This document shows, one piece after another, positions 1 through 64,000 of a stretch of 64,000 nucleotides of DNA; position 1 is the first letter of the stretch, and each line of letters starts with the position of its first letter. Made by a program: the position numbers and the translations under genes. The DNA lies in the NCBI RefSeq assembly GCF_034627025.1, contig NZ_CP141048.1, positions 2,926,001 to 2,990,000 on the forward strand, in the 5' to 3' direction. The stretch is from Microvirga lotononidis. GTDB taxonomy: Bacteria; Pseudomonadota; Alphaproteobacteria; Rhizobiales; Beijerinckiaceae. Below the pieces are notes generated by a model. The model did no database searches. It saw only the letters and a list, made by a program, of their open reading frames with translations, and was not told where the DNA came from.

Positions 1-23
1 TGGTTCATCCCAGGGATGTTCCC

Positions 24-1193
24 TCACGTAGCTGGCTTCAGCGCCCGTGCCGCCATGGCGTAGCCGCCCATGGCGCCGTCGACGAAATGGATGTGGTCGC
101 TGCGGGTGGCGGAGGGGACGAAGCAGGTCATGAGGGCCGCGTCCTGCCGGTGTAGGCCGTAACGGGCGATCCCTGCCAGCCATGCCTCCGCCAGAAGCGT
201 TTCCAGCCGGTCCGCGAGGGCGGGGGTGCAGTCCAGGGTCATGCGCAGGCCGTCGTCGAACTTGCGGAAATCCGTGTTCTCGACGAACTGGTGCCGATAG
301 CGGGTTGGATCGAACCCGCCGATCGTCAGCCGCGACCGGAGGATCAGGAACGCGATCAGGCGCCGACCCGCGAGCTTCGCCAGGGTGACGAGACCCGCCG
401 CACCCTTCCTGACGGTCTTCGCTTCGATGTCGAAGCCCTTGAAGGGCGTTGACAGGGTGGGGCCCTCGTCCGGCACCGGCCGCCCGGCCTCCTGGCCCTC
501 GGCGAGCGACAGGACCTGCCCGACCAGAGCATTGAAGGCGTCCGGGCCCGCCTCGGGAGCGGGAAGCAGGATCAGGGACAGGATGATGCCGCGCTGGGGC
601 CTGATCTCGTCGAACCGGCAGGTCAGTCCGGTGAGATCGGGCAGGGTGCCGGGCGGTGCCGGGGGAACGGCGAAGGCGCCTTCCTTCATCCGCCGCTCCG
701 CATAGGCAAGGCCGCCGCCGGAGAACATGGCATAGGAGACGTCGGGAGACGCCGCGAAGCGGGCGATTCGCACGTCGTGGCCGTCGGCGCGGATCTCCGA
801 CACCGGAACGAGCGCGATGCGCAGCTCGAAGCTGAAGGAATCCCGCACCCAGGCGGCCACGGAGGCGAGGACCTCGCGTGCGAGATCGGATTGTTTGGCG
901 GGCAGCGCGAAGCTTGCTCCGTCGCCGCCGAACACGAAGGGGAATGCGTTCGTGCCGAGCTCGTTGGAGACGGCCGCGATCACGGCGGCTGCCGCCGTGT
1001 TGACCTCCTTGTAGCGCCCGGCCTCGACAGCTGAGGTCGAACGCACGATGTCGCTGAGGCCCAGCACCCAATCGTCCGGGACCGGCATGTAGAGCGCCGG
1101 ATCGGTCAATTGGGAGAAATGGTCGAACACGGGCAGCCGGGCATAGAAATCGGATCCTGCCCGGCTGTCCGCCTCATGAACGGTGGCGTCCAC
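24..1193 (-). CDS. DUF3095 family protein (class III cyclase-like fold)
   Basis: This 389-residue protein matches the DUF3095 family along its length. The N-terminus reads FYARLPVFDHF and then VLGLSDIVRST, a DIVxS motif like the metal-binding strand of class III nucleotide cyclases. A later FPFVFGGDGASF corresponds to the second conserved cyclase strand. Family members are full-length cyclase-like proteins of unknown reaction, and activity here is inference only. There is no signal peptide, so it is probably cytosolic. It lies 6 bp downstream of msrB on the same strand and could be co-transcribed with it. The stop codon lies near the window edge, so its downstream partner is not visible. Confidence 0.8.
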   Translation of the reverse strand: MDATVHEADSRAGSDFYARLPVFDHFSQLTDPALYMPVPDDWVLGLSDIVRSTSAVEAGRYKEVNTAAAAVIAAVSNELGTNAFPFVFGGDGASFALPAKQSDLAREVLASVAAWVRDSFSFELRIALVPVSEIRADGHDVRIARFAASPDVSYAMFSGGGLAYAERRMKEGAFAVPPAPPGTLPDLTGLTCRFDEIRPQRGIILSLILLPAPEAGPDAFNALVGQVLSLAEGQEAGRPVPDEGPTLSTPFKGFDIEAKTVRKGAAGLVTLAKLAGRRLIAFLILRSRLTIGGFDPTRYRHQFVENTDFRKFDDGLRMTLDCTPALADRLETLLAEAWLAGIARYGLHRQDAALMTCFVPSATRSDHIHFVDGAMGGYAMAARALKPAT

Positions 1194-1199
1194 GGGCCG

Positions 1200-1703
1200 T
1201 CAGCCCACGGTTTCACCCTCAGGGGCGCCCCGGCCCAGCTCGTCCGGCAGCGGGTCGCCTTCCGCGACGAAGCGCATGGAGACCGAGTTCATGCAATAGC
1301 GCTCGCCGGTCGGGGGCGGGCCGTCGTTGAACACGTGCCCGAGATGGCCTTCGCAGCGGGCGCAGCGGATCTCGGTGCGGACCATGCCGTAGCTGGTGTC
1401 GCGCACGAAGGCGATGTGATCCCGGTCGATGGGGTCGAAGAAGCTTGGCCAGCCGGTGCCGGATTCGAACTTGGTGCCGGCATTGAACAGGGGCAGGCCG
1501 CAGAGGCGGCAGCAATAGGTGCCCTTCTCCTTGGCCTCGTTGAAGATGCCGCAGAAAGGCCTCTCCGTGCCGTGCTCGAGCAGGACCCGGCGCTCCTCGT
1601 CGTCGAGGTTGGCCACCAGGACGTGCATCTGCTCGGGGCTGGGCGGGGTGAGGTCGAAACCGGCTTTCGAGCGCCGTTCGGCCGTAGTGGTCGAGTCTGC
1701 CAT
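1200..1703 (-). CDS. msrB: Peptide-methionine (R)-S-oxide reductase MsrB
   Basis: MsrB reduces methionine-R-sulfoxide in oxidised proteins, using thioredoxin. The 167-residue protein shows both zinc-binding Cys pairs (CRLCG and [10 protein letters not shown]) and the catalytic [11 protein letters not shown] near the C-terminus, with [10 protein letters not shown] in between. I chose the ATG at 1703 rather than the frame's first start at 1790. It is preceded by AGGAAGG at suitable spacing, and the upstream 29 codons do not look like MsrB. There is no signal peptide, so this is the cytosolic form. Confidence 0.95.
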
Positions 1704-1992
1704 GATCAATCCTTCCTGCCCGTCATTTGCCTGGGTGACTATAGGGCTGGTTCCGGTCCTTAAATAGGGAGCCGGCCCGGCAATCACCACGCTTTATTAT
1801 CCGGCCCGGCACTGCTAAAAGGCTCACCATGCCCATGGTTTCTCAGGCTCTGCATGTGGCCCGCATCGGTGCGGCGCGAATTATCGGCCCGGCTTTCGCA
1901 TGATCTGCGAAGGTCCGGGATCCTAGCCGTTCGCCCTAAGAGAAGCCTGATGCGCCTGCCGATCGCAGGCCACACAAGACCGATTGACCGTC

Positions 1993-4941
1993 ATGACCGA
2001 TAAGCCCGAGAGCGCCGCGCGCGACTATTCCGAAACTCTGTTCCTGCCTCAGACCGAGTTCCCCATGCGGGCTGGCCTGCCGCAACGCGAGCCGCAACTC
2101 CTGCAGCGCTGGAACGAGAACCGGCTCTACCAGCGCCTGCGCGAGGTCCAGAAGGGCCGGCCGCGCTTCGTGCTGCACGACGGGCCTCCCTATGCCAACG
2201 GCAACATCCATATCGGCCACGCGCTCAACAAGATCCTGAAGGACATGGTGGTCCGCTCGCAGGGCATGCTGGGCTTCGATTCCAACTACGTGCCCGGCTG
2301 GGACTGCCACGGTCTGCCAATCGAGTGGAAGATCGAGGAAGAATATCGCGCCAAGGGCAAGAACAAGGACGATGTGGACATCGTCGAGTTCCGTCGTGAG
2401 TGCCGGGCCTTCGCCGAGAAGTGGATCGACGTGCAGCGCGAGGAGTTCAAGCGCCTCGGCGTCGAGGGCGACTGGACGAACCCGTACCAGACCATGAGCT
2501 ACGACGCGGAAGCGCAGATCGCCCGCGAGATCATGAAGTTCGCCGTGAGTGACCAGCTCTATCGCGGCTCCAAGCCGGTCATGTGGTCCTCCGTCGAGAA
2601 GACCGCGCTCGCCGAGGCCGAGGTCGAGTATCACGAGAAGACCTCCACGACGATCTGGGTGAAGTTCAGGATCACCAACACGCTCGACGGTGATCTCGAC
2701 GGCGCGTCGGTGGTGATCTGGACGACGACTCCCTGGACGATCCCGGCCAACCGCGCCATCGCCTACGGCGAGAACATCGCCTACGGCCTCTACGAGGTCA
2801 CCGAGGCGGCGGACGATAATTGGGCCAAGGTCGGAGACCGTCTCGTCCTTGCCGACAAGCTCGCGGCCGATGTGTTCGCGGCCGCGCGCGTCGCCGGCTA
2901 CGAGCGCGTGAAGGACGTGCTGCCGGTGATGATCGAGCGCTGCGCACATCCGTTCCGTGGCCTCGAAGGCGCGCACGGCTACTGGGATTTCGGCGTTCCG
3001 GTGCTGCCGGCCGATTACGTCACCGACGATGCGGGCACGGGCTTCGTGCATACGGCTCCCGGCCACGGCGCGGACGACTACAACACCTATGTGAAGCACC
3101 GCGACGTGTTCGCCGCCTGCGGTACCAAAGAAGTGCCGCACACGGTCTCGCCGGATTCGTCCTACTTCCCCGATGTGCCGTTCTTCGCCGGCGAGCGCAT
3201 CTACGACGACAAGGGCAAGGATGCGGGCGCCAACGAGGCGGTGATCAGGAAGCTCGTCGAGGTCGGCGCGCTCATCGCGCGCGGTCGCCTCAAGCACCAA
3301 TATCCCCATTCCTGGCGCTCGAAAGGTCCGCTGATCTTCCGCAACACGCCGCAATGGTTCATCTCCATGGACAAGCCGCTGGACAACCACGGTGACACTC
3401 TGCGGCAGCGCGCTCTCCATGCCATCAAGACGGTGGAGTGGGTGCCGGAAGCGGGCGAGAACCGCATCACCGGCATGATCGAGAACCGCCCCGACTGGGT
3501 GGTCTCCCGTCAGCGCGCCTGGGGCGTGCCGATCGCGGTGTTCGTGAAGAAGGGCACCAACGAGATCCTCAAGGACGAACGCGTCAACGAGGCCATCGCC
3601 GACGCCTTCGAGAAGGAAGGCGCGGATGCGTGGTATGCGGATGACGGTTCGCGCTTCCTGAAGGCAGGCGGCCACGACCTCGCCGATTTCGACAAGATCA
3701 ACGACATCCTCGATGTGTGGTTCGATTCCGGTTGCACCCATGCCTTCGCGCTCGAAAAGCGCGACGACCTCAAGGTGACGCGCAAGGTGGATGGCGGGCC
3801 CGATCAGGTCATGTACCTGGAAGGCTCGGACCAGCATCGCGGCTGGTTCCACTCCTCGCTGCTCGAAAGCTGCGGCACGCGCGGCCGCGCGCCCTACGAC
3901 ATCGTCCTGACCCACGGCTTCGTCCTCGACGAGAAGGGGCAGAAGATGTCGAAGTCGCTCGGCAACGTGGTGGCGCCGCAGAAGGTGATCCAGGATTCCG
4001 GCGCCGACATCCTGCGCCTGTGGGTGGCGGCGTCCGACTACTCGGACGATCTGCGCATCGGTCCGGAGATCCTGAAGACCTTCATCGAGACCTATCGCAA
4101 GCTGCGCAACACAATCCGCTGGATGCTGGGCTCGCTCGCGCATTTCGACGAGGCCGACAAGGTCGTCGTGAACGAGATGCCGGAACTGGAGCGCTTCGTG
4201 CTGCACCGCCTCGCCGAACTCGATGGCGAGATGCGCGAGGCCTATGCCACGTTCGACTACAAGCGCGTGATCGCGCTGCTGAACTCGTTCATGACCACGG
4301 ATCTGTCGGCGTTCTACTTCGACATCCGCAAGGACTCGCTCTATTGCGACCCGATCTCGAGCACCGTTCGCAAGAGCGCCCTGACGGTGATCGACCGGAC
4401 CTTCCGCTGCGTGGCGACCTGGATCGCGCCGATCCTCGCCTTCACGGCGGAGGAAGCCTGGCTCGCGCGGTATCCGCAGGCCGAGTCGGTGCATCTCGAA
4501 ACCTTCCCGCAGGTGCCGGCGGAATGGCGCGACGATGCGCTTGCCGAGCGCTGGGCGAAGGTCCGCCGCGTACGCCGGGTCGTCACCGGCGCGCTGGAGA
4601 TCGAGCGTGCCCAGAAGCGCATCGGCGCGAGCCTGGAGGCGGCGCCTGTGGTGCATATCGCCGATGAGAGCCTGCTCAAGGCCGTTCAGGGGCTCGATCT
4701 CGCCGAGATCTGCATCACGTCCGGCATTCAGGTGGTGCAGGGCGAAGGCCCGGCCGAGGCCTTCCGTCTCGACGACGTGAAGGGCGTTGCCGTCGTGCCG
4801 GCGCTCGCGCGGGGCCGTAAATGCGCCCGCTCGTGGAAGGTGTCGCCGGATGTGGGCAGCGATCCCGAGTACCCGGACGTGACGCCCCGCGACGCGGCGG
4901 CCCTGCGCGAATGGGACCAGCTGAAGGCGGCTGCCGAATGA
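1993..4941 (+). CDS. ileS: Isoleucyl-tRNA synthetase
   Basis: Class I aminoacyl-tRNA synthetase charging tRNA-Ile. The 982-residue protein has the HIGH motif at about residues 73-76 and KMSKSLGN near residue 645, with the editing domain between them ([13 protein letters not shown]) and an anticodon-binding domain after. A TTG at 1984 is also in frame, but the ATG at 1993 gives the usual MTDKP-type start. The C-terminal region keeps only one cysteine (GRKCARSW) where E. coli IleS has a four-Cys zinc finger; I believe this degeneration is usual in alphaproteobacteria. Its stop overlaps the lspA start (ATGA), so the two are translationally coupled. Confidence 0.97.
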
Positions 4942-5558
4942 GCAAGCCCGAGGATACCGGCGCACCGCTTGCCGATGCGGGAATGACGTCTCAACCCGGC
5001 TCGCCGCGTCCGCGCGCGGCGAGCCGGCCGCGCTCCCAGAAGGGGACGGGCAGGGCGCGCGCGGCCCAGAATGGACTGCCGGTCGCGGCGATCCTCGGCT
5101 TTTCCATCGCACTCGTCACCTTCGTCCTCGACCAGGCGACGAAGCTCTACACGTTCTACATCTACGATCTTCCGGTGAAGGAGCCGGTCGAGCTGACCTC
5201 TTTCGTCAACCTGATCGTGGTCTGGAACCGGGGCATTTCCTACGGCCTGTTCCAGCAGAGCACCGATCTCGGCCGCTGGGGGCTGATCGTCATCTCCATC
5301 CTGGCTGCCATCGGCCTGTCCTTCTGGATCCGCCGGACCAAGGCCAAGCTTCTGGCGGCCTCCCTCGGGCTGATCGTGGGCGGAGCGATCGGCAACGTCA
5401 TCGACCGCCTCTGGTTCGGGGCCGTGTTCGATTTCATCCAGATCCACTTCGGGTCGTGGTCCTGGTATGTGTTCAACGTGGCCGACGCGGCCATCGTTGC
5501 GGGGGTGGTCGGTTTGCTTTATGACTCCTTCGTCCTGGAAGGGCGGCGGGCGAAATAA
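4938..5558 (+). CDS. lspA: Lipoprotein signal peptidase (signal peptidase II)
   Basis: Membrane aspartyl peptidase that removes signal peptides from prolipoproteins. The 206-residue protein starts at the ATG overlapping the ileS stop. A basic, proline-rich N-terminal extension of about 50 residues precedes four membrane segments. Conserved features are the motif around [12 protein letters not shown] and the two catalytic Asp regions, GNVIDRL and FNVADAAI. The extension is longer than in E. coli LspA (164 residues). An ileS-lspA order is common in proteobacteria. Confidence 0.95.
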
Positions 5559-5646
5559 CGATATTTTATCGCGCCTTCTGCCATATGTTCGCCAGAATGA
5601 GCGATCAGGCCTTCCGGCTACAATGAGAAACGAATGGTGGGTTGCC

Positions 5647-6282
5647 ATGAAGGGAATGAGAATCATAGGCCGTGCGGGGGCCTTGGCGCTTCTGATCGTC
5701 GCTACCGGAGCGTCAGCCGAGGAAGGCGAGGCGATGAAGAGCATCCTCGGCTCCATCGGCATCATTCCCAAGGAAAAGGCGCCCATCGTGTATAACGAGC
5801 GCGCGCCGCTCGTGCTTCCGCCCAAGATGGACCTGCCGGCGCCGGCTCCGGGTGGCGGCGCCGAGGCCCGCAACGGCAACTGGCCCAAGGATCCGGATGT
5901 GGCGGCCCGCCGCAAGGCCGCGGCCGAGGCCCGCACGCCCTATACCAGTTCCGAATACTACAAGAACAGCGAAGGCAAGCGCCTCTCGATCGAAGAGATG
6001 CGCGCCGGCCGTAATCCCAATGCTTCCGCCGGCCCGCAGATGCCCGTCGGCCGCCAAGCCGACATCGCCCGCATGACACCCGACGAACTCCGCGCCTTCA
6101 CCAAGGAGGAGAAGCCGGAACTGCAGGGTAATGGCCTCGACCGTCGCTACCTGAGCGATCCTCCGGGCGACCTGCTCAGGGCCCAGGGAGGCCGCAAGCT
6201 CAAAGCTTCTTCGGATCCGATCATATCGGGCGACCCCGACAGTCCATCAGCCTATCTCCGCCAGCAGCAGAGCAGGCAGTAA
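5647..6282 (+). CDS. Exported protein of unknown function downstream of lspA (possibly BamF/DUF3035-like)
   Basis: About 211 residues with an N-terminal signal peptide (hydrophobic GALALLIVATGASA, then a likely cleavage before EEGEA). The mature part is hydrophilic and rich in Pro and Ala, with ERAPLVLPPKMDLPAPAPGG, a phrasing reminiscent of DUF3035/BamF proteins. The match is too weak to assign. ATGs at 5623, 5647 and 5656 are all possible starts, and I prefer 5647, which directly precedes the signal peptide. It sits between lspA and the M16 peptidases, an order I recall from other Hyphomicrobiales. An envelope role is inferred from the signal peptide and the neighbours. Confidence 0.65.
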   Translation: MKGMRIIGRAGALALLIVATGASAEEGEAMKSILGSIGIIPKEKAPIVYNERAPLVLPPKMDLPAPAPGGGAEARNGNWPKDPDVAARRKAAAEARTPYTSSEYYKNSEGKRLSIEEMRAGRNPNASAGPQMPVGRQADIARMTPDELRAFTKEEKPELQGNGLDRRYLSDPPGDLLRAQGGRKLKASSDPIISGDPDSPSAYLRQQQSRQ

Positions 6283-6305
6283 GCTTTGTCTCTCTTCACT
6301 TCACT

Positions 6306-6336
6306 TCAGGCGAACGGGTCTACCCGCTTCGCCTGA
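6306..6336. terminator. Hairpin after the exported protein gene
   Basis: An inverted repeat (TCAGGCGAA...TTCGCCTGA with an additional CGGGT/ACCCG inner stem) follows the stop codon at 6282 by about 24 bases. There is no clear T-run after it, only AAAACG, so termination is possible but not proven. Confidence 0.4.
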
Positions 6337-6498
6337 AAACGTTATGGGGCTGTGAAAAGCCAAGCCTCCATCCGACAAAACCGGACAAACAATGCCGCAC
6401 AGGAAAGATTTGCGGCTTCGCTTGCATAGCCTCCTAATTCGACTATCCCCTAGGAAATACCCTGCGACACGATTTGATCTCGCCAAGGTTGAAACATC

Positions 6499-7830
6499 AT
6501 GGACACTGCCTCTAAGCCTCTCCTTCGCGCTGACGCCGCCTCTTTCGGGCGGACGGAAGGCAGCGGTCCCAACCTGTCGTCCTTCACGCTCGACAACGGC
6601 CTCGATGTCGTGGTCATTCCCGATCGCCGCGTTCCCGTCGTTACGCACATGATCTGGTACCGCAACGGTTCGGCCGACGATCCGCTCGGACAATCGGGCA
6701 TCGCGCATTTCCTCGAACACCTGATGTTCAAAGGCACGGAGAAGCATCCGGCCGGCGAGTTCTCGAAGGTTGTCTCGGGCCTCGGCGGTCAGGAGAATGC
6801 GTTCACGTCGTTCGATTACACGGCCTATTTCCAGCGCGTCGCCCGCGAGAACCTCAAGACCATGATGGAATTCGAGGCGGATCGCATGACGAACCTCCTC
6901 CTTGAAGAATCCGTCATTGGTCCCGAGCGTGACGTGGTGCTGGAGGAACGCCGCATGCGCGTCGAGACCGATCCGTCGGCGCAGCTCTCGGAAGCGATGG
7001 CGGCTTCTCTCTTCGTGCATCATCCGTACGGCATTCCGATCATCGGATGGATGCACGAGATCGAGACGCTCAATCGCGATCATGCACTCGATTATTATCG
7101 CCGCTTCTATACCCCTGAGAACGGCATCCTGGTCGTTGCCGGCGACGTGAGCGAGGACGAGGTACGCCGTCTGGCCGATACCACCTACGGACGCATCGCC
7201 CCGCAGGGCAAGCGTCCCATGCGTTTGCGTCCGCGCGAGCCGGAGCCGGTGGCGGCGCGTCACATCACCGTGGCCGATCCGAAGGTCGAGCAGCCGACCA
7301 TGCAGCGGCTCTACCTCGTTCCATCCTGCCGCACCGCCTCGCAGCGCGACTGCTACGCGCTAGAGCTTCTCGCCGAAGTGATCGGTGGCGGCCCGACATC
7401 CTATCTCTACCGCAAGCTCGTGATGGAACGCGGCATCGCGGTGAATGCGGGCGCCTGGTACATGTCCTCCGCCATGGAGGACACGCGTTTCTGCGTCTAT
7501 GCGGTTCCAGCCGAAGGCGTGTCGCTGCAGGCGCTCGAAGAAGCCGTCGATCAGGTGCTCAAGACGATCCCCGCGGAAGCCCTGGACGCGGATTCCATCG
7601 AACGCGCGAAGACGCGCCTCGTGGCCGAGACGATCTATTCCACGGACAGCCAGTCCTCCCTTGCCCGCATCTACGGTTCGGCGCTCGCCATCGGCGAGAC
7701 CATCGAGGAAGTGCGCCGCTGGCCGGTCGAGATCGAGACCGTCACGAAGGACGATCTCGCCTCCGCGGCCGAGCGCTATCTCATCCCCCGCCGTTCCGTG
7801 ACGGGCTATCTGCAGAAGTCGGCCTCCTGA
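6499..7830 (+). CDS. M16 family zinc metallopeptidase (active subunit type)
   Basis: A 443-residue insulinase/processing-peptidase family protein. The inverted zinc motif HxxEH is present (HFLEHLMFKG, about residues 70-74), and downstream glutamates lie in ERDVVLEERRMR. No convincing signal peptide is seen, although related proteins are often periplasmic. It is followed after 29 bp by a second M16 gene that lacks the zinc motif. This resembles known two-component M16 peptidases in which an active and a non-catalytic subunit form a dimer. Substrate unknown. Confidence 0.9.
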   Translation: MDTASKPLLRADAASFGRTEGSGPNLSSFTLDNGLDVVVIPDRRVPVVTHMIWYRNGSADDPLGQSGIAHFLEHLMFKGTEKHPAGEFSKVVSGLGGQENAFTSFDYTAYFQRVARENLKTMMEFEADRMTNLLLEESVIGPERDVVLEERRMRVETDPSAQLSEAMAASLFVHHPYGIPIIGWMHEIETLNRDHALDYYRRFYTPENGILVVAGDVSEDEVRRLADTTYGRIAPQGKRPMRLRPREPEPVAARHITVADPKVEQPTMQRLYLVPSCRTASQRDCYALELLAEVIGGGPTSYLYRKLVMERGIAVNAGAWYMSSAMEDTRFCVYAVPAEGVSLQALEEAVDQVLKTIPAEALDADSIERAKTRLVAETIYSTDSQSSLARIYGSALAIGETIEEVRRWPVEIETVTKDDLASAAERYLIPRRSVTGYLQKSAS

Positions 7831-7859
7831 GGCCGCCTGCGTAAGAAATCGAGGTAATC

Positions 7860-9137
7860 ATGACAGCGTCTGTCGAAACCATGTCCTCGTCTCCGACCAC
7901 GGTGAAGGCACTGACCTCCGCCAAGGGCGTCGAGGCTTGGCACGTCGAATCCGACGTCGTGCCGCTGATCGCCGTTTCCTTCATCTTCGAAGGCGGCTCG
8001 GCGCACGATCCCGCGGACAAGCCCGGCGTGGCGCAGATGCTGGCTCGCCTGCTCGACGAAGGCGCGGGCGAATACGATTCCGATGCGTTCCAGGAGCGGC
8101 TTGCGGCGCATGCCATCGAGCTGTCGTTCAACGCCGGCAACGATGCGCTCGGCGGTTCGCTCAAGACGCTGGTCAAGCATGCGGACGAAGCCTTCGAGCT
8201 CCTGCGCGTCGCGCTTGCCGAACCGCGCTTCGACCAGGATTCCATCGAGCGCGTCCGGGCCCAGACCATCGCGGGCCTCAAGTACCAGCAGAACGATCCG
8301 GGCGTCATGGCGACGCGTCGCTTCTTCGAGGAAGGCTTCGCCGGTCATCCCTATGGTCGCCCGACCTCCGGCACGCCCGAGAGCGTGGCTGCGATCACGC
8401 GGGACGATCTCATCGCGATGCACCGGTCGATCATCGCGCGGGGACGCGTGAAGGTGGCCGTCGTCGGCGCCATCAGCGGCGACAACCTCTCGGTTCTTCT
8501 CGACAAGGTGTTCGGCTCCCTGCCCGACGCGAAACCGCTCGGCATCATCGAGCCCGCTTCGCTGCAGAAGCTGGGATCGCGCATTGTGGTCGATCTCGAC
8601 GTTCCGCAATCGGTGATCCGCTTCGGCATGAACGGCATTGCCTGGCGCGATCCGGGCTTCATTCCGGCTTACGTTCTCAACCACATCCTCGGCGGCGGTG
8701 CTTTTACCTCGCGCCTGTTCCAGGAGGTGCGCGAGAAGCGTGGTCTCGCCTACAGCGTCGGCACGTCGCTTGTGAGCTACCGCTCGGCGAGCATGACCTG
8801 GGGCTACACCGCGACCAAGAACGAGCGCGTGGTCGAGGCGCTCGACGTGATCGCCGACGAGATGGCGAAGCTGACGAGCGAAGGACCGTCCGACGAGGAA
8901 CTGCAGAAGGCGAAGGATTACCTCATCGGCTCCTATGCGCTCGGCTTCGATACCTCGACCAAGATCGCCCACACCCTGGCGCAGATCGCCTTCGAGGGGC
9001 TCGGCATCGACTACATCGCCCGCCGCAACGGCCTGGTCGGAGCTGTGACGCAAGCCGACATCCGTAGGGCTGCCGAGCGCATTTTCGGTGACGGCCGGAT
9101 GTTCACAGTGATCGCAGGCCGGCCCACCGGGGTGTGA
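7860..9137 (+). CDS. M16 family peptidase-like protein lacking the zinc motif
   Basis: A 425-residue M16-family partner of the preceding gene. Where HxxEH should lie (about residues 59-63) the sequence reads GVAQMLARLLDEG, so the zinc ligands and catalytic glutamate are gone. The C-terminal substrate-binding R/Y motif is kept (RLFQEVREKRGLAYSVG). This is the pattern of the non-catalytic subunit in heterodimeric M16 peptidases. Start ATG at 7860 with GAGGT upstream. The 29-bp gap to the active subunit gene suggests one operon. Confidence 0.9.
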   Translation: MTASVETMSSSPTTVKALTSAKGVEAWHVESDVVPLIAVSFIFEGGSAHDPADKPGVAQMLARLLDEGAGEYDSDAFQERLAAHAIELSFNAGNDALGGSLKTLVKHADEAFELLRVALAEPRFDQDSIERVRAQTIAGLKYQQNDPGVMATRRFFEEGFAGHPYGRPTSGTPESVAAITRDDLIAMHRSIIARGRVKVAVVGAISGDNLSVLLDKVFGSLPDAKPLGIIEPASLQKLGSRIVVDLDVPQSVIRFGMNGIAWRDPGFIPAYVLNHILGGGAFTSRLFQEVREKRGLAYSVGTSLVSYRSASMTWGYTATKNERVVEALDVIADEMAKLTSEGPSDEELQKAKDYLIGSYALGFDTSTKIAHTLAQIAFEGLGIDYIARRNGLVGAVTQADIRRAAERIFGDGRMFTVIAGRPTGV

Positions 9138-9327
9138 TCCGGCGTGGCAGCTGATGCCCAAGAGCCTGCCCGTGATCGGATTCTCCATGCAGGCTCCTCA
9201 GGATGAGGTTGAGAGTTGCGGCGCGGTCCGCAACGCAGAGATTTCAGCTTCAGTGCCACGACCCTAGCCTCGGGGCCGTCTCTGCCCTAATCTTTCGCTC
9301 CTGCTTTGAACGAGTCGGAGTACGCTT

Positions 9328-10644
9328 ATGGCCCTGCAGCAATCGATCGATCTTGCCCTTGACTCCAATATCGGGGGAGGCGGTCTGGCGCAGGCGGCGC
9401 TCGACGACGCGCTTGGGCTCGTCGGCGAGGCCATGAAACGGCTGGCCGAGGACGATGCCTCGGGCCGGCTGCCGCTGCTCCATATGCCGCGCACCACAGA
9501 CGATCTGGCGAGCATCCGCGAAGCCGCCGCCTTCCTGCGGGACGACGCCACCGACGTGGTCGTTCTCGGCGTCGGCGGATCGAGCCTCGGCGGCCAGACC
9601 CTGGCGCAATTGAAGGATTACGCGGTGCCTGGCACCGGCCGGTTCACCGAGAGCCCGCGCATCCACTTCCTCGACAATCTCGATCCCATCACGTTCGACC
9701 GCGTCCTGCACAAGCTGCCGCTCTCTTCGACCCGGTTCGTAGCGATCTCGAAATCGGGCGGCACGGGTGAGACGCTGATGCAGACCATCGCCGTGCTCAC
9801 GGCCCTGGAGAAGGCGGGTCTGCGCGCGCATCCCAAGGATGTGTTCCTCGGCGTGTCCGAGCCGCGCAAGGACGGGGTCAAGAACGCCCTTCGCGATCTC
9901 CTGGAGCCCGAGGGCGTGCGTTTCCTCGACCATCACACCGGCATCGGCGGGCGGTATTCGGTCCTGACCAATGTGGGCCTTCTGCCGGCCGCCGCGCTCG
10001 GCCTCGACATCGAGGCCATCCGTCGGGGTGCGGCCGATGCCTATGAGCCCTTCCGCAACGGAGCGGCGGCCAAGGACGCGCCCGCCGCCCTGGGGGCGGC
10101 CCTAAACGTCGCGGCGGCGAAAGCCGGCAAGGGCATCGCGGTCACCATGGCCTATGCCGACCGCCTCGAGCGCTTCACCCGTTGGTGGGTTCAGCTCTGG
10201 GCCGAGAGCGTGGGCAAGGACGGCAAGGGCACGCAGCCCGTCGCGGCCATCGGTCCCGTGGACCAGCACAGCCAGCAGCAGCTTTATCTTGCAGGCCCCA
10301 ACGACAAGCTCTTCACGGTGCTGACCACCGGCGTCGCCGGCAAGGGGCCGGTCATGAACGAGGGGTTGTCGAAGCGCGCCGGGCAGGCGGCTTTCGCGGG
10401 CAAGACTATCGGCGATCTCGTGGCCGCCCAGGGTCGCGCCATGGCCGACACCTTCGCCAAGAACAGCCGTCCGACCCGCCAGATCCACATCGAGACCCTG
10501 GACGAGCGCGCCCTGGGCGAGCTTCTCATGCATTTCATGCTGGAAACGATCCTGGCCGGCTATGCCATGGGCGTCGACCCGTTCGACCAGCCCGCCGTGG
10601 AAGAGGCCAAGATCCTGGCGAAGGAATATCTCGCGCAGGGGTGA
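9328..10644 (+). CDS. pgi: Glucose-6-phosphate isomerase (short form)
   Basis: Interconverts glucose-6-phosphate and fructose-6-phosphate. The 438-residue protein shows the SIS-domain phosphate-binding sequence VVVLGVGGSSLGG, then AISKSGGTGETL and the C-terminal GPVDQHSQQQLYLAG. It is clearly shorter than the E. coli-type enzyme (549 residues) and resembles the short type found in many other bacteria. Start ATG at 9328, with CGGAG upstream. It stands alone, 190 bp after the M16 pair. Confidence 0.92.
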   Translation: MALQQSIDLALDSNIGGGGLAQAALDDALGLVGEAMKRLAEDDASGRLPLLHMPRTTDDLASIREAAAFLRDDATDVVVLGVGGSSLGGQTLAQLKDYAVPGTGRFTESPRIHFLDNLDPITFDRVLHKLPLSSTRFVAISKSGGTGETLMQTIAVLTALEKAGLRAHPKDVFLGVSEPRKDGVKNALRDLLEPEGVRFLDHHTGIGGRYSVLTNVGLLPAAALGLDIEAIRRGAADAYEPFRNGAAAKDAPAALGAALNVAAAKAGKGIAVTMAYADRLERFTRWWVQLWAESVGKDGKGTQPVAAIGPVDQHSQQQLYLAGPNDKLFTVLTTGVAGKGPVMNEGLSKRAGQAAFAGKTIGDLVAAQGRAMADTFAKNSRPTRQIHIETLDERALGELLMHFMLETILAGYAMGVDPFDQPAVEEAKILAKEYLAQG

Positions 10645-10663
10645 GGGGCGGACAATCCTTCAC

Positions 10664-10754
10664 CGTCATGGCCGGCCTCGTGCCGGCCATCCCGCTTCTG
10701 TGAGACTCGGCGCTTCCGACAATCGGGATCACCGGCACAAGGCCGGTGATGACG
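10664..10754. repeat. Paired palindromic intergenic repeat (GCCGGC family), copy 1
   Basis: Two palindromic arms, GTCATGGCCGGCCTCGTGCC and ACCGGCACAAGGCCGGTGAT, are separated by about 30 bases and end in GTCAT/ATGAC. The same pattern recurs at 31157-31248, 41122-41213 and 49830-49939, with half copies at about 38309 and 63820. It is a REP-like dispersed element. Here it lies between pgi and mutL. Confidence 0.8.
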
Positions 10755-10864
10755 AAGGGGAGCGCCTCATCCGTCGGAGCCTGGGGAATAACGCCGCGCG
10801 TTCTGGTTTCCGCCGCCGTGAGCCCCTATGTTCTCTATCCCGAATCTGAACGCCCGAACCTCGC

Positions 10865-12715
10865 ATGCATGTCCGCCGCCTCGATCCCATCCTCGTCGAC
10901 CGCATCGCCGCGGGCGAGGTCGTCGAGCGCCCGGCGGCGGCCGTCAAGGAACTGGTCGAGAATTCCGTCGACGCTGGGGCATCCTCCATCGAGATCGCTG
11001 TCGAGTCCGGTGGGCGGCGCCTGATCCGCATCGTCGATGACGGCCGGGGCATGACGCCGGAGGACCTAGAGCTGGCGGTCGAGCGTCACGCCACCTCCAA
11101 GCTGCCGGACGGTGACCTGTTCTCGATCAACACTCTCGGCTTCCGCGGCGAGGCCCTGCCGTCCATCGGGGCCGTCGCGCGCCTCTCCATCGTCACCCGG
11201 ACAGGTGAGGCCGAGACCGGCTCGTCGCTCGTCGTCGAGGCGGGCGTGAAGGGCCCCGTGCGTCCCGCGCCTGCGCCGAAGGGTACCCGCGTCGAGGTGA
11301 CGGACCTGTTCGCCGCGACGCCTGCCCGCCTGAAATTCCTGAAGAGCGACCGCTCCGAAGCGCAGGCGGTCGCCGAGATCGTCAAGCGGCTTGCCATCGC
11401 GCATCCGACGATCCGCTTCACGCTCTCGGGCGAGCACATCACCGCCTTCACCTATCCGCCGGAGGAGCCCGGCGAGCATGGTTTCCTGCGGCGCCTGTCG
11501 CGGGTGCTGGGAGCGGAGTTCCACGAGAACGCCATGTCCATCGGCGTCGAGCGCGAGGGCGTGCGGCTCACCGGTTTCGCCAGCCTGCCGACCTATCATC
11601 GCGGCACCGGTACGGCGATCCATTTTGTGGTCAACGGACGGCCCGTGCGCGACAAGCTGCTGCTCGGCGCCGTGCGCGGCGCCTATGCGGACGTGATGGC
11701 CTCGGACCGGCATCCGGTGCTCGCCATCATGATCGATCTCGATCCCAGGGCGGTGGACGTCAACGTGCATCCGGCCAAGACGGAAGTGCGCTTCCGCGAT
11801 CCCGCCTTCGTGCGCGGCTTCGTCGTCGGTGCGCTGAAGGAAGCGATTACCCGCTATGCCTTCCGGGCGTCCTCGACCGGCGGCGCGCGCACGCTGGAGA
11901 GCCTGCGTCCTCAAGGAGGGCTGCCGTCGCTTCCGGCCTATCCGCGCCGCACGCATGCGATCCGTCCGACCAGCGCCTTCGCCCATTGGCAGGCGCCGCT
12001 CGACGGGCCGGAGCGATCCTATGCGTCTCCCTCGGGCCTCTCTGAGCGGCAGGCGAACCTTCCCGATCTCGCGAGCCCGTCGGCCGACAGCCGAGCGACG
12101 CTGCACGAGATCGAGCCGGAAACGGAAGAGGCGCCTCTGGGGGCTGCCCGGGCGCAAGTCCACGGCACCTACATCGTCGCGCAGACACAGGACGGCATCG
12201 TCATCGTCGACCAGCACGCGGCTCATGAGCGCCTCGTCTACGAGCGCCTGAAACGCGAGCGCGCCGCCTCGGGCATCGCCCGGCAATTGCTGCTGATCCC
12301 CGAGGTGGTCGACCTCGATCCCGTCGATGCGGACCGCGTGCTCGCTGAGGCTTCTTCTCTCGAGAGCCTCGGCCTCGTGGTCGAGCCCTTTGGTCACGGG
12401 GCGCTGCTGGTCCGCGAGGTGCCCTCGGCCCTCGCTGGCGGACGCATCAAGGCCTTGGTGCAGGACGTGGCCGATGCCCTGGCGGAGTGGGGGCAGGGGG
12501 CATCGAGCCCGCTGGAGGAGCGCCTGGACGCCGTGCTCTCGCGCATGTCCTGCCACGGCTCCATCCGGGCCGGACGGCGCATGCGGCCCGAGGAAATGAA
12601 CGCGCTGCTGCGCGAGATGGAAGCGACGCCGCTCTCCGGCCAGTGCAATCACGGCCGGCCGACCTATGTCGAGTTGAAGCTGACGGATATCGAGCGGTTG
12701 TTCGGACGGCGCTGA
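10865..12715 (+). CDS. mutL: DNA mismatch repair protein MutL
   Basis: GHKL ATPase that couples mismatch recognition by MutS to strand incision. The 616-residue protein has the N-terminal ATPase motifs (RIAAGEVVERP, VKELVENSVDAG, DDGRGM, GFRGEALPSI) and a C-terminal dimerisation domain. That domain contains the metal-binding endonuclease motif DQHAAHERLVYE, matching DQHA(X)2E(X)4E, plus CHGSIRAG and the near-terminal CNHGRPT. So this MutL is probably a nicking endonuclease, as expected where no MutH exists. A Pro/Arg-rich linker lies between the domains. Confidence 0.96.
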   Translation: MHVRRLDPILVDRIAAGEVVERPAAAVKELVENSVDAGASSIEIAVESGGRRLIRIVDDGRGMTPEDLELAVERHATSKLPDGDLFSINTLGFRGEALPSIGAVARLSIVTRTGEAETGSSLVVEAGVKGPVRPAPAPKGTRVEVTDLFAATPARLKFLKSDRSEAQAVAEIVKRLAIAHPTIRFTLSGEHITAFTYPPEEPGEHGFLRRLSRVLGAEFHENAMSIGVEREGVRLTGFASLPTYHRGTGTAIHFVVNGRPVRDKLLLGAVRGAYADVMASDRHPVLAIMIDLDPRAVDVNVHPAKTEVRFRDPAFVRGFVVGALKEAITRYAFRASSTGGARTLESLRPQGGLPSLPAYPRRTHAIRPTSAFAHWQAPLDGPERSYASPSGLSERQANLPDLASPSADSRATLHEIEPETEEAPLGAARAQVHGTYIVAQTQDGIVIVDQHAAHERLVYERLKRERAASGIARQLLLIPEVVDLDPVDADRVLAEASSLESLGLVVEPFGHGALLVREVPSALAGGRIKALVQDVADALAEWGQGASSPLEERLDAVLSRMSCHGSIRAGRRMRPEEMNALLREMEATPLSGQCNHGRPTYVELKLTDIERLFGRR

Positions 12716-12740
12716 CCTGTCGGACAGGCCTAGTTCACCG

Positions 12741-12902
12741 AAGATGCTCTAAGTTTTTGTTTTGTCGCATCTTTGTGCGCAGAGCCGGTTCCCACTTTTG
12801 CGTTCGATGCTCTAGAGCTGTTTCCGCTGGCGTGGAATCATCCCTTCTGTGCGGAGCCGCATTGTTTGACGGCGAACCGGATCCACTTCGCCGAACAATG
12901 CT
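12741..12902. repeat. Palindromic intergenic element containing a GGATCCACTT arm
   Basis: The gap between mutL and the response regulator holds repeated motifs (GAGCCGGTTCCCACTTTTGCG, CGATGCTCTAGAG, GGCGAACCGGATCCACTTCGCC, ACAATGCTTT). The second arm resembles the element at 61704-61807 (GGAAAAGTGGATCCGCTTTTCG). This looks like another dispersed palindromic family. No gene is seen here. Confidence 0.6.
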
Positions 12903-13538
12903 TTAATTCTCCACGAGCTTGTTGCGGATCGCGTAGCGGATCAGGGCGGCGGTCGTGTCGAGGTTGAGCTTGCGCAGGGCCAGGGCGCGATGGGTCTCGA
13001 CGGTCTTGGTGCTGACGCTGAGGATGTCGGCAATCTGCTTGTTGGTCTTGCCTTCGGCGATCAGTTGCACCACGGCCTTCTCGCGGGAGGTCAGCGCCGA
13101 GGCGTTCGTGGTTCCCTTGGACAGGTAGGTCTCGAGCAGGGCCTCCGACACCTTGCCGGTGAAGAACGGCTTGTGTGCGGCCAGACTTTCCACTGCCGAG
13201 ACGAGGAACTGTTTCGCGTCGGATTTCAGCAGAAAGCCCCGGGCTCCCGCCTCCAGCACGTCCCTGATCAGGCTGTCGGTGTCGTGCATGGTGAAGATCA
13301 GGACCTCGATGCCGGGAACCCGGCCCCGGATTTGCCGGGTGGCCTCGACACCGTTCACCAGCGGAAGACCGTAATCGAGAATGACCACGTCGGGACGGGT
13401 CGCCACGGCCTGATCGATGGCATCCTTGCCGTTCCGGGCCTCGCCGATCACTTCCCAGCCTTCATGTGCTTCCAGGATCGTGCGGACCCCGGAGCGGACT
13501 ACGTCGTGATCGTCGGCGATCAGGATGCGCGTCTTCAT
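12903..13538 (-). CDS. NarL/FixJ-type response regulator
   Basis: A 211-residue two-component regulator. The receiver domain has the acidic pair (LIADDHD), the phospho-acceptor Asp at about residue 55 (VVILDYGLP) and the conserved Lys in FLLKSDAK. A LuxR-type helix-turn-helix follows (LTSREKAVVQLIAEGKTNKQIADILSVSTKTVETH). The ATG at 13538 was chosen because the receiver domain begins right after it (MKTRILIADD). Its kinase gene lies 123 bp upstream on the same strand. The target genes are unknown. Confidence 0.93.
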   Translation of the reverse strand: MKTRILIADDHDVVRSGVRTILEAHEGWEVIGEARNGKDAIDQAVATRPDVVILDYGLPLVNGVEATRQIRGRVPGIEVLIFTMHDTDSLIRDVLEAGARGFLLKSDAKQFLVSAVESLAAHKPFFTGKVSEALLETYLSKGTTNASALTSREKAVVQLIAEGKTNKQIADILSVSTKTVETHRALALRKLNLDTTAALIRYAIRNKLVEN

Positions 13539-13661
13539 GGAACATCCTTTGACGACAGTTCGGCCTGTTCGGGCGTTCCCGAATCCGGAAAGGATATACC
13601 TTCGGGCGGTCGGCCCCACCTTGTCAAAACCCTGAAATCACTGGCGGCAGACCCTGAATCT

Positions 13662-15476
13662 TCAGAACGGAACTTCCCTGTCGGCCTTCGCCGGACGGGA
13701 CAGCCACGGGTGCAGCAGGCGGCGGGCATGGGTCCGCGCCTGTCCTGCCGCCGCCACCGGAACGATGGCAATGATCGACGTGCCGCGCGGGCCGGTCCTG
13801 ATCTTCAGGTCGCCGCCGAACTGCTCCAGACGGGCGCGCATGCCCGCGATGCCCACGCCGAGCCGGACGGGGCCATCCGTCCGGTCGCGGCCCACCATCC
13901 CGTATCCGTTGTCGCGGATGCGAACGACCAAGCGTCCCGATTGGATCCTGGCGTCAACCGACACCCGCGAAGCGCCCGCATGCCGGTGGACGTTGGTGAG
14001 GGCCTCCTGCACCACGCGCAGGATCGTCCGTTGGAGGTCGGCCGGGAGATCATCGACCTCCTCGGGAATCCGAATTCGAGCGACAAGTCCCGTCCGACCG
14101 GCGAAGCCTTCGGCGAAATCCCGGAGAGTGGCCTGAAGACCGTCGTTCGTCAGGTTCGGCGGATGCAGCAGGTAGGTGAAGATGCGAAGTTCCCGCAACG
14201 CCTCGGTCTGGAGGTCTTCGATATCGGCCAGCGCTTTGCGGGCTGCAGGGTATTGCGAGACCGCGCCTTCCAGGCCGTTGAGCCTGAGATTGGCCGCCAC
14301 GATATGCTGAGCCGTCGAATCGTGGAGTTCGCGGGCGATGCGCTGGCGTTCCTCCTCCTGAAGAAAGAGCAGCTGGTAGGACAGCTCGCTGACCTGCTTT
14401 CGCGCTCCGGTGACCTGATCGGACAACAACTGGAGAGGGCGCTCCACCTCGCGAGCGGTGAACAAGGCGGCGAAACCACCCGCGACAAGGAGGATGGCGG
14501 CCATCCCGGCGATCTGCCGCAGAGCGCCTGCTAGCGGTGCATCGACAACGGAGAGCGGGACCGTCACGACACTTGTCCAATCCGTTGCCTCTGAGCTGCG
14601 ATACGCAACCAGCACCGGGATCCCGCGCTCGTCGGCACCCTCAATCAAACCGTGCGCGGTCTCGCCGTCTTCGCCCGCGAGACGCCTCGCCAAGGCGTCC
14701 GGCATGGGAGGTCGCGACGACGTCTCGTTGCCTCTGATGGTCACGATAGGCTGGAGCTTCCGGTCATAGAGGCCCAGCGTCCAGTCCTGGGGAGCGTTTT
14801 GGCCTCTCAGGATGGTGCCGAGATGGTCCTGCGAGAGAATGGTGGTGATGAAGCCCTTCATGGTCCCGTCATCGTGGTTGATCCGCAGGCTGAGTGCGAT
14901 GACGGTCGTTCCTGGCTTCACGAGGCTCCCCATCCGTCCCGACACCGCCCAGCCGCGGTCCCGGATCCGGTTGATGGCTTCAGGATAATTCGGGAAATCC
15001 CGGTGCCGGGGAAGCGGTGCACCGAGCGGCTTGAGAGTATTGGCGACCTGTCCGTCCATGTCCTGAAGGATCAGCCAGGATCCCGCGGGAATCGGCGTTG
15101 CCTTGAGCTGGTCGTAGAAACTCCTGTCGTCGCCGGCCTTCAGGGCAGGCGACGACGACAATCCCTTCAGCAGGGCATTGCCCGCGTATACTTCCTGATC
15201 GAAGCCGAAGGACAACGCTAATGCCGTGCCGAGAGTACGCTCTCGAATGATATCCCGTTCATGCCGCGCCTTCGAGAGCAGCAGCGCGGCAGCGACAAGG
15301 CATGTGATCAGGATGATGGTGGCGAAGATCAGGGCGACCCGCCCTCGTAGACTCCGAGGCAGGTTGGGAAGCGCGCGCGCGATTGTCGGTGCGGTGCCAT
15401 CGCTCAAGACGGCGCCCTCCGGCCGCAAGGGCAACGCAACGGGACCAAGACCGCGACCGTCCTCGGTCAATAACAT
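13662..15476 (-). CDS. Membrane-bound sensor histidine kinase (HisKA_3 type)
   Basis: A 604-residue NarX/DegS-like kinase. Membrane segments lie at about residues 47-68 and 321-341 and enclose a periplasmic region of about 250 residues that is probably a double Cache sensor. The dimerisation helix carries EEERQRIARELHDSTAQH, with the phospho-acceptor His at about 385. A HATPase domain with NGYGMV and LGVGIAGMRARL follows. The first 40 residues before the first membrane segment may be over-extended. It most likely phosphorylates the response regulator just downstream. The ligand cannot be predicted. Confidence 0.9.
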   Translation of the reverse strand: MLLTEDGRGLGPVALPLRPEGAVLSDGTAPTIARALPNLPRSLRGRVALIFATIILITCLVAAALLLSKARHERDIIRERTLGTALALSFGFDQEVYAGNALLKGLSSSPALKAGDDRSFYDQLKATPIPAGSWLILQDMDGQVANTLKPLGAPLPRHRDFPNYPEAINRIRDRGWAVSGRMGSLVKPGTTVIALSLRINHDDGTMKGFITTILSQDHLGTILRGQNAPQDWTLGLYDRKLQPIVTIRGNETSSRPPMPDALARRLAGEDGETAHGLIEGADERGIPVLVAYRSSEATDWTSVVTVPLSVVDAPLAGALRQIAGMAAILLVAGGFAALFTAREVERPLQLLSDQVTGARKQVSELSYQLLFLQEEERQRIARELHDSTAQHIVAANLRLNGLEGAVSQYPAARKALADIEDLQTEALRELRIFTYLLHPPNLTNDGLQATLRDFAEGFAGRTGLVARIRIPEEVDDLPADLQRTILRVVQEALTNVHRHAGASRVSVDARIQSGRLVVRIRDNGYGMVGRDRTDGPVRLGVGIAGMRARLEQFGGDLKIRTGPRGTSIIAIVPVAAAGQARTHARRLLHPWLSRPAKADREVPF

Positions 15477-15686
15477 AGGTTAAACCCTGAACCCGGTTTC
15501 TGTCGACCATCCTCGTAAGAGCAGCGCGGAAACTGAGCCTTTCCCAGCATGGCCATTCGCATTGGAGCCAGGGCAACGGAAGCGCTGAACCAGGGTTCGC
15601 CTCCAGCAATTTCAGGGCAGACCCCAATAGACTTGCACCCGCGTCCGGAGAGACAGTTCAGACATGCCGGCACGGGAGCACAACCC

Positions 15687-16232
15687 ATGTTGCGTGTCGT
15701 TTCCCAAGACCATTGCGCCCATCGTCCCAGCGCCCGTTCGCACACCGACATGATCCGGATTCCGGGCGGCACGTTCCGGATGGGATCGGACCGCCATTAT
15801 CCCGAGGAGGCACCTGTCCACCGCGTGACGGACGACGGGTTCTGGACCGACAGGAGCCCAGTCACCAACCGCCAGTTCCGCGACTTCGTCCGCACGACCG
15901 GCTACGTCACATTCGCCGAGAGAGAGCCGGACCCGAAGGACTATCCGAATGCTCTGCCGCATATGCTCAGGCCCGGCTCGCTCGTCTTCAGCCCGCCGAA
16001 CTATCCGGTGAACGTAAACGACTGGGGACAGTGGTGGGCCTACGTCTTCGGCGCCAGCTGGCGCCGGCCCTATGGTCCCGGTTCGACGATCAAAGGATTG
16101 GACGACCACCCCGTGGTGCAGCACCTTCTGACGTACGAGAAGTTCCCGCCCTTGCAGGCCTCAGAATCCTACAACCTCAGCGGCGTGCTGGAACAGGTCA
16201 GGAAGGCCAACGCCAGCCACGCGAGCGATTAG
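15687..16232 (+). pseudogene. Truncated formylglycine-generating enzyme fused to a sulfatase-like tail
   Basis: The first ~140 residues are the start of an FGE/SUMF1-type enzyme, which oxidises the active-site cysteine of sulfatases: IRIPGGTFRMGSDRHYPEEA, then DGFWTDRSPVTNRQFRDFV and VNVNDWGQWWAYVFGASW. The match stops at GLDDHPVV, where an FGE would continue with HVAYxDAxAYAxWAG. The next residues (YEKFPPLQASESYNLSGVLEQVRKA) resemble the extreme C-terminus of arylsulfatases. The FGE catalytic half, with its active cysteines, is missing. I read this as a deletion scar joining an FGE gene to a neighbouring sulfatase gene, in frame. Starts at 15687 or 15750 are possible. Confidence 0.7.
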
Positions 16233-16368
16233 CCGCGGCCCTCGGTCCTGAGATGCGACATGGCGGGTATTCGATCGAGAGATGCTCGCCACGCCATCCA
16301 AAAAGAAGATTCCGTGCAGGGGGAACGCCTCGATCAATTGCAGAGGCTTGTCGAGAGGAGAGACTGTC

Positions 16369-16743
16369 ATGACGAAGTCGATTTCAATCGTAGTGCTCCC
16401 AGTGGCGTTGCTGTGTGCCGGGTCGGCGCTCGCACAGGCGCCGGCCATGTGCGTCATCGAGGGCAACCAAGCGATCATGGGGGCGAACATGAACGCTGCG
16501 TTCGATGTCCAGGCGGGACAGGGATGCATGTCCGATCTCACCCCCCAGGGAACGCTCACCCGTTCGGAGATCAGCCAGAGGCCGCAGCATGGCACACTGA
16601 ACATGGTCGACAAGGACACGTGGACCTACACGCCCGCCCCAGGCTACAGCGGCCCCGACAGCTTTGCGATCACCGCAACGGGGCAGAGCATCGACGAGAA
16701 ACCCGGCACCTCGGTGTTCAGCTACAGGGTGAACGTGAGATAG
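16369..16743 (+). CDS. Exported protein with a bacterial Ig-like domain
   Basis: A 124-residue protein with a clear signal peptide (VVLPVALLCAGSALAQA). The mature part carries an Ig-like fold ending in QHGTLNMVDKDTWTYTPAPG, then YSGPDSFAITATG, typical of Big_9/cadherin-like repeats. The ATG at 16369 follows GAGAGGAGAG. A single Ig-like domain this small suggests a periplasmic or secreted binding module. It lies between the FGE remnant and the exported HAD phosphatase. Function unknown. Confidence 0.75.
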   Translation: MTKSISIVVLPVALLCAGSALAQAPAMCVIEGNQAIMGANMNAAFDVQAGQGCMSDLTPQGTLTRSEISQRPQHGTLNMVDKDTWTYTPAPGYSGPDSFAITATGQSIDEKPGTSVFSYRVNVR

Positions 16744-16915
16744 CAGCGAACGGCGCGTTCACGGCTCGCCTTGATCGGACCGGAGCCTGTCGAGGCCCAG
16801 GAGTTCAGACGTCCGATGAGGCCTTAGACGGATAGCCGCCAGGCGGACGTTCGACAAAGTCGGGTGAACAGAACGCGCCGACCCTGTTCCGGGGCGCACG
16901 GCATGGAGAGCCAAT

Positions 16916-17929
16916 ATGAGCAGGATGGGATGGCCGAGAATTCGCGTCGCAGCACTCTCGATTATCGCTCTCTTTTCGTTCTGGATCTCGGCCGCGACTG
17001 CCCAGATCGATCCGCTGCCCTCCTGGAACGAGGGCAGCGTCAAGCAAGCGATCATCGCCTTCGTCACAGCTGTAGCCCGGGAGGGATCTCCGGATTTCAT
17101 CCCCGAATCCGATCGAATCGCCACCTTCGACAATGACGGTACGCTTTGGATCGAGCAGCCGATCTACGTCCAGTTCGCCTTCGCCCTCGACAGGGTGAAA
17201 ACGCTGGCGCCGCAGCATCCGGAATGGAGGGATAAGCAGCCCTTCAAGGCCGTTCTCGACGGGGACATGGAGGCGGTGGCAGCCATGGGAGAGCATGGCG
17301 CCGTCGATATCGTCGCTGCGACGCATGCGGGCATGACGCCGGACGATTTCAGGACAATCGCCAAGGAATGGCTCGCGACCGCCAAGCATCCGCGCTTCGG
17401 CCGCCGCTACGATGATCTTGTTTATCAGCCCATGCTTGAAGTGCTTGCCTACATGCGCGCCAACGGGTTCAAGACATTCATCGTCTCAGGCGGAGGCATC
17501 GAGTTCATGCGGGCCTTTGCGCCGGAGCGGTACGGTATCCCGTCGGGGCAGATCGTGGGCTCCAGCATCGTGACGACCTTCGAGCGCCGTGACGGTAGGC
17601 CGACGCTGTTCCGGCTGCCGAAAGTCAACTTCGTGGATGACGGGCCCGGAAAGCCGGTGGGGATCGATCAGCATATCGGTCTGCGTCCTGTCGCGGCCTT
17701 CGGAAATTCCGACGGCGATCTCGAAATGCTGCAATGGACGACCGAAACCGGCGGACGTCGCCTCGGTGTCGTCGTGCATCACACCGATGCGGAGCGCGAA
17801 TACGCATATGACCGGGATTCCAAGGTTGGGCGGCTCGACAAGGCGCTCGACGCCGCAGCGCAGGAGAGGTGGACCGTCGTCGACATGAAACGCGATTGGA
17901 AAGTCATCTTCCCGGCTGAGGCGCGCTGA
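16916..17929 (+). CDS. Exported HAD-family phosphatase
   Basis: A 337-residue protein with an N-terminal hydrophobic export signal (LSIIALFSFWISAATAQ) and HAD motif I (IATFDNDGTLW, nucleophile and acid Asp). Motif II is in FIVSGGGIEF, and the motif III/IV region contains PVAAFGNSDGDLEML. It is a periplasmic phosphoserine-phosphatase-like hydrolase. From memory, proteins of this kind are often encoded beside arylsulfatase and FGE genes, which fits the sulfatase scar upstream. GGAGAG precedes the ATG. Substrate unknown. Confidence 0.88.
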   Translation: MSRMGWPRIRVAALSIIALFSFWISAATAQIDPLPSWNEGSVKQAIIAFVTAVAREGSPDFIPESDRIATFDNDGTLWIEQPIYVQFAFALDRVKTLAPQHPEWRDKQPFKAVLDGDMEAVAAMGEHGAVDIVAATHAGMTPDDFRTIAKEWLATAKHPRFGRRYDDLVYQPMLEVLAYMRANGFKTFIVSGGGIEFMRAFAPERYGIPSGQIVGSSIVTTFERRDGRPTLFRLPKVNFVDDGPGKPVGIDQHIGLRPVAAFGNSDGDLEMLQWTTETGGRRLGVVVHHTDAEREYAYDRDSKVGRLDKALDAAAQERWTVVDMKRDWKVIFPAEAR

Positions 17930-18024
17930 TTGCGGGCCGCCTCGGTTCAGACTGTGTTGCCCAAGGTGATGACGTCGGTGCGGAGAACCCGACGAAGCCG
18001 ACAATACGAGAAGGAGCTCTCGCC

Positions 18025-18810
18025 ATGTTCAGCAAGCAATTCGCCTGTTTCATTCTGGTGACCGGCAGCCTCTGCGCGACGGCCGGCATGGCGCTCGCGC
18101 AGGACGCGGGCACGAGGCCGCAACCGCCCCTGACGAAGACCATCGGTCGGGTCACGCCCACCGGTCCGGTTCCCTCGCTCGCCGTCATCAACGCAGCCGG
18201 AGCGAAGCTCGATGGCAACAAGCTGACCTTGACCGGCGTGTCGGCGAACTCGATCGTCTTCGCCGATCGGCCCGTGCGGGCAGCGGGCCATGTGATGACC
18301 GAGCAGTTCATCATGCAGTGGGACGAGGGCAAGGACAACTTCGCCGTGGATCCACCCAATGCCACCGTGTCCGTCCTGGGCGGTGACGGCTCGAAGGTCA
18401 GCGACGCCGTGGTGACGCTGAAATCGCCGAAGCTCGAGGGCGGCAATCTCACCTTCGACGTTGCGGTGCTGGAAGGCAATCTGGCCGGGGCGAGCGGACC
18501 CGCGGCGCTGTTCATCGATCATTTCGGCGGCTTCGGCGGTGGATTCCGCGGCGGCGGGTTCGATCGGTTCGGAGGCGCGGACCGTCTCGACGGCAACCGC
18601 TTCGGCTATGCGCGCGTCGGCGACGTCAATGTCGTGCGCGGCAATTACTGGCACGCCCCGGTCTATCGAGGGGCCTGGTATGGATCCGGCGCCACGGCGG
18701 CCGGCATCGCCGCCGGAACCGCCATGGGAGCCGCCGAGGCGGCCAATCCGGACCTTGGATACGGCGGCGGGGGCCTGTGCGGCTATTACCCCTATGGGCC
18801 CTGCTACTGA
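18025..18810 (+). CDS. Exported glycine-rich protein of unknown function
   Basis: A 261-residue protein with a signal peptide ending near GMALAQDAG. The middle domain (AVINAAGAKLDGNKLTLTGV, SIVFADRPVRAAGH, PPNATVSVLGGDG) recurs in hypothetical proteins of Bradyrhizobium and relatives as I recall them. The C-terminal third is Gly/Phe/Arg-rich (GGFGGGFRGGGFDRFGG) and ends in CGYYPYGPCY. A strong ribosome binding site (AGAAGGAG) precedes the ATG at 18025. Likely periplasmic or surface-exposed. Confidence 0.75.
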   Translation: MFSKQFACFILVTGSLCATAGMALAQDAGTRPQPPLTKTIGRVTPTGPVPSLAVINAAGAKLDGNKLTLTGVSANSIVFADRPVRAAGHVMTEQFIMQWDEGKDNFAVDPPNATVSVLGGDGSKVSDAVVTLKSPKLEGGNLTFDVAVLEGNLAGASGPAALFIDHFGGFGGGFRGGGFDRFGGADRLDGNRFGYARVGDVNVVRGNYWHAPVYRGAWYGSGATAAGIAAGTAMGAAEAANPDLGYGGGGLCGYYPYGPCY

Positions 18811-18898
18811 ACGGGTCATATGCCCACGGGAGACAACTGGCGCGAGTGTGCGGAGATCCCGTCACTCGCCCAGCCTTCCAAGTGCGAGGCCTCGAAAC

Positions 18899-19045
18899 AT
18901 GATAGCCAACCTGAAGTCCCGGATGGGCTTGGCCGCTGGTTTCGCCTCCGCGATGGCGTTCAGCGGCTGCATGGGAAGGCAGGCGGGAAGGCGGCGCGCG
19001 GCCCTGGATCCCGAAAAATGCGCCCGTCAGGCGGTGGTGCGATAG
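18899..19045 (+). pseudogene. Lipoprotein-like N-terminal stub
   Basis: A 48-codon frame begins with a signal sequence and lipobox-like motif (GLAAGFASAMAFSGC, then MGRQAGRR) and stops at 19045, inside the 3' end of the convergent PilZ gene. It looks like the 5' remnant of a lipoprotein gene cut short at its present boundary, but it could be a chance frame. It adds to the signs of decay in the 15.7-19.0 kb region. Confidence 0.3.
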
Positions 19046-19431
19046 AGCTTGAGGTTCTTGCGGGCAGGCTTGGATGCGAGATGGGGCGGCATGGCGGCCT
19101 GTTCGAGGCATACCTCGAACCGCAGCGCCTCGGGGGCCTCCGCGGCCGGTGCGAGATCGGCCTCCTCGGCGCTGAAGGCGACCCCGGCAAAATCGCCGTT
19201 GCGCCAGCACACCCGCGCGCGGCGAACTTGCAGGTCATGGGCCGCGATGTACAGCTCGAAGCTTTCCGGCAGATCCATGTGCCGCTTGACCGCGATCCTG
19301 GCCCCGCCGGTGGAGATGTCCTTCACCAGGCACGAGATCATCGCCTCAGGACCCAGCATGATTTTTGCCGGGTGATGCGTGGGAAAACGCCTGTCTTTCC
19401 GACGATTGTCGAGGGCAGTGACGGAATCCAT
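19027..19431 (-). CDS. PilZ domain protein
   Basis: A 134-residue single-domain PilZ protein. The c-di-GMP-binding motifs are visible: an arginine cluster NRRKDRRFP near the N-terminus and DISTGGARI (D/NxSxxG) further in. It probably acts as a small c-di-GMP receptor, with an unknown partner. The start ATG at 19431 places the RRKDRR motif at about residue 10, which is usual. It is monocistronic, and its 3' end overlaps the lipoprotein-like stub on the other strand. Confidence 0.85.
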   Translation of the reverse strand: MDSVTALDNRRKDRRFPTHHPAKIMLGPEAMISCLVKDISTGGARIAVKRHMDLPESFELYIAAHDLQVRRARVCWRNGDFAGVAFSAEEADLAPAAEAPEALRFEVCLEQAAMPPHLASKPARKNLKLYRTTA

Positions 19432-19568
19432 GGGGATGACCTTAGGTCAAGTGGCCGATGAAGCTTGGCATTAACCACTTGTTAACCGACTTCTCAAGTC
19501 CCTCCGAAGGAGTATTCGTCTAAAAGCTAAGGCCTTTTGTGGATCGCGCAGGCATGCGGATGCGCGCC

Positions 19569-19636
19569 GCACGATGCGCTCCTTGAAGGATGGCGCATCG
19601 TGCTCTGTCCCGAAAGGGGAGGTCCCCTTTGGGACC
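19569..19636. other. Two adjacent strong hairpins downstream of the aldo/keto reductase
   Basis: A perfect 11-bp inverted repeat GCACGATGCGC / GCGCATCGTGC (19569-19603) is followed by GTCCCGAAAGGGGA / TCCCCTTTGGGAC (about 19606-19635). They lie just past the stop of the minus-strand aldo/keto reductase gene and may terminate its transcript. There is no U-tract, so a REP-like origin is equally possible. Confidence 0.45.
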
Positions 19637-19652
19637 GATGCTCTGCTGTGGA

Positions 19653-20696
19653 TTACCGGGCAGGTCCTTTCCGCTCCGCCGAGGCCGCCCAGATGTTCAG
19701 GTCGCCCTCGCCGGCATAGCGGTCGATCTCGGCGAGCTCCTCCGCCGTGAAGGAGGGATTCTTGAGCGCGCCGACGCAGTCGACGACCTGCTCGGGACGG
19801 CTGGCGCCGATGAGCGCCGAGGTGACGCGCCCGCCGCGCAGCACCCAGGCCAGGGCCATCTGCGCCAGGGTCTGGCCGCGCCGTTCGGCGATGCCGTTGA
19901 GGCCGCGGATGCGGGCGATGTTGTCTTCGTTGAGGAAGCTCGTGCGCAGGGACTTGCCCTGGGCCGCGCGGCTCTCGTCCGGAATGCCGTTGAGGTATTT
20001 CGTCGTCAGCATGCCCTGCGCCAGCGGCGAGAACACGATGGATCCCATGCCGAGATCGTCGAGGGTGTCGAGCAGCCCGTCCTCCTCGATCCAGCGGTTG
20101 AGCATCGAATAGCTCGGCTGGTGGATGATGCAGGGCGTCTTCAGCTCGCGCAGGATGGCCAGCGCCTCGCGGGTGCGCTGGCTGTTGTAGGACGACAGGC
20201 CCACATAGAGCGCCTTGCCCTGCCGGACGGCCGAATCGAGGGCCAGCATGGTCTCTTCCAGCGGCGTGTTCGGGTCGAAGCGATGGGAATAGAAGATGTC
20301 GACGTAGTCGAGGCCCATGCGCTTGAGGCTCTGGTCGAGGCTCGACAGGAGATACTTGCGGCTGCCCCATTCCCCGTAAGGTCCCGGCCACATGCGGTAG
20401 CCCGCCTTGGTGGAGATCACCAGCTCGTCGCGCAGGCCGTGGAAGTCGTTGCGCAGGATCTCGCCGAACAAGGTTTCAGCCGAGCCGGGAGGGGGGCCGT
20501 AGTTGTTGGCGAGGTCGAAATGGGTGATGCCGAGGTCGAAGGCGGTCCGGCAGATCTCCCGTGCGGTCGCGGCCGACTTGTCCTCGCCGAAATTGTGCCA
20601 GAGCCCGAGCGAGATCGCCGGCAGCAGCAACCCGCTGCGGCCGCACCGGTTGTAGAGCATCTCGTCGTAGCGGTTTTCAGCGGGCAGATAGGCCAT
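19653..20696 (-). CDS. Aldo/keto reductase, YghZ (L-glyceraldehyde 3-phosphate reductase)-like
   Basis: A 347-residue NADPH-dependent reductase. It shows the aldo/keto reductase tetrad: Asp and Tyr in THFDLANNYG, Lys in VISTKAGYRMWPGPYG and His in DIFYSHRFD. The GYRMWPGPYGEWGSRKYL stretch is typical of the YghZ/GPR subgroup, which reduces L-glyceraldehyde 3-phosphate and methylglyoxal. GGAGAG precedes the start. It is transcribed alone, away from the DUF4242-cyclase gene. Confidence 0.9.
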   Translation of the reverse strand: MAYLPAENRYDEMLYNRCGRSGLLLPAISLGLWHNFGEDKSAATAREICRTAFDLGITHFDLANNYGPPPGSAETLFGEILRNDFHGLRDELVISTKAGYRMWPGPYGEWGSRKYLLSSLDQSLKRMGLDYVDIFYSHRFDPNTPLEETMLALDSAVRQGKALYVGLSSYNSQRTREALAILRELKTPCIIHQPSYSMLNRWIEEDGLLDTLDDLGMGSIVFSPLAQGMLTTKYLNGIPDESRAAQGKSLRTSFLNEDNIARIRGLNGIAERRGQTLAQMALAWVLRGGRVTSALIGASRPEQVVDCVGALKNPSFTAEELAEIDRYAGEGDLNIWAASAERKGPAR

Positions 20697-20934
20697 CGAA
20701 CTCTCCAGCAGGGCAATGAGGCAGGCGATTTACATAGCGCGTCTCCCGTGCCTTCAACAACTGGGGGATCGGACGGATGGGTGCCCTTCGGCGCTCACCC
20801 GTTCGGGACTGGGCGAAAGGGGCATCGCCCGCTGCGGACGAAGCGTGTAAGTTAGGGCCGGTGCGTCGGATCGGAACCCGAAACTGGGTCCGGTCTAGGA
20901 TCCGATGCGCCAGGGGCACGGAGGGAGATCCACC

Positions 20935-21747
20935 ATGCCCATCTTCCTGGACCGGCACGAGCTGAAGGGCCTGACTGCCGCCGACATCGCCCACGCGCAC
21001 CAGCAGGACCTGGAGGTCCAGGACCGCTACGGGGTGCGGTTCCTGACCTACTGGTTCGACGACACGCGCGGCACCGCCTTCTGCCTCATCGATGCGCCCG
21101 ACATCGAGACCGCCATGCAGGTCCATGACGAGGCGCACGGGCAGATCGCCCGCGACGTGATCGAGGTCGATCTGTCGGCCGTCGAGGCCTTTCTCGGGCG
21201 CATCTCCGACCCGGAGACGGCGGGCTGCTGTTCCGGCGGAAAGGTCGATCCGGCCCTGCGCGCCATCATGTTCACGGATATCGTCGACTCGACCGCCATG
21301 ACCGCGCGCCTCGGCGATACGCGCGCCGTCGAGATGGTGCGCGCGCACGACGCCATGGTGCGCCGGGCGCTACGCGACAAGGGTGGGCGCGAGGTCAAGC
21401 ATACCGGCGACGGGATCATGGCCTCCTTCGACGATGCAACCGCCGCCGTGGATGCCGCCCGGGCGATCCAGCAGGCCTTCGAGGCCTTCAACCTGGCGAG
21501 CCGGGAAAAGCTGAGCGTACGCATCGGCCTCGACGCGGGCGAGCCCGTGGCCGACCACAACGACCTGTTCGGCGCCACGGTGCAGCGGGCCGCCCGTCTG
21601 TGTCAGAGCGCCGAACCCGACAGCATCGTGGTGTCGGAGGTCATCACGAATCTGGTCGCCCCACGCTTCTCCTTCGTGGATCTCGGAAGCCGCGTCGTGA
21701 AGGGCTTTACGCAACCCGTGGAGGCATTCGCGGTGAACTGGCGGTGA
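20935..21747 (+). CDS. DUF4242 domain fused to a class III adenylate/guanylate cyclase domain
   Basis: A 270-residue soluble protein. Residues 1-80 form a DUF4242 (nickel-binding-protein-like) domain (FLDRHELKGLTAADIAHAH...VHDEAHG). Residues ~105-270 form a class III cyclase catalytic domain: IMFTDIVDSTAMT with both metal-binding Asp, EVKHTGDGIMASF with the purine-selecting Lys, and LFGATVQRAARL. The usual transition-state Asn in that last motif is Gln, while the Arg is present. GGAGGGAGAT precedes the ATG at 20935. It may make cAMP in response to whatever DUF4242 binds. Confidence 0.85.
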   Translation: MPIFLDRHELKGLTAADIAHAHQQDLEVQDRYGVRFLTYWFDDTRGTAFCLIDAPDIETAMQVHDEAHGQIARDVIEVDLSAVEAFLGRISDPETAGCCSGGKVDPALRAIMFTDIVDSTAMTARLGDTRAVEMVRAHDAMVRRALRDKGGREVKHTGDGIMASFDDATAAVDAARAIQQAFEAFNLASREKLSVRIGLDAGEPVADHNDLFGATVQRAARLCQSAEPDSIVVSEVITNLVAPRFSFVDLGSRVVKGFTQPVEAFAVNWR

Positions 21748-21836
21748 GGAAAATTCTTCGATCCGATGGATTGCCACAATGATAGCGCGGGACCTGTCTA
21801 TCATGGCGGCTCGGGCGAAAGCCGAGGTGCCGGGTG

Positions 21837-22121
21837 ATGGTCAGAGGTCTGGTTTGGCTCGTGCTGTTCGGGACCGCGTCCGTGGCCTTCTATCGGGTGA
21901 ACGACCGGATCGTATGGGATGTCTGCAGGCGTGAGAGGCGGCCCTATCCGCCGGACTGGACCCGCTCGGTCTACTGGCAATGGCGTACGATGGCCGGTAG
22001 CTGGTACGGGGACGCGAAGCACGCCGGGCTCCTTTGGCCCAAAGTCGCCGCTACGGCTGCCATCCTCATGGCCGGTATCTGCCCGGTGCTGACCGGTATC
22101 CTTGAAGCCATGTCGGGTTAG
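21837..22121 (+). CDS. Small two-helix membrane protein, unknown function
   Basis: About 94 residues with hydrophobic segments at both ends (GLVWLVLFGTASVAFY and VAATAAILMAGICPVLTGIL), separated by a Trp/Arg-rich loop. A GTG one codon upstream is an alternative start. No known family was recognised. The ribosome binding site is weak (GAGGTGCCGG). An 11-bp tandem duplication (ACATATAGCAC) follows the stop at about 22129-22150. Confidence 0.5.
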   Translation: MVRGLVWLVLFGTASVAFYRVNDRIVWDVCRRERRPYPPDWTRSVYWQWRTMAGSWYGDAKHAGLLWPKVAATAAILMAGICPVLTGILEAMSG

Positions 22122-22221
22122 CCTCGGGACATATAGCACACATATAGCACATCGGACAGACCTCTGGGTCCGGCCGATTCGCTAGAGGCGGAAAGGCGAG
22201 TCCGGCTCTTCGCCGGGTGCC

Positions 22222-24927
22222 CTACCGCCCTTTGCGTCCCTTGTATTTCGGCTTCTGCCCCGCGAAGCCCTGCGTCGAGCGCGCGGCCGGGCGTTCGCGG
22301 TAGTTCAGCGGGATCTCCCGGTCCGTGCCCGGGCCCATTTCGTCGAGGCCGGGCTTGCGGATGCGGGTGCCCTCGTCGGAGCGGCCCTTGCCGGTCGGAC
22401 CGTAGGAATCGGAATCCTCGTCGCCGGCCGTCGCGCCTTCGCCTGAGGGCGGCAAGCCTTTCGGGGGCAGGTTGGCGCTGCGGCCGTATTTGCGCGAGCC
22501 GCCATACTTGCCGGCTTCCTTCTCCACGTCGGATTGCCGCGCCATCGGGTCGTCGCTGATCGCGAGCTCCGTCGCCTGCAGGCGCTTGAGCTCGTCGCGC
22601 AGACGCGCGGCCTCCTCGAATTCCAGGTTCGCGGCGGCTTCGCGCATGCGCTTTTCCATGTCGGCGATGACGGCCTTGAGGTTGTGGCCCACCGTCCTGT
22701 CGGCGAGGCCCGTATCGACCGATACGTGATCGCGCTCGTAAACGCTCTCGAGGATGTCGGCGATGTTCTTCTTCACGCTCTGCGGCGTGATGCCGTGCTC
22801 GACATTGTAGGCAAGCTGCTTCTCACGGCGGCGGTTGGTCTCCGCGATGGCGCGCTCCATGGAACCGGTGATCTTGTCGGCGTAGAGGATCGCCTTTCCT
22901 TCGACGTTACGCGCCGCGCGGCCGATGGTCTGCACCAGGGAGGTCTCGGAGCGGAGGAAGCCTTCCTTGTCCGCGTCGAGAATCGCCACGAGCGCGCATT
23001 CCGGGATGTCGAGACCCTCGCGCAGGAGGTTGATGCCGATCAGCACGTCGAAGGCGCCGAGCCTCAGGTCGCGGATGATCTCGATCCGCTCTAGCGTGTC
23101 GATGTCGGAATGCATGTAGCGTACACGGATGCCGTTCTCGTGCATGTATTCCGTGAGATCCTCGGCCATGCGCTTGGTGAGCGTGGTCACGAGGGTGCGA
23201 TATCCTTTAGCCGAGAGTTCCTTCACCTCGTGTACGAGATCGTCCACCTGGCTACGCGCCGGCCTGATCTCCACCACCGGGTCGACGAGGCCCGTGGGTC
23301 GGATGACCTGTTCCACGAACACGCCGCCGGTCTGCTCCATTTCCCACTTCTGCGGTGTTGCCGACACGTGGATCGATTGCGGGCGCATGGCGTCCCATTC
23401 CTCGAAGCGCAGCGGGCGGTTGTCGAGACAGGAGGGGAGCCGGAAGCCGTATTCGGCGAGCGTCGCCTTCCGGCGGAAGTCGCCGCGATACATGCCGCCG
23501 ATCTGCGGCACGGTCACGTGGCTCTCGTCGGTGAAGACGAGGGCGTTGTCGGGCAGGTACTCGAACAGGGTCGGCGGCGGCTCGCCGGGCTTGCGGCCGG
23601 TGAGATAGCGCGAATAGTTCTCGATGCCGTTGCACACGCCGGTAGCCTCGATCATCTCGAGGTCGAACTGCGTGCGCTGCTCGAGCCGCTGCGCTTCGAG
23701 CAGGCGGCCCATGCGGGCGAGTTCCTGCAGGCGGTGCTGCAGCTCGTCCTGGATGCCTTTCACCGCCTGCTGCAGGGTCGGGCGTGGCGTCACGTAGTGC
23801 GAGTTCGCGTAGACCTTCACGAATTGCAGGTCGTTGGTCTTCTTGCCGGTGAGCGGATCGAACTCGACGATGCTCTCGATCTCGTCCCCGAACAATCCGA
23901 TGCGCCAAGCACGGTCCTCCAAGTGGGCCGGGAACAGTTCGATCACGTCGCCGCGCACGCGAAACGTGCCACGCGCGAAATCGCTCTGGATGCGCTTGTA
24001 TTGCAGGGCCACGAGGTCGGCGATGAGCTGGCGCTGCTCAATGCGCTCGCCCACCTTCACCGAGAAGGTCATGGCCGTATAGGTCTCGACCGAGCCGATA
24101 CCGTAGATGCACGACACGGACGCCACGATGATCACGTCGTCGCGCTCCAGCAGGGCGCGCGTCGCCGAGTGGCGCATGCGGTCGATCTGCTCGTTGATGG
24201 AGCTTTCCTTCTCGATGAAGGTGTCCGAGCGCGGCACATAGGCCTCGGGCTGGTAGTAGTCGTAGTACGAGACGAAATACTCCACCGCGTTGTCGGGGAA
24301 GAACGACTTGAACTCGCCGTAGAGCTGAGCGGCGAGCGTCTTGTTCGGCGCGAGGATGAGGGCAGGGCGCTGCGTCTCCTCGATCACCTTGGCCATGGTG
24401 AAGGTCTTGCCCGAGCCGGTGACGCCGAGAAGCACCTGATCGCGCTCGGCCCGCCGCACGCCGTCCACCAGCTCGCGGATGGCGTTGGGCTGGTCGCCGG
24501 AGGGCGTGAAATCGGACTTGATCTTGAACGGGATACCGCCTTCCGACTTCTCGGGGCGAGGCGGGCGGTGCGGCACCCAGGGCTTGCCGTTCTTGAAGCG
24601 GGGATCGCCTTCCGTGAGGAGCCGCGACAGCGCGTCGACGGTGGCGGAGAAACCGGACCCGGAGCCAAGGTCGCCCAGTTCTTCGGCGACGTCCGGCCCG
24701 TCGTCCGGGCCTTTCAGGCCGAGTTTCTTGGCCAGCGCCGGGTCGACATCGGTGATGTCGCCATGAATGAAGGTTTCCTGTGCCCGCTCGGCAAAGCCCT
24801 CGGCCGCCTCCCGTTCCCGATTGACGGCGGGATTCAGAAGTTCTGCCAGATGAGGGGCTAGAGGCTTCAGATCAGGTTTGGACGCCTTCCCGGTGGAAAG
24901 CTTGGGCTTCTTGGGTGATTTGGCCAT
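22222..24927 (-). CDS. uvrB: Excinuclease ABC subunit B
   Basis: The damage-verification helicase-like subunit of nucleotide excision repair. The 901-residue protein has Walker A ([11 protein letters not shown], about residues 167-176) and the damage-probing beta-hairpin ([15 protein letters not shown]). It also has helicase motifs ([18 protein letters not shown]) and a C-terminal UVR domain ([21 protein letters not shown]). E. coli UvrB has 673 residues; here there is an N-terminal extension of about 130 residues and a basic, glycine-rich C-terminal tail of about 120. I believe this is usual in alphaproteobacteria. Start ATG at 24927 gives MAKSPKKPK. Confidence 0.96.
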
Positions 24928-24974
24928 AGAACGAATATGGTACGAACAGCTGAGGAATGGAAGAGGATTGGTGG

Positions 24975-26018
24975 TTATACCGTAGGCTTCTCGGCCCTCC
25001 GGCTCCCACCGCGCAAGGCCTTCAGCAGCGGCACCGCGACGAAATGGATGCCGGGGATCAGGATGGCCCCGAGGAGAAGCCCGACAAGACCCGAGGCGGC
25101 GGCGGTGACCAGCCATTCCACGGCGCCACTGATGCTCGGGACCGCGTGACCTGCCGCCGCAGCGATATCGTGGATGACGTGGCCGGGCCCGGTGACGCCG
25201 TAGCCTTCGAGCCCGTGAATGATGATGCCGCCGCCAACCCAGACCATCGCGGCAGTGCCCACGATGGCGAGGGTCTTGAGCAGGCCCGGCATGGCCTTCA
25301 CGAGGCCGCGGCCGAACGCCCTGGTGAGCGGTGCCAGCAGGCGGTCCGTGTGCAGGGGCGCGCTCTCGGGCGAGCGCCGCAGAAGGCTGGAGATCGGCGT
25401 CGCGGTGCGGGCGAGCGCCACGCCGACATCGTCCGCCTTCACGATCAGGGCGACGCCGCCATAGACCAGGGCCGTGATGCCGATGCCCACGATGGCGAGC
25501 ACCACGGCCTGCATCCAGGTCGATCCCGCCGGGATGTTGGCCAGTGTGATCGCCATGATTTCGGCCGAGAGGATGAAGTCGGTCTTGATGGCGCTGCTGA
25601 CCTTCTCGTCCTCCACGTTCCCGGCCGTCTGGGTGGCCCGCTCATGCTCATGGGCCCCATGGGAAAACAGCGCCCCGAAGACCTTTTCCGAACCCTCGTA
25701 GCACAGATAGGCGCCGCCGATCATGAGCAGCGGCGTGATGGCCCAGGGGGCGAACAGGCTGAGGAGCAGGGCCAGGGGGAGGAGGTAGATCAGCTTGTTC
25801 TTGAGGGAGCCCAGAGCGATCTTGCCGACGATCGGCAATTCCCGGGCGGCCGAGAAGCCCGTCACATAGCGCGGCGTCACGGCGGCGTCGTCGATCACAA
25901 CGCCGGCCGCCTTCGCGCCGGCCTTGGCCGCCTGGGCGGTCACATCGTCGAGCGAGGCCGCCGCGACCTTGGCGATGGCCGCGATGTCGTCCAGCAAGGC
26001 GATCAGGCCTATGCTCAT
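24975..26018 (-). CDS. DUF808 (YedI-like) inner membrane protein
   Basis: A 347-residue multi-pass membrane protein. [20 protein letters not shown] at the N-terminus and [13 protein letters not shown], then [20 protein letters not shown], are hallmarks of the DUF808/YedI family. Several hydrophobic segments follow, and there is a His/Glu-rich loop ([10 protein letters not shown]). AGGAG precedes the ATG at 26018. Function unknown. It lies 47 bp upstream of uvrB on the same strand, so they may share a transcript. Confidence 0.88.
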
Positions 26019-26216
26019 GAAGGCTCCTGTCGAAATCGGTCTGTGTAACGGTGATTCGATGAGCAACAGCTATCGATAGGTTTCGGTCTCGACAACGTTT
26101 GACATGGGGCTTGGGTGCAAAACGGCATCCCGGTGCCGTTCACCTATCGTCATCGGCCCGTCATATGACGAGCGCATGAGGATCCGGCTAACCTTGACCG
26201 TCTCAGCGAGAACCCC

Positions 26217-28397
26217 ATGTACCGCTCCTTCATCGCCGGCTCGCTTGCAGCCGCTCTCCTCTCGGGCACGGCGCTCAGCGCCTCCGCGGCGGAGTATTTC
26301 GACCGAATCGCCAGCTTCCCCATCACCTTGAACGCGCCGAAGGATGCCGACCAGAAGGCCGAGACCGTGGCCGAGATCATCTCAGTGAGCGAGGACGGCA
26401 AGCTGCTGGTCTACACGGATAGCCCGCGCAAGGCTGTGGGCTTCATCGACATCACCGATCCGGCTTCGCCGAAGGCCGGCGGTCTGCTTGCGGTGGGTGG
26501 CGAACCCACCTCCGTGAAGGTCGTGGGCGGGAAAGCCTATGTGGCGGTCAACACCTCCGAGAGCTTCACCAATCCGAGCGGAAAGCTTGTCGCCGTGAAC
26601 CTCGCGGACCGCAAGATCTCGTCCGAATGCACCTTGCCGGGACAGCCGGACTCCGTGGCCGCCCATGCGGGCATTCTCGCCATCGCCATCGAGAACGAGC
26701 GCAACGAGGAAATCAACGACGGCGCGCTTCCGCAGCTGCCTGCCGGCTCTCTTGTGGTCGCTTCCCTGAACGGCGATCAGGTCGATTGCGCGGCTCTCAA
26801 GACCGTGAACCTGACGGGCCTCGCGGAGGTCGTGGGCGAGGATCCGGAGCCGGAATTCGTGGACGTGTCCGACGAGGGCAAGGTCGTCGTGACCATGCAG
26901 GAGAACAACCATATCGCCATCGTCGACGGCAAGACCGGCACGGTCGAGGCGCATTTCTCCGCAGGCAGCGTCGACCTCAAGAACATCGACACCAAGAAGG
27001 ACGGCAAGATCGATCTCTCGGGATCCATGGAGAAGGTCGCCCGCGAGCCGGATGCCGTGCACTGGATCGACGTAAACCGTTTCGTGACCGCCAATGAAGG
27101 CGACTGGAAGGGCGGTTCACGCGGCTTCACCATCTTCAACAAGAATGGCAGCGTCGCCTACGAGTCCGGCGCGAGCCTCGAGCACGAGATCGTCTCTCTC
27201 GGCCATTACCCCGACAAGCGCAACAAGAAGGGCGTCGAGATCGAAGGCATCGAGACGGGCCGCTTCGGCAACGACAATCTCATCTTCGTCGGTTCCGAAC
27301 GCGGATCGGTCGTCGCCGTCTACCGCGATACGGGCGCAACGCCGGAACTTCTGCAGGTTCTGCCCACCGGCATCGGACCCGAGGGGCTTCTCGCCATCCC
27401 GTCGCGCAACCTCTTCGTCGCCACCAGCGAGACGGATCTGCACGGTGAGGGCGGTGCCGCTCCGCACGTGATGATTTACCAGCGCGCCGAGCGTGCGGCT
27501 CCCGCTTATCCGACGATCCGCTCGGCGAAGAACGCCGATGGCCTGCCCATGGGCTGGGGTGCGCTGTCGGGACTTGCCGCCGACAAGGCGCAGGCCGGCA
27601 AGCTCTATGCGATCACGGACAGCTTCTACAGTGCCGCGCCCCGCATCCTCACCATCGACGCCACGAAGAAGCCCGCGCTGATCACGGCTGAAACGCTCGT
27701 GACACGCAACGGCGCCGCCGCAGAGAAACTCGATCTCGAAGGCATCGCCGTGGCACAGGACGGTTTCTGGCTCGCCTCAGAGGGCAATCTGGAAAAAGGC
27801 GTGAAGAACCTGCTCATCAAGGTCGATGCCAAAGGCGCGATCCAGCAAGAGATCAATGTTCCGGCTGAGCTCGAAAAGGGTGCCAAGAACTACGGCTTCG
27901 AGGGCGTGACCGTCACCGGCTCGGGCGCAGACGAGACCGTGTGGCTCGCCGTCCAGCGCGAGTGGGCAGACGACGGCAAGAATGCCGTGAAGCTTCTTGC
28001 CTACAAGCCCTCCGACAAGAGCTGGAGCGCCGTGCGGTATCCGCTCGACAGCACGGATGCCGGCTGGATTGGCCTGTCGGAGATCACCGCGGTGGGCGAC
28101 CGCGTCATCATCATCGAGCGCGACAACCAGATCGCCGAGAAGGCAAAGGTGAAGAAGCTCTATGCGGTGTCTCTCGCGGACATGAAGCCCGCGAAGATCG
28201 GTGGCGAATTGCCGCTCGTGAAGAAGACTTTGGTGCGCGATCTCCTAGCCGACCTGAAAGCGGCCAAGGGTTACGTGCTCGATAAGGTCGAAGGCTTCAC
28301 GGTCGACGCTGCTGGCGACGCCTACATCGTGACCGACAACGACGGCGTCGATAATTCTTCCGGCGAGACGCAGTTCATCAAGCTCGGAAAGCTCTGA
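26217..28397 (+). CDS. Exported esterase-like/phytase-like beta-propeller protein
   Basis: A 726-residue protein with a signal peptide (LAAALLSGTALSASAAEYF). The N-terminal ~400 residues look like a beta-propeller (repeated VVGGKAYVAVNTS, FVDVSDEGKVVVTMQ, FVGSERGSVVAVYRD). The C-terminal ~300 match the esterase-like activity of phytase domain (KLDLEGIAVAQDGFWLASEG, EGFTVDAAGDAYIVTDNDG). It is probably a periplasmic phosphoesterase or ligand-binding propeller; the substrate is unknown. It stands alone on the plus strand, divergent from the DUF808 gene. Confidence 0.85.
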   Translation: MYRSFIAGSLAAALLSGTALSASAAEYFDRIASFPITLNAPKDADQKAETVAEIISVSEDGKLLVYTDSPRKAVGFIDITDPASPKAGGLLAVGGEPTSVKVVGGKAYVAVNTSESFTNPSGKLVAVNLADRKISSECTLPGQPDSVAAHAGILAIAIENERNEEINDGALPQLPAGSLVVASLNGDQVDCAALKTVNLTGLAEVVGEDPEPEFVDVSDEGKVVVTMQENNHIAIVDGKTGTVEAHFSAGSVDLKNIDTKKDGKIDLSGSMEKVAREPDAVHWIDVNRFVTANEGDWKGGSRGFTIFNKNGSVAYESGASLEHEIVSLGHYPDKRNKKGVEIEGIETGRFGNDNLIFVGSERGSVVAVYRDTGATPELLQVLPTGIGPEGLLAIPSRNLFVATSETDLHGEGGAAPHVMIYQRAERAAPAYPTIRSAKNADGLPMGWGALSGLAADKAQAGKLYAITDSFYSAAPRILTIDATKKPALITAETLVTRNGAAAEKLDLEGIAVAQDGFWLASEGNLEKGVKNLLIKVDAKGAIQQEINVPAELEKGAKNYGFEGVTVTGSGADETVWLAVQREWADDGKNAVKLLAYKPSDKSWSAVRYPLDSTDAGWIGLSEITAVGDRVIIIERDNQIAEKAKVKKLYAVSLADMKPAKIGGELPLVKKTLVRDLLADLKAAKGYVLDKVEGFTVDAAGDAYIVTDNDGVDNSSGETQFIKLGKL

Positions 28398-28447
28398 GCA
28401 TCGTGGGGAGCCGGGGGCAGCGTACCCTCGTCCATGAGCGAAGTAAC

Positions 28448-28478
28448 GGACCCGGACGTACATATCACGTTCGGGTCC
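28448..28478. terminator. Hairpin between convergent genes
   Basis: A near-perfect inverted repeat, GGACCCGGACGT / ACGTTCGGGTCC, with a 7-base loop, lies 50 bases after the phytase-like gene and before the convergent 76-residue gene. There is no T-tract, but position and stability suit a terminator for one or both. Confidence 0.45.
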
Positions 28479-28557
28479 AGTGCTGTGGGAAGGCGGTTCC
28501 GCTGTCGGGAGTTTCCCTGCACAGGGCGGCGGGTGCAGGCCCTTGAGACGTGGCGGG

Positions 28558-28788
28558 TCAGGCGGTGAACGCCGTCGGACCCCGCATATAGGCTTCGATC
28601 CGGTCGATCTCGACCTGGGTTTCGTCCGGGGACGTGGATGGCTGACCGTCCGGCTGCGCCTCGGTGAGGGGTTGTTCTTCCGTCGGATCGGTCAGGGGGC
28701 CGAGGTCGTTCAAAGCGTCGTGGACGGTTTGAAGCAATTCGCTCTGCCCATCGTCGTCCGGGCTCTCAGGGGGTAGGCGCGGACTCAT
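28558..28788 (-). CDS. Small acidic protein, unknown function
   Basis: A 76-residue acidic, Pro/Asp/Glu/Gln-rich protein with no membrane segment and no family that I recognise. It is likely a real gene because the ATG at 28788 is preceded by a nearly perfect ribosome binding site (AAAGGAGGATGTC). It is probably mostly disordered. Confidence 0.6.
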   Translation of the reverse strand: MSPRLPPESPDDDGQSELLQTVHDALNDLGPLTDPTEEQPLTEAQPDGQPSTSPDETQVEIDRIEAYMRGPTAFTA

Positions 28789-28926
28789 GACATCCTCCTT
28801 TGGGAGTAGGCAGGATTATTGGCTCGATCCATGTCACAAATAGGGCGTCATGGCCGGACCGTCGATGCCGATTGCGTGATCTGGACAGGGATCGGCCCTG
28901 CCCACTCCTAACGGCTCGGCCGCGCC

Positions 28927-29316
28927 TCAGGCGCAGCTGCGCCCCATGGCGTTGAGGCCCTCATCCAGAAGGTCGGCCAAGTTGGGGATCCCGATGAGCC
29001 AGTCGGCCGTGGAGAGCGAGCTCGCGGCCTCCCGCTCGCGGGCGAGGCGAACGGCGGCGCCCCATTCCTCGGGCTCCATGTCGCCGCGACCGATATAGAC
29101 CAGGGCGATCAGGTCGGCGCGCTCGTCGTCGTTGAGGCCCGCGATCACGTCGCGGATCTCCTCTTCCGTCGCATCGTCAGGCGAGGAGGTGAGGGCATCG
29201 ATGCTGCCGTCGTCGATAGGGTTCGAGCCCGAGGCCGGATCGGTGATGCCTTCCTTCACATCGATGGCCCTGACCCGGAGAATGAGTTCGCAAACCTTAT
29301 CGAGCGCGATGTCCAT
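28927..29316 (-). CDS. DUF3775 family protein
   Basis: A 129-residue acidic protein beginning MDIALDKVCELILRVRAIDV. The ATEEEIRDVIAGLNDDERADLIALVYIGRG block and the later WLIGIPNLADLLDEGL match DUF3775, a small alphaproteobacterial family of unknown function. The ATG at 29316, preceded by AAGAGGG, was chosen over an upstream frame extension. It is monocistronic. Confidence 0.85.
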   Translation of the reverse strand: MDIALDKVCELILRVRAIDVKEGITDPASGSNPIDDGSIDALTSSPDDATEEEIRDVIAGLNDDERADLIALVYIGRGDMEPEEWGAAVRLAREREAASSLSTADWLIGIPNLADLLDEGLNAMGRSCA

Positions 29317-29465
29317 AAAACCCTCTTGGGATAACTCGTGACGTACCTGACAGGGAAACCCGGAACGGCGCATTCGGTTCAGCTGGCGCCTCGTGCGGGC
29401 CCAAGGCCGGTTCTTGGCTTTCGAGGGCGGCTGCGCATAAAGTGAGGTCGAGGCTGGGATATATC

Positions 29466-30296
29466 ATGCGCCGCTTGCTTGCTTTCTGCCTGATTGGGCT
29501 CTCGATCGCCATTGGCCCGTTCCATGACGCTCATGGCCAGCCGGCCCGCAGGGCCGATGCGGGCAAGTTGGTGCCGCACCGTCTCGGGCAGACGGACGTC
29601 TACATCCTGTCCTTCGGTCTCTGGGGCCCGCAGAGCGTGTTCGAGAGCGAGGCCAGGGGAGCGGCACGCATCCTCGAGGCAAATTTCGACGGAAAAGGAC
29701 GCTCCATCGTCCGGGTCAACACCAAGCGCCGCGCCGGTGCGACGCCCCAGACCCTCATGGCGGCCGCTACGGCTGCCGGGAAAGCGCTCGATCCCGCCGA
29801 GGATATCGTGGTGCTCGTCCTCACCTCCCATGGAGGCCCGGAAGGAATCGGACTCGTGGCAGGTCGCGACGCCCTTCTCGTCACGCCGGACAATGTCCGG
29901 GAGTTGCTGGACCGGACCCGGGCCGAGAACCGGGTCCTGATCGTCTCGGCCTGCTATTCGGGCATCTTCGCCCGGGAATTGGCCGATCCGCACACTCTCG
30001 TCATCACGGCGGCGGCAGCCGACAAGCCGTCCTTCGGCTGCCGGGACGGGGCAACCTGGACCTATTTCGGCGATGCCTTCTTCAACAAGGCCCTGAGAGG
30101 CGAGCGCCGTCTGGATGTCGCGTTCGAGCAAGCGCGCGGGCTGGTCACGCAGCGCGAGCGGCGCGAAGGCTTCGATCCGTCCAACCCGCAGATCGCCGGC
30201 GGCGAGCAGGTCCTGGCGCGGCTCAAGGAGGCGGCCTGTCGGGCCGGTGCTCCCACGCAGCAGGCCGGGCGCGCGGCGCGATCGGCGACCTGTTGA
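29466..30296 (+). CDS. Exported C13-family cysteine peptidase
   Basis: A 276-residue protein with a signal peptide (LLAFCLIGLSIAIGPFHDAHG). The catalytic His of the caspase/legumain fold is in VLVLTSHGGPEG, and the catalytic Cys is in LIVSACYSGIFA. This pair and the N-terminal YILSFGLWGPQSVFESEA match bacterial C13 (legumain-like) peptidases. Family members cleave after Asn or Asp, which is inferred rather than visible here. Location is periplasmic or secreted. The ATG at 29466 directly precedes the signal peptide. Confidence 0.85.
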   Translation: MRRLLAFCLIGLSIAIGPFHDAHGQPARRADAGKLVPHRLGQTDVYILSFGLWGPQSVFESEARGAARILEANFDGKGRSIVRVNTKRRAGATPQTLMAAATAAGKALDPAEDIVVLVLTSHGGPEGIGLVAGRDALLVTPDNVRELLDRTRAENRVLIVSACYSGIFARELADPHTLVITAAAADKPSFGCRDGATWTYFGDAFFNKALRGERRLDVAFEQARGLVTQRERREGFDPSNPQIAGGEQVLARLKEAACRAGAPTQQAGRAARSATC

Positions 30297-30424
30297 TCCT
30301 GCGGCGTTGCGGCCGTCGAGGAGCTTGGCTTTAAAGCGCCCGGCGCCGTTCCTGTGCTTGACAGCACCACCAGGACGATTACGGCAGAACGCCCTGTCCG
30401 ATCTCAGCCCGTACCGGAACCCTC

Positions 30425-30766
30425 ATGAGCCCCCACACGACACCCGTCCTGATGCTGGTCGCATCGAACGTCTTCATGACCTTCGCCTGGTACGGACATC
30501 TCAAGTTCAAGACATCGCCCCTCTGGATCGCCGTTATGGGCAGCTGGGCCATCGCGTTCGTCGAGTACTGGTTCGCCGTGCCGGCCAACCGGATCGGCTC
30601 TGCGGTCTATTCGGCGGCCGAACTCAAGACCATGCAGGAGGTCATCACCCTCGTGGTCTTCGCGGTCTTCTCGGTCTTCTACCTGAAGGAGCCCCTCGGC
30701 TGGAACCATCTGATCGGCTTCGGCCTCATCGCCACGGGCGCCGCCTTCATCTTCCAGGCGCGCTAA
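30425..30766 (+). CDS. DUF486 (DMT-like) small membrane protein
   Basis: A 113-residue protein with four predicted membrane segments. [20 protein letters not shown] and [19 protein letters not shown] are signature sequences of DUF486, a family of small drug/metabolite-transporter-like proteins. Function unknown. The ynfA-type gene follows after 13 bp, so two tiny four-helix membrane proteins probably form one operon. Confidence 0.9.
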
Positions 30767-30779
30767 TCCGGTCCCGGAT

Positions 30780-31100
30780 ATGACGTTCCTCGTCTATGCC
30801 GGCGCGGCGCTCGCCGAGATCGCCGGGTGCTTTTCCTTCTGGGCCTGGTTGCGGCTCGGCAAGTCTCCCCTGTGGCTCGTGCCCGGCATGGGGGCGCTTG
30901 CCCTCTTTGCCTATCTCCTGACCCTGGTTCCGGCCGATGCCGCTGGCCGGGCCTATGCGGCCTATGGCGGGGTCTACATCGTCGCCTCTATCCTGTGGCT
31001 CTGGATCGCCGAAGGCGCGCGGCCGGACCGCTGGGACATTGCGGGTGCGGGCATCTGCATGGCCGGCGCGGCGCTCATCCTGTTCGGGCCGCGAGGGTGA
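30780..31100 (+). CDS. YnfA/UPF0060 family small membrane protein
   Basis: A 106-residue protein with four membrane segments. The sequence [20 protein letters not shown], then [18 protein letters not shown] and [19 protein letters not shown], is characteristic of UPF0060/YnfA. The family is related to small multidrug resistance transporters and its substrate is uncertain. It is probably translated from the same mRNA as the DUF486 gene 13 bp upstream. Confidence 0.92.
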
Positions 31101-31156
31101 GGGGGAACACTATACTAGGGGATACTAGGGGGCAGCAGCGTGTCCTCGCACCCTCC

Positions 31157-31248
31157 ACGTCATCACCGGCCTCGTGCCGGTGATCTCGACCGGAAATGCG
31201 TCGCGCTTCACGGCATCGGGATGGCCGGCACAAGGCCGACCATGACGT
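31157..31248. repeat. Paired palindromic intergenic repeat, copy 2
   Basis: This has the same organisation as copy 1: an ACGTCATCACCGGCCTCGTG arm, then a GGGATGGCCGGCACAAGGCC arm ending in ATGACGT. It lies between ynfA (+) and the PQQ-dependent dehydrogenase gene (-), where it could also act as a bidirectional stop signal. A 10-bp tandem repeat (ATACTAGGGG) lies just before it, at about 31113-31132. Confidence 0.8.
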
Positions 31249-31269
31249 GCGGAGATGATCGTACGCCCC

Positions 31270-32409
31270 TCACGTCGCCGGCTTCATGCGCAGGATCCGG
31301 CCGTTGCGGGAATCCGTCAGCAGGTAGACGAGGCCGTCCGGGCCCTGGCGCACGTCGCGGATGCGCTCGCCGAGCTGCTGCAGCATGCGCTCTTCGCCGG
31401 TGACGCGGTTGCCGTCGGTTTCGAGCCGCGACACGAGCTTGCCCGACAGGGCGCCGACGAGGATGCTGCCGCGCCAGGCCGGGAACTGGTCGCCCGTGTA
31501 GAAGGCCATGCCGGAGGGCGCAATGGATGGGTCCCAGTAGAAGACAGGCTGCTCAAGGCCCTCCTTCTTCGTACCTTCGCCGATCTTCGCGCCGGAATAA
31601 TCGACCCCGTAGGAGATCACCGGCCAGCCGTAATTCTTGCCCTTCTGCGGGATGTTCAGCTCGTCGCCGCCGCGGGCGCCGTGCTCCACGGTCCAGAGTT
31701 CGCCCGTGATCGGGTGGAGCGCGGCCGATTGCAGGTTGCGGTGGCCGAGGGACCAGATCTCGGGCCGGGTATCCCCCCGGTTCAGGAACGGGTTGCCGGG
31801 AGCCGCGCCCCCTTCGGGCTTGATGTGGACGATCTTGCCGATGTGGTTGGCCGGGTTCTGCGCCTGGTCGCGCAGGTCGAACCGGTCGCCGAGGGTCACG
31901 AAGAGGTTGCCGTCGCGGTCGAACACGAGGCGCGAGCCCCAATGGTTGTTGCCGGTATGCGCCGGTTCCTGGCGGAAGATGACCTGCGTCTCCTTGAGGG
32001 CGGTCCCGTCCTGGTTGAGGCGGCCGCGGGCGACGGTCGTGCCGGAGCGGCCTTCCCCGCGATCCTCCGCGAAGCTCAGGTAGACGAGGCGGTTCTGCGC
32101 GAAAATCGGGTCGAGGGCGACGTCGAGGAGGCCGCCCTGTCCGCGCGCGGCGATCTTTGGGAGGCCCCGGATCGGCTCGGAGATGGTGCCGTCGGCGTCG
32201 ATGGTGCGCAGGCGGCCGGGGCGTTCCGTCACGAGCATGCGGCTGTCGGGCAGGAAGGCGAGACCCCAGGGATTCTCGAGGTTGCGGGCCAGCGTCTCGA
32301 CGATCACCTCGACCTTGTCGGTGCGAAGGCGCTGGGTGTCCTGGGCCAGGGCGGAGGGGATGGCGCCGAGAGCAAGCGCGCAGGCCAGGGCAATTCGAGG
32401 GCTCAGCAT
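31270..32409 (-). CDS. PQQ-dependent sugar dehydrogenase family protein
   Basis: A 379-residue exported protein (signal peptide ALACALALGAIPSALAQ). It has the soluble aldose dehydrogenase propeller: ENPWGLAFLPDSRMLVTERPG, GQGGLLDVALDP, GHRNLQSAALHP and PVISYGVDYSGAKIG. These match the YliI-like/GSDH family, whose members oxidise sugars with PQQ in the periplasm. The ATG at 32409 begins the signal peptide; an extra 20 codons upstream were rejected. No PQQ synthesis genes are in the window. Confidence 0.9.
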   Translation of the reverse strand: MLSPRIALACALALGAIPSALAQDTQRLRTDKVEVIVETLARNLENPWGLAFLPDSRMLVTERPGRLRTIDADGTISEPIRGLPKIAARGQGGLLDVALDPIFAQNRLVYLSFAEDRGEGRSGTTVARGRLNQDGTALKETQVIFRQEPAHTGNNHWGSRLVFDRDGNLFVTLGDRFDLRDQAQNPANHIGKIVHIKPEGGAAPGNPFLNRGDTRPEIWSLGHRNLQSAALHPITGELWTVEHGARGGDELNIPQKGKNYGWPVISYGVDYSGAKIGEGTKKEGLEQPVFYWDPSIAPSGMAFYTGDQFPAWRGSILVGALSGKLVSRLETDGNRVTGEERMLQQLGERIRDVRQGPDGLVYLLTDSRNGRILRMKPAT

Positions 32410-32492
32410 GTGGGATTCTCTCCGTCGATTGTCATGCCGGAGAGCTAAACATCTGCGGCAGGCCGTCAACCGGGCCGCCGTTCACTCACGCG

Positions 32493-32684
32493 TTATCGCA
32501 GCGAAAGGACGTGGATGGTTTTCGTGTCCCGCGCGGACAGGCTCTGGGTGGTGGCCATGACGGAGAGAGTCGCGATACCCAACAGCATGACCAGGGCCAG
32601 AGAACAGCGGCTTTCCTGGCGCGGGTCGAGCCGGTGGGCGCGGGTGGAAACACGGGTGACGTGCCTTGGTCGGAAAGTCTTCAT
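32493..32684 (-). CDS. Small single-pass membrane or exported protein, unknown
   Basis: A 63-residue basic protein with one hydrophobic stretch (CSLALVMLLGIATLSVMA) after an Arg/His-rich N-terminus. No family is recognised, and the ribosome binding site (GGGAATGG) is weak. It is kept because it fills a gap and has a signal-anchor-like shape, but it may be spurious. Confidence 0.35.
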   Translation of the reverse strand: MKTFRPRHVTRVSTRAHRLDPRQESRCSLALVMLLGIATLSVMATTQSLSARDTKTIHVLSLR

Positions 32685-32831
32685 CGGTCCATTCCCAGCA
32701 GCTGAACAGAAGCTGCAGAAGAAAAACTTGTGCGATTCAAGAAAGTTCCCGCCTTATCCGAAAGCGCTGCTTCCGGTTTTTCAGCTAAGTGTCCGTATTA
32801 ACTAATTATTAACCATTGTGGCAACGTATGC

Positions 32832-33239
32832 TCAAGCTTTGCGGCTCACCACGACCGACTCCGCCGAGCGCTCCGTCGGCCCGTGGTAGACGGCCTCGAT
32901 ATTGTGCCCGTCCGGATCGAAGGCAAAGGCGGCATAATAGCCCAGGTGATAGGACCGTTCTCCCGGCCCGCCGTTGTCGCGCCCGCCATGGGAGAGGGCG
33001 GCCGCGTGGAACGCGTGAACGGCCTCCCTGTCTGGTGCCTGGAAGGCGAGATGGACCCGGGAGACCGGCCCGTCCGCCCGGTCCACCCACAGCTCGTCGC
33101 AGGCGAAATGGGTCGGGCTCTCCGAGGTGAACTCGCGGCCGACAGCCTTGAGGACGGCCCGGTAGAAGCGGCGGCTGGCTTCGAGATCGGATACGCGCAG
33201 GTGAACGTGATCGATGAGGCGGCCCTGATGGTGAGGCAT
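32832..33239 (-). CDS. VOC (glyoxalase/dioxygenase superfamily) protein
   Basis: A 135-residue protein starting with the typical LIDHVHLRVSDLEASRRFYR strand-helix and ending with AFAFDPDGHNIEAVYHG, where the second metal His/Glu pair of VOC proteins lies. It is probably a metal-dependent lyase, dioxygenase or resistance protein; the substrate is not predictable. AAGGA precedes the ATG at 33239. It lies 54 bp downstream of the first RTX gene on the same strand. Confidence 0.88.
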   Translation of the reverse strand: MPHHQGRLIDHVHLRVSDLEASRRFYRAVLKAVGREFTSESPTHFACDELWVDRADGPVSRVHLAFQAPDREAVHAFHAAALSHGGRDNGGPGERSYHLGYYAAFAFDPDGHNIEAVYHGPTERSAESVVVSRKA

Positions 33240-33293
33240 GGCTGTCCTTCCAGCGGTTCTTCCGATCCCCTGGTATCACCCGCCGCTGATTTC

Positions 33294-35291
33294 TTACAGG
33301 ACGAACCATCCTTTGCTGAGGTCGATCGCGCCCTTGAGCTTGATCACGGCCTCCGCGGCCTTGTCGTTGTCGGTGTTGAGGTAGATGTAGGTTTCCTTCT
33401 TCGCCTTCTCGACGCGAAGCTCGCCGGCCTTGCTGAAGGCCTTGCTGCCGATGAAGACGAACTTCTGATCGCCCTTCTTCCGGGTGTTGGCATCGATGCC
33501 CGACAGGTCGATGCGGTCGCCGGCCTTGCCCGAGAAGTCGAGGATGAGGTCGGCCTTGCTCTTGGTCGCGCCGGTGTCGCGCTCGGCGAACACGAACACG
33601 TCCTTGCCGGCCCCGCCGCTGAGGCTGTCCCGCCCGAGCCCGCCCAGGAGCCGGTCGTCGCCGGCCGCGCCGTCGAGCCGGTCGGCACCGGCCGCGCCGA
33701 TGAGGATGTTGCGGAAGGCGTCGCCGGCGAGGGCATCGCTGCCGGCGCCGCCCGAGAGGGTGTCGGCAAGGGCCGTGTTGCGCACCAGGGTGCCGGCGCC
33801 GAGATCGAGAATGTGGGCCACGGTCCAGGTGAGGGCGCCCTCGACCAGGGTGACCACGGCCTGCTTGCTGCCGGGGCTGGCATAGGCGTGGTTGAACGTG
33901 GCGCGCCCGGCGGTGGGGGACACGAGGCTGCTGGAGCCGTCGCCCCAGGCGATGCTGACGCGGGAGGCATTGCCGACGTTCAGCGTCGCCTCGACGAAGC
34001 GGCCCTCGGCGATGGCGGCCGCATGCGCCTTGTACAGCAGGTCGACCCGGAAGATGTCGTAACGCCCGTTGGTGTCCCCGGCGACCAGGTTGGAGCCACC
34101 ACTCTCGAAGATCACATAGCGTCCATCGAGGCTGAACTGGGCATTGTAGCTACCACGATCTGCTTCCACGCCGGCCGCAGCGGTCGACAGACGGGTGATC
34201 GCACCGGTGGTCAGGTCCTTGAGGAAGATGTCGGAGGTGCCATTGGTATCACCGGCGACCAAGTTGGAGGCATCGCTTTCGAACACCACGGAACGCCCGT
34301 CCGAACTGAACCGGGCGCTGGAGCTGCTGCCGTTGACTTGCGCGCCGGTCGCATCGGTGGACAAACACGTGACCGCGTCGGTGACCAAGTCCTTGAGGAA
34401 GATGTCGGAGCTATTGTTGGTGTCACCTTCGACCAGGTTGGAAGCGCTGCTTTCGAACAGGACGTAGCGCCCGTCCGGGCTGAACCGGGCGCTGTCGCTG
34501 CTGCTATCTGCTTGCGCTCCGGCGGCACTGGTGGACAGGCGCGTGATGGCGCCGGTGACGAGGTCCTTGAGGAAGATATCGTAGCTGCTGTTGGTATCAC
34601 CTTCAACCAGGTTGGAGGACGCGCTCTCGAACACCAGATAGCGCCCGTCTGGGCTGAACTGGGCATTGTAGCTGCTGGCATTCGCTTGTGCGCCTGCCGC
34701 GTTGGTCGACAGGCGGGTGATCGCGCCGGTAGTGAGGTCCTTGAGGAAAATGTCAGAGCGAAAGTTGGTGTCGCCTTCGACCAGGTTGGAGGCGGTGCTA
34801 TGGAACACCAGGTAGCGCCCGTCCGGGCTGAACTGCGCGCCGTAGCTGCTGTCGTTGGCTTGCGCGCCGGCGGCATTGGTCGACAGGCGGGTGATCGCGC
34901 CGGTGGTCAGGTTCTTGAGAAAAATGTCGGAGCTATTGTTGGTGTCACCTTCGACCAGGTTGGAGGCATTGCTTGTGAACATCACGTAGTGACCATCGGG
35001 AGTGAAACAGGCGGTGAAGCTGCCACGATCTGCTTCCGCACCGCCCGCGTCGGTGGACAGGCGGATGATCGTGCCGGTGGTCAGGTCCTTGAGGAAGATA
35101 TCGTAGTCGTTGTTGAAGTCGCTGGCGACCAAGTTCGAAGCAAAGCTTTCAAACGCCACGTAGCGGCCATCCGGGCTGAACTGGGCATAGTAACTGTCGC
35201 TGTTTCCTTCCACCCCACCCGCGTTAGTCGAGATCCGCGTCTGGATGTCGGCAATGGTGGGGCGGGCGACGGTTTGCACGGACAGGAGCAT
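33294..35291 (-). CDS. Secreted RTX protein with a seven-repeat beta-propeller (paralogue 1)
   Basis: A 665-residue protein with seven tandem repeats of about 57 residues, each built around FSPDGRYVxFES, SNLVxGDTN and DIFLKDLTTGAITRLS. These are PD40/TolB-like propeller blades, so this is probably one seven-bladed propeller. A PKD-like segment follows (VSIAWGDGSSSLV), then Ca-binding RTX repeats (GGAGSDALAG, GGLGRDSLSGGAGKDVFVF). The C-terminus is of M10-peptidase type and ends in DLSKGWFVL. There is no N-terminal signal, so type I secretion is expected. AGAGG precedes the ATG at 35291. Its last ~766 bp are identical to paralogue 2. Confidence 0.88.
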   Translation of the reverse strand: MLLSVQTVARPTIADIQTRISTNAGGVEGNSDSYYAQFSPDGRYVAFESFASNLVASDFNNDYDIFLKDLTTGTIIRLSTDAGGAEADRGSFTACFTPDGHYVMFTSNASNLVEGDTNNSSDIFLKNLTTGAITRLSTNAAGAQANDSSYGAQFSPDGRYLVFHSTASNLVEGDTNFRSDIFLKDLTTGAITRLSTNAAGAQANASSYNAQFSPDGRYLVFESASSNLVEGDTNSSYDIFLKDLVTGAITRLSTSAAGAQADSSSDSARFSPDGRYVLFESSASNLVEGDTNNSSDIFLKDLVTDAVTCLSTDATGAQVNGSSSSARFSSDGRSVVFESDASNLVAGDTNGTSDIFLKDLTTGAITRLSTAAAGVEADRGSYNAQFSLDGRYVIFESGGSNLVAGDTNGRYDIFRVDLLYKAHAAAIAEGRFVEATLNVGNASRVSIAWGDGSSSLVSPTAGRATFNHAYASPGSKQAVVTLVEGALTWTVAHILDLGAGTLVRNTALADTLSGGAGSDALAGDAFRNILIGAAGADRLDGAAGDDRLLGGLGRDSLSGGAGKDVFVFAERDTGATKSKADLILDFSGKAGDRIDLSGIDANTRKKGDQKFVFIGSKAFSKAGELRVEKAKKETYIYLNTDNDKAAEAVIKLKGAIDLSKGWFVL
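33295..34060. repeat. 766-bp direct repeat, copy A (3' half of RTX gene 1)
   Basis: This segment is identical by eye to 38367-39132 at a constant offset of 5,072 bp. It covers the C-terminal ~254 codons: the PKD-like and RTX region plus the end of the last blade. Upstream of 34060 the two genes diverge clearly while staying colinear. Confidence 0.9.
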
Positions 35292-35460
35292 GGCGGACCT
35301 CTTAATGACGTGCGGCGGCCACAGCCGCGTGAAGGCGCACTGACTTAAACAGGCTCGCCTCCCCACGGGCTACTCTCCGGACGAAGGGGCTCGCAGGCGC
35401 GGGCGCCCTGCGGTTTCCTGGATTTCGTTCTCCTGTCTCCTACCGGTTCGCTTTTCACTG

Positions 35461-35488
35461 CCTGCCATCCCCAGCCGGGGATGGCAGG
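35461..35488 (-). terminator. Hairpin downstream of the TctC gene
   Basis: A perfect 12-bp inverted repeat (CCTGCCATCCCC / GGGGATGGCAGG) with a 4-base loop lies 16 bases past the stop of the minus-strand tctC-like gene. On that strand it is followed by AGTGAAAAGC rather than a U-run, so it may be a weak terminator or an RNA-stabilising hairpin. Confidence 0.5.
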
Positions 35489-35503
35489 CGGTTCCGATTG
35501 AAC

Positions 35504-36484
35504 TCACTCGGCCTTGATGCTCGCCGCCTTGATGATCTCGGCCCAGGTCTGGATCTCCTTGGCGAGATAGGGCTTGAACGCTTCCGGATCGCGCACGTTC
35601 AGGGTGAAGCCGAGCTTGGTGATGCGCTCCTTCACGTCGGGCTTGTTGAGGATCGCGATGATCGTGCCAGAGAGCTTGTCAAGCACGGGCTTCGGCGTGT
35701 TCACCGGCGCGAAGAAGGCGGCCCAGGATTCCGCGTCCGCATCGGTGATGCCCTGCTCGCGCAGGGTCGGGACGTCCGGAGCCTGCGGGTTGCGCTGCGG
35801 GCTGGCGATGCCGATGGCGCGCATCTGGCCGGCCTGGAACTGAGACAGGACGCTGGGCAGGGTCGAGTTCGACACGTCGATGCGGCCCGCCATGATCTCC
35901 GTCACCAGAGGGGCGGCGCCCCGGAATGGCACATGGGTCATCTTGGTGCCCGTTCGGGTCATGAACAGCTCGGTCGCCAGATGCGAGCCGGAGCCGACGC
36001 CGGTCGAGCCGTAGTTCAGCTTGCCCGGATCCTTCTTGGCGATCTCGATCAGCTCGGGAATGGTCTTGGCCGGAAGGTCGTTCCTGACCACGAAGACGTG
36101 CTCGAAGGCGCCCGCGCCCGCGAGCGGGGCGAAGTCCTTCACCGCGTCGTAGCCCGGCTCCTTCAGCAGGAACATGTTGTTCCCGTGCGTCTGGTTGTTG
36201 CCGAACACGATAGTGTAGCCGTCGGGCTCCGCCTTGGCGACCGCGCGGGTGCCGACGGCGCCCGAGGCGCCGGCCAGGTTCTCGACGATCACGTTCTGGC
36301 CGAGATCCTTGCCCATCTCCTCCGCGACGATGCGGGCGATCACGTCGGTCGGTCCGCCGGCCGGGTAGGGTACCACCATCTTGATGATGCGGTTCGGGAA
36401 GTCCTGGGCGGAGGCTGCGGTGGCGAAGAGGGCCGCGCCGGCGACGAGGCCGAGCGCGAGGCGGCGGGTGACGGAAGTGGTCAT
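35504..36484 (-). CDS. Tripartite tricarboxylate transporter substrate-binding protein (TctC/Bug family)
   Basis: A 326-residue periplasmic binding protein. The signal peptide reads RRLALGLVAGAALFATAASA. NRIIKMVVPYPAGGPTDVIAR is the family's hallmark strand, followed by VENLAGASGAVGTRAVA and KLNYGSTGVGSGSHLATELF. Bug proteins bind small carboxylates. No TctA/TctB membrane genes are in the window, which is common for this expanded family. It lies between the two RTX paralogues, divergent from aatA. Start ATG at 36484, with GGAGC upstream. Confidence 0.92.
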   Translation of the reverse strand: MTTSVTRRLALGLVAGAALFATAASAQDFPNRIIKMVVPYPAGGPTDVIARIVAEEMGKDLGQNVIVENLAGASGAVGTRAVAKAEPDGYTIVFGNNQTHGNNMFLLKEPGYDAVKDFAPLAGAGAFEHVFVVRNDLPAKTIPELIEIAKKDPGKLNYGSTGVGSGSHLATELFMTRTGTKMTHVPFRGAAPLVTEIMAGRIDVSNSTLPSVLSQFQAGQMRAIGIASPQRNPQAPDVPTLREQGITDADAESWAAFFAPVNTPKPVLDKLSGTIIAILNKPDVKERITKLGFTLNVRDPEAFKPYLAKEIQTWAEIIKAASIKAE

Positions 36485-36600
36485 CGGAAAAGGCGGCTCC
36501 TCGAAAGCCCATTGGCGACGGGCTGATCTTGTGTGCTGTTTTGCTTGCTTGGGCGGCTTCGCCGCATTAGGGTCCGCCGCCGTCACGGTTCCCTTCTTAA

Positions 36601-37823
<1,223 letters not shown>

Positions 37824-37824
<1 letters not shown>

Positions 37825-38099
37825 TGAATGTGCCCCGGACCTTCCATCCGGATCCCGGGGCAGAGCCTTACCGGGCCAATCCCGCCTCCACGCACCGCGT
37901 GAAGTTCGATGCCCGCGTCGACTTCACCAATGGCGGCTACGTGGAGGCGAAAGACTTCCTTCTCGACATCGAGGGCGAAGACATCTCGCCCGAGCGCCTG
38001 GCCGAGATCATCGTCTCGGCCATGAACCTCCTGCGCGCCGGTCCCGTGACGATCACGGCCATGCGCATCGTCGGGCGCGGCGAGAACCTGGACGGCTAG
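37824..38099 (+). CDS. Small protein translationally coupled to aatA, unknown function
   Basis: A 91-residue soluble protein whose ATG overlaps the aatA stop. Composition is typical of a real gene (VKFDARVDFTNGGYVEAKDF, ISPERLAEIIVSAMNLLRAG). I recall similar small proteins next to cyclase-type (kynurenine formamidase-like) genes in other bacteria, but cannot name a family. Coupling suggests expression in proportion to the aminotransferase. Confidence 0.7.
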
Positions 38100-38308
38100 T
38101 TGCTCCTCCTGTTCGGAAAGCCGGTTGGACGTTGACGTTCCACGTCGGCAACTCATCGGACTTGACCCGGGAATCCCGCTTCAATCCGCTCTCACCTCAT
38201 CCCGGGGAGCAGACGAAGTCTGCGTCTCGAAGGCGGCCCCAATCCTCTCTTGATCCTCCTTCGCGATGCCGCTGATAGCGGCTCTTCTGGATGAGGGTGA
38301 AGGGGTGG

Positions 38309-38338
38309 GGATGGCCGGCACGAGGCCGGCCGTGACGG
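38309..38338. repeat. Half copy of the palindromic intergenic repeat
   Basis: GGATGGCCGGCACGAGGCCG followed by GCCGTGACGG matches the right arm of the paired repeat. The left arm is not recognisable in the preceding ~200 bases, which otherwise appear to hold no gene. Confidence 0.6.
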
Positions 38339-38365
38339 TTGAGGTGTGATCCGACGGCCTGTGTC

Positions 38366-40363
38366 CTACAGGACGAACCATCCTTTGCTGAGGTCGATCG
38401 CGCCCTTGAGCTTGATCACGGCCTCCGCGGCCTTGTCGTTGTCGGTGTTGAGGTAGATGTAGGTTTCCTTCTTCGCCTTCTCGACGCGAAGCTCGCCGGC
38501 CTTGCTGAAGGCCTTGCTGCCGATGAAGACGAACTTCTGATCGCCCTTCTTCCGGGTGTTGGCATCGATGCCCGACAGGTCGATGCGGTCGCCGGCCTTG
38601 CCCGAGAAGTCGAGGATGAGGTCGGCCTTGCTCTTGGTCGCGCCGGTGTCGCGCTCGGCGAACACGAACACGTCCTTGCCGGCCCCGCCGCTGAGGCTGT
38701 CCCGCCCGAGCCCGCCCAGGAGCCGGTCGTCGCCGGCCGCGCCGTCGAGCCGGTCGGCACCGGCCGCGCCGATGAGGATGTTGCGGAAGGCGTCGCCGGC
38801 GAGGGCATCGCTGCCGGCGCCGCCCGAGAGGGTGTCGGCAAGGGCCGTGTTGCGCACCAGGGTGCCGGCGCCGAGATCGAGAATGTGGGCCACGGTCCAG
38901 GTGAGGGCGCCCTCGACCAGGGTGACCACGGCCTGCTTGCTGCCGGGGCTGGCATAGGCGTGGTTGAACGTGGCGCGCCCGGCGGTGGGGGACACGAGGC
39001 TGCTGGAGCCGTCGCCCCAGGCGATGCTGACGCGGGAGGCATTGCCGACGTTCAGCGTCGCCTCGACGAAGCGGCCCTCGGCGATGGCGGCCGCATGCGC
39101 CTTGTACAGCAGGTCGACCCGGAAGATGTCGTCGCCATGATTGCCGTCGCCGGAGACCAGGTTGGAGGCGCTGCTCACGAACATAGCATAACGCCCGTCC
39201 GGGCTGAACTGGGCGCCGTAGCTGCTCCCATCTGCCTGCGCGCCAGACGCGTCGGTCGACAGGCGGGTGACGGCGCCGGTGAGCAGGTCTTTGAGGAAGA
39301 TGTCGTAGCTGTTGTTGGTGTCGCCGGCGGCCAGGTTGGAAGCGCTGCTTTCGAACACCACGGAACGCCCGTCCAGGCTGAACTGGGCGCTATAGCTGCT
39401 GCCGTCCACCTGCGCGCCTGTCGCATCGGTGGACAAACGCGTGATCGCGCCGGTCGCCAGGTCCTTAAGGAAGATGTCGGAGCGGTCGTTCGTGTCGCCG
39501 GCGACTAGGTTGGAGGCATTGCTTTCGAACAGGACGTAGCGCCCGTCCGGGCTGAACTGGGCATTGTAGCTTCCCTCGTCTGCTTGCGCGCCCGTCGCCG
39601 TGGTGGACAGACGGGTGACGGCGCCGGTGACCAGATCTTTCAGAAAAATGTCGGAGCGATCGTTGGTGTCGCCGGCCACCAGGCCGGAGGCGTAACTATC
39701 GAACGCCACGTAGCGTCCATCCGGGCTGAACTGGGCGTGGTAGCTGCTGCCGTCCACCTGTGCGCCCATCGCCGTCGTGGACAGGCGCGTAACCGCGCCG
39801 GTGACCAGGTCTTTGAGGAAGATGTCAGAGTTGTCGTTGGTGTCGCCGGCGACCAGGTTCGAGGCATAGCTCGTGAACACCACATGGCGCCCGTCCGGGC
39901 TGAACTGGACGCTGTAGCTGTCGTCGTCTCCCTGCGCGCCAGCCGCATTGGTGGACAGGCGGGTGACGGCGCCGGTGACCAGGTCCTTGAGGAAGATGTC
40001 GGTACGACCATTGGTGTCGCCGGTGACAAGGTTCGAGGCATAGCTCGTGAACACCACATGGCGCCCGTCCGGGCTGAACTGGACGCTGTAGCTATCCCCG
40101 TCTGCCGGCGCGCCGGTCGCGTCGGTCGACAGACGGGTGACGGCACCGGTGGTGAGGTCCTTGAGGAAGATGTGGTAGCTCAAGTGGTTATCGCCGGCAG
40201 CCAGGTTGGAAGCAAAGCTTGCAAACACGACGTAACGCCCGTCCGGGCTGAACCGGGCGTCGAAGCTGTCGCTGTTTGCCTCCGCCCCGCCGGCGGTGGT
40301 CGAGATCCGAGACTGGATGTCCGCAATCGTAGGACGGATGACGGATTGCACGGACAGGAGCAT
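38366..40363 (-). CDS. Secreted RTX protein with a seven-repeat beta-propeller (paralogue 2)
   Basis: This protein has the same length (665 residues) and architecture as paralogue 1, in the same orientation. Its seven propeller repeats of about 57 residues are followed by the PKD-like, RTX and M10-type C-terminal region. The repeats are richer in SYASNLVAGDTNDRSDIFLKDL variants, and the identical C-terminal half ends in DLSKGWFVL. The N-terminal halves have diverged at many positions, but blade number and lengths are kept exactly. The 5' leader (about 75 bases before the ATG, with a GCGGC...GCCGC hairpin) is also conserved. Type I secretion is expected; no secretion genes are in the window. 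Confidence 0.88.
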   Translation of the reverse strand: MLLSVQSVIRPTIADIQSRISTTAGGAEANSDSFDARFSPDGRYVVFASFASNLAAGDNHLSYHIFLKDLTTGAVTRLSTDATGAPADGDSYSVQFSPDGRHVVFTSYASNLVTGDTNGRTDIFLKDLVTGAVTRLSTNAAGAQGDDDSYSVQFSPDGRHVVFTSYASNLVAGDTNDNSDIFLKDLVTGAVTRLSTTAMGAQVDGSSYHAQFSPDGRYVAFDSYASGLVAGDTNDRSDIFLKDLVTGAVTRLSTTATGAQADEGSYNAQFSPDGRYVLFESNASNLVAGDTNDRSDIFLKDLATGAITRLSTDATGAQVDGSSYSAQFSLDGRSVVFESSASNLAAGDTNNSYDIFLKDLLTGAVTRLSTDASGAQADGSSYGAQFSPDGRYAMFVSSASNLVSGDGNHGDDIFRVDLLYKAHAAAIAEGRFVEATLNVGNASRVSIAWGDGSSSLVSPTAGRATFNHAYASPGSKQAVVTLVEGALTWTVAHILDLGAGTLVRNTALADTLSGGAGSDALAGDAFRNILIGAAGADRLDGAAGDDRLLGGLGRDSLSGGAGKDVFVFAERDTGATKSKADLILDFSGKAGDRIDLSGIDANTRKKGDQKFVFIGSKAFSKAGELRVEKAKKETYIYLNTDNDKAAEAVIKLKGAIDLSKGWFVL
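38367..39132. repeat. 766-bp direct repeat, copy B (3' half of RTX gene 2)
   Basis: Identical by eye to 33295-34060, in the same orientation and 5,072 bp away. Recombination between the copies would excise tctC, aatA and the coupled ORF and leave one intact chimeric RTX gene. Confidence 0.9.
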
Positions 40364-40601
40364 GGCGGACCTCTGAATGACGTGCGGCCGGCCACAGCCG
40401 CGGGAAGGCGCACCGATTTAATAGTTTCGCCTCCCCGCCGGATACTCTTCGAACGGAGAGGCTCGGGGGCGGGAATACACATCATGCGCCGGAGCAAGCC
40501 CAAGGATTGCACTCCCGTATCCAGGATTGACATCCTCGCCATGGAACGGTGCCGCCCTTGCGCCGTTAAGCGCTAAGCTTGACCAAGCTTAGGAGATCCC
40601 C

Positions 40602-41075
40602 ATGCGTCGTGCCGCTCTCCCCGTTGCCGCCCTTGCTCTTCTGGCCGCTCTCGGGGCCACCGAGGCCCAGGCCCAGAACCGGGGGCGCGTCGGCGTCCTG
40701 TCCTGCAGCGTCTCGGGCGGGATCGGGCTCATCGTCACGTCGCAGAAGACCACGCTTTGCACCTTCAATCCCCGGCGTGGGCGGCCGGAACGCTATGTGG
40801 GCGTCATCCGCCGGTTCGGGCTCGATATCGGGGCAACCCGGCGGGGCATCCTGACCTGGGCGGTGTTCTCCCGGGGCAGCGTAGCGCCGGGCTCGCTCGC
40901 CGGCAGCTATGTGGGCGGCGCGGCCGAGGCGACGGCCGGTGCCGGCGTCGGGGCGAACGTCCTAGTCGGCGGATCGAACCAAAGCATCTCGCTCCAGCCC
41001 CTGTCCGTCAGCGGCCAGACCGGCCTCAACCTCGCCCTCGGGGTCGCCGGCTTCGAACTGCGCCCCGCGCGATAG
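40602..41075 (+). CDS. DUF992 exported protein
   Basis: A 157-residue protein with a signal peptide (LPVAALALLAALGATEAQA). The mature part reads GRVGVLSCSVSGGIGLIVTS, then CTFNPRRGRPERYVGVI and GSLAGSYVGGAAEATAGAG, the recognisable DUF992 pattern with two conserved Cys. DUF992 proteins are alphaproteobacterial envelope proteins of unknown role. A good ribosome binding site (AGGAGA) precedes the ATG. Confidence 0.88.
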   Translation: MRRAALPVAALALLAALGATEAQAQNRGRVGVLSCSVSGGIGLIVTSQKTTLCTFNPRRGRPERYVGVIRRFGLDIGATRRGILTWAVFSRGSVAPGSLAGSYVGGAAEATAGAGVGANVLVGGSNQSISLQPLSVSGQTGLNLALGVAGFELRPAR

Positions 41076-41121
41076 ACAGCACAGTCCGAACAGGCAAACC
41101 TCTCTCGCGTCCTTGCCCTCC

Positions 41122-41213
41122 ACGTCATCACCGGTCTCGTGCCGGTGATCCCGCTCGGACAAGCGCGGCGCTTCACACAATCGGGATGGCCGGCACGAGG
41201 CCGGCCTTGACGT
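41122..41213. repeat. Paired palindromic intergenic repeat, copy 3
   Basis: The left arm is ACGTCATCACCGGTCTCGTG and the right arm GGGATGGCCGGCACGAGGCC, ending in TTGACGT. The arm spacing is the same as in copies 1 and 2. It lies in the gap between the DUF992 and EF-G-like genes, which otherwise shows no gene. Confidence 0.8.
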
Positions 41214-41355
41214 CGAGGATGTCCCTCTCCGCACGCCTCACGTCCAGCTGCCCACGCACAATCCCTCTTGCCATTCCGCATCGACAGGCAGAGCATCGAC
41301 GGAACGCATCCGTCAAGAGAGCGCTGACAGGTGGGGGCAGGGAGGATGACGTCCT

Positions 41356-43395
41356 ATGGCACCCAACGGCAGACTAGGTACGGGCCCGCGATGCTTCGCA
41401 ATCGTCGGCCCGTTTCAGAGTGGCAAGACCACGCTTCTCGAAGCCATCGTGGAGCGCACCGGGGCAATCTCGCGCGCAGGCCGCGTGTCCAATGGCGACA
41501 GCGTCGGCGATGCGAGCGCGGAGGCCCGCGCCCACGCCATGAGCATCGAGCCCAACGTGGCGACCGTCGAGTTCCTGGGGGAGAGCATGACCTTCGTGGA
41601 CTGCCCCGGCTCGACGGAATTCCTGCACGAGATGCGCAACGTCACGCCGGTCTGCGACGCTGCGATCGTCGTCTGCGAGGCGGATGAGCGCAAGATCCCG
41701 GCCCTCGAAATCATCCTGCGCGAACTGGAGGAGGCCGATATCCCGCGCTTCCTCTTCATCAACAAGATCGACACCGCGACCCAGCGCATCCGCGAAACCC
41801 TCGCGCTGCTGCAGCAGGCCTCGCGCACGCCCCTGCTTCTGCGCCAGATCCCGCTCTGGAAGGACGGCATCGCCGTCGGGTTCATCGATCTCGCCCTGGA
41901 GCGCGCCTTCATCTATCGCGAGCATGCTCCCAGCGAGATCGTGGACCTGCCCGAGGGCGAGCTGCCCCGGGAGAAGGAGGCGCGCTTCGCCATGCTCGAG
42001 CGCCTGGCCGATTACGACGACGAGCTCATGGAAGAGTTGATCTCGGAGATCGAGCCGCCGCGCGACCAGATCTTCGACGACCTTTCGAAAGAGCTGAGGG
42101 ACCGCCATGTGGTCCCCGCCCTGATCGGCTCGGCCGAACGCGGCAATGGCATCACGCGGCTTCTGAAAGCGCTCCGCCACGAGGCACCGACCCTGGCGGA
42201 AACCCGCGCCCGCTTAGGGCTTCCCGAGGAGGGCGCGCCTCTCGCCCAGGCCATGAAAACCCTGCACATGGGCCAAGGCGGGAAGCTCACCATCGCCCGG
42301 GTCCTGCGCGGCACCCTCCACGAGGGCGACACGGTGGTCGGCTCGCGCGGGGCGGAGGCGCGGATCGGCAGTCTCTCCACGCTCCTGGGCACCGCATTGA
42401 ACCGCAAGGTGGACGCAGTGGCCGGCGATACGGTCGGCTTCGGGCGGCTGGAGGGGATCGCGACCGGGGACGCCTTCGCGGCTGGGAAGGCGCGGCCCGA
42501 GGCCATCGTCTCGTCCGCGCCACCCGAATCCGTCTATGTGCTGGCCCTCAAGGTGAAGGACCGCAAGGACGATGTTCGTCTGTCGAGCGCGCTGTCCAAG
42601 ATTACCGAGGAGGACCCGTCCCTCGTGGTCGAGACCCGGCCCGAAATGGGTGAGATCAGGCTTCACGGTCAGGGCGAGATGCATCTGCGCGTGGCCGTGG
42701 AGAAGCTCGCCTCCCGGTTCCAGGTCGGCGTCGAGACGTCCAAGCCCCGGGTGGCCTATTGCGAGACGATCAAGCTGCCCGCCGCCGCCCGCGGACGGCA
42801 CCGCAAGCAGACCGGCGGTCACGGCCAGTTCGGCGACGTGATGATCGAGATCAGGCCGCTGCCGCGCGGGGAGGGGTTCGCGTTCCAGGATCAGATCACC
42901 GGCGGCGTCGTGCCGCGCCAGTACATCCCGTCGGTCGAGACGGGGGTGCGGGATGCGCTGAAATGCGGACCGCTCGGATTCCCCGTGGTCGACCTCGCGG
43001 TGACGCTCACCGACGGATCCTACCACACGGTGGATTCCTCGGATGCGGCCTTCCAGGCGGCCGCCAAGCTCGCCCTCGCGGAGGCGCTGCCGAAGGCCAA
43101 GCCCGTGCTGCTGGAGCCGGTGCTGTCGGTCGAGGTCACGATCCCGACCGATGCCCTATCCAAGGCGACGGCCCTCGTAACCGGTCGGCGCGGGCAGATC
43201 CAGGGCTATGACGAGCGGCCGGGCTGGACCGGCTGGCAGGTCCTGAGCGCCACCATTCCGGAATCCGAGGTCGGGGATCTGATCGTGGAACTCCGCTCGG
43301 CCACGGCCGGCGTCGGGACCTTCTCGACCCGGTTCGACCACATGGCGGAACTGAGCGGCCGCCCGGCCGACATGGTGCTGCAGAAGGCGCATTGA
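41356..43395 (+). CDS. Elongation factor G paralogue with degenerate G2/G3 motifs
   Basis: A 679-residue protein with all five EF-G domains by length and order. The P-loop GPFQSGKTT (residues ~18-26) and NKID (~136-139) are intact. However, G3 reads DCPGSTEF instead of DTPGHVDF, so the GTP-hydrolysing His is a Ser. The G2/switch I region reads HAMSIE where EF-G has RGITI, losing the conserved Thr. Domain IV is present (KQTGGHGQFGDVMIEIRPL, GFPVVDLAVTLTDGSYHTVDSS). Related EF-G-like paralogues occur in alphaproteobacteria, and their role is not clear to me. The canonical fusA is not in this window. Confidence 0.85.
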   Translation: MAPNGRLGTGPRCFAIVGPFQSGKTTLLEAIVERTGAISRAGRVSNGDSVGDASAEARAHAMSIEPNVATVEFLGESMTFVDCPGSTEFLHEMRNVTPVCDAAIVVCEADERKIPALEIILRELEEADIPRFLFINKIDTATQRIRETLALLQQASRTPLLLRQIPLWKDGIAVGFIDLALERAFIYREHAPSEIVDLPEGELPREKEARFAMLERLADYDDELMEELISEIEPPRDQIFDDLSKELRDRHVVPALIGSAERGNGITRLLKALRHEAPTLAETRARLGLPEEGAPLAQAMKTLHMGQGGKLTIARVLRGTLHEGDTVVGSRGAEARIGSLSTLLGTALNRKVDAVAGDTVGFGRLEGIATGDAFAAGKARPEAIVSSAPPESVYVLALKVKDRKDDVRLSSALSKITEEDPSLVVETRPEMGEIRLHGQGEMHLRVAVEKLASRFQVGVETSKPRVAYCETIKLPAAARGRHRKQTGGHGQFGDVMIEIRPLPRGEGFAFQDQITGGVVPRQYIPSVETGVRDALKCGPLGFPVVDLAVTLTDGSYHTVDSSDAAFQAAAKLALAEALPKAKPVLLEPVLSVEVTIPTDALSKATALVTGRRGQIQGYDERPGWTGWQVLSATIPESEVGDLIVELRSATAGVGTFSTRFDHMAELSGRPADMVLQKAH

Positions 43396-43667
43396 TCACC
43401 GAGAGGGCTCACACCCGTCACGGCATGGCCATCCCTGGATCGAGTCCGGGGACGGCCCTGGCGATTGTTTGAGGCATCGCGCTTCTCTACGCGAAATGAC
43501 TGGCACAGGAGCGGTGACGACATCGGAGAGTGAGGACGCGGGCGCTCATCCAATCGTTCAGTTCTAAACTATTTCCATCGACAAAAGGGCTCGTCCGCGC
43601 CAAGTTATCCCCCTATGGAGACGCCATCTCCCAGGACGCCAACCTCGCCCCGAAGCGGAGGACAACA

Positions 43668-45395
43668 ATGACCGTGTCGACCCCGGCCCCTGCCACGGCA
43701 GGCGCGACGGATCCCTATGCCGCCCGCCCCTGGCTCGTTTCCTACCCGGCGCAGGTGCCCAAGACGATCGACGAGTCCAGGATCGGCACGCTCAACGACA
43801 TCTTCCGCCAAGCCGTCACCGATTATCCGAACCGGGCCGCCGTCGAGAGTTTCGGCACGCGCATGACCTACGCGGCGCTGGGTCGCGAAGCCGATGCGGT
43901 CGCCTCCTGGCTTCAGGCCCAGGGGCTGAAGAAGGGCGACCGGGTGGCGATCATGCTGCCGAACGTGATGGCTTTTCCCCCGATCCTGTTCGGGGTGCTT
44001 CTGGCCGGCGGCACGGTGGTCAACGTCAACCCGCTCTATACCCCGCGGGAGCTGACCTACCAGCTCAAGGATTCCGGGGCGCGGTTCCTGTTCGTGCTCG
44101 AGAACTTCGCCGCGACCGTCGAGGAATCCCTGCCGGACCTGACGCTCGACCGAGTGGTCCTGGTCACGCCCGGCGATCTCCTGGGCCTCAAGGGGGCCGT
44201 CGTCAACCTGGTCTCGCGCCATGTAAAGAAGGCCGTGAAGCCCTTCAACCTGCCGCAGGCCGTCGCCTTCAGGGCCGTGATCGGCCAGGGAGGCAGGCAG
44301 AAGCCCCAAGCGGTGGCCGTGTCGCCCGACGACGTCGCCTTCCTGCAATATACGGGCGGCACCACGGGCATCGCCAAGGGCGCGACCCTGCTCCATCGCA
44401 ACGTGGCGGCCAACGTGCTCCAGTGCGAAGCCTGGATGCGGCCGTTCTTCGGCGATCGGGAGGACCACGTGATGGTCACGGCCCTGCCGCTCTATCACAT
44501 CTTCGCCCTCACGGTCTGCGCCATGCTGATGACGCGGATCGGCGGGTGCCAGCTCCTGATCGCCAACCCGCGCGACATTCCGGGTTTCGTCAAGACCCTG
44601 CAGAAGAGCCGGATCACTCTCATGTCCGGCCTCAACACCCTCTACAACGCGCTCGCCAACGCGCCCGGAATCGAGAAAGTCGATTTCTCCCAGATGGTCT
44701 TCTCCGTCTCCGGCGGCATGGCCACTCAGGAGGCCGTGGCGAAGAAGTGGAAGGCCGTGACCGGGCAGCCTATCGTCGAGGGCTACGGCCTGTCGGAGAC
44801 CTCGCCGGTGGTCTGCGCCAACAGGCTCGACATCGAGGAGTTCACCGGCACCATCGGCTATCCGCTGCCCTCGACGGATGTCTCCGTCCGCTCCAGCGAC
44901 GGAACGACCCTCCCGCCCGGCGAACGGGGAGAGCTCTGCGTGAAGGGACCTCAGGTCATGGCGGGCTACTGGCAGCGGCCCGACGAGACCGCGAAGGTCA
45001 TGACCGCCGACGGCTGGTTCCGGACCGGCGACGTGGCGGTGATGCTGCCCGACGGCCAGATCAAGATCGTCGACCGGATGAAGGACATGGTGCTCGTGTC
45101 GGGATTCAACGTCTATCCGAACGAAGTGGAGGACGTGATCGTCAAACATCCAGGCGTCATGGAAGCCGCTGTCATCGGCCTGCCGGACGAACATTCCGGC
45201 GAGGCGGTCGTGGCCTACGTGGTCCGCAGGAACCAGGCTCTCACGGTCGAGGAGCTGCGCGAATTCTGCCGGGAGAACCTCACCGGCTACAAGGTGCCGC
45301 GACGGATCGAATTCCGGGACACCCTGCCGAAGACCAATGTGGGCAAGGTCCTGCGTCGTGCCCTGAAGGAAGAAGTCGGGCAGGGCCGATCCTGA
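43668..45395 (+). CDS. fadD: Long-chain fatty acid-CoA ligase
   Basis: A 575-residue AMP-forming ligase that activates fatty acids to acyl-CoA. Motifs are FLQYTGGTTGIAKGATL (P-loop), VEGYGLSETSPV, GWFRTGDVAVML and, near the end, KVPRRIEFRDTLPKTNVGKVLRR with the catalytic Lys. The MTVSTPAPAT start at 43668, preceded by GCGGAGGA, is better than the frame's first start. No membrane signal is seen. No other beta-oxidation genes are adjacent. Confidence 0.9.
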   Translation: MTVSTPAPATAGATDPYAARPWLVSYPAQVPKTIDESRIGTLNDIFRQAVTDYPNRAAVESFGTRMTYAALGREADAVASWLQAQGLKKGDRVAIMLPNVMAFPPILFGVLLAGGTVVNVNPLYTPRELTYQLKDSGARFLFVLENFAATVEESLPDLTLDRVVLVTPGDLLGLKGAVVNLVSRHVKKAVKPFNLPQAVAFRAVIGQGGRQKPQAVAVSPDDVAFLQYTGGTTGIAKGATLLHRNVAANVLQCEAWMRPFFGDREDHVMVTALPLYHIFALTVCAMLMTRIGGCQLLIANPRDIPGFVKTLQKSRITLMSGLNTLYNALANAPGIEKVDFSQMVFSVSGGMATQEAVAKKWKAVTGQPIVEGYGLSETSPVVCANRLDIEEFTGTIGYPLPSTDVSVRSSDGTTLPPGERGELCVKGPQVMAGYWQRPDETAKVMTADGWFRTGDVAVMLPDGQIKIVDRMKDMVLVSGFNVYPNEVEDVIVKHPGVMEAAVIGLPDEHSGEAVVAYVVRRNQALTVEELREFCRENLTGYKVPRRIEFRDTLPKTNVGKVLRRALKEEVGQGRS

Positions 45396-45410
45396 TCGCG
45401 CCGCGAGGGC

Positions 45411-45438
45411 AAAAAAAAGCCGGGCGCGAAGCCCGGCT
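45411..45438 (-). terminator. Rho-independent terminator of the AbcR-like sRNA
   Basis: Read on the minus strand, an 8-bp GC stem (AGCCGGGC / GCCCGGCT) with a 5-base loop is followed by eight T residues. It is the most convincing intrinsic terminator in the window and points away from the LysR-type gene. Confidence 0.9.
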
Positions 45439-45552
45439 AAAGTAGAGGTCCGACAAAAGTCAAAACCTTCCAGAGGGAACGGCCGACACGGCAGCGCCGG
45501 GAGGAAGAAAAGCGGTGCCGCGTTGAAATCAGCCACGGGTGATATCGGCCGC
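45411..45552 (-). ncRNA. Probable AbcR/alpha-r15-family small RNA
   Basis: The gap between fadD and the LsrB/VtlR-like gene holds an RNA-like minus-strand unit. Stem-loop 1 (45486-45523) exposes CTTCCTCCC (45499-45507). A second pyrimidine-rich stretch, TTCCCTCTGG (45470-45479), follows, then the terminator hairpin and T8. Two anti-Shine-Dalgarno-like modules plus a terminator are the plan of AbcR sRNAs, which repress many ABC-transporter mRNAs through Hfq. From memory, in rhizobia the abcR genes lie beside lsrB, and VtlR/LsrB activates abcR. The 5' end is estimated; a promoter-like TGCATTGCAAATAGG lies just upstream at 45559-45573. Confidence 0.7.
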
Positions 45553-45666
45553 TGAGCGCCTATTTGCAATGCAGCATGCCTCATAAAAGGGCTGCACAAA
45601 GCGCATGGCTCGCGTCATCTGACCGACAAAATTGGAAGAGCTATCGAGCTTGGCGGGGGATTCGCG

Positions 45667-46557
45667 TCAGAAAGTCCAGCGCTGGGCCTTGGAAATGAGG
45701 AAGTCGCGGAAGGCCTGAACGCGGGCGACGGAGCGCATTTCCTCAGCATAAACCAGATAGCTGTCGAGGGATGGCATCTCCACGTCCCGCAGGATCTGAA
45801 TCAGGTCCGGGTTGCCGACCACCGCATAATCCGGCAGCACGGCGATGCCTGCCCCCGTCTCGACGGCGAGCTTCAGGGCCGTGATGTTGTTCACGACATA
45901 GTGATACTGCCGCGGTTCGCGCCCCTCGCGCCCGGCCGTCGAAAGCCAGTGCACGGCCATGAGGTAGGACGGCTGGTCGCCGCCGAAGGAGACGATCCGG
46001 TGCTCGTCCAGATCCTCCAGGGTCTTGGGCTCGCCGAAGCGCTTCAGGTAATCCGCCGAGGCATAGACGTGGAAATGCACCGTGAAGAGACGGCGCTGGA
46101 TCAGGTCGGGCTGGGCCGGGCGACGCAGGCGGATGGCCACATCGGCCTCGCGCATGGCAAGGTCCAGTTCCTCGTTGGACAGGATCAGCTCGACGCGGAC
46201 GTCCGGGTAGAGGTCGAGGAACTCGGCGATGCGCTGGGCGAGCCAGATGGAGCCCAGGCCGACCGTCGTCGTCACCTTCAGCTCGCCCGAAGGCCGCTCG
46301 CTGGTCTCGACGAGCCGCGCCTTGGTTGTTTCCAGCCGCATGCGCATGTCGCGGGCGGCCCTGAACAGCAGGTCGCCCTGCTCGGTCAGGATCAGGCCGC
46401 GGGCATGGCGGTGGAAGAGGGGAGCCCGCAATTCGCGCTCGAGGGCGCTGATCTGGCGGCTGACGGCAGATTGGCTCAAACCCAGATCGTCTCCGGCCCG
46501 GGTGAAGCTGCCCGCTTCAGCGACCGTATAGAAAATCCGGATTTTATCCCAGTCCAC
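45667..46557 (-). CDS. LysR-type regulator, LsrB/VtlR-like
   Basis: A 296-residue LysR regulator. The N-terminal helix-turn-helix reads AEAGSFTRAGDDLGLSQSAV, then LFHRHARGLILTEQG. The effector domain contains LILSNEELDLAMREADVAIRLRRP and ends with SVARVQAFRDFLISKAQRW. This resembles LsrB of Sinorhizobium and VtlR of Brucella closely as I remember them. Those regulators act in redox and envelope stress and activate AbcR sRNA genes. I prefer the GTG at 46557, preceded by GAGGGGAA, over an ATG 12 codons upstream. The trxB gene lies just upstream and the sRNA downstream. Confidence 0.88.
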   Translation of the reverse strand: MDWDKIRIFYTVAEAGSFTRAGDDLGLSQSAVSRQISALERELRAPLFHRHARGLILTEQGDLLFRAARDMRMRLETTKARLVETSERPSGELKVTTTVGLGSIWLAQRIAEFLDLYPDVRVELILSNEELDLAMREADVAIRLRRPAQPDLIQRRLFTVHFHVYASADYLKRFGEPKTLEDLDEHRIVSFGGDQPSYLMAVHWLSTAGREGREPRQYHYVVNNITALKLAVETGAGIAVLPDYAVVGNPDLIQILRDVEMPSLDSYLVYAEEMRSVARVQAFRDFLISKAQRWTF

Positions 46558-46672
46558 GGCATTCCCCTCATGCCTCGCATGCTCGTGACGCAAGGCAACT
46601 CTTATCTCTTATGAGCCGAGGGTCCGATGCAACAGGAAATCGGCCTGAGGACTAACCAGTTGTTAATAAACC

Positions 46673-48648
<1,976 letters not shown>

Positions 48649-48811
48649 TCGATCAATGAGCCTGTGGAGTTCATGAAGTTCGTTGCGACTTAATCGCCTG
48701 TCCTTCTTGTGTAGACCCTCTACACGGTCTACTCAGCCAAGACGAGATTTTTTGACCTGATGCCGTATGGTCAGACAAGGGTGGCCCGCCGGTCGCCGTG
48801 CCTGACCGTGC

Positions 48812-49312
48812 ATGAGCGGAGTTACCGTGCGCGGACGCCTCGATTCCATCGACTGGGCCATTCTGAAGGAACTGCAAGCCGACGGCAGCATCACGAACGT
48901 GGAGCTCGCCCGCCGGGTCGGCCTGTCGGCGCCGCCCTGCCTGCGCCGGGTGCGGGCGCTGGAAAGCGCCGGGATCATCAAGGCCTATCGGGCGATCCTC
49001 GACCCGAAGAATCTCGGCTTCGAGATCGTCTGCTTCGCCATGGTGCAGCTCGACGTCCAGGGCAAGAAGGAGCTGCAGGAATTCGAGCAGCGGGTGAAGG
49101 ATTGGTCCATGGTCCGCGAGTGCTGGACCCTCTCGGGCGACATCGACTTCATCCTGAAATGCGTGGCGCCGAACCTCGCATCGTTCCAGAGCCTTGTGTC
49201 CGAGCTCACATCCCTGCCGAACGTCCGCAACGTCCGCACGGCCCTGACCCTCGACCTGATCAAGGACGAGCCGCTGGTGCCGATCGAGGATGTGGCCGAA
49301 GTTGAGGGCTGA
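48812..49312 (+). CDS. Lrp/AsnC family transcriptional regulator
   Basis: A 166-residue regulator. The helix-turn-helix (IDWAILKELQADGSITNVEL, then VGLSAPPCLRRVRALE) is followed by a RAM ligand-binding domain. It is divergent from the ELM1-trxB pair, across a 163-bp gap, and may control it. A GTG at 48824, with GGAG upstream, is an alternative start. The orphan leader element (49485-49807) points toward this gene's 3' end. Confidence 0.92.
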   Translation: MSGVTVRGRLDSIDWAILKELQADGSITNVELARRVGLSAPPCLRRVRALESAGIIKAYRAILDPKNLGFEIVCFAMVQLDVQGKKELQEFEQRVKDWSMVRECWTLSGDIDFILKCVAPNLASFQSLVSELTSLPNVRNVRTALTLDLIKDEPLVPIEDVAEVEG

Positions 49313-49484
49313 GCCCTTCGGCTCCCGAGGATCGGGTTCGTCAATCGGCAAAACCTGAGTCCGTAGGAAGGTGCGAGCGGCGTGGCTCCTCGTTCTGCCG
49401 TGTCGGCGATCCTGGATGCCCGGAACTGATCCCGGATCGAGCCCACGGCGACTGTGACAGGCCGGATGCCTGCTGATGCTTTCC
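49313..49484. other. Non-coding stretch between the Lrp gene and the leader element
   Basis: About 170 bases with no convincing frame on either strand, and no tRNA-like or rRNA-like fold recognised. If the leader element fires, its transcript would run through here toward the Lrp gene's 3' end. Confidence 0.5.
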
Positions 49485-49807
49485 TGTCAAAGAGCAGCAC
49501 CTTGGGGCCCGCAGCTTGCGCTGCGAGCCGCAGGTCAGTCGAGGGAGGGCGCGAGAAGGCGTCCGGCTCGGTGTAAGCTAAAGGAAGAACCCGACGGCTC
49601 CTCGCGCACGGTTCTTTTAGGCGTTTCGACTTGGACCAGCACAGGGCTGCCAAGGGCCTCCTGCCGCCGGCTGCGTGACCGGCGGACAGGACCGTGCCGG
49701 ATCCCACACCGTGCGACGCCTCGCGAAGCGCGCCCCTCGTCGGATCAGGCTGTGCAACGATATAGCCAAGGTTCACCGCCCTGTCAAGAACAAAGTGAGA
49801 ACATAAC
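49485..49807 (-). repeat. Orphan rRNA-leader-like element, copy A
   Basis: A ~323-bp element shared with 63473-63800. Read on the minus strand, it starts with a promoter (TTGACA, 17 bases, TATATC), runs through a ~250-base GC-rich leader and ends with TGCTCTTTGACA (49485-49496). That resembles the boxA antitermination site of rRNA operons. No 16S gene or tRNA follows. Over the promoter-proximal ~199 bases I count about six mismatches to copy B; the boxA-proximal part is more diverged. The rRNA-leader identity is inference. Confidence 0.65.
49759..49787 (-). promoter_or_regulatory. Near-consensus sigma-70 promoter of leader element A
   Basis: A -35 TTGACA (49782-49787) and a -10 TATATC (49759-49764), on the minus strand, are separated by exactly 17 bases. 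This is the strongest housekeeping promoter match noticed in the window. Transcription would start near 49752 and run toward lower coordinates. Confidence 0.75.
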
Positions 49808-49829
49808 ATCACGCTTCCCACACCCGCCG

Positions 49830-49939
49830 CGTCATCACCTCCCCGGACTTGATCCGGGGACCCGTGTCGGTGATCCCGATGCCTTGGAGCGCCGCGCTTC
49901 AGCCAAGCGGGACGGCCGGGACAAGCCCGGCCATGACGT
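49830..49939. repeat. Paired palindromic intergenic repeat, copy 4 (expanded)
   Basis: A GTCATCACCTCCCCGGACTTGATCCGGGGA arm and a GGACGGCCGGGACAAGCCCG arm ending in CATGACGT flank a slightly longer spacer with GTCGGTGATCCCGAT. It lies between leader element A and the next gene. Confidence 0.75.
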
Positions 49940-50014
49940 GGTGGCCATGACATGAGGCTGCTCATCCCCTCCGCGTCGGAGAAAGAGGGTAGGGGGATTT
50001 GGTGTCGGCAGAGG

Positions 50015-50530
50015 TTAGATTTCGCGCCTTAGCCAGCGCACGTAATGCTGGGCGATCATGACGGCGCGGCCCTGCTCGTTCGGCGTGAGCGTGCTGGTAT
50101 TCACGTCGCGCACGGCCAGCATCGGATGGGCAGCCAGGACTTCGCCCCTGCGGCCTACGGCCAGGGCTTGGCCTTCCAGAGCATCGTGCCCGCTGTTTCC
50201 CTCGCCCCTGCTCCGGTATCCGACGCCGCCGTCGGGAAACGCCGTCATCGTGACGCTTGTCAGCACCAGCACCAGACGGGGACCGCGTGGATCGACCCGG
50301 TCGGCAAAGGAGCGTCGCAGCTCATCGAGCGCGGCCGCACCGACGAGATCCGCGAAAGGGCCGAGGCCCTTGTCTTTCAACGCGCTCACATCGACCGAGA
50401 AGGACGAGAAGGCCTGCGGGAAGCCTTGGGCCTGGGCGGGCGCGACAAAGCCTGCGCCGGCGAGGCCGGCACAGGCGAAAGCTTTAAGAATGGTTCGCCG
50501 GGAGAGGGGGGACATCATGGAATTTCTCAT
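50015..50530 (-). CDS. Exported protein with Tat-like signal, unknown function
   Basis: A 171-residue protein. The N-terminus contains SRRTILKAFACAGLAGAGF and then a likely cleavage after APAQAQ, consistent with a twin-arginine signal. The mature part includes VDVSALKDKGLGPFADLVGA and RGPRLVLVLTSVTMTAFPDG; no family is recognised. In-frame ATGs lie at 50530, 50518 and 50515. It lies 20 bp downstream of greA on the same strand and could share its transcript. Confidence 0.7.
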   Translation of the reverse strand: MRNSMMSPLSRRTILKAFACAGLAGAGFVAPAQAQGFPQAFSSFSVDVSALKDKGLGPFADLVGAAALDELRRSFADRVDPRGPRLVLVLTSVTMTAFPDGGVGYRSRGEGNSGHDALEGQALAVGRRGEVLAAHPMLAVRDVNTSTLTPNEQGRAVMIAQHYVRWLRREI

Positions 50531-50550
50531 TGCTCCTGCCCCTTTCCTTA

Positions 50551-51027
50551 TCAGGCGCCGAATTGGACGCCGACGACCTCGTAGGACTTGCCGCCACCGG
50601 GTGTCGAGACCTCCACCGTATCGCCGATGGTCTTGCCCATCAGGGCGCGGGCGATGGGGGAGGCCACCGAGACGCGGCCCGAGCGCACGTCCGCCTCGGG
50701 CTCGCCGACGATCTGGTAGGTCTTCTCTTCCTCGGTGTCCTCGTCCACGAGCTTCACCGTGGCGCCGAACTTGATCCGGTCGCCGGAAAGCTTCGCGATA
50801 TCGATCACCTCGGCGCGTGAAATCAGGCTTTCAAGCTCAAGGATCCGGCCTTCGTTGAGGGATTGGGCTTCCTTGGCGGCATGGTATTCGGCATTTTCCG
50901 ACAGGTCGCCAAGCGCGCGGGCTTCCGCGATCGCCTGGATGATCCGGGGGCGTTCAACCTGCTGCCGGTGCTTGAGTTCATCCTCGAGCGCCGCAAAACC
51001 CTTGATCGTCAGAGGGACCTTGTCCAT
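50551..51027 (-). CDS. greA: Transcription elongation factor GreA
   Basis: A 158-residue factor that rescues backtracked RNA polymerase by stimulating transcript cleavage. The N-terminal coiled coil includes [20 protein letters not shown] and [17 protein letters not shown], with the acidic tip residues (D and E in GDLSENAEY). A C-terminal FKBP-like domain ends in [11 protein letters not shown]. Start [10 protein letters not shown] at 51027. It lies 106 bp downstream of carB on the same strand, an arrangement I recall from other rhizobia. Confidence 0.96.
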
Positions 51028-51133
51028 CGTTTGTCTCGTCCAAAAAGAGGTACGAGGCCGCTGTCGCCAGCGCCCTCGCATGTCAACGAAAACTTACCAG
51101 AAGCTTCGCAGTTCCAATGTGAGGCCGGATGCC

Positions 51134-54604
<3,471 letters not shown>

Positions 54605-54804
54605 TGGGCCACCCAGGCGTGTCCAGCCGCGCGGCCGTAGAGCTACGGCGCTTCAAGCGCAGCCGGGATGTGATCTGATTGTAGGTTGAGAGAGGCTCTT
54701 ACACGGACCTTGAGCAAATTCAAAGGCCTGAGCCATGATTTAGACAGGCAATGCCCATGCGGTACGAACCGCAGGCCGCCGCCTTGCAGGAGAACTGGGA
54801 AAAG

Positions 54805-55596
54805 ATGGTCATGACGGAGGAGCCGCGCTGGGCGCTGATCACGGGAGCGTCCAGCGGGATCGGCGCCGAACTGGCGCGGGCTTTCGCCGGCCGGGGCTAT
54901 CGCCTGGTTCTCACGGCCCGCCGGCACGAGCGCCTGGAATCTCTAAGCGCGGAGATCGGGCGAGCCCATGGCGTTCCCGTCGAGGTCGTCGCTCTCGACC
55001 TCGAGGACAGACAGGCCCCTCGGGACCTTCATGAGATGCTGCTGGAGCGGCGAATCGCCGTGCATACCCTGGTCAACAATGCGGGATTCGGCCTGAGGGG
55101 ATATTTCGCGTCTCTCCCGCACGAGAAGCAGGTCGCCATGATCGACCTCAACGTCACGGCCCTGACCTCGCTCTGCCGCCTGATGCTGCCGGGAATGATC
55201 GAGCGCCGGCGGGGAGGGATCTTGAACGTGGCTTCCATCGCGGCCTTCCAGGCCGGGCCCTACATGGCCGTCTATTACGCCACGAAGGCCTTCGTCCTGT
55301 CCCTCTCCGAGGCTTTGCACGACGAAGCCAGGCCGCATGGAGTGACCGTGACGGCTCTCTGCCCGGGACCGACCGAGAGCGAGTTCTCCGAAACGGCGGG
55401 CCCTAAAGGATCGGGCTTCTTCAAGGGCGACGCCATGTCCCCAGCCGAGGTGGCCCGTGCGGGGATCGACGGCTACGAGGCCGGGAAGGCCATCGTCATC
55501 CCGGGGAGAGGCAACCGGATCGGGGCTGTCGCGGCGAAGTTCGCTCCCCGCTCCATCTCCCGCAGGATCGCCGGGCTTCTGCAGGGAATGAGGTGA
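54805..55596 (+). CDS. Short-chain dehydrogenase/reductase
   Basis: A 263-residue NAD(P)-dependent oxidoreductase. It shows the Rossmann motif TGASSGIGAELARAF, NNAGFG, the catalytic Ser in LNVASIAAF and the YxxxK motif in YYATKAF. Starts at 54751, 54805 and 54811 are all possible; GGGAAAAG precedes 54805. The C-terminal RGNRIGAVAAKFAPRSISRR is typical of membrane-associated SDRs of the DltE/YqjQ kind. Substrate unknown. Confidence 0.88.
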   Translation: MVMTEEPRWALITGASSGIGAELARAFAGRGYRLVLTARRHERLESLSAEIGRAHGVPVEVVALDLEDRQAPRDLHEMLLERRIAVHTLVNNAGFGLRGYFASLPHEKQVAMIDLNVTALTSLCRLMLPGMIERRRGGILNVASIAAFQAGPYMAVYYATKAFVLSLSEALHDEARPHGVTVTALCPGPTESEFSETAGPKGSGFFKGDAMSPAEVARAGIDGYEAGKAIVIPGRGNRIGAVAAKFAPRSISRRIAGLLQGMR

Positions 55597-55627
55597 CGCG
55601 CGCTCGGGAAGTCGCTATCGAGAAAGC

Positions 55628-56023
55628 GTGACCGCATCCCGCTCCCTTCATCGGCTCACCCGTCAATTCACCGCCTTCTTCGGGGTGGGCGTGGCGGCGG
55701 CCGTGGCTCATTACGGACTTCTCGTCGCTCTCGTCGAGGGCGCCGGGACGCATCCCGTGCCGGCGACGCTTGCCGGCTACGTGGCGGGAGGGCTCGTGTC
55801 CTATGTGCTCAACCGAAAGCACACGTACGAAAGCGACAGGCCCCATCGGGAGGCCACGTGGCGCTTCGCCCTGGTGGCCTTCGTCGGCTTCCTCGTGACC
55901 TGGTTCCTGATGCACGCCTTCACGGTGTGGCTCGAGGGTCCCTATCTGCCATCGCAGGTCATCACCACCGGCGTCGTGATGCTGTGGAGCTTCATGGCGC
56001 ACAAGAAATGGACATTTGCATAG
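55628..56023 (+). CDS. GtrA family membrane protein
   Basis: A 131-residue protein with four membrane segments. The FFGVGVAAAVAHYGLLVALV start, then LAGYVAGGLVSYVLNRKHTY and the C-terminal WSFMAHKKWTF, are hallmarks of GtrA. GtrA proteins are thought to move or help move undecaprenyl-linked sugars. It starts with GTG, 31 bp after the SDR gene, and probably shares its transcript. Confidence 0.9.
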   Translation: MTASRSLHRLTRQFTAFFGVGVAAAVAHYGLLVALVEGAGTHPVPATLAGYVAGGLVSYVLNRKHTYESDRPHREATWRFALVAFVGFLVTWFLMHAFTVWLEGPYLPSQVITTGVVMLWSFMAHKKWTFA

Positions 56024-56200
56024 GTCTTGGGCAAGCGCGCGGCCTGTTTGCCAGGTTCCAGGCTTCCAGCGCAGCCCTGGCCTGCATTCTGCCGGATCCC
56101 GCGAATCTTTTCGCAATGCAATATGGATGCCGCAGGAGCCTCTCAAGATCGCTCCGCCGCTCATCTCACATTCGCACCGTATAAGAAGCTTGGGGGCTTC

Positions 56201-57445
56201 ATGTCCGATCTGGCCATTGCCGAGGAAGCCTGTCTCGCACGGAGCAAGGCTCCCGCCGTTCCGCAATCTCGCCTCGCCGTCGCCCTGATCGAACTGGCGC
56301 TCGCGGTCGGCAGCTTCGGCATCGGAACGGGCGAGTTCGCCATCATGGGATTGCTGCCGAACCTCGCGCAGGAGTTCCACATCACGACGCCCCAGGCCGG
56401 ACATGCGATCAGCGCCTATGCGCTCGGGGTCGTGGTCGGTGCTCCCATCATCGCCGTCCTGGCGGCCAAGCTCGCCCGCCAGACGCTGCTCCTCGTCCTG
56501 ATGGCCGTGTTCGCCGTCGGCAACGCGGTCAGCGCCGTGGCGCCGAGCTTCGAGTCCTTCGTGCTCCTGCGTTTCCTCACCGGCCTGCCGCACGGCGCCT
56601 ATTTCGGCGTGGCCGCGCTCGTGGCGGCCTCCCTCGTCCCGCCGAACAAGCGCCCCCAGGCCGTGGCGCGGGTCATGATGGGCCTGACTGTCGCGACCCT
56701 GCTCGGCACGCCCGTCGCGACATGGTTCGGCCAGGCTTTGACCTGGCGGCTCGCCTTCGGCGCCGTTGGTTTCATGGGCGCGCTGACCGTGCTGCTGATC
56801 TGGCTCTTCCTGCCGAAGGACGAGGTCCAGGAGGGGGCGAGCCCGATGCGGGAGCTCGGCGCCTTCAAGCGCAAGCAGGTCTGGTTCACCCTCGGCATTG
56901 GAGCCGTGGGCTTCGGCGGTCTGTTCTCCGTCTTCTCTTACATCGCGTCGACGGCGACCTCCGTCGCCGGGATGCCGGAGAGCGCCGTTCCCCTCATGAT
57001 GGCCCTGTTCGGCTCCGGCATGATCGTGGGCAATCTCGTCGGAGCGTGGTTCGCCGACCGGAACCTGATGGCCACCATCGGCGGGGTGCTCGCCTCCAGC
57101 GCCGTGGTGATGACGGTGCTGTGGCTGACGGCGGAAAACCCCTACATGCTCTCGGCCTGCGTGTTCCTCGTCGGTTGCAGCGTCGCGATCGGACCCGCCC
57201 TTCAGACGCGCCTGATGGACGTGGCGGCCGATGCGCAGACCCTGGCCGCTGCCCTCAACCATTCCGCCTTCAACATCGCCAACGCGCTCGGCGCTTGGCT
57301 CGGCGGCCTTGCGATCGCGGCCGGCTATGGCTTCGCCTCGACCGGATGGGTCGGTGCGGCTCTCGCCGTTGCGGGGCTTGGCGTGTTCGGCCTGTCGCTC
57401 CTGAGCGATCAGCGCTCAGTGAGGTCGTCCGTATCGAGGGCCTGA
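56201..57445 (+). CDS. MFS efflux transporter, AraJ-like (DHA1 family)
   Basis: A 414-residue protein with 12 predicted membrane segments. IELALAVGSFGIGTGEFAIM, then LAQEFHITTPQAGHAISAYALG and LRFLTGLPHGAYFGVAALVA, are characteristic of the AraJ/YdhP group of drug and sugar efflux pumps. The ATG at 56201 was preferred over a start 58 codons upstream, because the transporter N-terminus follows directly. Its last 37 bases overlap the 3' end of the convergent methyltransferase gene. Confidence 0.9.
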   Translation: MSDLAIAEEACLARSKAPAVPQSRLAVALIELALAVGSFGIGTGEFAIMGLLPNLAQEFHITTPQAGHAISAYALGVVVGAPIIAVLAAKLARQTLLLVLMAVFAVGNAVSAVAPSFESFVLLRFLTGLPHGAYFGVAALVAASLVPPNKRPQAVARVMMGLTVATLLGTPVATWFGQALTWRLAFGAVGFMGALTVLLIWLFLPKDEVQEGASPMRELGAFKRKQVWFTLGIGAVGFGGLFSVFSYIASTATSVAGMPESAVPLMMALFGSGMIVGNLVGAWFADRNLMATIGGVLASSAVVMTVLWLTAENPYMLSACVFLVGCSVAIGPALQTRLMDVAADAQTLAAALNHSAFNIANALGAWLGGLAIAAGYGFASTGWVGAALAVAGLGVFGLSLLSDQRSVRSSVSRA

Positions 57446-58131
57446 GCCGGGCGGCCGACGAAGGTCATGCGGGCCTGATTGTGCCCGAGGTTCCGCGCCG
57501 CGCGCTCGGGCACGAAGCCGGCATCGTCGAGAAGATCGGCGATCTCCTCCGCGCTGTATTGAGAGAGGCCCAGTTCCTCGCGGATCTTGCGGTATTCGGA
57601 GAAGGCCGTGCGGGCGAGGCCGCCGAGGGCGGCCCTCATGAACCCGCCCTGCCAGGCGAAGGAGAGCAGCGCCTTGGCATCGATGAGCGGGCTGATGTCC
57701 GGCGGGATGACGTCGCCCAGAACCAGTCTGCCATTGTCCTTGAGCTTCGGGTGCAGGAGCCTCAGGAGACCGCGAAACTCGTCGAGGGAGAGATACTGGA
57801 CGAGCGAGTTCACCACGATGAGATCGATCGAGGAATCCGCAAGGTCAGCGACATCGTCGGTCGCCAGGACCGTGATCCGCTCGTTGTCTCGGAAGCGCTC
57901 GTTCAGGCGATCGCGAACGAGCGGCGCGGCATCGCTCAGGTAAAGTCTCGCGCATCGGGCCGCGACCTTGTCGGCCAGAAGCGCCTCGCCGCAGCCGTAA
58001 TCCAGCACGACCGCGTCCGGCGAGGGGATGAGCCCGATGATGTCGTTGGCGATCAGGCGGTAATGCAGGAGCTTGTGCCGCTCGTTCACGTAGATCGGCG
58101 TGTCCTGGTTCCAATAATCGCGCCAGTTCAT
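57409..58131 (-). CDS. Class I SAM-dependent methyltransferase
   Basis: A 240-residue protein with the SAM-binding motif I in VVLDYGCGEALLADKVA, an acidic motif (LYLSDAAPLVRDRL) and the post-motif IDLIVVNSLVQYL. It begins MNWRDYWNQDTPIYVNERHK, a start often seen in small-molecule or lipid methyltransferases. Substrate unknown. AAGGA precedes the ATG at 58131. It lies 22 bp downstream of ohrR on the same strand and may be read through from it. Confidence 0.88.
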   Translation of the reverse strand: MNWRDYWNQDTPIYVNERHKLLHYRLIANDIIGLIPSPDAVVLDYGCGEALLADKVAARCARLYLSDAAPLVRDRLNERFRDNERITVLATDDVADLADSSIDLIVVNSLVQYLSLDEFRGLLRLLHPKLKDNGRLVLGDVIPPDISPLIDAKALLSFAWQGGFMRAALGGLARTAFSEYRKIREELGLSQYSAEEIADLLDDAGFVPERAARNLGHNQARMTFVGRPAQALDTDDLTER

Positions 58132-58153
58132 CGAAAGGCTGTCCTTGTTGACG

Positions 58154-58615
58154 TCAGGTGTCGGGCGAGAGCGTGGCCGAGTCATGGAGCCTGCCGCGCA
58201 GTTTCGCAACCTCCCTGGTCAAGGCACGGGCCTCGTCGGCAGACATGCCCAGCATGCAGCCGACCTGGTGGGGAACCTCTTCCGCCTTCCCGCGCAGGAC
58301 ACGGCCGGATTCGGTCAGGTGGATCCTGACCTGCCGCTCGTCCTTCGTGTCGCGTGTGCGGCGGACATGCCCCGCGCTTTCGAGGCGCTTCAGCAACGGG
58401 GTCAGGGTGCCGGAGTCAAGAAACAACCGTTCCCCTATCTCCTTCACGGTGAGTTCGTCCTGCTCCCAGAGCACCAGCAGGACCACGTATTGCGGGTAGG
58501 TCAGGCCGAGGGGCTCCAGGAGCTTGCGATAGGCCCGGTTGAAGGCGTGAGAGACGGAATAGAAGGCGAAGCACAGCTGGTTATCGAGCGCCAAGGTCTT
58601 CGGGTGTGTCGTCAT
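58154..58615 (-). CDS. ohrR: OhrR-type MarR regulator (2-Cys)
   Basis: A 153-residue organic-hydroperoxide sensor that represses ohr until its cysteine is oxidised. The reactive Cys15 lies in LALDNQLCFAFYSVSHAF, and the second Cys lies at about 120 (QVGCMLGMS). This corresponds to the 2-Cys class, like Xanthomonas OhrR. The winged helix includes LFLDSGTLTPLLKRLE. I chose the ATG at 58615, preceded by GGAGGAG, over one five codons upstream. It is divergent from ohr. Confidence 0.94.
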   Translation of the reverse strand: MTTHPKTLALDNQLCFAFYSVSHAFNRAYRKLLEPLGLTYPQYVVLLVLWEQDELTVKEIGERLFLDSGTLTPLLKRLESAGHVRRTRDTKDERQVRIHLTESGRVLRGKAEEVPHQVGCMLGMSADEARALTREVAKLRGRLHDSATLSPDT

Positions 58616-58650
58616 CGTCTCCTCCGCCAAAGCAATCTATGAAAGAAATA

Positions 58651-58666
58651 GGTTGCACACAATCTA
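58651..58666 (+). promoter_or_regulatory. Putative OhrR operator 1
   Basis: GGTTGCACACAATCTA reads on the opposite strand as TAGATTGTGTGCAACC. It shares the TAGATTG-N4-CAA core with the second site 22 bases away. It lies in the ohrR-ohr divergent gap, nearer ohrR. Confidence 0.6.
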
Positions 58667-58687
58667 ATTTGCCCTTATGCCTCTATT

Positions 58688-58704
58688 TAGATTGAGCGCA
58701 ATTA
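58688..58704 (+). promoter_or_regulatory. Putative OhrR operator 2
   Basis: TAGATTGAGCGCAATTA contains the palindrome ATTG-AGCG-CAAT and matches the core of operator 1. Two such sites between divergent ohrR and ohr suggest that both genes are repressed by OhrR. Confidence 0.6.
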
Positions 58705-58763
58705 AATTGTAAGCGTTCGATTTGCCGGCAGGATCCTCGTTCGGCAATTCAAGGAGCATCTCG

Positions 58764-59183
58764 ATGACCCCTCTCTACACAGCCCATGCCTCAGCCCAGG
58801 GCGGACGCGAAGGCGTCGCCGCTTCGAACGACGGAAAGCTGGAGGTTCGCCTCTCCACGCCGAAGGAACTCGGCGGTGCGGGCGGCGAGGGGACCAATCC
58901 GGAGCAGCTCTTCGCGGCCGGCTACTCGGCCTGCTTCCTAGGCGCGCTGAAGTTCGTCGCGTCGCAGAACAAGATCGCCCTTCCGGCCGATGTTCATGTC
59001 GAGGCCAAGGTGGGGATCGGCAAGCGCGACGACGGCGCGGGCTTCGGTTTGGTGGTCGAGCTGAAGGCGAACCTGCCCGGTCTGTCGCAGGAGCTGGCGA
59101 CGGATCTGGTGCACAAGGCCGACGTGGTCTGTCCGTATTCGCACGCCATCAGGGGCAACGTGCAGGTCACGCTGTCGGTCTGA
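58764..59183 (+). CDS. ohr: Organic hydroperoxide resistance protein
   Basis: A 139-residue Ohr/OsmC peroxidase that reduces organic and fatty-acid hydroperoxides using lipoylated or dithiol reductants. The catalytic Cys57 is in AAGYSACFLGAL and the resolving Cys123 in ADVVCPYSHAIRGN. Arg15 (GGREGVA) and Glu47 (NPEQLF) complete the active site. A strong AAGGAG precedes the ATG at 58764. It is divergent from its regulator ohrR. Confidence 0.96.
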   Translation: MTPLYTAHASAQGGREGVAASNDGKLEVRLSTPKELGGAGGEGTNPEQLFAAGYSACFLGALKFVASQNKIALPADVHVEAKVGIGKRDDGAGFGLVVELKANLPGLSQELATDLVHKADVVCPYSHAIRGNVQVTLSV

Positions 59184-59212
59184 CAGCAAGAATAACAAGC
59201 CGTAGGGGCAAG

Positions 59213-59240
59213 GGCCTCCTGCCTTCCGGGGCAGGGGGCC
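59213..59240. terminator. Bidirectional hairpin between ohr and the cupin gene
   Basis: GGCCTCCTGCC / GGCAGGGGGCC with a 6-base loop (one mismatch) lies between the convergent ohr (+) and cupin (-) genes. A short TTAT follows on the plus strand. It is likely to end both transcripts. Confidence 0.6.
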
Positions 59241-59249
59241 TTATCGCGT

Positions 59250-59798
59250 TCAGATCCAGAGCTTCACGAGAGGCCCGTCCGGTCCATCGACCGGATCGGT
59301 ATCAGGAAGAGGTACCTGGGCGATCCGCTGTTGCGAGGCCGCGAGAGCATTCGGATCGTCTCGGATCGTGTCGTAATCGGCGCCGCCCGGATAGGCCCCG
59401 ACCACGGAGAAATCGTCGCTCGCGTTGATGCAGGCATGGGCCACCCCGGCCGGAATGATCACCACGTCACCGGCGCTCACGGCCACCAGGTCGCCGTCCT
59501 CGCCGCCGAAGCGGACCTGGGCCGAGCCCGACACGATGCCGAGCACCTCATGGGTATTCGGGTGGTAATGATGGTAATCGTGGATGCCGTTCAGCCACGC
59601 ATTCGTCCAGCCGTTCCTGGCGAAGGTCGTCTTGAAGGTCCGGACCGCATCGTGCTCGGAAGGGGAAATCGCCCCGCGGCGCACGATCAGCGGCAGAGAG
59701 GAATTCGGCACGATGCCGTTGCTCCGGAAGACGTAGGTCTCCGTGCCGAGCGGCGCGTTGTAGCCGTGCGGATCGCCATATCCTTTCGCTTCAGCCAT
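59250..59798 (-). CDS. Cupin domain protein
   Basis: A 182-residue protein with one cupin barrel. Motif 1 is in GIHDYHHYHPNTHEVLGIVSG, with several His ligands, and motif 2 in GDVVIIPAGVAHACINAS. It resembles YjlB-like cupins, probably a metal-dependent enzyme or sensor of unknown substrate. AGGGAGAAGC precedes the ATG at 59798. It is convergent with ohr and no functional partner is obvious. Confidence 0.88.
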   Translation of the reverse strand: MAEAKGYGDPHGYNAPLGTETYVFRSNGIVPNSSLPLIVRRGAISPSEHDAVRTFKTTFARNGWTNAWLNGIHDYHHYHPNTHEVLGIVSGSAQVRFGGEDGDLVAVSAGDVVIIPAGVAHACINASDDFSVVGAYPGGADYDTIRDDPNALAASQQRIAQVPLPDTDPVDGPDGPLVKLWI

Positions 59799-59877
59799 GC
59801 TTCTCTCCCTTGGAACCGGGGAGGGAACGCATGGCTTTCACGAAAGATCGAGCGGGACCGTGAAATCCCGGCCGGCG

Positions 59878-60252
59878 TCACATGCCGATGAACATGGCCG
59901 CGACGGCGCGGTCGATGGACAGGTAGAACATCCCGAAGGCCACGACGGCCGCGATGGCGAACTCGACGATCTGGCTCCTGAAGATGCGGAACTTGGCGAA
60001 GAGGTTCTGGCCGAAGATCGAGATCAGCCAGGCTGTCGTCAGCACCACCGGGAAGATGAAGAGATAGGACCAGGTGCTCTCGACCGGACCGACGCTGGCC
60101 GGGTCGATCAGAGGACGGATGTTGCGCACCCAGGGAGCGTAGAGAGCGGCGTAGAGCGACGTCAGCCAGGACAGCGTAACGGCAATGCCGAGGTGAAACG
60201 TGAACAGGTTGTGCAGTCGGCTGAATTCGCCGGAATCGTCATCGAAATCCAT
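59878..60252 (-). CDS. Small integral membrane protein, unknown function
   Basis: About 124 residues beginning MDFDDDSGEFSRLHNLFTFH, with three or four hydrophobic segments (AVTLSWLTSLYAALY, SYLFIFPVVLTTAWLISI, IVEFAIAAVVAFGMFYL). No family is recognised. An upstream start at 60273 is possible, but the acidic MDFDDD start is a more usual N-terminus. It lies 79 bp upstream of the cupin gene. Confidence 0.6.
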   Translation of the reverse strand: MDFDDDSGEFSRLHNLFTFHLGIAVTLSWLTSLYAALYAPWVRNIRPLIDPASVGPVESTWSYLFIFPVVLTTAWLISIFGQNLFAKFRIFRSQIVEFAIAAVVAFGMFYLSIDRAVAAMFIGM

Positions 60253-60375
60253 TGGATGAAACCCCCAAACCAAGGTCCGGAATCATTTTGTTTTTATGGT
60301 TAATGATCGGTTACCGTGATTTGGGCGGCTGGCGCAACAGACCCGTTTGTCGCGGCGCCAGCCTTCACAAGATTG

Positions 60376-61593
<1,218 letters not shown>

Positions 61594-61703
61594 GATCTCT
61601 TGTAAGTCCGGGGCCAACAGGCCGTGCTTGAGCAGGCCGTGCCCGGGCCGCCTTTGAACTACCCCCGTGACTTAAGGGGCCGTTCGCGTTCCGTCAACGC
61701 TCA

Positions 61704-61807
61704 AGCGCATCGTGCGGAAAAGTGGATCCGCTTTTCGCTGACGCGGCCCTCCGGGTCCGCGTCGACGATGCGCCAAACAAGGGAAGGAGCATCGGACCCG
61801 ATGCTCC
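61704..61807. repeat. Nested palindromic intergenic element
   Basis: An outer GCGCATCGT / ACGATGCGC repeat encloses GGAAAAGTGGATCCGCTTTT and GACGCGGCCC/GGGTCCGCGTC palindromes. A separate GGAGCATCGG / CCGATGCTCC hairpin (61786-61807) follows. It shares the GTGGATCC arm with 12741-12902. It lies between carA and yqeY and could affect either transcript. Confidence 0.65.
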
Positions 61808-61833
61808 AGCGACTCAAAACCAAGGAGAACTCC

Positions 61834-62292
61834 ATGCTGCGCGAACGCTTTACCGCCGAGATGAAGGAAGCCATGAAGGCCGGCGACAAGGGCAGACTCG
61901 GCGCCATCCGGCTGATTCAGGCCGCCCTCAAGGACAAGGACATCGAGGCCCGCGGCAACGGCAAGGAGCCCCTGTCCGACGAGGAGATCCTGGCCCTCCT
62001 GCAGAAAATGGTGAAGCAGCGCCAGGAATCGATCACCATGTACGAGCAGGGCGGCCGCACCGAGCTCGCCGATCAGGAGAAGAACGAGGTCGCGGTGATC
62101 TCCTCCTACCTGCCGCAGCAGATGGACGAGGCCGAGACCAGGGCCGCCATCGAGGCCGCCATCGCCGAGACGGGCGCCGCCTCGATGAAGGATATGGGCA
62201 AGGTCGTGGGCGCCCTGCGCGCCAAATACGCCGGCCGCATGGATTTCGCCAAGGCGTCCGGCCTCGTGAAGGACATGCTGCCGAAGGGGTAA
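61834..62292 (+). CDS. yqeY: GatB/YqeY domain protein
   Basis: A 152-residue YqeY-family protein. MLRERFTAEMKEAMKAGDKG is followed by LGAIRLIQAALKDKDIEARG, and the C-terminus contains SMKDMGKVVGALRAKYAGR. It resembles the tRNA-binding tail of GatB and may act on tRNA amidation; its true role is unsettled. AAGGAG precedes the ATG at 61834. In many alphaproteobacteria it lies between carA and dnaG, but here an isochorismatase-type gene follows instead. Confidence 0.92.
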   Translation: MLRERFTAEMKEAMKAGDKGRLGAIRLIQAALKDKDIEARGNGKEPLSDEEILALLQKMVKQRQESITMYEQGGRTELADQEKNEVAVISSYLPQQMDEAETRAAIEAAIAETGAASMKDMGKVVGALRAKYAGRMDFAKASGLVKDMLPKG

Positions 62293-62299
62293 GCGAAAA

Positions 62300-62887
62300 T
62301 CAGGCCGCCGCAACCTCTCCGGATGCGGTGAGCGCCTGAACCAGATCCCGCGCCGTGGCGATCCTGGCGAATTCGAAACCCAGGGTCGCCACATGCGTCC
62401 GGTGGACCATTTCCGCCGGAATGGTGCCGCCCCGGCCGTCGGGGAGGTCGAAGCAATCGCAGGCATCTTCGGCCAGGATCATGCGGTAGCCCAGGTTCGC
62501 TCCCATGCGCACGGTGGTCGACACGCACATGTCGGTCGAGATGCCGAAGGCCACGATGGTGCCGATCCCGAGCCGCCGCAGGCGCAGGTCCAGGTCGGTG
62601 CCGATGAAGGCCGAGTTCACGCTCTTGCCGACGAGCGGCTCGTCGCCCTTCGGGCCGAACCCCTCCCGGAAGGCGTTCCCCGGCTGGGCCGGGCCGAGGG
62701 TCGAGCCCGGCTCGACCGAATCGTGCCGGACATGGACGATGGGTCGACCGGCGGCCCGCCAGGCCTCGACGAGCAGCAGCCCGTTGGAATCGACGGCCGC
62801 GTTCCAGCGGCGCGGCCAGGACGGCTGGTCGAAGGCTTTCTGCATGTCGATGGGTAGAAGGACGGCGTTCGTGAGGTCGGAAGGCAT
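62300..62887 (-). CDS. Isochorismatase-family cysteine hydrolase
   Basis: A 195-residue hydrolase with the family triad visible: Asp in LLPIDMQKAF, Lys in VGKSVNSAF and Cys in GISTDMCVSTTVRMG. Cysteine hydrolases of this family act on amides such as nicotinamide or N-carbamoyl compounds; the substrate is not predictable here. AAGGAG precedes the ATG at 62887. It is divergent from the Lrp-type gene 120 bp away, which probably regulates it. Confidence 0.9.
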   Translation of the reverse strand: MPSDLTNAVLLPIDMQKAFDQPSWPRRWNAAVDSNGLLLVEAWRAAGRPIVHVRHDSVEPGSTLGPAQPGNAFREGFGPKGDEPLVGKSVNSAFIGTDLDLRLRRLGIGTIVAFGISTDMCVSTTVRMGANLGYRMILAEDACDCFDLPDGRGGTIPAEMVHRTHVATLGFEFARIATARDLVQALTASGEVAAA

Positions 62888-63007
62888 CGATGGCTCCTTG
62901 TGCAACGAGGCTCAACCTTCGGTGAATGTTCGGCCGGTTGCACTCGACAAGATGACGGGCCGACCGGCTATATGCCGGTCTTTGGACCCTCAAGGCGGAT
63001 TCCCGGC

Positions 63008-63442
63008 ATGGCGCTGGACGAGAAAGACAGGATCCTGATCGCTGCCCTGCGCAGGAATGCGCGGGAAAGCCTCGTGGGCCTCGCCCGCAGCGTCGGACTC
63101 TCGCGCAGCGCCACGCAGGAGCGGATGCGCCGCCTGGAGCGGGAAGGGATCATCAAGGCCTACACGGTCGAACTCGCCTCCGAGCACGATCCGTCCGTGC
63201 GCGCCATGATCGCCGTGACCTTCGAACCGGGCTTCCGCTGCAAGCAGGTGGTGCCGCGCCTGGCCGGCATCCCGGAGATCGTCGCCTGCCATTCGCTGAC
63301 GGGCTCCATCGACCTGATGGTCAGCGTCGCCTGCGAGTCGAACGCCAGTCTCAACCGGATCAGGGACGTGGTGGCGTCCGTCCCCGGAGTGGCGACCGCC
63401 ACGACGCATATCGTTCTTGCAACGGAATGGGCGCGGGGTTAG
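63008..63442 (+). CDS. Lrp/AsnC family transcriptional regulator
   Basis: A 144-residue regulator. The helix-turn-helix lies in LRRNARESLVGLARSVGLSR, then SATQERMRRLEREGIIKAY, followed by a RAM domain with SLTGSIDLMVSV. The MALDEKDRILIAAL start at 63008 is typical. It is divergent from the isochorismatase-family hydrolase gene. Like the first Lrp gene in the window, it is followed by an orphan leader element reading toward its 3' end. Confidence 0.92.
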   Translation: MALDEKDRILIAALRRNARESLVGLARSVGLSRSATQERMRRLEREGIIKAYTVELASEHDPSVRAMIAVTFEPGFRCKQVVPRLAGIPEIVACHSLTGSIDLMVSVACESNASLNRIRDVVASVPGVATATTHIVLATEWARG

Positions 63443-63472
63443 CCGGTTCCTCCGGCAATCCGGGGCAGGGCA

Positions 63473-63800
63473 TGTCAAAGAGCCAGCACCTTGTGGCCCG
63501 CGGCTTGCGCTGCGAGCCTTTAAGGAGATCGAGGGTGGCGCGGCGGGCAGCCCGGCTCGATGTCTAAGTGTGAATGTGAGAGCCGAACTGCTCGTCACGC
63601 ACGGTACTTTTAGGCGTTTAAACTTGGACCAGCACAGGGCTGCCAAGGGCCTCCTGCCGCCGGCTGCGTGACCGGCGGGCAGGACCGTGCCGGATCCCAC
63701 ACTGTGCGACGCCTCGCGAAGCGCGCCCCTCGTCGGATCAGGCTGTGCAACGATATAGCCAAGGTTCATCCCCCTGTCAAGAACAAAGTGAGAACATAAC
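63473..63800 (-). repeat. Orphan rRNA-leader-like element, copy B
   Basis: This ~328-bp element has the same orientation and plan as copy A. The promoter lies at its high-coordinate end and the boxA-like sequence (GGCTCTTTGACA, 63473-63484) at its low-coordinate end, only 30 bases from the Lrp stop codon. No rRNA or tRNA sequence follows. The middle segment differs from copy A by substitutions and small indels. Confidence 0.65.
63752..63780 (-). promoter_or_regulatory. Near-consensus sigma-70 promoter of leader element B
   Basis: TTGACA (63775-63780) and TATATC (63752-63757) on the minus strand are separated by 17 bases. The hexamers and spacing are the same as in copy A. Confidence 0.75.
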
Positions 63801-63819
63801 GTTGCTCTCGGAGCCTTGC

Positions 63820-63850
63820 CGTCATGACCGCAACAGGTGCGGCCATGACG
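63820..63850. repeat. Reduced copy of the palindromic intergenic repeat
   Basis: GTCATGACCGCAACAGGTGC followed by GGCCATGACG keeps only the outer GTCATG/CATGAC arms and a shortened centre of the paired repeat family. The surrounding 63801-63986 shows no gene. Confidence 0.55.
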
Positions 63851-63986
63851 TGGAGGGTGGCAGGGCCGGGGCGTGAGGCGCGGGAGGAGAGAGACGACGT
63901 AGCCGCTCGTGGGCGTCATTCAAATCGTGCTAAGAAATGGATCGGCCCTTCCGGAAAGCGGCATCACGAGCGAGCATCGGTGACAC

Positions 63987-64000
63987 ATGAGCCTTGAACT
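63987..64000 (+). CDS. Possible start of a gene running off the window
   Basis: An ATG at 63987 opens a frame (MSLE) that continues past the edge. Only four codons are visible, so neither the gene nor its product can be judged. Confidence 0.2.

Follow-up and report, generated by a model that had tools for sequence, protein, structure and literature searches.

What is encoded on the minus strand in the gap between a fadD-like gene and a LysR-type regulator gene of Microvirga lotononidis? The window analysed here, 64,000 nucleotides in all, is C1:2926001-2990000 of a 7.3-Mb genome of four contigs (G000), and a first-pass annotation of its letters had proposed that this gap holds an AbcR-type small RNA beside an LsrB/VtlR-like regulator. 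In related bacteria, AbcR turns down nutrient-uptake genes. We find that the unit is very probably a stand-alone gene for a trans-acting small RNA of the AbcR (alpha-r15) family; we read it as AbcR by descent, single at lsrB and dispersed over other replicons. Two parts are unusual, the spread of its copies and the cysteine-free LsrB next to it, and otherwise the unit adds to the known AbcR type. The AbcR-LsrB pair is thereby extended to Microvirga, some members of which were isolated from nodules, and the Rfam cut-off misses the form it takes there. Among the papers searched, none mentioned AbcR together with Microvirga, and those combining Microvirga with 'small RNA' concerned other subjects, judging by their titles and the first lines of their abstracts.

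Architecture of the unit

The two motifs singled out in the first-pass annotation, CTTCCTCCC (45507-45499, minus strand) in a stem-loop and TTCCCTCTGG (45479-45470, minus strand) behind it, are confirmed at these coordinates, as is the terminator with eight Ts. In the given order and spacing the motif pair occurs once in the 64 kb and in 0 of 100 shuffles, and the predicted RNA folds at -51.3 kcal/mol (z -4.13), a value that none of 200 shuffles equalled. A fold of three hairpins, closing in the terminator, is present both in this prediction and in the alignment described below; CUUCCUCCC sits in the loop of hairpin 1 of the predicted minimum-free-energy (MFE) fold, and GUUCCCUC is single-stranded between hairpins 1 and 2 (SL1 and SL2). 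The predicted fold, backed by co-variation, thus shows both anti-Shine-Dalgarno (aSD) modules as unpaired. The features are collected in Table 1.

Table 1. Predicted features of the unit and its neighbouring genes, in window positions
Feature	Position	Strand	Remark
trxB, thioredoxin reductase, upstream of lsrB	46673..47635	-	TIGR01292 417.9 bits (cut-off 343.45)
LysR-type regulator, LsrB/VtlR orthologue, cysteine-free	45667..46593	-	best PDB match 9HH1, E 8e-115
LsrB-like box ATGC-N7-GCAG-N7-ATGA	45581..45606	-	GCAG begins at -61; degenerate
-35 element ATTGCA	45565..45570	-	17 nt ahead of the -10 element; compared with S. meliloti CTTGAC-N17-CTATAT
-10 element CGATAT	45542..45547	-	conserved upstream block; spacing matches published PabcR1
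AbcR-type small RNA gene, about 124 nt	45411..45536	-	predicted 5' end 45536-45534; 3' end within T run 45418-45411
Hairpin 1 (SL1), aSD1/M1 in loop	45481..45534	-	MFE fold; helices 1-3 with 91.8-100% of cells paired
aSD1/M1 CUUCCUCCC	45499..45507	-	CCTCCC invariant across 41 aligned sequences
aSD2/M2 GUUCCCUCUGG	45470..45480	-	invariant across 41 sequences except one additional C in six
Hairpin 2 (SL2)	45443..45472	-	predicted fold; helix 4, 93.9% of cells paired
Intrinsic terminator	45411..45438	-	8-pair stem 45438-45418, then eight T to 45411
fadD-like acyl-CoA ligase, convergent neighbour	43530..45395	+	thought outside the unit

The 5' end of the RNA was derived from the position of the -10 element, and 45534 was used as the RNA start when box positions were counted. 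The covariance model R1, for which the window is one of 41 building sequences, places the RNA at 45534-45413, and the Rfam ar15 alignment of the window copy spans 45534-45415 end to end, with a score below the cut-off. The range first named for the element, 45411-45573, covers the RNA and the core promoter, but the upstream box reaches beyond it to 45606.

A generic sigma-70 scan of the locus found no promoter, and the promoter call is based on conservation and on the published spacing. According to the excerpt available of PMC8844928, the S. meliloti promoter PabcR1 consists of CTTGAC-N17-CTATAT with GCAT-N3-TG-N3-T at -61 to -49 and is bound by LsrB; the window promoter has the same spacing of 17 between its -35 and -10 elements, and its box, GCAGCCCTTTTAT, likewise starts at -61, where it fits five of the seven specified bases of the published consensus. 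Within 110-nt upstream regions, a relaxed form, GCA[TG]-N7-ATG, which was picked after the alignment had been inspected, is present at 37 of 41 lsrB-linked loci, all at -61 (0.38 expected), at 11 of the 19 ar15 hits found across the order, and at 17 of 20 dispersed copies, 16 of those at -61. It is absent from the four Salinarimonas-type loci and from the C2 copy of the M. lotononidis genome. The literal LsrB consensus occurs in none of the 41 upstream regions of Microvirga-clade lsrB-linked loci, in ten of the 19 order-wide hits and in one of the 20 dispersed copies.

Assignment to the AbcR family

At the Rfam gathering threshold the whole window gave no match. The search with the ar15/AbcR covariance model (RF02345), which had been suggested as a check on the first proposal, returned a full-length alignment, but at 23.4 bits (E 0.025 in 1 kb) the window copy lies under the gathering cut-off of 40, a score that is a detection threshold and not an anatomical feature. 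Because it falls below this curated cut-off, the ar15 match is not significant on its own. Its relatives extend the comparison: two of 17 related loci exceed the cut-off, both behind lsrB, in M. massiliensis (L069, 50.4 bits) and in an Enterovirga metagenome-assembled genome (MAG; L082, 42.0 bits), while the other 15, including the window, the C2 and C3 copies and the four Salinarimonas-type loci, fall below it, and 40 of 41 genomes in a further scan stayed below it. Of the seven ar15 matches in the 7.3-Mb genome, the top three are its three copies (27.3, 23.4 and 19.2 bits); in the background, the model has matches at E 1 in 4 of 14 control genomes and at E 10 in 12 of them. In the opposite direction, R1 detects a tandem abcR pair in another genome (G047) at 30.1 and 26.0 bits; this pair, which scores 127 and 119 bits with ar15, adjoins an LsrB gene whose product is 57.5% identical to the one in the window. 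Together with the orthology of the LsrB-like regulator, the relatives above the cut-off, the ranking of the three copies and the tandem-pair match support the proposal of an AbcR-type small RNA beside an LsrB/VtlR-like gene.

A draw of 120 genomes across the order gave ar15 matches at E ≤ 0.001 in 16, M. lotononidis not among them, and above the cut-off in four, against 0 of 14 controls; an LsrB homologue lies within 1.5 kb at 12 of the 19 ar15 loci. A draw within the family gave R1 matches at E 1e-6 in 27 of 99 genomes and 11 of 41 genera, and two of the matched genomes, from two other genera of the family (G159 and G225), carry tandem pairs.

Unit and family share much of their plan. AbcR1 and AbcR2 of Sinorhizobium, Agrobacterium and Brucella likewise have three hairpins, with aSD1 in hairpin 1 and aSD2 between hairpins 1 and 2, lie downstream of lsrB/vtlR with trxB on its far side, and have a sigma-70 promoter with 17 nt between -35 and -10 and a box for a LysR-type regulator about 60 nt upstream; in S. 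meliloti they are about 114-120 nt long, as far as the excerpted source goes. The window's aSD1 matches five of six bases of Brucella M1 (CUCCCG here, CUCCCA in Brucella) and seven of eight of the S. meliloti aSD1, and its M2 contains GUUCCC exactly as in the published Brucella M2. The differences are that the unit stands single at lsrB with extra copies scattered across replicons, that its M2, UUCCCUC, is one C short of UUCCCCUC, that its LsrB box is degenerate, and that its ar15 score is under the Rfam cut-off. A diverged ar15-like element in another Microvirga genome (L113:1499-1590; G024:C234), which scores 32 bits with ar15 versus 22.2 with R1, possibly represents a second AbcR subtype.

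A cysteine-free LsrB and its neighbourhood

The protein encoded by the adjoining LysR-type gene can be aligned with A. tumefaciens LsrB (9HH1) over nearly its full length and is up to 100% identical to Microvirga homologues; trxB lies upstream of its gene as in Agrobacterium. Where the A. tumefaciens protein has C144, C236, C244 and C273, the first and last of which are conserved in A. tumefaciens, S. meliloti and B. abortus, the window protein has valine at all four positions and contains no cysteine at all. Among 80 related LysR proteins, 73 have no cysteine and seven have one. A disulfide switch has been proposed for LsrB (PMC11975290, in the portion available); with zero cysteines, such a switch cannot form within the protein of the window. 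A cysteine-free LsrB would uncouple activation of the small RNA from redox sensing. The genome also encodes a second LsrB-like LysR protein (G000:C1:1309970-1310875), 66% identical to that of the window, and a second LsrB-like match is seen in other Microvirga genomes as well.

On the far side of the element, a FadD homologue lies downstream at 38 of the 44 loci that carry the motif pair (see below), in four of them 1.1-1.3 kb away; it was not found at L071, L083, L092 and L101, and L032 and L080 end too soon.

Conservation and co-variation

With at most one substitution allowed, GTTCCC and TCTGG occur together within 500 nt downstream of the LysR stop codon at 44 of 80 lsrB-like loci from named genomes: at 37 of 39 loci of the Microvirga set (L031-L069, being 38 labelled Microvirga and Rhizobiales bacterium YIM 77505), four of Salinarimonas or Salinarimonadaceae, and three of Enterovirga. 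The two loci of the Microvirga set without the motif pair have a run of N in one case and a contig end in the other. The contigs of this set overlap with the 25 Microvirga genomes (G000-G024) used for counting copies, so the two sets of counts are not independent. Methylobacterium accounts for 31 of the remaining 34 loci without the element; the other three are from MAGs labelled Methylobacteriaceae or Beijerinckiaceae. At one of the 34, in M. crusticola, a reduced, abcR-like remnant lies 858 nt downstream of the LysR stop (L072:3790-3894); in the sequence examined downstream of lsrB at the other 33, mostly Methylobacterium and with little such sequence at L074 and L107, CCC[CT]TCTGG was not found. 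Weak matches aside, R1 agrees with the presence and absence given by the motifs.

Under the fold of the window, 95.0% of the cells are paired in an alignment of 41 sequences (A1), from which we omitted a duplicate (L065), the loci with the run of N (L036) and the contig end (L044), and three loci with a shortened hairpin 1 (L071, L082 and L086). Ten pairs have changed on both sides, versus a mean of 2.0 in shuffles, none of which reached so high a count in 500; five of these lie among the eight pairs of the terminator stem (helix 5). The covariation score is 0.092 versus 0.014-0.051 for slid versions. The RNAalifold consensus retains little of the inner stem of hairpin 1, where distant rows are misaligned, and its covariation term is only -1.03; in a second alignment, of distant loci (A2), hairpin 1 is poorly aligned.

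The three Enterovirga loci omitted from A1 (L082:3979-4084, L071:3983-4096 and L086:3974-4088) retain aSD2, with one substitution in L086, while hairpin 1 is shortened and aSD1 weak or lost; the MAG among them (L082) exceeds the ar15 cut-off though its aSD1 module is not visible. The contig of Enterovirga aerilata (L071) also has a match to the terC RNA above that family's own cut-off (L071:311-371, minus strand).

Copies away from lsrB

The first-pass annotation had seen only one copy, where relatives often have a tandem pair. This holds for the window, and no tandem pair was found at lsrB in M. lotononidis, but not for the genome, where R1 finds two further strong copies, on C2 (106.2 bits) and C3 (98.8 bits), beside the one on C1 (138.1 bits). 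Between the three, 101-107 of 121 aligned RNA positions are identical, and the MFE folds of the C2 and C3 copies deviate from the consensus fold. The C2 copy (L157:5684-5809) lies downstream of genes of the peroxiredoxin-like and carboxymuconolactone-decarboxylase families, which resemble ahpC/ahpD (names given by eye). Two weaker matches were rejected as copies, one of R1 (C1:2870958, 24.4 bits), considered as a fourth, and one of ar15 (C1:1328094): each resembles a gene end with a similar terminator.

Across 25 Microvirga genomes we tallied by eye 55 copies (R1 matches of at least 55 bits), with at least two in 14 genomes and one in 11; comparison by eye placed a copy at lsrB in all 25. Microvirga sp. 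VF16 (G019, flagged as 18% contaminated) has ten copies, nine of them away from lsrB and eight of the ten on plasmids, and a further genome (G015, flagged as 7% contaminated) has five. Seven plasmid records contain the unit, all of Microvirga: three of VF16, three of M. ossetica and one of M. terrae. The plasmid units overlap no listed gene, in records of which three were opened and two of these have nearly empty gene tables. No LsrB-like LysR gene was found within the 6-12 kb fetched around 20 dispersed copies. Pfam searches of 19 of their 39 nearest neighbours, and of one further protein, left three without a family; the neighbours include three transposition proteins, a periplasmic binding protein, a transport permease, malate synthase, arginase and an aldehyde dehydrogenase.

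In Microvirga the additional genes do not form tandems with the lsrB-linked one; cassettes of promoter, RNA and terminator have been copied elsewhere, in VF16 mostly to plasmids. At least two alpha-r15 copies per genome, plasmids included, have been described before (PMC3712013, PMC7143759), so the spread seen here differs from the known cases in degree. If the dispersed copies are expressed, they would offer a natural test of why bacteria retain many sibling small RNAs. More speculatively, and with more doubt than confidence, Microvirga may have turned LsrB box, promoter, AbcR and terminator into a cassette, multiplied over megaplasmids in up to ten copies and driven in trans by a cysteine-free chromosomal LsrB. 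It would then act on nutrient uptake as a brake that copy number can tune and whose input is not thiol oxidation.

Other explanations of the hairpins

A different account takes the hairpins as no more than the tail of the lysR (lsrB) mRNA, its 3' untranslated region with the terminator, perhaps processed to a stable fragment. The unit is indeed co-directional with the LysR gene, lies about 130 nt past its stop codon and holds the stronger of two terminator-like sites in 45380-45680, and read-through from lysR may occur. However, M2 lies anywhere from 111 to 407 nt from the LysR stop across the 44 loci, whereas the spacing between box and RNA is constant in 37 of 41, and none of the 20 dispersed copies has such a LysR homologue in its 6-12 kb, while 17 of them keep the relaxed box. 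The unit is not merely the end of the LysR mRNA, because two copies in this genome and nine in VF16 stand apart from lsrB, and we consider this account improbable; the same copies contradict the outcome that the first-pass annotation had named as its refutation, a hairpin serving only as that mRNA's 3' end.

Judged by model scores, and for NfeR by the Rfam scan, membership in another CU-rich alphaproteobacterial family (SorX, CcsR or alpha-r14/NfeR) is less probable again. SorX (RF02784), whose host is Rhodobacter, shares a UCCCUC stretch and a GCCGGGC terminator with the unit and scores it higher than ar15 does (30.4 versus 23.4 bits), the window copy being its best match in the genome, and CcsR1 scores 17.7 bits over part of hairpin 1. 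We rejected SorX as the identity: the score is below that model's cut-off of 46.6, at E 10 the model finds 30 places scattered over the genome, several with its terminator part only, and it gives the C2 and C3 copies 13.7 and 19.5 bits, whereas with ar15 the three copies, and nothing else, take the top three ranks. Least probable of all, and highly unlikely, is a decaying, unexpressed abcR relic. The low ar15 score would suit it, as would the Methylobacterium loci examined, which lack the element apart from one remnant; the element is gone there, and therefore loss does occur nearby. Against it, both modules, the promoter block and the base pairs are retained across Microvirga.

Candidate targets and proposed mode of action

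Pairing of the aSD modules with the start regions of genes was compared between 72 of 86 binding-protein matches, those returned as loci, and 269 other genes, which came from a simple gene caller, may include transporters and have heuristic start codons. The binding-protein genes pair better with both aSD1 (p 1.7e-5) and aSD2 (p 3.2e-6), unevenly so, with p 0.28 for aSD1 and the PF00496 group. Their Shine-Dalgarno sequences are stronger as well (p 6e-11), and the enrichment at their start regions arises mostly because of these; after regression on Shine-Dalgarno strength, aSD2 keeps a small excess (p 0.017), with p 0.13 for aSD1. With 200 composition-matched shuffles per module, none separated the two groups as well as the true aSD2 did, and 16 did as well as aSD1. 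The 16S tail separates the two groups at 0.70, versus 0.67 and 0.66 for the aSD modules, and three other pieces of the RNA separate them poorly (0.40, 0.58 and 0.47). Judged by these pairings, binding-protein genes are plausible targets.

In the excerpts available of PMC8844928 and PMC5461406, AbcR is activated by LsrB, assisted by Hfq and acts with its aSD motifs on ribosome-binding sites, and by analogy the unit most likely acts as AbcR does. We infer transcription of the gene, binding and activation by LsrB, a role for Hfq and repression of transporters: LsrB from the neighbouring gene would activate the RNA gene via the box that starts at -61, and the RNA, probably working with Hfq, would pair through its aSD motifs with the ribosome-binding sites of mRNAs, many of them for ABC-importer binding proteins, with less translation as the result. 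Two hfq genes are present in the genome, at G000:C1:4272755-4272946 and G000:C3:316324-316512.
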